From an uncultured Erysipelotrichaceae bacterium (GTDB lineage Bacteria; Bacillota_I; Bacilli_A; RFN20; CAG-826): a DNA stretch of 38,784 bases. The notes below the pieces were generated by a model. That model saw nothing but the letters and a program-made list of their open reading frames with translations. It was not told where the DNA came from and made no database searches. The stretch spans positions 1 through 38,784 of the forward strand of contig CAMGZU010000005.1 of NCBI GenBank assembly GCA_946183085.1. The letters are read 5' to 3'. The position numbers and the translations under genes were made by a program. Shown here piece after piece: positions 1 to 38,784 of this stretch (positions within the stretch are counted from its first letter, which is position 1; every line of letters starts with the position of its first letter).

Positions 1-632
1 TTTGGTCCAATCGCGACAAGCGGAGGTTCGTCAAAGACCATTCCTTCTTCATGGAAACGATCGGCGATGAATTGCTGGATTTCATATTCGGAGGTCTTTC
101 CGCCCTTCTCGATGAGCTCCTTGATCTTTTGAAAAGCCTCGTCTTTGATCTTCAACGTCAATTCGCAAGCCTGCTTTTGCAGCTCATAGGCCCTTTTGGA
201 ATAAACCGCGGTGATGCGCTGGAGAACGTCGCCGCTGCTTCGAACCTCCAAGCCGAGGGATTTGATGTAATCGACGGAGCCCCAATCCGCCAAAGAGATG
301 CGTGGGAGCAAACCGTTCTCGGAGATGTCCATCAAAACCGTTTTGTAGCCGCTTAAGAGCTTTTTCTCCAAGTCGAGCATCTCTCTCCAGGTCTTGTAGA
401 CCTTTAAATCGAAGTTCCCCAAGGTTTCTTTGTCCTTCAGGTAAACAGTGTCGATGATGTGGGTGATCAAATAGGGTTTTCCCGAGGCCGGAATCACCAT
501 AAAAATCTTTCGGGTCAGCATCTTCGGGCCAAGAAGGGCATTCATGACGGGGTTATGGCATTCGTAGTCAACCAAAACCCAGGCGTCGGCCCCTTCCTGG
601 GCGACGTATTTCTTAATTTCTTTGATTTTCAT
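1..632 (-). CDS. M24-family metallopeptidase / Xaa-Pro aminopeptidase-like protein, N-terminal part (runs off left edge)
   Basis: Reverse complement from ATG at 632 reads MKIKEIKKYVAQEGADAWVLVDYECHNPVMNALLGPKMLTRKIFMVIP...KRAYELQKQACELTLKIKDEAFQKIKELIEKGGKTSEYEIQQFIADRF..., open to base 1. Absent from the ORF track because it is truncated. Confidence 0.75.
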   Translation of the reverse strand, partial: MKIKEIKKYVAQEGADAWVLVDYECHNPVMNALLGPKMLTRKIFMVIPASGKPYLITHIIDTVYLKDKETLGNFDLKVYKTWREMLDLEKKLLSGYKTVLMDISENGLLPRISLADWGSVDYIKSLGLEVRSSGDVLQRITAVYSKRAYELQKQACELTLKIKDEAFQKIKELIEKGGKTSEYEIQQFIADRFHEEGMVFDEPPLVAIGP

Positions 633-688
633 GGGAAAAGAATAACACCAACGCGCGCGGAAAACGCGAAATGCGCTAGAATGACTCT

Positions 689-2428
689 ATGATTGCGTCC
701 CCGGGTGCGACCCATGTTTCCAAAAAACGGCCTTTGGAAGAGTTTCCTACGCCCCAATTTCGGCGAGACGGTTATCTTCCGTTAAACGGGCCATGGGAGT
801 TCGAGATCACCAAATCCGAAGACTTCCCTTCCGCCTTCCGAAAGAGCATTTTGGTTCCTTTTGCCGTTGAGACGGAGCTTTCGGGCATCGGACAACGCGT
901 TTGCAAAGACGACGTGCTTCATTATCGAAGGGCGATTTCCGTTCCGCCTTCGTTTAACCGCGGGCGTGTGTTTTTGCATTTCCAAGCGGTGGATCAGGTA
1001 GCCGATGTTTATCTCAACGGCTTGAAAGTCGGCCATCATGAAGGCGGTTATCTGCCCTTTGTGATCGAACTCACCTCGATGCACCGCGACGAAAACATCA
1101 TCGATGTCGTGGTCAAGGACGATACCGATAGCCCGATTTACCCTCGTGGGAAGCAAAAGAACAAACGAGGTGGCATTTGGTACACCCCGACTTCGGGCAT
1201 TTGGCAGAGCGTTTGGCTCGAATCCACCCCGGTCGAGCGCATCCGTGACTTCAAAATCACCCCAGACTTCCAACAAAAAACCGTGCGTTTCCAATTGGAG
1301 TTTGAGGGCAAGATCCGTTCGGGACGTGCGTATATTTCCTGCAACGGAAAGGCCGTAACCGACGTAGCCATCGACGAAAACGGCTTTGCCGAAGCCTCAT
1401 TGGCCAATTACTTCCGTCCATGGAGTCCCGATAGTCCTACGCTTTATGACGTTCGCTTCGAGGTAAATAACGACTTGGTCTATTCCTATTTCGCAATGCG
1501 CGAATTTGGGAAGATCGATTTGATGGGGCATAACGTCTTTGCCTTAAATGGCAAACCCCTTTTCCTAAGCGGCGTTTTGGACCAAGGCTACTGGCCAGAG
1601 TCTGGCCTCACCCCGCCGACCGACGAAAGCATCCTTGCCGATCTGAATCTTTTGAAAAGCATGGGCTTCAACATGGTGCGCAAACACATCAAGATCGAGC
1701 CGATGCGCTGGTACTACCATTGCGACCGCCTCGGTCTCATCGTCATGCAGGATCTTGTGAATGGCGGCGCACCATACAAGAACTTCTTGATTTATACCGC
1801 CCCCTTCATTAAGTATCGTTTCAACGATGAGAAAAAAGGAACGATTAAGACGCTTGGGAGAGAAAAAGAGGCATCCCGTAGATTCTTTTTGAGTGAATTG
1901 GAAGGCACCATTCAAGCACTTTATAACGTGCCGTCCATCGCGATTTGGACCATCTTCAACGAAGGTTGGGGCCAATTCCAAACCAAAGAAGCCTTGAAGC
2001 GGTTGAAAGGCATCGACACAACCCGGTTGGTCGACGCGAACTCTGGCTGGTACGACCAAAAGGTGGGCGACTTCAATTCGAGGCATCTTTATTTCCAAAA
2101 GCTGAAAGTCATGCGGAGGAGGCTGGATGAGCGCATCCTTTCCTTAAGCGAATTTGGCGGCTATTCCCTCCAATTCCAGGGCCATGTCTTTTCTAAGAAG
2201 GCTTTTGGCTACAAGAAGTTTGAAGGCCAAAAAGAACTCAACACGGCCATTTCCAGACTTTATTTGGAACAGGTCGTGCCTCTGTTAAAAGATGGTTTAT
2301 CCATCTCGGTTTACACCCAGTTAAGCGACGTGGAAGACGAAATCAATGGCTTGGTGACTTATGACCGGAAGATCCAGAAGGTTGACGTTGCCGTCATGCA
2401 AAAGATCCATCGGAGCCTTCATTTCTAA
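689..2428 (+). CDS. Glycoside hydrolase family 2 protein (beta-galactosidase/glucuronidase-like), no signal peptide
   Basis: GH2 sugar-binding and TIM-barrel architecture; acid/base motif TIFNEGWG and nucleophile-region motif LSEFGGY both present. Confidence 0.9.
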   Translation: MIASPGATHVSKKRPLEEFPTPQFRRDGYLPLNGPWEFEITKSEDFPSAFRKSILVPFAVETELSGIGQRVCKDDVLHYRRAISVPPSFNRGRVFLHFQAVDQVADVYLNGLKVGHHEGGYLPFVIELTSMHRDENIIDVVVKDDTDSPIYPRGKQKNKRGGIWYTPTSGIWQSVWLESTPVERIRDFKITPDFQQKTVRFQLEFEGKIRSGRAYISCNGKAVTDVAIDENGFAEASLANYFRPWSPDSPTLYDVRFEVNNDLVYSYFAMREFGKIDLMGHNVFALNGKPLFLSGVLDQGYWPESGLTPPTDESILADLNLLKSMGFNMVRKHIKIEPMRWYYHCDRLGLIVMQDLVNGGAPYKNFLIYTAPFIKYRFNDEKKGTIKTLGREKEASRRFFLSELEGTIQALYNVPSIAIWTIFNEGWGQFQTKEALKRLKGIDTTRLVDANSGWYDQKVGDFNSRHLYFQKLKVMRRRLDERILSLSEFGGYSLQFQGHVFSKKAFGYKKFEGQKELNTAISRLYLEQVVPLLKDGLSISVYTQLSDVEDEINGLVTYDRKIQKVDVAVMQKIHRSLHF

Positions 2429-2430
2429 TT

Positions 2431-3228
2431 ATGGCGATCAAAGCGGCATTTTTTGATATCGATAACACGCTCTTCGACTATAAGACGATGCGTTTTGTGC
2501 CGTCGACAATCGAGGCGATCAAAGAGTTTCAAGCCAATGGCGGCAAAGCTTTCATCGCCTCCGCCCGCTGCTACGACTTGATTCGGAGCTTCGGCACGAT
2601 GGACCTTGGCATCAAATGGGATGGCTGGACTTCCTTTTGCGGCGGCGTCGTTTCGGCGGACCACAAAATCATCTACAAAGCCACATTGCCTCCAAAAGAC
2701 GTAAGGCAATTGGTTTCCTTCGCCAAAGAACACAAGGCGGGCCTAGAACTCCTTGGCATCAAGACGCGTTTCTTGATTGATAAGCCAAACGAATTTGTTT
2801 ATGGCTACCACAAGATTTACATCGACCCCCTCGCGCCGGTAAGGAAATACCGCGGCGAAGAAATCACGGGTGCGATTCTCCTTTGCCCTGAGAGTTATGA
2901 CAAACTCGTGAAAGAGAAACTCACGAACGTCACTTTTAACCGCTTCCAGAAATATGGGGCGGACATCGGTCCAAACATCGAGCGAACCAAAGGCTTTGGC
3001 TGCAAGGTTCTGTTGGATTATTTCGGCATTAAGAAAGAAGAAGCGATCGCCTTTGGAGACTCCATGCCTGACGTCAGCATGGCCGAGGCTTGCGGGACGC
3101 TTGTCATCGTCGGCAATGGCGAGGAAGAAGCTAAAAAATACGCGACCATCGTCTCGGATCCCGTTCATGAAGACGGTGTCGCCAAACTCATGCGGAAGCT
3201 CAAAATGATCGGAGGGAAACAGAAATGA
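2431..3228 (+). CDS. HAD superfamily hydrolase, Cof/YbjI-like
   Basis: N-terminal FFDIDNTLFD, C-terminal AIAFGDSMPDVSMAEACGTLVIVGNG. Confidence 0.9.
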   Translation: MAIKAAFFDIDNTLFDYKTMRFVPSTIEAIKEFQANGGKAFIASARCYDLIRSFGTMDLGIKWDGWTSFCGGVVSADHKIIYKATLPPKDVRQLVSFAKEHKAGLELLGIKTRFLIDKPNEFVYGYHKIYIDPLAPVRKYRGEEITGAILLCPESYDKLVKEKLTNVTFNRFQKYGADIGPNIERTKGFGCKVLLDYFGIKKEEAIAFGDSMPDVSMAEACGTLVIVGNGEEEAKKYATIVSDPVHEDGVAKLMRKLKMIGGKQK

Positions 3229-4127
3229 GGATCGGGCCGTTTGCGATGGATTTGATCGTCCGCTTCATGGACAAAAACGACCGGAAAAGGATTTCCTCTT
3301 TCCGCTTCCTTTCGGACGAGAATCATCTTTATGACATCCCCTACGTCGACGATGGGGACGAGCATCACAAATTCGACCTGATAAAGGCTTCGAAAGAGCA
3401 GCGGAAAAACCGCCTCATCATTGATATCCACGGTGGGGCCTATATCTATGGAATCCGCAAAAATAATGCGCCTTTTGCGTCCGTTTTCTGGGAAGAAGGT
3501 TATGACGTCATCACGGTGGATTACCGCCTCGTCTCCAAAGCAAACGGCGTGGATGTCAAAAAGCAGATTGAAGATCTTTTGGCCTTCTTGTCCTTCTTGG
3601 AAAAGCACCTAAAAACCTATGGGTTAGAGAAAGACGAAATCTTCCTTGTCGGCGATTCTGCCGGCGGCCATTTCGCCCTTCTTCTTAGTGAGATCCTTTT
3701 GGACGAAAGACTTCAAAGGGATTGGGGTGCGAAACTCGCGCTTCCCGTAAAAGCGGTCCTTGTCAATTGCCCGGTTTATGACTTCCTTGCCGCGACCGAA
3801 GTGTCGATGATGAACAAGAAAGCAAAGGTCAAAATGTTCGGCCCCCACTTTGAGGAGCTTAATTGGGTTCGTCTGCTGGACCCTAGAATCCACCGGAAGG
3901 CTTTGAAGGTCCCGGTTTTCGTTTCTTCCTGCACCAACGATTTCCTCAAGGAACACTCCGTCCGCGCCAACCTTGATTTTGTGGAAGATGGCATCAAACA
4001 TCAGTTCTTTTTCTTGGAGAGCAAGAAGAAAAAGATCGCCCATGTCCACAATGTGATTTGGCCCGATTTGCCCGAATCGAAAAAGGTTAACGAATCGATG
4101 CTCCGTTTCCTCGAGGAAAACGCCTGA
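3225..4127 (+). CDS. Alpha/beta hydrolase (HSL-type esterase/lipase)
   Basis: IDIHGGAYIYG oxyanion motif and GDSAGGH nucleophile elbow; overlaps upstream stop (coupled). Confidence 0.9.
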   Translation: MRIGPFAMDLIVRFMDKNDRKRISSFRFLSDENHLYDIPYVDDGDEHHKFDLIKASKEQRKNRLIIDIHGGAYIYGIRKNNAPFASVFWEEGYDVITVDYRLVSKANGVDVKKQIEDLLAFLSFLEKHLKTYGLEKDEIFLVGDSAGGHFALLLSEILLDERLQRDWGAKLALPVKAVLVNCPVYDFLAATEVSMMNKKAKVKMFGPHFEELNWVRLLDPRIHRKALKVPVFVSSCTNDFLKEHSVRANLDFVEDGIKHQFFFLESKKKKIAHVHNVIWPDLPESKKVNESMLRFLEENA

Positions 4128-4137
4128 TGATTCGCTA

Positions 4138-4180
4138 TTGAAGCACGCGTGCTCACGTGTGTATATTTATCGGGCAACTA
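4138..4180 (+). promoter_or_regulatory. Candidate promoter TTGAAG-18-TATATT with 12-bp perfect palindrome AGCACGCGTGCT in the spacer
   Basis: TTGAAG 4138-4143, AGCACGCGTGCT 4142-4153, TATATT 4162-4167, ATG 4180. Confidence 0.45.
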
Positions 4181-6792
4181 TGGAAAACGATCAGCAAAAT
4201 CGTGCGCCCTATGTGGAGGCGCTCCGCAAATACATCTCCGAGAACGTCTCGCCTTTTGATGTCCCTGGACATCATATGGGCAACGTGGAGAACGAATTCA
4301 CCAAACTCGTCGGTCACCAAACCTACCGTTCGGACGTCAATGCCCCGATTGGCATGGATAACCTCAGCAAACCTACCGGCGTCATCCTCGAAAGCGAGAA
4401 GCTGATGGCGGAAGCCTGCGGCGCGGACGAAGCCTTTTTCTTGGTCAATGGAACGACCGGCGGCATCTTGGCGATGATCATGACCGCGGTGCGCGCTGGC
4501 GAGAAGATCATTTTGCCCCGTAACGTCCACAAATCCATCATCAATGGCCTCATCATCTCCGGTGCCGTTCCGGAATACGTGATGCCTGCCATCGATAACG
4601 ACCTTGAGATCGCCAATCAACCCAGCGTCGATGACTTCAAGAAAGCCATCCTGCGTTATCCTTCCGCCAAAGCGGTTTTCGTCATCAACCCGACCTATTT
4701 CGGCGGCGTGAGCAATCTAAAAGAAATCGTGGACTTCGCCCATGCCCACAACATGGCCGTTTTGGTCGACGAAGCCCATGGCGCCCATTTCTATTTCGGC
4801 GCCGAAGGCACCCCGATGACCGCGATGGAAGCCGGCGCGGATATGTCTTCCGTCTCCTTCCACAAAACCGGCGGCTCTTTGACCCAAAGCTCCGTTTTGC
4901 TTGCCCACACCCGGATGTTCAGCCGTTATGACATCCAGAAGACCCTCAATATCTTAACCACGACCTCGCCGTCAGCCCTTTTGCTCGCATCCTTGGATGC
5001 GGCGAGGCAATACATGGTCGCCAAAGGCAAAGAACAGCAAGAAGCCGCTTACGAACTTGTTCGTTACGCGACCGAAAAGATCAACAAAATCCCTGGGTTT
5101 TATGTCTCGGGGAAAGAGCACTTCCTGAAGTATGGCTGCTACGACTATGACCCCAGCAAATTGGTCATCTCCTTGGACCATTTGGACATCAATGGCTTTG
5201 AGCTTTATCGCTTGATCAAGGCGGAGTATGACATCCAGTTGGAGCTTGCCGAGACCTATTGCGTCCTCTGCATCTTCGCGATCGGCACCAAAAAGACGCA
5301 CGTCGATCACCTTGTCGCCGCCCTAAGGGCCATCTCGAAGAAGCATTACCACAAAAACGTCGATTACCCCGACCATCATTTTGATTCTTCCTTCCCCTTC
5401 ATGTTGGTTCGTCCTCGCGTCGCCTATCATGCCGCGGGCAAGGTCGTTCCTTTGGAGGAACTCGATGGCCAAATCTCCAAAGAACAGGTCATGATGTATC
5501 CGCCGGGCATCCCGCTTATTTGCCCGGGCGAAGTCTGGACGAGCGAGCTCGTGAGCCGCTTGAAGCATTACACCCAAACCGCGGTCACGATCCTCTCCTC
5601 TTATCCGGATGGCTACGAAGTCATCGACAAAGAGAAGTGGCGTTATTTCAACAAATACGAGAAGAAACTCGAGGACTATTACACCAACCGCAAGACCACG
5701 CCGGCGGGCGACGGTTATCGGATGCCTTTTGAAGGCGATGAGCACCAAGCCACCATCGTTTTGATGCCCTTTCGCCGCGATACTTGGCGTAGAGGCGGCA
5801 GTATCGCGCGCAAGAACTTCAAGCAAGTCATCGCCGCGATCGCCGAGCACGAAAAGGTCATCGTCGGCATCAATCCGCCGATTTATAAGAAGGTCGCCCC
5901 GATGTTCGAGGATATGGAGAACGTCGAGACCATCTCGATTCGCTATAACGACTCCTGGGCTCGCGATAACATGCCGCTTTTCGTGAAAAAGGGCAATTCG
6001 CTTCGCGCGGTCGACTTCCGCTTCAACGCTTGGGGCGGCGACTACGATGGCCTTTATTCCAACTGGAAGGACGACGACAAGATCAGCAGTGTCTTCCTAA
6101 AGCGCTACAAAATATCCGCCTACACCCATCCAACCTTCGTCTTGGAAGGCGGCTCGATCGCCGTGGATGGCGAAGGCACGTGCATCGTGACCGAAGCCTG
6201 CCTCCTCTCCAAAGGACGCAACCCCGACCTCACCAAGATGGAGATCGAGGAAACCTTAAAGGGCTATCTTGGCGTTGAGAAGGTCATCTGGGTGCCGCAT
6301 GGCATCTACCTCGACGAAACCAACGAGCACATCGATAACATGGTGGCCTTCGTTAAGCCCGGCGTCGTCTGCCTCGCTTGGAGCAAAGACAAAGACGATC
6401 CCCAATATGCGTTCTGCCAAGAGACCTACAAAGTCTTGAAGAAGGCGACGGACGCTCAGGGAAGGCCCTTGGAGATCCACAAGATCCTCGTTCCTTCGCC
6501 AGCCCTATACATGACGAAGAACGAAAGCAGGGGCATCGTGAAGGGTCGTTATAATGCGAAGCCGCGCGAGAGCGATTCCCGCCTCTCGGCGAGCTACGTG
6601 AACTTCTACCAAGGCAAAGACTTCGTGATTCTTCCCGCCTTTGGCGTGAAGGAGGATGAGCTGGCCTACAAAGAGATGAAGAAGCTCTTCCCCGACAAGA
6701 AGATCCATCAAATCAACACCAGGGAGATTCTCCTTGGCGGCGGAAACATCCACTGCATCACCATGCAGATTCCCAAGGAGGAAAAGGAATGA
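4180..6792 (+). CDS. Fusion protein: Orn/Lys/Arg (arginine) decarboxylase-like PLP domain + agmatine deiminase (agmatine iminohydrolase)
   Basis: N-half: PFDVPGHHMG, VNGTTGGILAMIM, VDEAHGAHF, SVSFHKTGGSLTQSS (PLP Lys). C-half from about 5700: GYRMPFEGDEHQATIVLMPFRRDTWRRGG, WARDNMPLFV, FNAWGGDYDG, LEGGSIAVDGEGT, DETNEHIDNMVAFVKPG, LGGGNIHCITMQ (catalytic Cys). One uninterrupted frame. The ORF track starts at TTG 4138; ATG 4180 is preferred. Confidence 0.93.
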   Translation: MENDQQNRAPYVEALRKYISENVSPFDVPGHHMGNVENEFTKLVGHQTYRSDVNAPIGMDNLSKPTGVILESEKLMAEACGADEAFFLVNGTTGGILAMIMTAVRAGEKIILPRNVHKSIINGLIISGAVPEYVMPAIDNDLEIANQPSVDDFKKAILRYPSAKAVFVINPTYFGGVSNLKEIVDFAHAHNMAVLVDEAHGAHFYFGAEGTPMTAMEAGADMSSVSFHKTGGSLTQSSVLLAHTRMFSRYDIQKTLNILTTTSPSALLLASLDAARQYMVAKGKEQQEAAYELVRYATEKINKIPGFYVSGKEHFLKYGCYDYDPSKLVISLDHLDINGFELYRLIKAEYDIQLELAETYCVLCIFAIGTKKTHVDHLVAALRAISKKHYHKNVDYPDHHFDSSFPFMLVRPRVAYHAAGKVVPLEELDGQISKEQVMMYPPGIPLICPGEVWTSELVSRLKHYTQTAVTILSSYPDGYEVIDKEKWRYFNKYEKKLEDYYTNRKTTPAGDGYRMPFEGDEHQATIVLMPFRRDTWRRGGSIARKNFKQVIAAIAEHEKVIVGINPPIYKKVAPMFEDMENVETISIRYNDSWARDNMPLFVKKGNSLRAVDFRFNAWGGDYDGLYSNWKDDDKISSVFLKRYKISAYTHPTFVLEGGSIAVDGEGTCIVTEACLLSKGRNPDLTKMEIEETLKGYLGVEKVIWVPHGIYLDETNEHIDNMVAFVKPGVVCLAWSKDKDDPQYAFCQETYKVLKKATDAQGRPLEIHKILVPSPALYMTKNESRGIVKGRYNAKPRESDSRLSASYVNFYQGKDFVILPAFGVKEDELAYKEMKKLFPDKKIHQINTREILLGGGNIHCITMQIPKEEKE

Positions 6793-7649
6793 AAAAACGT
6801 TATTCGGTTGCCCAGATGGCGATGTCCCCCATCTATGAGGAGAACATCAAAAAAGCGGACGCTTTGATTGAAAAAGCGGCGAAGGAAGGAAGCGCCTTGC
6901 TCCTTCTTCCCGAACTCTTTGAAGGCCCCTATTTCTGCCAGATTGAGGACTATGAGAAGTTCGCTTTGGCGGAGGAGGCCTCCAATTCCAAAACCTTGAA
7001 GCATTTCCAGGAGATGGCGAAGAAACATCATATCGTTTTGCCGATCTCCTTCTTCGAAAAAAGCGGACCCGTATACTTCAATTCCCTCGCGATGATTGAC
7101 GCGGATGGCAAGATTTTGGGCATCTACCGCAAATCCCATATCCCAACTGGCGAATGCTACGAAGAGAAGTTCTATTTCTCCCCGGGCGACACCGGATTCA
7201 TGGTCTTTGATACCCAAGCCGGCCGCGTTGGCGTGGCGATCTGCTGGGACCAGTGGTTCCCGGAAGCCGCGCGTGTCATGGCCTTAAAGGGCGCCCAGAT
7301 TCTTATGTACCCGAGCGCCATCGGCTCCGAACCCATCTTGCCGCGCGACAGCAAATCGCATTGGCAGAACACGATGAAGGGCCATGCGGCCGCCAATGTC
7401 ATGCCGCTTCTTGCCTGCAACCGCGTCGGCGTGGAGAAGGCGGGCAATAGCTCCATGCAGTTCTTTGGTTCTTCCTTCATCGCCGATTCCCATGGCGACT
7501 TCGTCAAGGAAATGGGCCGTGAGGAAGAAGGCATCATCACGGCTGAATTTGACTTGGAGGTCAGCGACAAAGAGCGGTCCGATTGGGGCGTCTTCCGCGA
7601 TCGCCGCACCGACTTATACTCGCCGATCCTTAAGCTATCGGACAAATAA
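6789..7649 (+). CDS. aguB: N-carbamoylputrescine amidase (carbon-nitrogen hydrolase/nitrilase superfamily)
   Basis: LLLLPELFEGPYFCQ (Glu), YRKSHIPTGECYEEKFYFSPG (Lys), VGVAICWDQWFPEAAR (Cys). ATGA overlap with the upstream fusion gene. Confidence 0.92.
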   Translation: MKKRYSVAQMAMSPIYEENIKKADALIEKAAKEGSALLLLPELFEGPYFCQIEDYEKFALAEEASNSKTLKHFQEMAKKHHIVLPISFFEKSGPVYFNSLAMIDADGKILGIYRKSHIPTGECYEEKFYFSPGDTGFMVFDTQAGRVGVAICWDQWFPEAARVMALKGAQILMYPSAIGSEPILPRDSKSHWQNTMKGHAAANVMPLLACNRVGVEKAGNSSMQFFGSSFIADSHGDFVKEMGREEEGIITAEFDLEVSDKERSDWGVFRDRRTDLYSPILKLSDK

Positions 7650-7653
7650 AAAT

Positions 7654-7688
7654 GGGAGTCACCTTCATGGTGGCTCCCTTTCCTTTAG
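7654..7688 (+). terminator. Rho-independent terminator after aguB
   Basis: GGGAGTCACC-ttcat-GGTGGCTCCC followed by TTTCCTTT. Confidence 0.8.
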
Positions 7689-9187
7689 ATGTAGAGGTTA
7701 TAGCCTGGCGCGTTGGAGGCGAAGTCCAAGTAAGAGACGCTTCCGCCGAGGGTTTTTAGGTAATCCGCGGAGAGATCGACGGGATAAGTTGCAAACTCGG
7801 CGATGATCTCGCCACCATTGCCATTTAAGGACATGAAGTAGTCGTATTGTTTCGAAGTATCTTGGTGATAAAGAAGATAATCGATGACTGCGACCGTGTA
7901 GTACGTGTCATCATCAATCTTGCCAAAACGGGCGGTGTCGCCGGTATAGGTAGAGTTATAACCGGACTCGCGTTTGATGTCTTTGCCGGTGACGTTCGCG
8001 ATGACGATGGTGTTGGTGAACGGCGTGGCTTTGTAGAGATCGGAATAGGTGACGAGGCCTGAGTTCAGCGTGGCTCTTTGCCCATTTTCCATCGCACAGC
8101 AAAGATCCGGATACATCGGGGCGTAACTCTCATAGATGGCGCGAGCGCCCAATCGGGCGACGCCATCTTTGTCCAAATACCCCTCGAGGTTCGTTAATAC
8201 TTCCGTGCTCTTTGCCACGAATTCATCGGTGCCGATGTATTTGTTTTGCACGGCAAGAATCTTGGCATTTTCGCTCCAGTTGGCGCTGGCTTTTATGTTT
8301 TCGTACGCCGTGCAGACGCTTTTGCCGTTTTGATCGTAGGTGAGTTGGATGTGAGAGACCATCTCGCCATTGCAAGCGCCTTGGAGCAAGGGCACGCCAT
8401 CAATGGTCTTCTTTCTTTCTTCTTGGTGGGAGTGGGCGCAGAAGACCGCGTCAAAATGCTCTTTGAGATCGGAATAAGCGGTAACGGTCCTGACGGCGTT
8501 ATGGACGGAGAGAATGACCGTGTCGCACTTTTGCTCTTTCTTCAGGCGTTCGGATTCGGCTTTGGCGAGCGGCATCGGGTCGACGAAAGCGATGTCTTTG
8601 ACGTTCTTGGAGGTGATGGATGAGGTCTGCCCTTGCCCGATCATACCGATGATGCCAACGCGATGTTTTCCACGCTCGATGACCGTGGAAGCTTGGGTAA
8701 CGCCCCAGGGATTGGCGCTTGCTTTGCCGTTCTCCCATTTCATGATGTTCCCAGCGAGGAAAGGAAAATTGGCGATTCTTTTGTTGGCTTCGATTCGTTC
8801 GATGCCGTAGTCGAATTCGTGATTGCCAAGCGTCATGGAGTCAAAGCCGATGACGTTCATGGCCTCCGTGACGAGGTTGCCATAGTTGTCGTTGCTTTCC
8901 AAAGAGCCTTGCCACATATCGCCGCTGGAGATGAGGAAGGTGGAATTGGGCTTTTCTTCCTTTTTGTCTTTTAGGAATCCGCCGACTTTCAGCAAACCGC
9001 CTTCGTAATAGTTACCGTTTTCCCTCTCCAAGACGGATCCATGAAAGTCATTGACGGCATAAAAATCCAAGACCATCTCCGCATCGGAAGGAAGAACGGG
9101 AGCCGGTTCAGTCTGGGGTTGGTTTCCACAGGCGGAAACGGCCACCAAAAGAAGAGTGGACAAGATGAGACAAAACGGCTTTTTCAT
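7685..9187 (-). CDS. 5'-nucleotidase/2',3'-cyclic phosphodiesterase-like lipoprotein (bifunctional metallophosphatase)
   Basis: Lipobox LLVAVSAC; FYAVNDFHGSV, SSGDMWQGS, TLGNHEFDYG, SVHNAVR and AHSH metallophosphatase motifs. Confidence 0.9.
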   Translation of the reverse strand: MKKPFCLILSTLLLVAVSACGNQPQTEPAPVLPSDAEMVLDFYAVNDFHGSVLERENGNYYEGGLLKVGGFLKDKKEEKPNSTFLISSGDMWQGSLESNDNYGNLVTEAMNVIGFDSMTLGNHEFDYGIERIEANKRIANFPFLAGNIMKWENGKASANPWGVTQASTVIERGKHRVGIIGMIGQGQTSSITSKNVKDIAFVDPMPLAKAESERLKKEQKCDTVILSVHNAVRTVTAYSDLKEHFDAVFCAHSHQEERKKTIDGVPLLQGACNGEMVSHIQLTYDQNGKSVCTAYENIKASANWSENAKILAVQNKYIGTDEFVAKSTEVLTNLEGYLDKDGVARLGARAIYESYAPMYPDLCCAMENGQRATLNSGLVTYSDLYKATPFTNTIVIANVTGKDIKRESGYNSTYTGDTARFGKIDDDTYYTVAVIDYLLYHQDTSKQYDYFMSLNGNGGEIIAEFATYPVDLSADYLKTLGGSVSYLDFASNAPGYNLYI

Positions 9188-9222
9188 AGCGTTAGTTTAG
9201 AGGGTTTTCTATAATTAATGGA

Positions 9223-10083
9223 ATGAAATTGAATGTGGCATTGGTTCTTCAAGGGGGAGGAACCCGTGGTATTTATACCTCGGGAGCCTTGGACTTCCTC
9301 TTAGAAAAAGGCGCGGAATTTCCGCTGATCATCGGCGTTTCTTGCGGCGCGCTTAATGGCGTCAACTTTGTTGCGGGCAACGAAGGCAGGACAAAGGAAA
9401 TCATGATCAAATACATGAAGGATCCCCGCTTCGTCTCCGTCCCAAACTTCTTGCTCCACGGGTCTTTGTTTAACTTCAAATTCATGTGGGAAGAGATGCC
9501 GAAGAAGCTTCCCTTCAACCAAAAGCAATACGACGAATCCAAAACCCGTTTTCTCGTTGGCACGACTTCACTGGAAACCGGAAAACCCGTCTTCTTCGAG
9601 AAAGGCGTCTGCAAAGATTTCAAACACGCGGTTGCCGCGTCGAGCTCGTTGCCGCGCATCACCACCAAACCCGTCATGGTCGAAGGTCATCCCTGCCTCG
9701 ATGGCGGGCCTTCTTGCTCCATCGGCTTCCATAAGGCTTTGGAGGAAGGCTTCACCCCTTTGATCATTTGTACGAGGGAAAAAGGTTACCGCAAAGCGGA
9801 GCAAAAGCCATCCACCATCAAAGCTTGCGCCAGGCTCTATAAGAAATACCCCGCCTTCGTGGACACCATCCGCGATTGGTCGAAAACCTACAACAAAGAC
9901 ATGGAGGAAATCGACTCCTTGGGCGAAAGCGGAAAGGCTTTCGTTTTATATCCCTCGATCCCCGTTCATATCGGCATCGCTGAGCGCAAAAAAGAGAAGC
10001 TTGAGGCCCTTTATCAGCAGGGCTACAAAGACATGGAAGCGCGCTTTGACGAATTATTGGCGTTTCTAAAGCGTGCCGAATGA
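9223..10083 (+). CDS. Patatin-like phospholipase
   Basis: GGGTRGIYTSGALD, GVSCGALNG (GxSxG), LDGGPS (Asp of the dyad). Confidence 0.92.
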   Translation: MKLNVALVLQGGGTRGIYTSGALDFLLEKGAEFPLIIGVSCGALNGVNFVAGNEGRTKEIMIKYMKDPRFVSVPNFLLHGSLFNFKFMWEEMPKKLPFNQKQYDESKTRFLVGTTSLETGKPVFFEKGVCKDFKHAVAASSSLPRITTKPVMVEGHPCLDGGPSCSIGFHKALEEGFTPLIICTREKGYRKAEQKPSTIKACARLYKKYPAFVDTIRDWSKTYNKDMEEIDSLGESGKAFVLYPSIPVHIGIAERKKEKLEALYQQGYKDMEARFDELLAFLKRAE

Positions 10084-10101
10084 ATATAATATTCATCGGC
10101 A

Positions 10102-11163
10102 ATGAACAAGAACGACAAAAAGGAGCATCGGAGCACCAAAGGATTGGTGAACCCCAATAGCGTCACCGAGTTCACGGTTTACCGTGAGTCCGAGCTTTTG
10201 GAGTTCCTTTTGTTCAAGATGCCGAAGCGTTCCCGCAAGGACGTGAAGCGCATTTTGGCCAACCACCAAGTCTCCGTTGGCGGCGCCCCGGTCTCGCAAT
10301 TTGACTTCAAGCTTTATCCCGAGGACGTCGTTGTCGTCTCGAAATACCGCATCGCGAAACGGGAACGCAAAGACCTCCCGATCATTTATGAAGACGACGA
10401 ATTGATCGTCATCGATAAGCCCTCTGGCCTTCTTTCGACCGCGACCGAACGGGAAAAAGGAAGAACAGCTTATCGTCTTGTCTCGGATTATGTGACTCAA
10501 AAAGACCCGAAGGCCCGCATTTTCGTCGTCCATCGCTTGGACGAGGATACCTCGGGCGTTTTGGTCTTCGCCAAGAATTGGGAGATCCGCGAAGCCCTCC
10601 AAAACAATTGGCAGGAGATTGTTAAGAAGCGCGGCTATTACGCGATCGTCGAAGGCCAGATGGAGGAGAAGGAAGCAACTTTCAAGGACTATCTTGCCGA
10701 GAACAAGCTTCAGCTTGTCTACGTGACCCCCGACAAACGCAAAGGCAAATTGGCCGTCACCTCCTACAAAGTCATCAAAGAAAAACCGAATTATTCTCTT
10801 TTGGATGTCGATATCGCCTCTGGCCGCAAGAACCAGATCCGCGTCCAGCTTGGGCATCGCGGCCATTATGTGATCGGCGACGACAAATATGGCGAACCGA
10901 GCGACCCTTTGAAGCGTCTTGGCCTCCACGCCTACGAATTGGTCATCATCCACCCGATCACCGGCAAGCGCCTTGACTTCAAAGCGCCGATGCCGGCCGA
11001 TTTCAAGAAGTTCTTCTTTGCCAAAGAAACCGACAAGAAGGCCAAAGCCGCCCCCAAACCCGCCGAAAAGCCAAAACGGGCCCAGCGTGAATCGAAAAAG
11101 GTGGCCAAAATCAAAAAGAAGAATGCCAAAGTGCCGTTTTATGCGCGAGGGGAGAAACGCTGA
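10102..11163 (+). CDS. RluA-family pseudouridine synthase with N-terminal S4-like domain and Lys/Ala-rich C-terminal tail
   Basis: VHRLDEDTSGVLVFAKN catalytic motif, GRKNQIRVQLGHRGHYVIGDDKYG; tail KAKAAPKPAEKPKRAQRESKKVAKIKKKNAK. Confidence 0.93.
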   Translation: MNKNDKKEHRSTKGLVNPNSVTEFTVYRESELLEFLLFKMPKRSRKDVKRILANHQVSVGGAPVSQFDFKLYPEDVVVVSKYRIAKRERKDLPIIYEDDELIVIDKPSGLLSTATEREKGRTAYRLVSDYVTQKDPKARIFVVHRLDEDTSGVLVFAKNWEIREALQNNWQEIVKKRGYYAIVEGQMEEKEATFKDYLAENKLQLVYVTPDKRKGKLAVTSYKVIKEKPNYSLLDVDIASGRKNQIRVQLGHRGHYVIGDDKYGEPSDPLKRLGLHAYELVIIHPITGKRLDFKAPMPADFKKFFFAKETDKKAKAAPKPAEKPKRAQRESKKVAKIKKKNAKVPFYARGEKR

Positions 11164-12770
11164 TGTGGCACCAGTGGTTTGAAAAATTCAAAGAATCCTT
11201 TCTCTCGACCCTGCCAATTTATGTGGTCGTCATGGTCTGTTATCTGCTCGAACGCTATAACGTCGGGCTTTTTGGCGAAGTCGCCTCGATCAGCAAGATC
11301 ACCGATCAGGACTTCTTCGGCTTCTCGATGTGTGCTTTGCTCATCGCCTTTGGCCTAGGCTTATTCACGATCGGCACGGATCAGTCCATGTCGCAGATCG
11401 GCGAGCTCGTCGGCAGCTCCTTGATGAAGCGCAGAAAGCTTTTCCTCGTGGTCTCCATGACGCTCGTTCTCGGCATCTTTGTCACCGTCGCGGAGCCGGA
11501 CCTCGCCGTTTTAGCGGATCAACTTGGCGGCATGTCCAAAGAAGCCGTTATCTGGACGATCGGTATCGGCGTCGGCGTCTTCCTTGTCATCAGCGTCCTC
11601 CGCATCATCTTCGGCAAGAACCTCAACGTCATGTTCCTTGCCTTCTATGGCTTGATCTTCGTCCTGGCTTATTTCGTCGATCCTCGCCTGCTTCCGATTT
11701 GCTTTGATTCGGGCGGCGTCACCACGGGCCCCGTCACGGTTCCTTTCATCCTTGCCTTTGGCGTCGGCGTCGCGGCTTCCCGTCAGGGCAAGCGCACGGG
11801 CGACGACTCCTTCGGTTTGACGGCTTTGTGCAGCGTCGGGCCGATTCTTTCGGTCATGATTTTGAGCCGCTTTGTCGACACGTCCTTCCTTTCCCGCCCG
11901 TATGTGTTGGAGGAAGTCGCGGATTCCTTTGGCCCGGTTTTGGGTGAATCCGTTTTGTCTTCGATGCTAAGCGTCGCATTGGCTGTTGCTCCGATCGCCG
12001 TCTTCTTCTTGCTTTATAACTCCATCTTCCTTCGTTTGCCTGCGAAGAAAGTCGTCCGCATCCTCATCGGCCTTATCTACGCTTACGTTGGCTTGGTCGC
12101 CCTTCTTTCGGCGGTCGATGCCGGCTTCCGTCCGATCGCCCAGAAGATCGGCCTCGGCTTTGGCCAAAGCACGGAGATGTTCCCGATCGCCCTCGTCTTT
12201 GCGGCTCTCTTTGGTCTATTTGGCGTCTTGGCCGAGCCCGCCGTCCACGTTTTGGCCAGGCAGATCGAGGCGGTTTCCGAAGGAACCATCCGCCAAGCGA
12301 CGGTTTTGGCGATTCTCGCCATCTCCATCTCCATGGCGGTCGTCATGGCCATCCTCCGCGCCTACTATGGCTTTGACATCATGTACTATTTGGCGCCTGG
12401 CTATGTCTTGTCGCTTGCCCTTTCCTTCATCGTCCCAAAGATCTACACGGCCATCGCTTTCGACTCTGGCGGCGTCGCTTCCGGTCCGATGACCTCGACC
12501 TTCGTTTTGCCTTTCTGCGTTGGCTTTGCCTATTCCCGCATCGAATCGGGTCACCGCATCTACTCGGGTCGGGTAGAGCGCGTGACCGGTGGGGAGGTCT
12601 ATACGAATGGCTTTGGCTTGGTCGCCCTCGTCGCGATGATGCCGCTTATCGTCTTGCAGCTTTTGGGTTTATACATCAAAGTGAAGCAGGCGATGCTCTA
12701 TCACCGTGCCCGTGCTCGCATCGTTGAGCCAAACGACGATCAGATCATCCATTTTGGAGAGGAGGCGTAA
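11163..12770 (+). CDS. DUF1538-type polytopic membrane protein with two internal repeats
   Basis: Many hydrophobic helices; repeated motifs CFDSGGVTTGPVTVPFILAFGVGVAASRQG and AFDSGGVASGPMTSTFVLPFCVGFAYSRIE. Confidence 0.8.
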   Translation: MWHQWFEKFKESFLSTLPIYVVVMVCYLLERYNVGLFGEVASISKITDQDFFGFSMCALLIAFGLGLFTIGTDQSMSQIGELVGSSLMKRRKLFLVVSMTLVLGIFVTVAEPDLAVLADQLGGMSKEAVIWTIGIGVGVFLVISVLRIIFGKNLNVMFLAFYGLIFVLAYFVDPRLLPICFDSGGVTTGPVTVPFILAFGVGVAASRQGKRTGDDSFGLTALCSVGPILSVMILSRFVDTSFLSRPYVLEEVADSFGPVLGESVLSSMLSVALAVAPIAVFFLLYNSIFLRLPAKKVVRILIGLIYAYVGLVALLSAVDAGFRPIAQKIGLGFGQSTEMFPIALVFAALFGLFGVLAEPAVHVLARQIEAVSEGTIRQATVLAILAISISMAVVMAILRAYYGFDIMYYLAPGYVLSLALSFIVPKIYTAIAFDSGGVASGPMTSTFVLPFCVGFAYSRIESGHRIYSGRVERVTGGEVYTNGFGLVALVAMMPLIVLQLLGLYIKVKQAMLYHRARARIVEPNDDQIIHFGEEA

Positions 12771-12772
12771 TC

Positions 12773-13555
12773 ATGGCGAAACAAGCAGCAAAAGCAACGA
12801 AAGAAACCGCGTTTACCCCCTACGAAGAGAATCACCATCTCGTTCCGCTTGGCTTTACGATTACCGTCGTGCCGCGCGGACAGGCGAATGCCATCGGCGA
12901 CCGCTTGAAGAAATGCGGGAGCGCCTGCTGGTTTATCACCCATGGCGAAGGCACCGCGCCAAGCGACGTCGCCCAAGCCCTCGGCGTCAGCGACTCCAGC
13001 AAGCACATCGTCTTCGGCTTTCTTAAGAAAGATATGTGGCCCGATTACAAAACGGCCCTCTTGGAACGCTTCAAGGTATCGCCCTTTGCTAGAGGCATTG
13101 CCTACTACATCGATTTGACGGCCTTATGCGGCGTCTCCGTCTACAAGATGCTCGCCAACATCCAAGTCGTCGACAAACCCATCAAGAAGAAGCGCAAGGA
13201 GGCGCCGAAAAATATGCCCGAAAACAAGAAATACGAAGCGATTCTCGTCATCGTGAACAACGGCTTCACCGACCTCGTCATGAACGCGGCCCGCGCGGCT
13301 GGCGCCCGAGGCGGCACCATCATCAGCGCCCGCGGCACCGGGAACAAAGAAATCGAGAAGTTCTTCGGCGTCGTCATCACCCCGGAAAAGGAAATTGTCA
13401 TGATCCTCGTGAAGAGCGAGATTCGTGACGCTGTCCTCGCCGCCGTCAACAAAGAAGCGGGCATCGACTCCAAGGGCCAAGGCATCGCCTTCTCCATTCC
13501 AGTCAGCGACGTCGCCGGGCTCCGCGGCGAAGAAGCCTCACCCATCGAAAAATAA
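12773..13555 (+). CDS. Tandem P-II-like (GlnB superfamily) regulatory protein, two domains in one chain
   Basis: C-half ...FTDLVMNAARAAGARGGTIISARGTGNKEIEKFFGVVITPEKEIVMILVKSEIRDAVLAAVNKEAGIDSKGQGIAFSIPVSDVAG is P-II-like; N-half ...ITVVPRGQANAIGDRLKKCGSACWFITHGEGTAPSDVAQALGVSDSSKHIVFGFLKK... has the same element order. SD GGAGGCG upstream. Confidence 0.75.
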   Translation: MAKQAAKATKETAFTPYEENHHLVPLGFTITVVPRGQANAIGDRLKKCGSACWFITHGEGTAPSDVAQALGVSDSSKHIVFGFLKKDMWPDYKTALLERFKVSPFARGIAYYIDLTALCGVSVYKMLANIQVVDKPIKKKRKEAPKNMPENKKYEAILVIVNNGFTDLVMNAARAAGARGGTIISARGTGNKEIEKFFGVVITPEKEIVMILVKSEIRDAVLAAVNKEAGIDSKGQGIAFSIPVSDVAGLRGEEASPIEK

Positions 13556-13556
13556 G

Positions 13557-13594
13557 AAAAAGGCGACCCGTTCCGCGACGAGCCGCCTTTTTGC
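13557..13594. terminator. Bidirectional terminator between the P-II-like gene and rsmI
   Basis: AAAAAGGCG...CGCCTTTTT inverted repeat between convergent genes. Confidence 0.75.
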
Positions 13595-13598
13595 TTGC

Positions 13599-14456
13599 TC
13601 ATTTGAAATGTTTTAGATAGAGATCGTAGACCGCGTTTTTGGGAAGGTTGTTGTCCTTCGCGACCTTGGAAATGGCCTCTTTGGACTTTAAGCCTTCGTT
13701 TAAGGCGTTTTTGAGAAGGAAAAGGATATCTTCCTCTTCCAAACCTTTTTTCGTTTCCTTGGCGCCTTCGACGATGATGACCATTTCGCCGCGTAAGGTG
13801 ACGGGATCCAACGCCGCGAGCTCCTCGAGTCCTGCGCGGATGAATTCCTCGTGGGATTTGGTGAGCTCCCTTGCTAAGCAGGCCTTACGGTCCCCTAAGA
13901 CCTCCGCCATATCCTTCAGGGTTTTTTCGATGCGGTGAGGCGATTCGTAAAAGATGATGGTTTCCTTGCGGCCTTTCAACTCTTCGAGCTCTTTCTTCCT
14001 TTCGCTTGGCTTGCTGGGGAGGAAACCTTCGAAATAGAAATGGTCGGTCGGGAGGCCAGAGGCCGCCAAGGCATTCAATCCGGCGTTAGGACCGGAAACG
14101 GTGGAGACCTTGATGCCGTTTTGGATGCAGCGCCGCACCAGGCGTTCCCCGGGATCGGAGATCGCGGGATAGCCTGCGTCGGACATGTAGCAGATCTTCT
14201 TGCCTTCTTTTAGAAGGGAGACGATCTTTTCCCCGGCTTCTTCTTCGTTATGCTCATGGCAGGAGATAAAGGGTTTATCAATGCCATAGGAAAGCAAGAA
14301 GGCCCTGGAGTTTCGGGTATCTTCTGCCCCGATAAAATCGGCTTCTTTGCAAAGCTCGATGGCGCGCGGCGAAAACTCGGAGCGGTTTCCGATGGGGGTG
14401 GCGATCAAATAGAGAAGAGGGCTTTTCCCTTCGAAGTTGAGTTCGCGTTCGGCCAT
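13599..14456 (-). CDS. rsmI: 16S rRNA (cytidine(1402)-2'-O)-methyltransferase
   Basis: LYLIATPIGNRSEFSPRAIE, GAEDTRNSRAFLLSYGI, MSDAGYPAISDPGERLV, SGPNAGLNALAASGLPTDHFYFEGFLP, FYESPHRI. ATG 14456 overlaps the ricT stop (TGATG). Confidence 0.95.
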   Translation of the reverse strand: MAERELNFEGKSPLLYLIATPIGNRSEFSPRAIELCKEADFIGAEDTRNSRAFLLSYGIDKPFISCHEHNEEEAGEKIVSLLKEGKKICYMSDAGYPAISDPGERLVRRCIQNGIKVSTVSGPNAGLNALAASGLPTDHFYFEGFLPSKPSERKKELEELKGRKETIIFYESPHRIEKTLKDMAEVLGDRKACLARELTKSHEEFIRAGLEELAALDPVTLRGEMVIIVEGAKETKKGLEEEDILFLLKNALNEGLKSKEAISKVAKDNNLPKNAVYDLYLKHFK

Positions 14457-15601
14457 CAATTGCCTCCATTCGGCTTCTTGTTGTTATTGTTCGGCCGCTG
14501 GTTGTTGTGATGGTGGTGATGCCGATGGTTGTTGTTGCCATTTCCAGGACGGCGGTTTTGATCGTTTTGCTGGTTCTGGGCGTTTTGCTGCTGGTTGTTA
14601 TTGTTTCGATTGTTGTGGTTATGGCGGTTGAAGTTGCGGTTGTTGTTCCGATTGCCACCATTGTTCCGGTTGTCGCGGTCGTTGCGGTTTTCGCGCGATT
14701 CGGGTTGGGCGTGCGAGACTTCCTCGGCGACGAGGTCGCTCTTGAAGGTGGGTTTGGCCATCTCCAAATCGGCTTTGGGTTTGCGCTTGATGCCCTTGAT
14801 GGCGTCCTCAACGTCTTCTAAAGACATGAAGCGGATTTGGGAATTGCCCGAGAGCTTGATCTCTTTCGAAAGGATGTTCATGCCGACGATCGTGTAGTCG
14901 CCATCGTCGAGTTTGACGGGCGTGCCAAGGCGCGGGAAGGCTTTCTTGGCTTCGGTGTACATATCGTCTTCGAAAAGAAGGCAGCAAATGAGTTTGCCGC
15001 ACGCGCCAGAAAGCTTCGGGATGTTGAGGGTCAGCATCTGGTTTTTGGCTCTCGAGATCGAGATGCCATCGAATTGGTCCAAGAAGGTCGAGCAGCAAAG
15101 CGGGAGGCCGCACGTGCCCAAGCCACCGATGAGTTTCGCCTCATCGCGCGGGGCGATCTGGCGGAGTTCGATGCGGCAATGAAGCTGCGGGGCGAGCGTC
15201 TTTAAGAGCTCGCGGAAATCCACGCGCTGATCCGCGGTGTAGGTGATGGTGACCTTCGTGCCATCCAAGGTGTAATTGGCTTCCAAAAGGTTCATCGGGA
15301 GGCCATAGCCTTCGATTTGCTTTTGGGCGATGCGGATGGCGCGTTTGGCCTGCTCCAAATTGAAGTTATAGTCATCCATGTCGCCTTGGTTCGGCCGACG
15401 GAGGACCGGCTTCAAAGCGAGGTTGCTCTTATAGAGCGCTTGATCCATGGGTCTTGTGGAAACGGTGCCCATCTCCAAGCCGGAAATGGTCTCGACGACG
15501 ACCAAATCGCCGATGTTCCAATCATCGGTCTCGGTCGAGAAATAATAGGATTTGGATGTACCGGCGAATTTGACGCCGAGGAAATAGGATTTGTCTTCCA
15601 T
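14456..15601 (-). CDS. ricT: PSP1-domain protein RicT/YaaT with Asn/His/Arg-rich low-complexity C-terminal tail
   Basis: GLEMGTV, RELLKTLAPQLHCRIELRQIAPRDEAKLIGGLGTCGLPLCCSTFL, KNQMLTLNIPKLSGACGKLICCLLFE; holB-tmk neighbourhood. Confidence 0.92.
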   Translation of the reverse strand: MEDKSYFLGVKFAGTSKSYYFSTETDDWNIGDLVVVETISGLEMGTVSTRPMDQALYKSNLALKPVLRRPNQGDMDDYNFNLEQAKRAIRIAQKQIEGYGLPMNLLEANYTLDGTKVTITYTADQRVDFRELLKTLAPQLHCRIELRQIAPRDEAKLIGGLGTCGLPLCCSTFLDQFDGISISRAKNQMLTLNIPKLSGACGKLICCLLFEDDMYTEAKKAFPRLGTPVKLDDGDYTIVGMNILSKEIKLSGNSQIRFMSLEDVEDAIKGIKRKPKADLEMAKPTFKSDLVAEEVSHAQPESRENRNDRDNRNNGGNRNNNRNFNRHNHNNRNNNNQQQNAQNQQNDQNRRPGNGNNNHRHHHHHNNQRPNNNNKKPNGGN

Positions 15602-15608
15602 AAACGAA

Positions 15609-16586
15609 TCACTCCTTGGTGATGGTATTTACCAAATGCCCCAGAAGCAGGGACATATTGACGTTTAACTCAATGTCGCCACGCAAAGTCATAATGGCGA
15701 TTAAGGATTCCTCTAAATGAGGAAGACTCTGGCTGAGTTCGCCTAATATCTTATCATACGAGGTCAAATTGACAGCATCTCCGACCTTTTTCGCGACGAG
15801 ATCTTGGAAAAAGACAGAGAGCATGTCGAAAAAGAAACGGGCGCTTGGCTTGTCGAGCAAAGCGGACGTGACGTCTTTTTCGAAGGTATAGCGGGCAAAG
15901 GAAGGGCCTTCATCCAAGCCTTCGATGGCGCGGTCAAACGCCGCTTTCGCGTTTTGATAGGCCTTGCTCTCCGAGCGTTCTTTGATCAAGGAGCCATCGT
16001 TATAGAAGAAGGCGAGCATCTCGGCGTCGTTTTGGGAAACGCCAAAAGAGATCGCCTCTTCGATGACTTCGTAACGGGGCACCAAGTGCAAACGGAGGGT
16101 CTGGCAGCGCGAGATGATGGTCGGAAGAACTTTGCTCTCATTCCTCGTGGTCAAGAAAGCGTAGGTATTCGGGGTTGGTTCTTCCAAAAACTTCAAAAGC
16201 GAGTTCACGGCCTCAATGGACATGTTCTCGACCATGTTGACGATGTAGATCATGACCCCTTTGCGTTCCATCGGGGTCTTTTGGAAATCGTTGACGAGCG
16301 AAAGGATCTCTTCTTTCTTGATGTTCTTCTCGCTGCCATCTAAGACCAAAAGATCGGGGTATTCTTCTTTGTCGACGCGCTCACAGGTGACGCAGGTCTC
16401 GTCCGCGAGGGGATCGGGATGGTCGCAAAGAAGCGATTTGGCGAGATAGAGGGCGGTTTCCTTTAGCGGCGTGCCCTCTTCACCCATCAAAAGGTAGGAA
16501 TGGGTCACGGTGCCTTTTGAAAGAGCGTTCGAAAACGTCCGGTAGACGATCGGCTGTTTGTTCTTCAAATAGGCGGAGACTCTCAT
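15609..16586 (-). CDS. holB: DNA polymerase III delta' subunit
   Basis: AAA+ clamp-loader-like: SYLLMGEEGTPLKETALYLAKSLLC, CxxC region, EAVNSLLKFLEEPTPNTYAFLTTRNESKVLPTIISRCQ; downstream of tmk. Confidence 0.88.
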   Translation of the reverse strand: MRVSAYLKNKQPIVYRTFSNALSKGTVTHSYLLMGEEGTPLKETALYLAKSLLCDHPDPLADETCVTCERVDKEEYPDLLVLDGSEKNIKKEEILSLVNDFQKTPMERKGVMIYIVNMVENMSIEAVNSLLKFLEEPTPNTYAFLTTRNESKVLPTIISRCQTLRLHLVPRYEVIEEAISFGVSQNDAEMLAFFYNDGSLIKERSESKAYQNAKAAFDRAIEGLDEGPSFARYTFEKDVTSALLDKPSARFFFDMLSVFFQDLVAKKVGDAVNLTSYDKILGELSQSLPHLEESLIAIMTLRGDIELNVNMSLLLGHLVNTITKE

Positions 16587-17203
16587 AAACGAGTTTTGAT
16601 GGCTTGGTAGGCGTCCTCGAAGACCTTCTCAAAGGATTGGGAGGCGTCGATGACGACGTAGCGGTCGGCGAAACGCTTCGCCAACTCTTGGAAGGCAGAG
16701 CGGACGTTTTTATGGAAATCCATCTTCTCCAAGTCGAGGCGGTTGACTTCGCGCCCCGCGTTGGCGGCGATTCTTGCTAAGCCGATCTCTGGCTCCAAAT
16801 CAAAGAAAAGGGTGAGATCGGGGTATTTGCCTTCGGTGGCGAAGAGATTGACGTTGAGGATTTCGTCCACGCCCAAGTGACGGGCGACGCCTTGATAGGC
16901 GAGTGAGGAATCCAAGAAGCGGTCGCACAAGACCAGTTTGCCTTCTTGAAGGGCGGGCCAGACTTTTTGGACGAGGTGCTGGCGGCGGCTTGCGGCATAA
17001 AGGAGCGCTTCGGTGCGCGGATCCATGTCGGTGTTCTTCTTGTCGAGGATGACGTTGCGAATCTCCTCCGCGATGGGCGTGCCGCCGGGTTCGCGGGTGG
17101 TGACGACGGAGTATCCTTCTTTTTCCAAACGTTCGGCAAGAAGCTTCATGACCGAGCTTTTGCCCGATCCTTCCCCACCTTCAAACGTGATGAACAAACT
17201 CAT
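16583..17203 (-). CDS. tmk: Thymidylate kinase
   Basis: FITFEGGEGSGKSS P-loop, TREPGGTPIAEEIR, CDRFLDSSLAYQGVAR. Confidence 0.97.
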   Translation of the reverse strand: MSLFITFEGGEGSGKSSVMKLLAERLEKEGYSVVTTREPGGTPIAEEIRNVILDKKNTDMDPRTEALLYAASRRQHLVQKVWPALQEGKLVLCDRFLDSSLAYQGVARHLGVDEILNVNLFATEGKYPDLTLFFDLEPEIGLARIAANAGREVNRLDLEKMDFHKNVRSAFQELAKRFADRYVVIDASQSFEKVFEDAYQAIKTRL

Positions 17204-17796
17204 AGCTTTTTCCTCCCCTCGAGGGCTTTTTGCAAGGTCATTGAGTCGGCGTAGTCAAGCGAAGCGCCCATTGGCAAACCATAGGCGAGGCGCGTGACCT
17301 TGACGTCTTTGCCTTCGAGCAGCCTCGCTAAGAACAAGGCGGTGGTTTCGCCTTCTAGAGTTGGGTTGGTGGCGATGATGAGTTCTTGGATGCCCTCGTC
17401 ATCGATGCGCTGCATCAGATGGTCGATGTCCAAATCCTCCGCTCCGATTCCTTTGGAAGGAGCCAAGACGCCGCCAAGGACATGATAGATGCCATGAAAG
17501 GCGTTGGTCTTCTCGAAAGCGAGGGCGTCTTTGGGGTAGGAAATCACCACACAGACGGAGTGGTCGCGGCTCGGATCGCTGCAGACATCACAAAGCGGCC
17601 CTTCGGCATAAAGCCCGCAATTCGGGCATTTGTGCACCAAATTTTTGGCGTTTTGCAGGGCTAAGGAAAACTCTTTGACGTCCTCCTCTTTCATCTCGAG
17701 GATGGAATACGCCAATCGTTCCGCGCTCTTAACACCAATGCCGGGCAGCTTGGAGAAAGAGTCGGTTAGGGCAATGATGGTGGAGAGTTCCTTCAT
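17200..17796 (-). CDS. recR: Recombination protein RecR
   Basis: LPGIGVKSAERLAYSIL HhH, CPNCGLYAEGPLCDVCSDPSRD zinc finger, Toprim region. Confidence 0.97.
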   Translation of the reverse strand: MKELSTIIALTDSFSKLPGIGVKSAERLAYSILEMKEEDVKEFSLALQNAKNLVHKCPNCGLYAEGPLCDVCSDPSRDHSVCVVISYPKDALAFEKTNAFHGIYHVLGGVLAPSKGIGAEDLDIDHLMQRIDDEGIQELIIATNPTLEGETTALFLARLLEGKDVKVTRLAYGLPMGASLDYADSMTLQKALEGRKKL

Positions 17797-18101
17797 CAGA
17801 ACCCAAACCCTCCGGCACGGCCGGTGATCTTGCTTTCGATGGCCGCGCGTTCGCTTTCGATCTGCTCAATGGCTTCGTCAAAAGCCATGGCGATCGCTTC
17901 TTCGAGCATCTCTTTGTTTTCGGGGTCCAAAGCGTCGGCGTCGATGTCGAGCTTCTGGATTTTCTTCGAGCCGAGGACGGTCAATTCGACCATGCCGTTC
18001 TTCGAGACTTTGAATTCTTTTTCGTCGAGGGCGGCCAAGGCTTTTTGGAGATCACGCTGCATCTTCTGCGCTTGCATGATCATTTGCTGCATTTGGTTCA
18101 T
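17796..18101 (-). CDS. YbaB/EbfC family nucleoid-associated protein
   Basis: MNQMQQMIMQAQKMQRDLQKALAALDEKEF...; between dnaX and recR. Confidence 0.93.
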   Translation of the reverse strand: MNQMQQMIMQAQKMQRDLQKALAALDEKEFKVSKNGMVELTVLGSKKIQKLDIDADALDPENKEMLEEAIAMAFDEAIEQIESERAAIESKITGRAGGFGF

Positions 18102-18103
18102 CT

Positions 18104-19855
18104 TTATTCTCCTTCCGGTAATTTGAGTTCGATGTCTTTCTTGTTGGGCAAGCGGTTGAGCTGCTCCAAATTGGTGAAGTTGGTGTAGTACTTATTGCAA
18201 TCGTGACGGTCCAAGGCATAGACGAAGACCTTGCGGCCGAGCAATTGCTCCACCATCGCCTGGATGGCGGGCTGGTTGGCTTTGATGTTCGCTTTGTTCC
18301 TTAGCCTCGTGAAGTCGAAGGTTAGGAGCAAGGCTTCTTTGCAAAGGGCGAAGGGGTGGCCTTCGGCGAGCAAGGTGGCTAAGTTGCCGACGGTCTCATG
18401 GCCTTTGAGGGCTTCGAGCTGGCTCCAAGCCTTGGTGAGGTCGCGGCGTTCCATGCGGCAATCTTTGCTAAGCACCATGATGTTGATGACGTCGTCGTCG
18501 CTCAGCTTGTAGGAATCGCCTTCGTTGGAAATGGTCGATTCTTTGATGGAGGAGACGTCGATCCCTTTTTCTGTCGGAACGGAGTCAGGTGCAACTTCTT
18601 TCTTTTCTTCCGGATCTAACGTCGGAAGCGGGGCCTTTGGGGCGACGAAGCTTGGCACATCCGTGGCCTGAGGAACCACTTTCGGCTCTGGCTTTGTTTC
18701 TTCAACGATCGCAGCCTCAACGGGTTTTGGGGTTGGGGTGGGTCTAGGCGCGGATGGAATCGGCTGTGGCGCGACCTCTTCCTCGACTGAGCAAAGCTGC
18801 AGCAGCGTGAGCTCGAACAACGAACGGATGTTCGAGACGTTGCGGAAGTCGTTTTGGGCTTTCAAAAGAAGACTGATCATCTTGTTCGCCTTCTTGGGCA
18901 AGATGAGGGAGGCGAGGTCTTTGGCCTCTTCTTCGCTTAAGGTGGACATCAAGCCTTCGTCTCCTGTTTTTTGGAAGATCAAAAGGTCTTTGAGGATGTC
19001 GAGGAGGCTGGAATTAAGACGCTTGATATCGACGCCGCCCGTCAGGAAGGCCTCGAGTTTGCCAAGGACGCCGGCGACGTCGCCTTCTTCGACGAGCTTT
19101 AAGAGTTCGATCTTCTGGAGGTTGGAGGTGAGGCCGAATAAGGTGAGCACGTCGCCTTCGGTCATCTTATCGCCCGAATAGGCGAGGACTTGCTCCAAGA
19201 TGGATAAGGCGTCACGCATGCCGCCATCGGCGAGGGTGACGACCGCATCGACGGCCTTCTCTTCGAATTCGACGCCCTCTTGCTCTAAGACGTGAATGAG
19301 GTTGCGCTTCAAATCGGGATCGTCGATCTTCGAGAAATCGAATCTCTGGCAGCGGGAAAGAATGGTCGGAAGGACTTTGTAAGGCTCGGTGGTCGCCAAG
19401 ATGAAGATGACTTCTTCCGGCGGTTCCTCCAGAGTCTTGAGAAGAGCGTTGAACGCGCCTTGGCTCATCATGTGGACTTCGTCGATGATGTAGACTTTAT
19501 AACGGCCCTTGATCGGGGCATAACGGACTTTGTCGATGAGTTCGCGGACCTGGTCGACGCCATTGTTGGAAGCGGCGTCGATTTCGACGACGTCAGGATG
19601 GTGTCCTTCGGTGACGGCGCGGCAATTCTCGCATTCGTTGCACTGCTGCCCCAAGCCTTTGTCGCAGTTGAGCGCTTTGGCGAAAAGACGCGCCATTGTC
19701 GTCTTGCCCGTGCCGCGGGGGCCCGAGAAAAGATAAGCATGGGCGATCTTGCCGGTTGCGATGGCGTTATGAAGGGTGCGGACAATGCCTTGCTGGCCTA
19801 CGACATCCTCGAAGGTCTGCGGGCGGTATTTGTTGTAAAGAGCTTTGTAAGCCAT
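18104..19855 (-). CDS. dnaX: DNA polymerase III gamma/tau subunit
   Basis: ALYNKYRPQTFEDVVGQ, SGPRGTGKTTMARLFAKALNC, four-Cys zinc module, VYIIDEVHMMSQGAFNALLKTLEEPP. Confidence 0.97.
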   Translation of the reverse strand: MAYKALYNKYRPQTFEDVVGQQGIVRTLHNAIATGKIAHAYLFSGPRGTGKTTMARLFAKALNCDKGLGQQCNECENCRAVTEGHHPDVVEIDAASNNGVDQVRELIDKVRYAPIKGRYKVYIIDEVHMMSQGAFNALLKTLEEPPEEVIFILATTEPYKVLPTILSRCQRFDFSKIDDPDLKRNLIHVLEQEGVEFEEKAVDAVVTLADGGMRDALSILEQVLAYSGDKMTEGDVLTLFGLTSNLQKIELLKLVEEGDVAGVLGKLEAFLTGGVDIKRLNSSLLDILKDLLIFQKTGDEGLMSTLSEEEAKDLASLILPKKANKMISLLLKAQNDFRNVSNIRSLFELTLLQLCSVEEEVAPQPIPSAPRPTPTPKPVEAAIVEETKPEPKVVPQATDVPSFVAPKAPLPTLDPEEKKEVAPDSVPTEKGIDVSSIKESTISNEGDSYKLSDDDVINIMVLSKDCRMERRDLTKAWSQLEALKGHETVGNLATLLAEGHPFALCKEALLLTFDFTRLRNKANIKANQPAIQAMVEQLLGRKVFVYALDRHDCNKYYTNFTNLEQLNRLPNKKDIELKLPEGE

Positions 19856-19969
19856 AGTTCGATAGTGTGATTATACCTTTCGCGCCTGCCATGGACTAGG
19901 ACTAATCTTTGATTAGCAAGTTTCTTTGCGTTTCGCTCAATGCTATAATTCGCGGGCTAGGAACGAACT
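19856..19969. promoter_or_regulatory. Divergent dnaX / prfA promoter region
   Basis: Minus TATAAT at 19870-19875; plus TGCTATAAT (extended -10) with TATAAT at 19944-19949; dyad CTAATCtttGATTAG 19902-19916 between. Confidence 0.6.
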
Positions 19970-21055
19970 ATGGAAGAAAGCATGCGCAAAAGGCTCGATG
20001 CCACGCTCAAACGCTTTCACGACTTGGAGGAGGAACTCGCTTCCCCCGACATCGCGGAAGACGTCGCGAAATTGACCAAATTATCGAAAGAACGCTCCAA
20101 CCTCGAAGAGGCTGCGACGAAATACGAACTCTTTTTGACGCTCGAAAGCCACAACAAAGAAGCCTTGGAGATGGAAAACTCCGGGGATCCAGAGCTTGTC
20201 GAACTCGCCAAGGAAGAACGCAAAGAAAACATCGCCAAGATGGAGGCGATGGAGGAAGAATTCAAAGTCCTCTTGCTTCCCAAAGACCCCAATGACGACA
20301 AAAACATCATCGTTGAGATTCGCGGCGCGGTTGGCGGAGACGAAGCCAACATCTTCGCCGGCGATTTGATGAGGATGTATGCCAAATACGCCGAAAAGCA
20401 GGGTTGGAAGCTTCAGCTTCTCGACGCTTCTTTGGGCGCGGCGGGCGGCTATTCCTCCGTTTCGTTCATGATCAAAGGCGAAAACGTCTATTCCAAATTG
20501 AAGTTTGAAAGCGGAGCGCACCGCGTCCAACGCGTCCCAAAGACCGAGGCGAGCGGCCGCATCCACACCTCCACCGCCACGGTTTTGGTCATGCCGGAAG
20601 CCGAAGAGGTCGATGTCCAAATCAACCCGAACGATCTGAAGATCGATACCTACCATTCTCAAGGCGCCGGCGGACAAAACGTCAACAAGACCGAATCGGC
20701 GGTTCGCATCACCCACTTGCCCACCGGTCTTGTGGTTGCCTGCCAAACCGAAAAGGCGCAGCTTCAAAACAAAGAAATCGCTATGCAGATGATTCGTGCG
20801 AAGGTTTTGGCCTACTTCCAAGAAAAAGAAGACGCCAAGCGCGCAAGCGAACGCAAGCTCAAAGTCGGCACGGGCGAACGTTCGGAGAAGATCCGCACCT
20901 ACAACTACCCGCAGAACCGCGTCACCGATCACCGCATCGGCTTCACGGTGCAGAAACTCGACCGCATCATGGAAGGGGAGCTTGACGAAGTGATCGACGC
21001 GCTCATCCACTTTGACCAGGAGCAGAAGATGCTGGAGGAGCAAGAGAATGCCTAA
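19970..21055 (+). CDS. prfA: Peptide chain release factor 1
   Basis: GGQ motif in DTYHSQGAGGQNVNKTESAVRITHLPTGLVV; RNYPQNRVTDHRIGFT-like segment. Confidence 0.96.
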   Translation: MEESMRKRLDATLKRFHDLEEELASPDIAEDVAKLTKLSKERSNLEEAATKYELFLTLESHNKEALEMENSGDPELVELAKEERKENIAKMEAMEEEFKVLLLPKDPNDDKNIIVEIRGAVGGDEANIFAGDLMRMYAKYAEKQGWKLQLLDASLGAAGGYSSVSFMIKGENVYSKLKFESGAHRVQRVPKTEASGRIHTSTATVLVMPEAEEVDVQINPNDLKIDTYHSQGAGGQNVNKTESAVRITHLPTGLVVACQTEKAQLQNKEIAMQMIRAKVLAYFQEKEDAKRASERKLKVGTGERSEKIRTYNYPQNRVTDHRIGFTVQKLDRIMEGELDEVIDALIHFDQEQKMLEEQENA

Positions 21056-21893
21056 GGTTTGGGAAGTCTACAGCAAGGCGATCGAGGAAGGGAAAAACCA
21101 CAACGTTCTTTCGCAGGACATCCGTGTCTTGATCGCGAAGGTGCAAGGTTACGCCGAACCGATCGACACGCTTTATAACCGCGATGACGAATTCCGGAAC
21201 CTTCCTTTGTTTCAAACCTATTTCGAGCGTTTGAAGAAAGAAGAGCCGGTCGAATACATCATCAACGAAGCGACCTTCTTGGAACGGAAGCTTTTCGTCG
21301 ACCGCCGCGTCTTGATCCCGCGTTTTGAAACCGAGCAGCTCGTGTCGCAGATCACGGAGCGCATCACCAAATACTACGATCCGAGGAATTACCTCGTCGT
21401 CGCCGACATCGGAACGGGCTCTGGCTGCATCTCCTTGGCTTTAAGAAGCTTCTTCCGGAATTGGCTCATCACCGCAAGCGACGTCAGCGAAGATGCCTTA
21501 GAGGTTGCCAAACAAAATTTCCAAACCTATGGAGGTGGCATCCGCACGCTGGTTGGGCGCTCTTTGGAGCCTTATATCGCCAACAAGATGAATCTCGACA
21601 TCATCGTCTCCAACCCGCCTTATATCCTTAATAAGGATGAGGTGCAGGTTTCGGTCAAAGACTATGAGCCGGACACCGCTTTGTATCTCGATAAAGCCAA
21701 CTCGGTATACGAAGACATCTTCCGCGACTGCAAGAAAGTCAAAAAAGGCTCTTTGCTCATGTGCTTTGAAATCGGCTATGACCTCAAAGAGTATTTGACG
21801 GAGCTGATGGCGAAATACCTAGAGAATTACGAATACGAATTCGTGGAAGACCTCGATGGCAGGCTCCGCTTCCTCTTCGTTTATCTTCAATAA
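21048..21893 (+). CDS. prmC: Release factor glutamine methyltransferase (HemK/PrmC)
   Basis: YIINEATFLERKLFVDRRVLIPRFETE, DIGTGSGCISLAL, VSNPPYI. ATG 21048 overlaps the prfA end. Confidence 0.93.
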   Translation: MPKVWEVYSKAIEEGKNHNVLSQDIRVLIAKVQGYAEPIDTLYNRDDEFRNLPLFQTYFERLKKEEPVEYIINEATFLERKLFVDRRVLIPRFETEQLVSQITERITKYYDPRNYLVVADIGTGSGCISLALRSFFRNWLITASDVSEDALEVAKQNFQTYGGGIRTLVGRSLEPYIANKMNLDIIVSNPPYILNKDEVQVSVKDYEPDTALYLDKANSVYEDIFRDCKKVKKGSLLMCFEIGYDLKEYLTELMAKYLENYEYEFVEDLDGRLRFLFVYLQ

Positions 21894-21896
21894 GCA

Positions 21897-22517
21897 ATGA
21901 AAACGAACATCTGGCAGGAAAGTGATATCGATTTGGTGGCCAAAGCCCTCAAAGAGGGCGAGGTCGTCTGTTTTCCGACCGAAACCGTCTACGGCATCGG
22001 GGTGATCGCGATCCAAGAAGAAGCCTTCAACAAATTGGTCGCCGCCAAACGCCGGCCACCCAGCAAACCTTTTTCGATGATGACCTCCACTTTGGAGGAA
22101 GCCGAGGCTTATGTTGAGCTTGGCCCCAAAGGGAAAGCGGTTATGGAAACGTATATGCCAGGGGAGATCACCGTCTTGGCAAAAGCAAGAAAAGGATTGC
22201 CCCGTTGGATTACTTTAGGCACCCCGTTGATTGGAATTCGCATTCCAGATAGCCCGTTCGTCCTGGAATTGATCAAGAAAGTGGGGGCTCCCTTGCTCGT
22301 GACGAGCGCCAACCATTCGGGCGACCCGACTTCGACCTCGTTTGCAGAGACCCTCAAAGCCTTCGATGGCGAAGTGGCGGGCATCGTCCAAGGCGAGTGC
22401 GTCTCGAACTTGGCGTCGACTATTGTTAATATTGGAAACGAAGAAACGATTTCTTTGGTTCGCGAAGGGCCGATCCCCTTCAAAGACATCCAAAAGACCT
22501 GGGAGGAAGCGAAATGA
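21897..22517 (+). CDS. tsaC: L-threonylcarbamoyladenylate synthase (Sua5/YciO/YrdC)
   Basis: GEVVCFPTETVYGIG, KRRPPSKPFSMM, LVTSANHSGDPTSTSF. Confidence 0.92.
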   Translation: MKTNIWQESDIDLVAKALKEGEVVCFPTETVYGIGVIAIQEEAFNKLVAAKRRPPSKPFSMMTSTLEEAEAYVELGPKGKAVMETYMPGEITVLAKARKGLPRWITLGTPLIGIRIPDSPFVLELIKKVGAPLLVTSANHSGDPTSTSFAETLKAFDGEVAGIVQGECVSNLASTIVNIGNEETISLVREGPIPFKDIQKTWEEAK

Positions 22518-22957
22518 AGATTTCCATTGGCTGCGACCATGGCGGATTTGACCTAAAAACAGCGATCATCGCCCACTTAAAAGAACTTGGTCATGAAGTC
22601 TTAGACGAAGGCACGTACAACGCGACCGACTCCGTGGATTACCCGATCTTTGGCGAAAAAGCCGCGCTTGACGTCAAAGAAGGCAAAGCCGACTTCGGCA
22701 TCGTCTGCTGCACCTCGGGCGAAGGGATCATGATGGCCGCGAACAAGGTCAAAGGGATCCGTTGCGGCGTCGGCTATGACGATGTGGTCGTCGAGAAGAT
22801 GCGTGAGCACAATAACGCGAACATGATTTCCTTTGGTCAGGCTTATATGAAGACCGAGGACGTCCTCCGCCGCGTCGACATTTTCTTAAAGACGCCTTTC
22901 GCGGGCGGACGTCATGAGCGCCGCGTAAACGAAATCAGCGACATCGAAAACAAATAA
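22514..22957 (+). CDS. rpiB: Ribose 5-phosphate isomerase B
   Basis: IGCDHGGFDLK, DFGIVCCTSGEGIMMAANKVKGIRCG, HNNANMISFG. Confidence 0.95.
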   Translation: MKISIGCDHGGFDLKTAIIAHLKELGHEVLDEGTYNATDSVDYPIFGEKAALDVKEGKADFGIVCCTSGEGIMMAANKVKGIRCGVGYDDVVVEKMREHNNANMISFGQAYMKTEDVLRRVDIFLKTPFAGGRHERRVNEISDIENK

Positions 22958-22963
22958 CGAATT

Positions 22964-22989
22964 GGCCTCCGTAGGAGGCCTTTCTTTTC
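22964..22989 (+). terminator. Rho-independent terminator after rpiB
   Basis: GGCCTCC-gta-GGAGGCC followed by TTTCTTTTC. Confidence 0.85.
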
Positions 22990-23027
22990 TTCAATACCAA
23001 ACCTCCTCTTTGCTCCTACTAATTAAT

Positions 23028-24170
23028 GTGGGAGCTTTTGTTTGTCCAAGATGCGGAAATAAGGACCCTCGATTCCTCGGGGTCCGCAATGGGAAGACCT
23101 ATTGCCGGAAGTGTATTTCCTTTCGTGGCGAGGAAGCGGAAGATAAGAAACTTGCCCCCAAGAACGTCCGTTTGGCCCTTCGCTATCCTTTGTCGAAAGA
23201 TCAGAAGGAACTATCGGACAAAGTTATCGCCAATTTCCACGATGGCATCGATACTTTGGTCCATGCCGTCTGCGGGTCTGGCAAAACGGAAATCTCCTAT
23301 GGCATCATCGCCGAATGCATGGCAAAAGGCATGCACGTCGGCTTCGCTTTGCCTCGGCGGGACGTCGTGATTGAACTTTATTACCGCATGAAGGAAGCCT
23401 TTCCAGATAACCGTATCGTTTGTGTCTTTGGAGGCCATCACCGTCGGCTCGAAGGCGACTTGATCCTTTTAACCACTCACCAACTCTATCGTTACCCGCA
23501 TTATTTTGATTTGCTCGTGATGGATGAGATCGACGCCTTCCCTTTCAAAGGGAATGAGCTATTGATCGCGATGTACCGCAGATCCCTTCGCGGCCATTGC
23601 GTCATGATGAGCGCAACCCCGTCTTCGACCGTTCTCAAAGACTTTCATGGGAAGGGGAAGATGACATTGGAGCTTCATACTCGTTTTCACAAAAAGCCAA
23701 TCCCTGTGCCGAAGGTCGTGAAGAAGTTTGGGCCGTTGAAATACGCCTATCTCATTCAGAAGCTGAAGCAATATCGGCAAGAGAAGAAACCATGTTTTGT
23801 CTTCGTGCCGACGGTGGAGAAAAGCGAGGCGCTTTTCCGCGCCATCTCCCCCTTCGTCAAAGGTGGGAACTACGTCTCTTCCCAAAGAGAAAACCGCCCA
23901 GGAATTATCGAAGCGTTCAAAAAAGGAAAATACCGATATTTGATCACGACCGCCGTCTTGGAAAGAGGCGTAACGGTCAAAGGCATCCAAGTCATAATCT
24001 TCGGGGCGGATCAGGCAATATACGATTCGGCGGCGCTCATCCAAATCTCAGGGCGAGTCGGTCGTAAGATAGGAGCAGAAAAAGGCGATGTCATCTTCCT
24101 ATGCGACAAAGAAACCAAAGCCATGCAAAAAGCGATCCGGGAAATCGAGTACTCCAACACGTTTTTGTAA
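23028..24170 (+). CDS. comFA: ComFA-like DEAD/DEAH helicase (late competence)
   Basis: CPRCGNKD...CRKC zinc module, HAVCGSGKTEI Walker A, VMDEIDAFP, MMSATPSS, QISGRVGRK. Start uncertain: GTG 23028 gives VGAFVCPRC; the ORF track start at 22962 lies in the terminator. Confidence 0.9.
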   Translation: MGAFVCPRCGNKDPRFLGVRNGKTYCRKCISFRGEEAEDKKLAPKNVRLALRYPLSKDQKELSDKVIANFHDGIDTLVHAVCGSGKTEISYGIIAECMAKGMHVGFALPRRDVVIELYYRMKEAFPDNRIVCVFGGHHRRLEGDLILLTTHQLYRYPHYFDLLVMDEIDAFPFKGNELLIAMYRRSLRGHCVMMSATPSSTVLKDFHGKGKMTLELHTRFHKKPIPVPKVVKKFGPLKYAYLIQKLKQYRQEKKPCFVFVPTVEKSEALFRAISPFVKGGNYVSSQRENRPGIIEAFKKGKYRYLITTAVLERGVTVKGIQVIIFGADQAIYDSAALIQISGRVGRKIGAEKGDVIFLCDKETKAMQKAIREIEYSNTFL

Positions 24171-24798
24171 AGTCTGTTTCGAGAAGATTGAGGAAACGAG
24201 CTGGTCTTCCCTTTTCGGATTCGATGGATGCGTCTGTCGGAAATGCTACAAAAAGATGGCACCGATTTTTATCTCGTTCAAAACCGAAGGCGTCCCTTCG
24301 CTTGCCCTTTATTTCTACAACGAAGAAATCACCTCGATCCTCTTCCAATTCAAAGGCTGCTTTGACATTGAACTGGCCCCGGTGTTCTTAGGCAGGGCTT
24401 TGCCTTTGCTGAAGGCCAAATACCGGGGCTACACTTTGCTCCCGGCGCCAAGCAGTTCCTCTCACGACGAACGGCGTGGCTTCAACCATGTGGTGGAGAT
24501 GTTCAAAGGGCTTGGCTTACCCATCCTCCAAGCCTTTCGAAAAACCGAGGACGTGAAGCAGGCCGATCTTTCCGCGAAAGAGAGGAAAAAGGTGAAGAAG
24601 CGAATCGCTTGGAACAAAGGAATCAGCATTCGTGGCAAGAAGGTTTTGCTGGTGGATGACGTCTACACGACCGGCTCCACAATGAAGGCCTGTTTGGCGC
24701 TTGCCAAGAAGCATCGCCCCAAGAAGATTTCGATCCTCGTGATGGCCAAGACGCCGCCTCTAAAGAGGCAAGGCAAAAAGAAAGGAGAGGCGGGATAA
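24088..24798 (+). CDS. comFC: ComFC-like phosphoribosyltransferase
   Basis: CKVCFEK...CVCRKC, FKGCFDIELAPVF, LLPAPSSSSHDERRGFNH, KVLLVDDVYTTGSTMKA. Only in-frame canonical start nearby is inside comFA. Confidence 0.9.
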   Translation: MSSSYATKKPKPCKKRSGKSSTPTRFCKVCFEKIEETSWSSLFGFDGCVCRKCYKKMAPIFISFKTEGVPSLALYFYNEEITSILFQFKGCFDIELAPVFLGRALPLLKAKYRGYTLLPAPSSSSHDERRGFNHVVEMFKGLGLPILQAFRKTEDVKQADLSAKERKKVKKRIAWNKGISIRGKKVLLVDDVYTTGSTMKACLALAKKHRPKKISILVMAKTPPLKRQGKKKGEAG

Positions 24799-24809
24799 AT
24801 GACGCTTCG

Positions 24810-24862
24810 TTGCTTACCATTTAACAAAATGGTAGACTTTATCTCGCGTTTTAGGAGAACCC
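24810..24862 (+). promoter_or_regulatory. Candidate secA promoter with palindromic spacer
   Basis: TTGCTT 24810-24815, 17-nt spacer, TAGACT 24833-24838; inverted repeat TACCATTT-aaca-AAATGGTA 24815-24834; SD AGGAGA before ATG 24863. Confidence 0.55.
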
Positions 24863-27319
24863 ATGTCGAACATCATTGAAAAAATCTTTCGTCTCGAGAA
24901 ACGAGAGCTGAACCGTTACGCCAAAGAGGCGGACCGTGTCATGGCTTACGATGAAGAGATGTCCAAATTAAGCGACGACGATCTTCGTGCAAAGACCAAG
25001 AAATTCCAGGAAGGCCTCCGCGATGGAAGCCTTACCTTGGATGACATCAAGTACGAAGCGTTTGCCGTTGCCCGCGAAGGCGCTTGGCGCGCGATCGGCC
25101 AAAAGCCATTCAAAGTCCAGATCATCGGCTCGCTCGTCTTAAATGGCGGCAACATCGCCGAGATGAGGACCGGCGAAGGTAAGACCTTGACCGCAACCAT
25201 GGCGGTTTATCTGAATGCTCTTACTGGCAAAGGCGTCCACGTCGTCACCGTCAACGAATACTTGGCGGAACGTGACGCGAACTGGATGGGCAACATCTAC
25301 CGTTTCCTCGGCTTAACCGTCGGCTGCAACCTTTCCTCAAAGAGCGCTTCCGAAAAGCGCGAAGCCTATCTTTGCGACGTCACCTACACGACCAACTCGG
25401 AGCTTGGCTTCGACTATCTTCGCGACAACATGGCCCCGACCGTGGAAGGCCGCGTCTTGCGTGGCCTTGCCTTCGCCATCGTCGACGAAGCCGACTCCAT
25501 CCTCATCGACGAATCCCGCACCCCGCTCATCATTTCCGGCGGCGCCCGCACCCAAGCCAGCCAATATCAGGTCGCGGACCGTTTCGTTAAGCTTCTCCGC
25601 AAGGACAAAGACTTCACGATCGACATCAAAACCAAGACCTGCTCCTTGACTGACGAAGGCAACGACAAGGCCGAGCGCATGTTCGGCGTGAAGAACCTTT
25701 ACGATCCCGAAAACCAGGAACTCGTCCACCGCATCCACCAGGCGCTTAAGGCCAACTACATCATGACCCGCGACGTCGAATACATGGTGGCCGCGGACCG
25801 CACGATCCAGCTCATCGACCAGTTCACCGGCCGTGTTCTCAAAGGCCGTGAATATAACGATGGTCTCCAGCAGGCCATCCAGGCCAAAGAAGGCGTGGAG
25901 ATCAAACAGGAAACCACCGTCCTTGCCACCATCACCTATCAGAACTTCTTCCGCCTTTATAAAAAGCTCTCCGGCATGACCGGTACCGCGAAGACCGAGG
26001 AAGAGGAATTCGAGAAGATCTATAACATGAAGGTCGTGGTCATCCCGACCAACCGCCCGATCCAGCGTATCGACGCCGTCGACTTCATCTTCGGCACGAA
26101 GCAAGCCAAGCTCAAAGCCCTCATTCAGGAAGTGAAGGAACGCCATGAGAAAGGCCAGCCGATCTTGATTGGCACGACTTCCGTCGAATCCAACGAAGAA
26201 ATCTCCCATCTTTTAACGGAAGCGGGGCTTCCTCATGAAGTCTTAAACGCGAAAAACCAGGCACGTGAAGCGGAAATCATCTCGCACGCCGGCGAAAAAG
26301 GCGCGATCACCTTGGCCACCAACATGGCTGGCCGTGGTACCGACATCAAACTCGGCGAAGGCGTCCGCGAACTCGGCGGACTTTGCGTCTTCGGCACCGA
26401 ACGTCATGAATCCCGCCGTATCGACAACCAGCTCCGCGGCCGTTCTGGCCGTCAGGGCGACCCGGGTTTCTCCCGTTTCTACGTCTCCTTCGATGACGAA
26501 CTCATGCGCCGTTTCGCCCCAGAAGGCCTCCGCAACCTCTTCGTCAACCAACTCCAAGACGAAGCCTTGGAAAACCGCACGCTCGTCAACGCGGTCACCA
26601 ACGCCCAAAAACAAATCGAAGGCCAGAACTTCGATACCCGCAAAAACTTGCTCGACTATGACGACGTCTTAGCCAAGCAGCGTCAGATCATCTACGATCA
26701 CCGTGACCGCATTTTGTTCGCGGATGACATCGAGGACATGATCCACGAGAACTTCAAAGCCGCGGGTGCCTATTTGGCCAAGCGCGCGGTCATGAACGGC
26801 CGCGACGATGGCCTCGTTTCGGGCGAAAGCCTCCGCAAATTGGTCGAGCCGGCCTTTATGCCGGAAGGCACCTTCCCCGCCAACGCTTATGACGAAGCGC
26901 CGGTCGATGAAGCCGGTGAAGACTTGGGCGAAGCCCTCTATGGCATCTACCTCAAGAAGCGCGCCACTTGGCCGCAGGAAGAAGTCGATAAGGCCCAGCG
27001 TCAGATCTCGCTTTCCGTCATCGACCACAACTGGACCCGGCACATCGATACCATGGCCCATCTCCGCGAAGGCATTGGTCTTCGCTCCTATGCTCAGACC
27101 AATCCGCTTCAGGACTACGTCAACGAAGGCTATGACCTCTTCCGCGACATGAACAACCGCATCGCGGTCGACATCGTCTTCAACTTCTTGAACGTCAAAA
27201 TCCAGCGCCGCGAAGCGCCGAAAGAAGACGTGAAGACCGAAGGTGCCGTCGAAGCCGAAGCCACCACCAAGGAAGGCGAACTTCCCGCTCCGAAAGGAGA
27301 AGGCGGCGAAAACAACTAA
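24863..27319 (+). CDS. secA: Preprotein translocase ATPase SecA
   Basis: MRTGEGKTLTATMAVYLNAL, VDEADSILIDESRTPLIISG, ATNMAGRGTDIKLG, RRIDNQLRGRSGRQGDPG; no C-terminal Cys/His SEC-C motif seen. Confidence 0.97.
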   Translation: MSNIIEKIFRLEKRELNRYAKEADRVMAYDEEMSKLSDDDLRAKTKKFQEGLRDGSLTLDDIKYEAFAVAREGAWRAIGQKPFKVQIIGSLVLNGGNIAEMRTGEGKTLTATMAVYLNALTGKGVHVVTVNEYLAERDANWMGNIYRFLGLTVGCNLSSKSASEKREAYLCDVTYTTNSELGFDYLRDNMAPTVEGRVLRGLAFAIVDEADSILIDESRTPLIISGGARTQASQYQVADRFVKLLRKDKDFTIDIKTKTCSLTDEGNDKAERMFGVKNLYDPENQELVHRIHQALKANYIMTRDVEYMVAADRTIQLIDQFTGRVLKGREYNDGLQQAIQAKEGVEIKQETTVLATITYQNFFRLYKKLSGMTGTAKTEEEEFEKIYNMKVVVIPTNRPIQRIDAVDFIFGTKQAKLKALIQEVKERHEKGQPILIGTTSVESNEEISHLLTEAGLPHEVLNAKNQAREAEIISHAGEKGAITLATNMAGRGTDIKLGEGVRELGGLCVFGTERHESRRIDNQLRGRSGRQGDPGFSRFYVSFDDELMRRFAPEGLRNLFVNQLQDEALENRTLVNAVTNAQKQIEGQNFDTRKNLLDYDDVLAKQRQIIYDHRDRILFADDIEDMIHENFKAAGAYLAKRAVMNGRDDGLVSGESLRKLVEPAFMPEGTFPANAYDEAPVDEAGEDLGEALYGIYLKKRATWPQEEVDKAQRQISLSVIDHNWTRHIDTMAHLREGIGLRSYAQTNPLQDYVNEGYDLFRDMNNRIAVDIVFNFLNVKIQRREAPKEDVKTEGAVEAEATTKEGELPAPKGEGGENN

Positions 27320-27342
27320 TCGCTTTTAAAGGAAAAAGGAAT

Positions 27343-28471
27343 ATGAAAGAGCTCGTCGAGTTAAAACAAAAAGCCCAAGACCTGGGCAAAGTAGTCTCGC
27401 AGCTCGGTGGTTCTCTTTGACCTGGTAGGTTTAAAGAAAGAGATTGCCGAACTCGAAGACAAACAAAACCAAGAGAATTTCTGGAATGACCAGGAATCCG
27501 CTTTGGTCGTGGTAAACCGCTTGTCCGACATCAAAGGCAAAGTGGGCGGCTACGAAAAGGCCGTTAGCGATCTAAAAGACATCAATGAGATGCTCGAAAT
27601 GGCCGACATCGGCGATTCCGAGATGCTCGAACTCATCTCCTCGATGGAAGAGGAAATGGAACAAAATACCAAGGAATTGCGCAATCTTTTGCTGTTCCGC
27701 GGCGAATATGATGCCTTAAATTGCACCGTGGACATCCATCCGGGCGCAGGCGGCACCGAGGCCCAGGATTGGGCGTCGATGCTTTTGCGCATGTATGCCA
27801 GATGGTGTGAACGCCATAACTACAAATACACCATCCTTTCGCTTGAAGACGGCGACGAAGCGGGCATCAAATCCGTCACCTTCAAAGTCACCGGCCATAA
27901 CGCTTATGGCATGCTCAAAGGCGAGAAAGGCGTCCATCGCTTGGTCCGCATCTCGCCCTTTGACGCCAACGCCAGACGCCACACCTCGTTTTCTTCCGTC
28001 AACGTCGTGCCGGAGTTTGGCCCGGTCGCCAACGTCGTCATCGACCCCAAAGACCTCCGCATCGACATCTTCCGTTCGGGCGGTGCAGGCGGACAAAACG
28101 TCAACAAAGTCTCCTCTGCGGTCCGCATCACCCACCTTCCGACTGGCATCGTCGTCTCCTCGGAAGCCGAGCGTGACCAGCCGAAAAACAAAGCCAACTG
28201 TATGGCGATGCTCCGCGACAAACTCATGCAGCGTCAGCTCGAAGAGCGCGAAGCCCAGATGAAGTCGATCATCGGCGAGCAGAAGAACATCGAATGGGGA
28301 TCACAAATCCGTTCTTATGTCTTCCAACCATATCAGCTCGTGAAAGACCATCGCACCGAAATGGAAATGGGCAACGTGCAGGCCGTCATGGACGGAGAAA
28401 TCGATCCCTTCCTTTCCGCTTACCTTGAAATGGAGGCCAAGAACGCCGATGCTCGGAAAGAAGCTAAGTAA
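27343..28471 (+). CDS. prfB: Peptide chain release factor 2, translated through a programmed +1 frameshift (join 27343..27417, 27419..28471)
   Basis: ATG 27343 (SD AGGAA) opens 25 codons ending ...GGT GGT TCT CTT TGA C; TGA at 27418-27420; +1 frame continues DLVGLKKEIAELEDK...; GGQ motif GGAGGQNVNKVSSAVRITHLPTGIVV. Confidence 0.95.
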
Positions 28472-29435
28472 ACACGAAGTCCTGAAGATCGTGAAGAACT
28501 ATGTTCTCATTGTTTTTGGCTGCGCTTTGTTGGCTTTCGGCGACGTCGCTTTCATCACCCCGCTTCACCTGGTCACGGGTGGCGTGCTTTCCGTCGGCGT
28601 CATCGTCCAATACTTCGTGGACCTTTCGGGCGCGACGTTCCAGGTCTATGACCTTGTCGCTTGGGGACTGCAGATCGTTTTGTTGGTCGTCGGCTTCCTC
28701 TTCTTGGGAAAGAAGTTCACGCTTCATACCCTTTTCGCGTCGTTGATGTATCCGGCCTTCTTGACCATCTTCTCCCGTTTCCATCTGACCGATTTCGTCT
28801 CGAATCAGTTGATCAATCCTAGTGGCGACAACACCGCTTTGACGATCCTCGCCGGCATCTTTGGCGGCGCTTTCGTCGGCGCGGGCGTTGCCGTTACTTA
28901 TTTCGGCGACGGCTCGACCGGCGGCTTTGACATCGTCTCGATCATCCTTGCCAAATACACGCCCGTCAAAGAAGCCTCTTCCGCCTTCGTGATCGATGGC
29001 ACGCTCGTCATCATCGGTATGATCTGCATGAAGGATATCCCGCTTGGCTTGATTGGCATCTTGAGCGCCCTCGTCTGCGCCCTTGTCGTCCAGTATTCCT
29101 ACGTCAACGCCAACTCCTTCGTCATCGCCGACATCGTCTCCGAGAAATACGAGGAGATCATGCAATACGTGCACGAGAAAATGGATCATGCGACCACCGT
29201 CATCAATGCGACGGGCGGCTATACCGGAACCGACCGCAAAATCCTCCGCGTTGCCTTTAGCAAACGGGAGCTTTTCTCCTTCAAGGCTTTTATCGCCGAG
29301 TGTGACCCGAAGGCCTTCGTAACCTTCACCCAGGCCTCCATGATCAATGGCGAGGGTTTCGATCCTCTTGTCGCAAAAGTGAAGCTCGCGGTGAAGCTCC
29401 ACAAAAAGAACGAAAAGGAGAACGATGGAAAGTAA
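28449..29435 (+). CDS. YitT family (DUF161/DUF2179) membrane protein
   Basis: AFGDVAFITPLHLVTGGVLSVGVIVQY, GDGSTGGFDIVSIILAKYT, C-terminal soluble domain GGYTGTDRKILRVAFSKRE. ATG 28449 overlaps the prfB end. Confidence 0.9.
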   Translation: MLGKKLSKHEVLKIVKNYVLIVFGCALLAFGDVAFITPLHLVTGGVLSVGVIVQYFVDLSGATFQVYDLVAWGLQIVLLVVGFLFLGKKFTLHTLFASLMYPAFLTIFSRFHLTDFVSNQLINPSGDNTALTILAGIFGGAFVGAGVAVTYFGDGSTGGFDIVSIILAKYTPVKEASSAFVIDGTLVIIGMICMKDIPLGLIGILSALVCALVVQYSYVNANSFVIADIVSEKYEEIMQYVHEKMDHATTVINATGGYTGTDRKILRVAFSKRELFSFKAFIAECDPKAFVTFTQASMINGEGFDPLVAKVKLAVKLHKKNEKENDGK

Positions 29436-31413
29436 ACCCTTCAAACTCGTATCTCCCTTTAAGCCGACCGGCGATCAGCCCGCGGCCATCCAGAAGATTT
29501 TGGATGGCGTGAAAAAGGGCAAGCAGGTCCAGGTGATTTTGGGCGCGACTGGCACGGGCAAAACCTTCACCGACGCGAACATCATCGCCGCCTTGAACCG
29601 CCCGACTCTTGTCTTGGTCCACAATAAGACGTTGGCCTCACAGCTTTATGGCGAGTTCAAAGAACTCTTTCCGGAAAACCGCGTCGAGTATTTCGTCTCG
29701 AACTTCGATTTCTACCAGCCAGAAGCCTACGTTCCTAAGACCGATACCTATATCGATAAAAACGCCGTCATGAACGATGAGATCGAGATGCTCCGCTGCT
29801 CGGCGGTCAACTCGCTTTTGGAACGCAGAGACACCATCGTTGTCGCTTCGGTCGCGGCCATCTATGGCTTAACCGATCCGGAAGAATACCAAGGGCTTCT
29901 TTTCGAGGTCCGCGTTGGGGAGACCATCGATCGCAAAGTCCTCTATCAAAGGCTTTTGGATTCCCAATACACCAGGAACAATCTTTCGCCTGCTCCCGGC
30001 ACCTTCCGCGTCCATGGCGACATCATCGACATTTGGCCCCTTACTTCCCCGGAATCGTATATACGGATCGACTGTTTTGGCGATGACGTTGACTCGATTT
30101 CGCAGATCAACGCCTTAACGGGCGAGGTCATTGAACACTACAAAACCTATCCTTTCTATCCGGCTTATGACCATGCCTCGACCCGCAAAAGGATCGAAGC
30201 GGCGGTCTCGACCATCAAGGTGGAGCTCGCCGAGCGTCTTGCCGAACTGAGAAAGCAGGGCAAGCTTCTTGAGGCCGAGCGTCTTGAGATGCGGACCACC
30301 CAAGACATGGACTCGCTTCTCGAATTCGGCCGCTGCCCGGGCATTGAAAACTATTCCCGCCACATCGATGGCCGTAAGCCTGGTCAAAGACCCTTCTGCT
30401 TGTTGGATTATTTCCCCAAAGACTATTTGCTTCTCGTGGACGAAAGCCACGTCACCTTCCCGCAGATACGCGGCATGTACAATGGCGACCGTTCCCGCAA
30501 AACGGTGTTGGTGGACTATGGTTTCCGTTTGCCTTCCGCTTTGGACAACCGCCCCTTGAATTACTCCGAATTCGAATCGCTTATGCCCAGCACCGTCATT
30601 TGCACGTCCGCGACGCCTGGCGATTATGAGCTCGAGAAATGCGGCCATGAAGTGGCGGAGCAGATCATCCGTCCGACGGGTTTATTGGACCCGAAGATCG
30701 AAGTGAAGCCGACCATCGGCCAAATCGATGACCTCCTTCAGCAGATCGAAGAGCGGATCGCGAAGAACGAGCGCGTCATGGTGGTCACCTTGACCATCAA
30801 GATGGCGGAGGACTTAACGAGTTATCTCAAAGAGCGCGGAATCAAAGTCACCTATCTTCATAACGAAACCAAAACCTTGGAGCGTGAGCAGATCATCTAC
30901 CAGCTCCGCAAAGGGAAGTTCGATGTTTTGGTCGGTATCAACTTGCTCCGCGAAGGTTTGGATATCCCCGAGGTCTCTTTGATCGCCATTTTGGATGCCG
31001 ACAAAGAAGGCTTCTTAAGAAGCACGAGGTCACTCATTCAGGTCATCGGCCGCGCGGCGAGAAACGCGAATGGCAAAGTCATCATGTATGCCGACGGCTA
31101 TAGCGATTCGATGAAAGAAGCGATCGCCGAGACCGAGAGAAGACGCTCCATCCAAAGCGCCTACAACGAAGAAAACGGCATCATCCCGACCACGATCGTC
31201 AAAGAGATCCGACCGCCGCTTCATAACACCGAGACCGAAGTCGATGAGATCGTCAAAGCCTCGCGCGGCGGCAAGATGAGCCGGAGCCAGATCGAGAAGC
31301 AGATCAAAGATTTGGAGTCGCAGATGAAGAAAGCGGCGAAGGAGTACGACTTCGAGCGCGCGGCGGAGATCCGCGACATCATGTTTGAATTGAAAGCGAG
31401 CCTCAACTCATGA
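29425..31413 (+). CDS. uvrB: Excinuclease ABC subunit B
   Basis: GDQPAAIQKILDGV, LGATGTGKTFT, YFVSNFDFYQPEAYVP, QVIGRAARNANGKVIMYAD, C-terminal UVR motif. Confidence 0.98.
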   Translation: MESKPFKLVSPFKPTGDQPAAIQKILDGVKKGKQVQVILGATGTGKTFTDANIIAALNRPTLVLVHNKTLASQLYGEFKELFPENRVEYFVSNFDFYQPEAYVPKTDTYIDKNAVMNDEIEMLRCSAVNSLLERRDTIVVASVAAIYGLTDPEEYQGLLFEVRVGETIDRKVLYQRLLDSQYTRNNLSPAPGTFRVHGDIIDIWPLTSPESYIRIDCFGDDVDSISQINALTGEVIEHYKTYPFYPAYDHASTRKRIEAAVSTIKVELAERLAELRKQGKLLEAERLEMRTTQDMDSLLEFGRCPGIENYSRHIDGRKPGQRPFCLLDYFPKDYLLLVDESHVTFPQIRGMYNGDRSRKTVLVDYGFRLPSALDNRPLNYSEFESLMPSTVICTSATPGDYELEKCGHEVAEQIIRPTGLLDPKIEVKPTIGQIDDLLQQIEERIAKNERVMVVTLTIKMAEDLTSYLKERGIKVTYLHNETKTLEREQIIYQLRKGKFDVLVGINLLREGLDIPEVSLIAILDADKEGFLRSTRSLIQVIGRAARNANGKVIMYADGYSDSMKEAIAETERRRSIQSAYNEENGIIPTTIVKEIRPPLHNTETEVDEIVKASRGGKMSRSQIEKQIKDLESQMKKAAKEYDFERAAEIRDIMFELKASLNS

Positions 31414-32042
31414 AAAACTACGACACCTATCTCTTCGATTTCGATGGAACCCTCTTCGATACGGCCAAATCCCTTGGCCCGGTTTTCCGCGTGGGCTTCC
31501 AGGCGATTGGGATGGATTGCAAAGATGAGGACGCGCTGACCTACATGCACATGTCGCTTCAGGAAGCGGCAAAGCTCGCCGGGGTTCCCGACGAACGATT
31601 CGTCGACTTCGTCATGGGTATTTTGAAGGCCTTAGACGATGAATCTTCCCTCAAGATGATCGAGATCTTCCCAGAGAGCGAAGAAGTGGTACGTGCCTTG
31701 GCAAAACAAGGCAAAAACATCGGCATCGTCTCCGGCAATGGCAGCTCGCACATCCGCCTCGTGCTGTCCCGTTTTGGAATGGATGATTTTTTCACCGCGA
31801 TCTCGGGCTCCGACGAATATAAGAATGGCAAACCAAGCGCCGAACCGATCCTCTTGGCTCTTTCCAAGTTGGGAATCAGCGGGGAGAATGCCGTCTATGT
31901 CGGGGACTCCCTTCAAGACATCAAATGCGCGGAAAACGCGAAGATTGACGGGATTCTCGTCGATCGGAAGAACGAGCATCCGGATTTTGAAGGAACGAAG
32001 ATCGAATCGCTTCGCTCGCTATTAATTGGTGGTTGCGAATAA
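31410..32042 (+). CDS. HAD-family phosphatase (phosphoglycolate phosphatase/PpaX-like)
   Basis: YLFDFDGTLFDT, GIVSGNGSS, KPSAEPILLALSKLGI, VYVGDSLQDIKCAENA. Confidence 0.9.
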   Translation: MKNYDTYLFDFDGTLFDTAKSLGPVFRVGFQAIGMDCKDEDALTYMHMSLQEAAKLAGVPDERFVDFVMGILKALDDESSLKMIEIFPESEEVVRALAKQGKNIGIVSGNGSSHIRLVLSRFGMDDFFTAISGSDEYKNGKPSAEPILLALSKLGISGENAVYVGDSLQDIKCAENAKIDGILVDRKNEHPDFEGTKIESLRSLLIGGCE

Positions 32043-32061
32043 CCTTTGGTTAGCATATAGT
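32033..32061 (+). promoter_or_regulatory. Candidate secG promoter with palindromic spacer
   Basis: TTGCGA 32033-32038, 17-nt spacer, TATAGT 32056-32061; TAACC-ttt-GGTTA 32040-32052 in the spacer. Confidence 0.5.
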
Positions 32062-32095
32062 TTTTAGGCAACTTTTACGGAAGGAGGACAAAAAC

Positions 32096-32326
32096 ATGAG
32101 ATGGTATGACGTATTGTTCCTGATCGTTTCCCTCATCATCATCATTTTGAGCCTTCTCCAAGGCGGCAAGAGCTCCGGCGCTTCCGGCGCGATCACCGGC
32201 GGCGGACTCAACGTCTTCGCCAAAAAGCAGGAAAGGGGATCCGAGAAAATCATCACTTGGCTCACCTTCGGCTTCGGCATCATCTTCCTCTTCATGGCCT
32301 TGTTGCTCTCCATCTTGAGCGCTTAA
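32096..32326 (+). CDS. secG: Preprotein translocase subunit SecG
   Basis: Two TM helices with LQGGKSSGASGAITGGGLNVFAKKQERGSEKIITWLT; SD GGAGGA. Confidence 0.92.
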   Translation: MRWYDVLFLIVSLIIIILSLLQGGKSSGASGAITGGGLNVFAKKQERGSEKIITWLTFGFGIIFLFMALLLSILSA

Positions 32327-32341
32327 GCAAAGTGAAAACCA

Positions 32342-32367
32342 AAGACGGCAATAAGCCGTCTTTTTTT
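32342..32367 (+). terminator. Rho-independent terminator after secG
   Basis: AAGACGGC-aataa-GCCGTCTTTTTTT. Confidence 0.88.
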
Positions 32368-32414
32368 GTCGAATTGTGGTTAAGGATTTTTCTCCTTATG
32401 GTAAACTCTTTCCT

Positions 32415-33206
32415 ATGGAAGTTCGTGAATTTGTTGCCAAGCGGAAGCTGGAGCTCAAAGAAGAGGTCTCTTCGCTATCCCGCAAACCCAAACTCGTCAT
32501 CATTCAGGTGAACGATGACCCTGCTTCGGATGCTTACATCCGCGGCAAACTCAAAGACGGCGCGGAGATCGGCGCCGACTGCGTCTTGGATAAGATGGAT
32601 CCTTCGACGAGCGAGGAAACCCTTCTTTCGCGCATCGAAGAATACAACCAGGATCCGGCGGTGGACGGCTTGATCGTCCAGCTCCCTCTCCCCAAGCACA
32701 TCTCGGAAGACAAGGTGAAGCTTGCCGTATCGCCAAAAAAGGACGTCGATGGCTTCCACCCTCTTGGCAAACAGAATCCCTGCACCCCGAAAGGCATCAT
32801 CGAATACCTCGACGCCGAAGGCTTCTCCTTCGTGGGGAAGAACGCGGTGGTCATCGGCCGCTCGAACATCGTCGGCAAGCCGATGGCGAAGATGCTTCTC
32901 GCGAAGCACTGCAACGTCACTCAGCTCCATAGCCGCACCTCGAAAGAGGATATGGCCTTCTATCTCGCCCATGCCGATTTGATCGTCGTGGCGGTGGGCC
33001 GCCTTGGCTTAATCGACAACACGTTTACCTTCAAAAAGGATGCCTTCATCGTCGATGTCGGCACGAACCGCGGCGAAGATGGCAAACTCCATGGCGATTG
33101 CGTGCCCTCTCTCCCCGTCAAATTGCAGACCCCCGTCCCAGGCGGCGTTGGTCTATTGACCCGCTTGGCCTTAATGGAAAATCTCTTGGAGGTTACTCAC
33201 AAATGA
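32415..33206 (+). CDS. folD: Bifunctional methylenetetrahydrofolate dehydrogenase/cyclohydrolase FolD
   Basis: QVNDDPASDAYIRGKLKDGAEIG, GLIVQLPLPKHI, KDVDGFHP, VIGRSNIVGKPMAKMLL, TPVPGGVGLLTRLALMEN. ATG 32415 preferred over the track's 32376. Confidence 0.95.
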   Translation: MEVREFVAKRKLELKEEVSSLSRKPKLVIIQVNDDPASDAYIRGKLKDGAEIGADCVLDKMDPSTSEETLLSRIEEYNQDPAVDGLIVQLPLPKHISEDKVKLAVSPKKDVDGFHPLGKQNPCTPKGIIEYLDAEGFSFVGKNAVVIGRSNIVGKPMAKMLLAKHCNVTQLHSRTSKEDMAFYLAHADLIVVAVGRLGLIDNTFTFKKDAFIVDVGTNRGEDGKLHGDCVPSLPVKLQTPVPGGVGLLTRLALMENLLEVTHK

Positions 33207-33802
33207 ATTTCTCGATCAGCAACACCCATGTCTATGGCTTAGAAAGAGCCGTCAAAGCCTCGGGCAACCCGATGCGCATCGCCATCGATGCCTCTGAGCC
33301 AAACGACAAAGATTTCTTGCGCGCTTCCAAGCTCGCTTCTTGCCAGACGGGCCAAGGCCACGACAACTTCTTGAAGGGCATCTTGGTCCACCTCGATGTC
33401 TGCGCGCCCCTTTATTGGTGGAAGGAGGCCCAGCGTTACCATTGGTTCGATTTCGTCTCCAGCGAATCGACGATGCACTGCCTCTTAAAGTTCGATGTCG
33501 CCGCCCAATGCGTCGACGAAACCGATCCCCAAATCCTCGCGAGGATGAAGGAGCTCGTCGCCGAATATAACGCCATTCCAAATGACGAAGAGCATCGCGA
33601 CGAACAAAAGGCCAAGTGGCGCGTCCTCGTCGCCTCGCTCCCAGAAGGCTTCTGCCTCGCCGCGACGATGACGACCAACTACCAACAACTCAAGACCATG
33701 TACTATCAGCGTCTTGGCCATAAGCTCAAGGAATGGCACGTCTTCTGCGCTTGGTGCGAAGAGCTTCCTCATTTCAAAGAGCTTCTGGGCTTGGATAAAT
33801 AA
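33203..33802 (+). CDS. Uncharacterised protein, possibly a divergent ThyX-like fold
   Basis: APLYWWKEAQRYHWFDFVSSESTMHCL and SLPEGFCLAATMTTNYQQLKTMYYQRLGHKLKEWHVFCAWCEELP resemble ThyX layout; ATGA overlap with folD. Confidence 0.5.
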   Translation: MNFSISNTHVYGLERAVKASGNPMRIAIDASEPNDKDFLRASKLASCQTGQGHDNFLKGILVHLDVCAPLYWWKEAQRYHWFDFVSSESTMHCLLKFDVAAQCVDETDPQILARMKELVAEYNAIPNDEEHRDEQKAKWRVLVASLPEGFCLAATMTTNYQQLKTMYYQRLGHKLKEWHVFCAWCEELPHFKELLGLDK

Positions 33803-33807
33803 GCAAA

Positions 33808-33847
33808 GAAAAAAGAGAAGGTTTTGCGGCCTTCTCTTTTGTTTTTG
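33808..33847. terminator. Bidirectional terminator between convergent genes
   Basis: AAAAAAGAGAAGG-ttttgcgg-CCTTCTCTTTTGTTTTT. Confidence 0.8.
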
Positions 33848-33853
33848 TCGTTC

Positions 33854-34375
33854 TTAGGCTTTCTTGTAGGCCAAGATTTTGATAAGGCTCAAGACGCCGG
33901 AGACGATGAGATAGATGCCAAGGATCAACGAGGCATATTTCTGGAAGTCGGCGATGAAGTAGAGCAAGAAGCCGAGGGTCATGGCGATCGCGCCAAGCGA
34001 GATTTCGATGATGCCGACCACTTTGTTCTTGCGGACCGCGAGGACGACGATGCCGTCGCAGAGGAGCAAGATGCCAAAGATGATGAGGAGCAAGGAAATC
34101 AAGAGGTTGAACGGCAGGGTCGTCAAGAAGCACATGACGCCAAAGGCGATGAAGAAGGACGCCGGCATGCCCGAGCCAAAGACAAGGGAATGGGTGGTGA
34201 CGTAGCCTTCGATCAATAAGCCAAGGCCCGCAAGAAGGGCGACGATGCCGATGATCTTGGTGAGGATGTCCGCGCCGGAAACGCCAATGCAAAGCAAGAT
34301 ACCGATGACGAGGACGATGACTGGGCCCAAGATGGCGCCAGCCTTAATGGTCTTCTTTTTTGTTGTTTCGCTCAT
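33854..34375 (-). CDS. Small polytopic membrane protein, DUF308/HdeD-like
   Basis: 173 aa, about six hydrophobic helices with glycine-rich repeats; SD AGGAGA and TACAAT upstream. Confidence 0.6.
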   Translation of the reverse strand: MSETTKKKTIKAGAILGPVIVLVIGILLCIGVSGADILTKIIGIVALLAGLGLLIEGYVTTHSLVFGSGMPASFFIAFGVMCFLTTLPFNLLISLLLIIFGILLLCDGIVVLAVRKNKVVGIIEISLGAIAMTLGFLLYFIADFQKYASLILGIYLIVSGVLSLIKILAYKKA

Positions 34376-34427
34376 TTGTTTTTCTCCTGAATAACGTTAG
34401 CAATTGTAGCACTCTCTCCCATGTGGG

Positions 34428-34465
34428 AAAAAAAGAAAAAAGCGGACGATTGTCTCATCCGCCCT
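34428..34465 (-). terminator. Terminator for the 34473-35270 gene
   Basis: Minus strand GGCGGA...TCCGC-type stem followed by TTTTTTC. Confidence 0.55.
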
Positions 34466-34472
34466 TTCGTTG

Positions 34473-35270
34473 TTATTTGCCTTCTTTTTTGTGTTCGATG
34501 CGAACCGTCTTGTCTTCGAGGGCCGCGATGTTCTCTTCGTTCGGCGCATCGTAGATTTCCGGCTCTTCTTTCTTGTCTTTCGCCTGGCTCACGACTTCGA
34601 CGGTCGCGGGGGCCGCTTCCTCGAAATGGACTTCTTCGTTCCTTCTGACGACTTCTTGGCGTTCCTGTTCTCTGCGTTTCTTCGCCCTCTTGTGAACGCC
34701 GATCGTGGTGACGACGGCCATCGCGATCGCGACGAGGATCAAGATGCTGCCAAGGATGATCATGATGACCTGCTTGAATTCCGCATCGTTGACGCGATAA
34801 AGAACGAACATCGTGACGCCGACGCCAATCAAGATAGCGGCAAAGGCGATTTCCATAACCGGCATGAAGAGCTGCTCGACGATCTTTTTGGCGATCACGA
34901 TGATCGAATAAACCAGGAAGAAGACGCCGATGGCCATCAATAGGATCGACAAGAAGTTGATGATGACGTCGATGAAGATGGCGGGCTGTTTGACCTCCAT
35001 CAAGATGACGACGATGCCGATCGTGACCTCGAAGCCTGACACGAGCATCGCGGATTCTTGGCTCTTACGAACCTTATTCACGATAAGGATGAAGCGGAGG
35101 ATGCCATCCAAGATGACGAAGGCTCCGATGACGTAAGCGAAAACGGAATAAAGGGTTTCGTTGCTGCGGAAGACGCAGGCCATAACGCCCGCTGCCACAA
35201 GAAGCGCAGCTTCGATGTAATTCCAAACGGCCCAAACATGGGTCATAGCTTTGTCCAATTTATCTTCCAT
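34473..35270 (-). CDS. Polytopic membrane protein, DUF308/HdeD-like, with charged cytoplasmic tail
   Basis: AALLVAAGVMACVFRSNETLYSVFAYVIGAFVILDGILRFILIV..., C-terminal RRREQERQEVVRRNEEVHFEEAAPATVEVV; SD GGGAG. Confidence 0.65.
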   Translation of the reverse strand: MEDKLDKAMTHVWAVWNYIEAALLVAAGVMACVFRSNETLYSVFAYVIGAFVILDGILRFILIVNKVRKSQESAMLVSGFEVTIGIVVILMEVKQPAIFIDVIINFLSILLMAIGVFFLVYSIIVIAKKIVEQLFMPVMEIAFAAILIGVGVTMFVLYRVNDAEFKQVIMIILGSILILVAIAMAVVTTIGVHKRAKKRREQERQEVVRRNEEVHFEEAAPATVEVVSQAKDKKEEPEIYDAPNEENIAALEDKTVRIEHKKEGK

Positions 35271-35328
35271 AAAGACTCCCTTTGGTTATCTTGATAATCA
35301 TAATGCCTGCGCGCGATTTTTGTTAGAC

Positions 35329-35640
35329 CTAGCAGTAAGAAAGATTCACAAGATTCTTAAAAGGGATGGTTAAACCATCGATTTTGAGGAAGCGGAACAC
35401 CGGATCGATCTTCTCAATGATCCCCAAAGCGTGATGCATGAAGCCATCTTGCCAATAATAGGCGTCGACCTCTTCTTGCTGGTAATGGCAAAGGAGGTCG
35501 TTGATCTCTTCGGCCCTTTCTTGCGCGATTTGTGGCTTTTCGACTTTCTTGCGGGCGTGGCGCATCCTCGCCAAGGAAGTCGCCTGCTCAATCAAAGATT
35601 GGTAGGGCGCCCATTTCATCATGCCGCGGTCTTCGTTCAT
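35329..35640 (-). CDS. YolD-like protein
   Basis: DRGMMKWAPYQSLIEQA...KPQIAQERAEEINDLLCHY...; directly downstream of a Y-family polymerase gene. Confidence 0.75.
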   Translation of the reverse strand: MNEDRGMMKWAPYQSLIEQATSLARMRHARKKVEKPQIAQERAEEINDLLCHYQQEEVDAYYWQDGFMHHALGIIEKIDPVFRFLKIDGLTIPFKNLVNLSYC

Positions 35641-36893
35641 GCCTTGTGCCCTCCGATCTGGCCATGCCGCTCGATGATTGTGCTATCAGGAAGCAGACAC
35701 GAGCTTCTTAAACAGGCGTTTTGGCCATAACGCCTTTTGATTTCGTCGATGGTGTGATTGAGCTTCCGTTTTTCGAGCGTCAGCGAATAAGGCTCAAACA
35801 AGTCGAGCTGCTCGGCGGAAGCGATGTCGCTTAGCTTGCCAAAGCTGATGCCGAGGTTACGGATGGGGAAGGGCTCGATGAAGGCGTCGAAGATCTCAAG
35901 GATCGTTCGGTAGAGGGTATCGTTGTCGTCGCTTGGCTTCTCCAGCTTCTTTTGCCGGGAGAATCCGCCGCCCGTTGCTGCGCTATACCCGACGAAAAGA
36001 GATACCACGTTGGCCCTTTTTTGGTGGCTTCGCATCCTTAGCGCCAAGTCATCGCACATCTCGCGGAGCAAGAGCTTGGCTCCTGGAATCGAATAGTCTT
36101 TGGAAAGGGTCTGCCCAATGGAAAGATTGCTTTCTTTGGGGATGTATTTCTGGCGGATGTCCGTCCGATCGATCCCGTTTGCCAAGTCATGGAGTTGAAG
36201 CCCCATCACGCCGAACTCCTCCTCTAAGAAGCCGCGGTCGCAATGGGCGAGCTCTTTCATGGAGCGGATGCCAATCCGCTTCAAGTGGGCTTCGGTGCCG
36301 CGGGAGATGCCCCAGATCTCGGTAATGGGCGAGATGGACCAAAGCTTGGTGGGGACGTCTTTCTCCGTCCAATGGGCGATATAAGGAGGGCGCTTCTTGC
36401 CTTCGTTATCCAAAGCGATCTTGGCCAAGAACATGTTGGGCCCGATGCCCGCGGTCGCGGTGAGGCCGAGCTCTTCGTAGATCTGCTTTTGGATTTCGTG
36501 GACGAATTCCTCGGGCGTTTGTTTGGCCAAGGAAAGGTAGGGGCCGATGTTCAAGAACGATTCATCGATCGAATAAACGTGAATGTCTTCCTCGGCGACG
36601 TGGTCCATGAAGATGGAGACGACGCGCGAAGACATCTCGATGTAATAGGCCATGCGCGGCTGCGCATAGATCATGTCCTCGAGATGCGGGAGGTCCCTTC
36701 TCCGGCAGACGTTCGGGATCTTGTAATTGGCCTTGAGGTAAGGGGTGGAGGACATGACGATGGTCGAGGGGCCGCGGGTGGGGTCACAGACCACGAGGGG
36801 CGTCTTGAAAGGATTGAGCCCGCGGGCGGCGCATTCGCAGCTCGCGTAGAAGCTTTTGAGGTCAATCACGCAGTAGAGGGCCTTGTCGTTCAT
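35637..36893 (-). CDS. Y-family DNA polymerase (DinB/UmuC/UvrX-like)
   Basis: CVIDLKSFYASCECAARGLNPFKTPLVVCDPTRG, YSIDESFLNIGPYL, TATAGIGPNMFLAKIALDN, IWGISRGTEAHLKRIGI. ATG 36893 with SD AAGGAGA preferred over the track's 36941. Confidence 0.93.
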   Translation of the reverse strand: MNDKALYCVIDLKSFYASCECAARGLNPFKTPLVVCDPTRGPSTIVMSSTPYLKANYKIPNVCRRRDLPHLEDMIYAQPRMAYYIEMSSRVVSIFMDHVAEEDIHVYSIDESFLNIGPYLSLAKQTPEEFVHEIQKQIYEELGLTATAGIGPNMFLAKIALDNEGKKRPPYIAHWTEKDVPTKLWSISPITEIWGISRGTEAHLKRIGIRSMKELAHCDRGFLEEEFGVMGLQLHDLANGIDRTDIRQKYIPKESNLSIGQTLSKDYSIPGAKLLLREMCDDLALRMRSHQKRANVVSLFVGYSAATGGGFSRQKKLEKPSDDNDTLYRTILEIFDAFIEPFPIRNLGISFGKLSDIASAEQLDLFEPYSLTLEKRKLNHTIDEIKRRYGQNACLRSSCLLPDSTIIERHGQIGGHKA

Positions 36894-37138
36894 GTCGTTC
36901 TCCTTTCTTGGGGTCTTCACTTTAGCGAGGAAAAAATGCATTTGGAGTCTTGACAGAAAAGGGGCAAACCACAGGGGAGAGGGGTCACGAAAAGCATTTG
37001 TTTGGCGAGGTCGAAGGAAGAGGGGATTTTATAGACACTGTAGTGGGGAGAACGAAAATTCCTGTTGCCTTTTTTCGCCTTCTTCTTGTGTCCAAGGGAT
37101 GCACGGAAAAAGGGACGAAAAGACGCCCAAAGTTCTAA

Positions 37139-37167
37139 TTGCAACCCACAAGGGGCTTGCCTATAAT
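37139..37167 (+). promoter_or_regulatory. tRNA-Ala promoter
   Basis: TTGCAA 37139-37144, 17-nt spacer, TATAAT 37162-37167. Confidence 0.75.
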
Positions 37168-37197
37168 TACTAAGCGCTTTTTAAAGCGCCCAATCGT

Positions 37198-37273
37198 GGG
37201 GCATTAGCTCAGCTGGGAGAGCGCCTCGTTCGCAACGAGGAGGTCGGCGGTTCGATCCCGCTATGCTCCACCA
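37198..37273 (+). tRNA. tRNA-Ala (CGC anticodon), CCA encoded
   Basis: Cloverleaf GGGGCAT/ATGCTCC with G3:U70, D-arm GCTCAGCTGGGAGAGC, anticodon arm CCTCG-TTCGCAA-CGAGG, T-arm GGCGGTTCGATCCCGCT, CCA. Confidence 0.96.
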
Positions 37274-37287
37274 TTTTTTATTTCTCC

Positions 37288-37371
37288 TGTCGTCGTCCAA
37301 ACCCACTTATCCAAAGTTGGACAAACGGCGGCATCCAGATAGATAGGTCCTTTCGGGGGCCTTTTCTTGTG
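37288..37371. repeat. 84-bp direct repeat, copy 1 (contains a terminator-like hairpin)
   Basis: tgtcgtcgtccaaacccacttatccaaagttggacaaacggcggcatccagatagataggtcctttcgggggccttttcttgtg; 2 mismatches to copy 2. Confidence 0.97.
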
Positions 37372-37427
37372 ACACTTCTGTGACACTCATTGCGATAATC
37401 TACAATTAACCAAGGGGCATTTTGATA

Positions 37428-37733
37428 ATGAAAGAAGAATTATTAAAAGGTTTAACTGAAGAACAAATCGCTAAAGTCAAGGCGTGTAAAAACCAAGAGG
37501 AAATACTTCAACTTGCCAAAGAAGAAGGTATTGAATTAAACGAAGCACAATTAGAAGCTGTTAATGGTGGAGGATGCATGACTGAAGCTGTAAAACCTGC
37601 GCCATGTTGCCCATATTGCGATAGTACACATCGTGAACTAGTACAATATCATGAGAACTACACTACCTATCTATGTAGTGCCTGCCATCGCCAATATAAG
37701 TACTATGATAATGGCAGAAGCGAAAAAATGTAA
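37428..37733 (+). CDS. Nif11-like/double-Gly leader peptide precursor-like protein with CPYC...CSAC zinc-ribbon-like C-terminus
   Basis: MKEELLKGLTEEQIAKVKACKNQEEILQLAKEEGIELNEAQLEAVNGGGCMTEAVKPAPCCPYCDSTHRELVQYHENYTTYLCSACHRQYKYYDNGRSEKM; visibly AT-rich. The track starts at TTG 37422. Confidence 0.75.
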   Translation: MKEELLKGLTEEQIAKVKACKNQEEILQLAKEEGIELNEAQLEAVNGGGCMTEAVKPAPCCPYCDSTHRELVQYHENYTTYLCSACHRQYKYYDNGRSEKM

Positions 37734-37788
37734 TTAACGTTTAACAACATACCAATAGAAAGCGCTTTAAATGGACTGACACATCTGT

Positions 37789-37872
37789 TGTCGTCGTCCA
37801 AACCCACTTATCCAAAGTTGGACAAACGGCGGCATCCAGATAGATAGGTCCCTCCGGGGGCCTTTTCTTGTG
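37789..37872. repeat. 84-bp direct repeat, copy 2
   Basis: 82/84 identical to 37288-37371 by hand alignment. Confidence 0.97.
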
Positions 37873-37875
37873 CCT

Positions 37876-37906
37876 CGAACTCGCCGACCTCTTCGTTGCA
37901 AACAAG
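37876..37906 (-). pseudogene. tRNA-Ala-like remnant (anticodon arm to T-arm) on the minus strand
   Basis: cgaacTcgccgacctcttcgttgcaaacaag aligns to the reverse complement of the local tRNA-Ala (cgaac-cgccgacctcctcgttgcgaacgag) with 3 substitutions and 1 insertion. Confidence 0.6.
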
Positions 37907-37910
37907 ATTA

Positions 37911-37938
37911 AAAATCCCCGTTTATCCACAACGGGGAT
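37911..37938 (-). terminator. Terminator downstream of the XRE regulator
   Basis: Minus strand ATCCCCGT-tgtggataa-ACGGGGATTTTT. Confidence 0.75.
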
Positions 37939-37965
37939 GATTGTTCTTGCCCGCGAGAACAGGAA

Positions 37966-38730
37966 CTATCTTTTCTTGTACATGACAAGTTTTGGATCAG
38001 AACCTCCCTTGCCATAGGTGCAAATAAGGATGAAATCCACATTGGCCACGACGCCATAGCAGAACCCCGTGTCGGTTTCTGACTCGAGCTGAGTGCCTAG
38101 GTACGTCGTCTCATCGTTGAGGAATTTCACCTTCGCCCCGTTAGACAACGGGTATTCCAAGTTTACATATGAGCCTACGAGGGCGCTTAGCTTGGTTACT
38201 GGGGGCATACCCTCGATGTGCAGGCCGTTTATTTCTTCGATTAGTGTTTTCTTAAAGGCATCGAACTTCCCTTGATCGCTTAGTTCGTCATGGCGTTTCC
38301 AATAGTTGAGGTGGGGAAGTTTTTCCTTCATATAAGCGCGAGCTTCTTCCTCGGAAAATCCTTCCTTGGCCATGTGGGGAACGCAGACATCGATGAGATC
38401 ATCCATGTTGTCATAAGTGTAGGTCCCGTCCGCATAGCACCATTTGCAATACTCCTCGTTTAGGGAACCGTCGTCGTTCTTGCCGATGATCGAATCATCT
38501 AGCGGCATGCCGCAGCACTGGCAATAAAGGGGATGAGGAGAGCCAAGCAGCGTATTAATCGAAACGTTGAAGAGCTTAGAGAGCAGCTTCAGTGTCTCCG
38601 TCGCGGGAACCGTCTCTCCGTTTTCCCAGCGCGAAACCGCTTGCCTCGTCACGAAAACCTTTTCCGCAAGCTCGTCTTGGGATAGCCCGTTTTTGGTCCT
38701 GAGCTCATATAGAATTTGTTTCGTTTCCAT
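37966..38730 (-). CDS. XRE-family transcriptional regulator fused to a zinc-ribbon domain and an uncharacterised C-terminal domain
   Basis: LYELRTKNGLSQDELAEKVFVTRQAVSRWENGETVPATETLKLLSKLFNVSINTLLG; YCQCCGMPLDD...EEYCKWCYADGTYTYDNMDDLIDVCVPHM. ATG 38730 preferred over 38763. Confidence 0.9.
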   Translation of the reverse strand: METKQILYELRTKNGLSQDELAEKVFVTRQAVSRWENGETVPATETLKLLSKLFNVSINTLLGSPHPLYCQCCGMPLDDSIIGKNDDGSLNEEYCKWCYADGTYTYDNMDDLIDVCVPHMAKEGFSEEEARAYMKEKLPHLNYWKRHDELSDQGKFDAFKKTLIEEINGLHIEGMPPVTKLSALVGSYVNLEYPLSNGAKVKFLNDETTYLGTQLESETDTGFCYGVVANVDFILICTYGKGGSDPKLVMYKKR

Positions 38731-38784
38731 CGTTTTTGCCTCTGGCGAAATCATATCAAACAACCTTTTGTCATAGTAGCAACG

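Follow-up and report, generated by a model that had tools for sequence, protein, structure and literature searches.

The window (the whole stretch of DNA analysed here, 38,784 nucleotides from an uncultured Erysipelotrichaceae bacterium) contains a small precursor gene whose product is, on the most likely reading and one that we hold to be fairly probable from its sequence and that of its relatives, an unmodified zinc-ribbon miniprotein that carries a Nif11-like export tag, is cleaved at a Gly-Gly site and is exported in trans. The open reading frame had been called in a first-pass annotation of the window and is a genuine gene, with an intact frame, a plausible ribosome-binding site, paralogues and more distant relatives; a chance open reading frame is ruled out by four intact paralogues in the same genome (E-values 5e-18 to 3e-16) and 281 distinct relatives. 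The features of the locus are collected in Table 1.

Table 1. Features of the precursor gene and its surroundings, in window coordinates
Feature	Position	Strand	Basis or remarks
tRNA-Ala gene with anticodon CGC, 5' of the insertion	37198..37273	+	ARAGORN; Rfam RF00005, 63 bits
First copy of the 89-nt direct repeat; terminator-like hairpin downstream of the tRNA	37283..37371	+	96% identity with the second copy
Regulon box TGTGACA-CTTC-TGTGACA, heptamer direct repeat with 11-bp period	37368..37385	+	Motif scan of the genome and relatives
-10 hexamer TAATCT, 10 nt past the second heptamer	37396..37401	+	Conserved in relatives at equal spacing
Probable ribosome-binding site AAGGGG	37412..37417	+	Read from the sequence
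Precursor gene	37428..37733	+	ATG start, TAA stop, 101 aa; frame intact
Nif11-like leader, residues 1-48, Gly-Gly end	37428..37571	+	PF07862 and TIGR03798 matches; Leu-12, Leu-7, Val-4
Core, 53 aa, GC start; Cys50 just past the Gly-Gly, putative ribbon Cys61/64/83/86	37572..37730	+	Cysteine conservation in the family; AlphaFold2
Second copy of the 89-nt direct repeat; terminator-like, downstream of the gene	37784..37872	+	Repeat search
Inverted tRNA-Ala fragment adjoining the repeat	37882..37906	-	88% complementary to the tRNA

The N-terminal half of the protein had been likened to Nif11-type leaders, and Nif11 is indeed the top match in both family libraries, though below the curated cut-offs of each (PF07862: E 8.5e-4, 20.0 bits against a cut-off of 23.8; TIGR03798: E 3.5e-4, 20.8 bits against 32.3). 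We therefore describe the leader, by these matches, as Nif11-like and not as a member of the Nif11 family. At E<=0.01 the two models match 69 (PF07862) and 66 (TIGR03798) of 76 relatives. The Gly-Gly pair closes the leader in all 249 zinc-ribbon precursors, and the residues ahead of it are strongly constrained (Leu at -12 in 100%, Leu at -7 in 96%, Val or Ile at -4 in 97%). These same leader positions are bound in the groove of LahT, a C39 peptidase (PMC6363468), and the window leader carries a suitable residue at all three. Leaders share a mean pairwise identity of 71% and cores 34% (22% once the shared cysteines are excluded), so that the double-glycine leader end and variable core of Nif11 leader peptides are both present. 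Leader residue Cys20 is kept in 99% of precursors of the zinc-ribbon type, and some short-core peptides (described below) have Phe in that column. A lipoprotein reading of the GG-x-C sequence was ruled out by eye, the leader having no hydrophobic stretch.

The remainder of the protein opens with GC and contains CCPYC-N18-CSAC, exactly as first described, and thus presents two CxxC knuckles. Cores of the family match several Pfam zinc ribbons and resemble those of the TFIIS, TFIIB and IS1595 types. AlphaFold2 predicts residues 61–101 with confidence (pLDDT about 84–92) as a beta-rich ribbon with beta strands, and the leader as loose; the full-length predicted structure has no significant match in the PDB. 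From sequence families and the cysteine pattern, the core is probably a zinc ribbon and a putative Zn(II) binder. The four ribbon cysteines are 100% conserved in the 249 zinc-ribbon precursors, a figure that follows from the selection of that set by its CxxC pairs; the cysteine past the Gly-Gly is conserved in 98%. The first cysteine lies 0–4 residues past the Gly-Gly in 269 of 269 precursors, zinc-ribbon and short-core types alike. In those pairs that could be compared, the pN/pS of the cores is 0.12–0.40, which indicates that each core type is maintained and, being below 1, speaks against positive selection on the cores of these pairs.

A search of the same genome for leader paralogues, as had been proposed, returned the four intact genes mentioned above. 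Those on contigs C73, C17 and C96 encode a leader, a Gly-Gly, an early cysteine and a C-x2-C...C-x2-C core; the fourth, on contig C18, encodes a short core that reads GG-VCSSEKETEKKDEEDKHRKIDS. At its edge, contig C10 holds a fragment of a further leader gene. A scan of public genomes turned up 78 loci. Most of them carry the label Erysipelotrichaceae, Bacilli or Bacillales and some Lachnospiraceae or Pseudobutyrivibrio, and those whose title tells come mostly from ruminants. Altogether 281 distinct leader peptides were gathered, mostly from rumen Bacilli, and 249 of them have a CxxC...CxxC core. In a phylum-wide sample of 392 genomes relatives were found in the same family only, and there were none in viral contigs, phages or plasmids. 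The zinc-ribbon precursor genes often stand in tandem arrays; no immunity gene was noticed next to these, which weakens a bacteriocin role. The literature searched (most subscription journals lay outside its coverage) held no work that joins Nif11 to a zinc ribbon, and searches for a zinc ribbon with a double-glycine bacteriocin, or with a secreted peptide and a leader peptide, gave a Treponema paper only. As far as these searches show, the family is large and has no earlier description.

A search of the genome for C39 peptidases found none on the contig of the window and one within an exporter on contig C18. The C18 locus comprises a response regulator, a HipA-like protein, a regulon box, the short-core leader peptide, a radical SAM/SPASM enzyme, a short HlyD-like protein, a C39-ABC protein, a second ABC protein and a SpoIIE-type phosphatase. 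The C39-ABC protein narrowly misses the TIGR03796 cut-off (833 bits against 853), which its orthologue in genome G100 passes at 855 bits, and the next ABC proteins in a sample of 116 genomes score at most 356 bits; the second ABC protein narrowly misses TIGR03797 (681 bits against 709). For each of the two proteins the model named is by far the best. By these scores the pair is an NHLM-type exporter whose cut-offs are just missed. Much of the C18 gene order recurs in relatives. The HipA-like protein between the response regulator and the precursor (L022:9916-11163, - strand) shows a weak HipA_C match in 4 of 5 relatives, and contig C15 encodes a second C39-domain membrane protein (L026:2999-4246, - strand) on an open reading frame that by eye has no ABC ATPase domain.

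Exporter and precursor also co-occur. Strong zinc-ribbon precursors are present in 14 of 116 genomes sampled from the family and a near-full-length NHLM-type C39-ABC protein in 15, with both in 13, the precursor only in 1, the exporter only in 2 and neither in 100 (Fisher p 2.6e-14, kinship not corrected for). The nine same-genus genomes of the sample divide into three with both and six with neither. The one zinc-ribbon genome whose assembly contains no exporter (G015) is 79% complete, and in the two exporter-only genomes (G039 and G021) the transporter is more distant, at 46–48% identity to the C18 protein as against 77–86% in the others. The first-pass annotation had offered, as one option, an orphan precursor processed in trans: processing in trans is supported by the C39-ABC exporter on C18, and the orphan status is contradicted by the paralogues and the wider family. 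Its other option of a secreted metal-binding peptide, which we merge with the first, gains support as a prediction from the same exporter and the three zinc-ribbon paralogues. It had named the joint absence of a C39 exporter and of leader homologues from the genome as grounds for rejection, and both are present.

As to the radical SAM enzymes for which a check had been proposed, a single one lies at the C18 locus, beside the paralogous short-core peptide, with a canonical CxxxCxxC motif and SPASM cysteines. None of the radical SAM equivalog models for known peptide maturases matches it at cut-off, and next to the loci that we read we noticed no enzyme for lanthionine or azole formation. In several relatives the short-core peptide lies directly 5' of the radical SAM gene; peptides of this kind beside the enzyme are encoded at L022:9652-9861 (- strand), L186, L187, L190, L191 and L193, and most follow the pattern GG-(A/G/V)C...K(R/K)KI(D/E)(D/S). 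A further short-core precursor (L084:4573-4761, + strand) stands by a HipA-like gene, with a 1025-aa open reading frame at the place expected for the radical SAM gene. The short-core peptide, present at about one per genome, is probably a radical-SAM-modified peptide of a kind not described before, and it may be the signal that induces the regulon described below. The same enzyme might act in trans, guided by the leader, on the post-Gly-Gly cysteine of the zinc-ribbon precursors before their export, which would make them modified RiPPs. The near-invariant placement of that cysteine in both core types would suit such a reaction, as would the single family to which the leaders belong and the position of an enzyme with canonical CxxxCxxC and SPASM cysteines beside the exporter in many genomes, and Nif11 leaders guide modification in other systems (PMC2887384). 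We nevertheless think this, the leading alternative, unlikely: wherever an adjacent peptide was found the enzyme adjoins the short-core one, the zinc site requires free thiols, and the enzyme falls outside the known maturase models.

The window gene shares a promoter element with roughly half of the related precursor genes. A box precedes the window gene and three of its four paralogues (those on C17, C18 and C96), and scanning of the genome for TGTGRCA-N4-TGTGRCA with at most one mismatch gave 11 sites, against none for a reversed-pattern control. Within two mismatches the box lies 5' of 147 of the 271 relatives that have full upstream sequence (shuffled sequences: 0/271), its start nearly always 52–67 nt before the ATG; no individual box could be recognised for about 45% of relatives, some of which are perhaps later genes of an operon. 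The 112 exact cases have an extended -10 element (TGnTAnnnT) at a fixed 10 nt past the box, with its T, A and T kept in 110, 112 and 111 relatives, respectively. Ten exporter-positive genomes contain 135 box sites and ten negative genomes 6. In eight genomes, leader genes lie directly downstream of 71 of 118 boxes. Of the other targets 16 were sampled, and 12 of these have a hydrophobic N-terminus (background 21%), lipoproteins and large secreted proteins among them. The response regulator of the C18 locus is of the OmpR/PhoB type by fold search (Pfam recognises its receiver domain only, and no BTAD domain) and is the leading candidate for binding the box.

Four large box-controlled proteins of the same genome (L023:2120-3244 and 3840-6470, + strand; L024:2312-3889, + strand; L025:4755-5921, - strand) have in common a C-terminal region of ~130 aa and show neither a signal sequence nor a convincing Pfam match.

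Since part of the regulon in this genome is not secreted, zinc ribbons are usually intracellular and the cores resemble ribbons of the TFIIS, TFIIB and IS1595 types, the precursor could instead be a cytosolic zinc-ribbon protein whose leader stays uncut and has been put to another use, in docking or regulation. We judge this improbable, because it leaves without reason the strict Gly-Gly and C39-recognition residues, the co-occurrence with a C39 exporter and the co-regulation with secreted proteins.

The copy in the window is a recent 501-bp insertion behind a tRNA-Ala gene: it is AT-rich (37% GC, against 50–55% in the paralogues), flanked by direct repeats and absent from this site in two same-genus genomes (G102 and G109), which have the same tRNA and downstream sequence with a single repeat copy and no gene. 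The 89-nt repeat ends in a terminator-like stem, and similar repeats adjoin zinc-ribbon genes in the arrays of G109, one of them abutting a box. This arrangement suggests that one gene unit was gained laterally by recombination within a common terminator repeat. In Rfam the tRNA alone scores above its threshold, and the repeat belongs to no known RNA family; an integron-type attC site (the repeat contains GTTGGAC) was ruled out by eye, the hairpin being too short. The inverted tRNA-Ala fragment beside the repeat is also seen in other genomes of the genus (G102, G109, G118 and G132; loci L170, L178, L179 and L184). The composition, repeats and patchy presence of the copy would also fit a passenger, recently acquired and idle in its present host while the family functions elsewhere. 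This seems to us very unlikely, in that the frame, box, -10 element, ribosome-binding site and terminator are intact and the four ribbon cysteines, the post-Gly-Gly cysteine and the leader cysteine are all kept.

Elsewhere in the window (4138-7649, + strand) we noted by eye a PLP decarboxylase fused to an agmatine deiminase (884 aa) and followed by a carbamoylputrescine amidase, which would lead from arginine to putrescine in two genes.

We believe that the leader most plausibly tags for export a small zinc-ribbon miniprotein that is probably left unmodified. The OmpR-type winged-helix response regulator from the exporter locus would probably bind the heptamer direct repeat, so that scattered precursor genes are switched on along with secreted proteins; the C39 peptidase of the NHLM-type ABC pair would recognise the leader, cut past the Gly-Gly and export the ~53-aa core; and outside, in an anaerobic habitat, the four thiolates could hold a zinc. 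We infer the pairing of regulator with box, that of exporter with peptide and the holding of zinc by the core. A pre-folded zinc ribbon might resist export, and some box targets of this genome are large and lack a signal sequence; we count both against the export of an unmodified ribbon. We can only guess at a role outside the cell, such as antagonism or signalling among neighbouring cells. More broadly, and with somewhat less than even confidence, we propose that secreted natural products guided by such leaders form a class of their own, in which the product is a folded metal-binding miniprotein. One genome would encode up to dozens of different zinc-ribbon peptides, which would be induced along with the exoproteome, cut at Gly-Gly, released by one NHLM-type exporter and exchanged as gene units between array and chromosomal sites via a shared terminator repeat.

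None of the three elements, Nif11-type leader, NHLM exporter and zinc ribbon, is new in itself; as far as our searches show, their union in a large regulon is undescribed. The cores known behind RiPP and bacteriocin leaders are short ones that are modified or membrane-active, and a leader of that kind is joined here to a compact, predicted metal-binding fold in hundreds of natural variants from rumen-type bacteria. If export is true, these bacteria release large sets of zinc-ribbon miniproteins, which would be new material for signalling, for antagonism or for the capture of metals in the rumen and, through their conserved tag, a natural scaffold for display. The box, regulator, exporter and substrates form a testable regulon for uncultured lineages, and leader, ribbon and box together provide a search key with which many small 'hypothetical' genes could be annotated.

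Among known systems, double-glycine class II bacteriocins and pheromones likewise combine a Gly-Gly leader, a C39 exporter and a direct-repeat regulon promoter. Unlike either of these, the present precursors have a Nif11-like leader of ~48 aa, a core with a predicted metal-ribbon fold and no immunity gene that we noticed. Small CPxCG zinc-finger proteins have a similar CPxCG...CxxCG ribbon of about 40–50 aa, but to our knowledge they have no leader and no Gly-Gly site and act inside the cell. SARP-type promoters of Streptomyces have heptameric direct repeats with a 4-nt spacer near the promoter (PMC10972967); the heptamers here have the same spacer and a fixed distance to the -10 element, and the candidate regulator has an OmpR-type winged helix, but it has no Pfam-recognised BTAD and the -10 element lies 10 nt from the repeat, and 'SARP-like' refers to the layout of the box only. 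Nif11-derived precursors (N11P; prochlorosins and LahA1-9) share a long Gly-Gly leader, large paralogue sets, a conserved leader with a variable core, and a C39-ABC exporter with one locus serving many precursors (PMC2887384, PMC6363468). The present family differs from them in its zinc-ribbon cores kept by four cysteines, its conserved leader cysteine, the lack of a noticed lanthionine or azole enzyme, and a window protein that falls below both cut-offs. The closest counterpart of the C18 locus is the NHLM export system (TIGR03794/03796/03797; Haft et al. 2010, PMC2887384), likewise a C39-ABC protein, a second ABC protein and an HlyD-like protein correlated with leader peptides, from which it differs in a very short HlyD-like protein (128 aa, 24 bits) and in additionally encoding a radical SAM enzyme and a HipA-like protein as well as a response regulator and a SpoIIE-type phosphatase.
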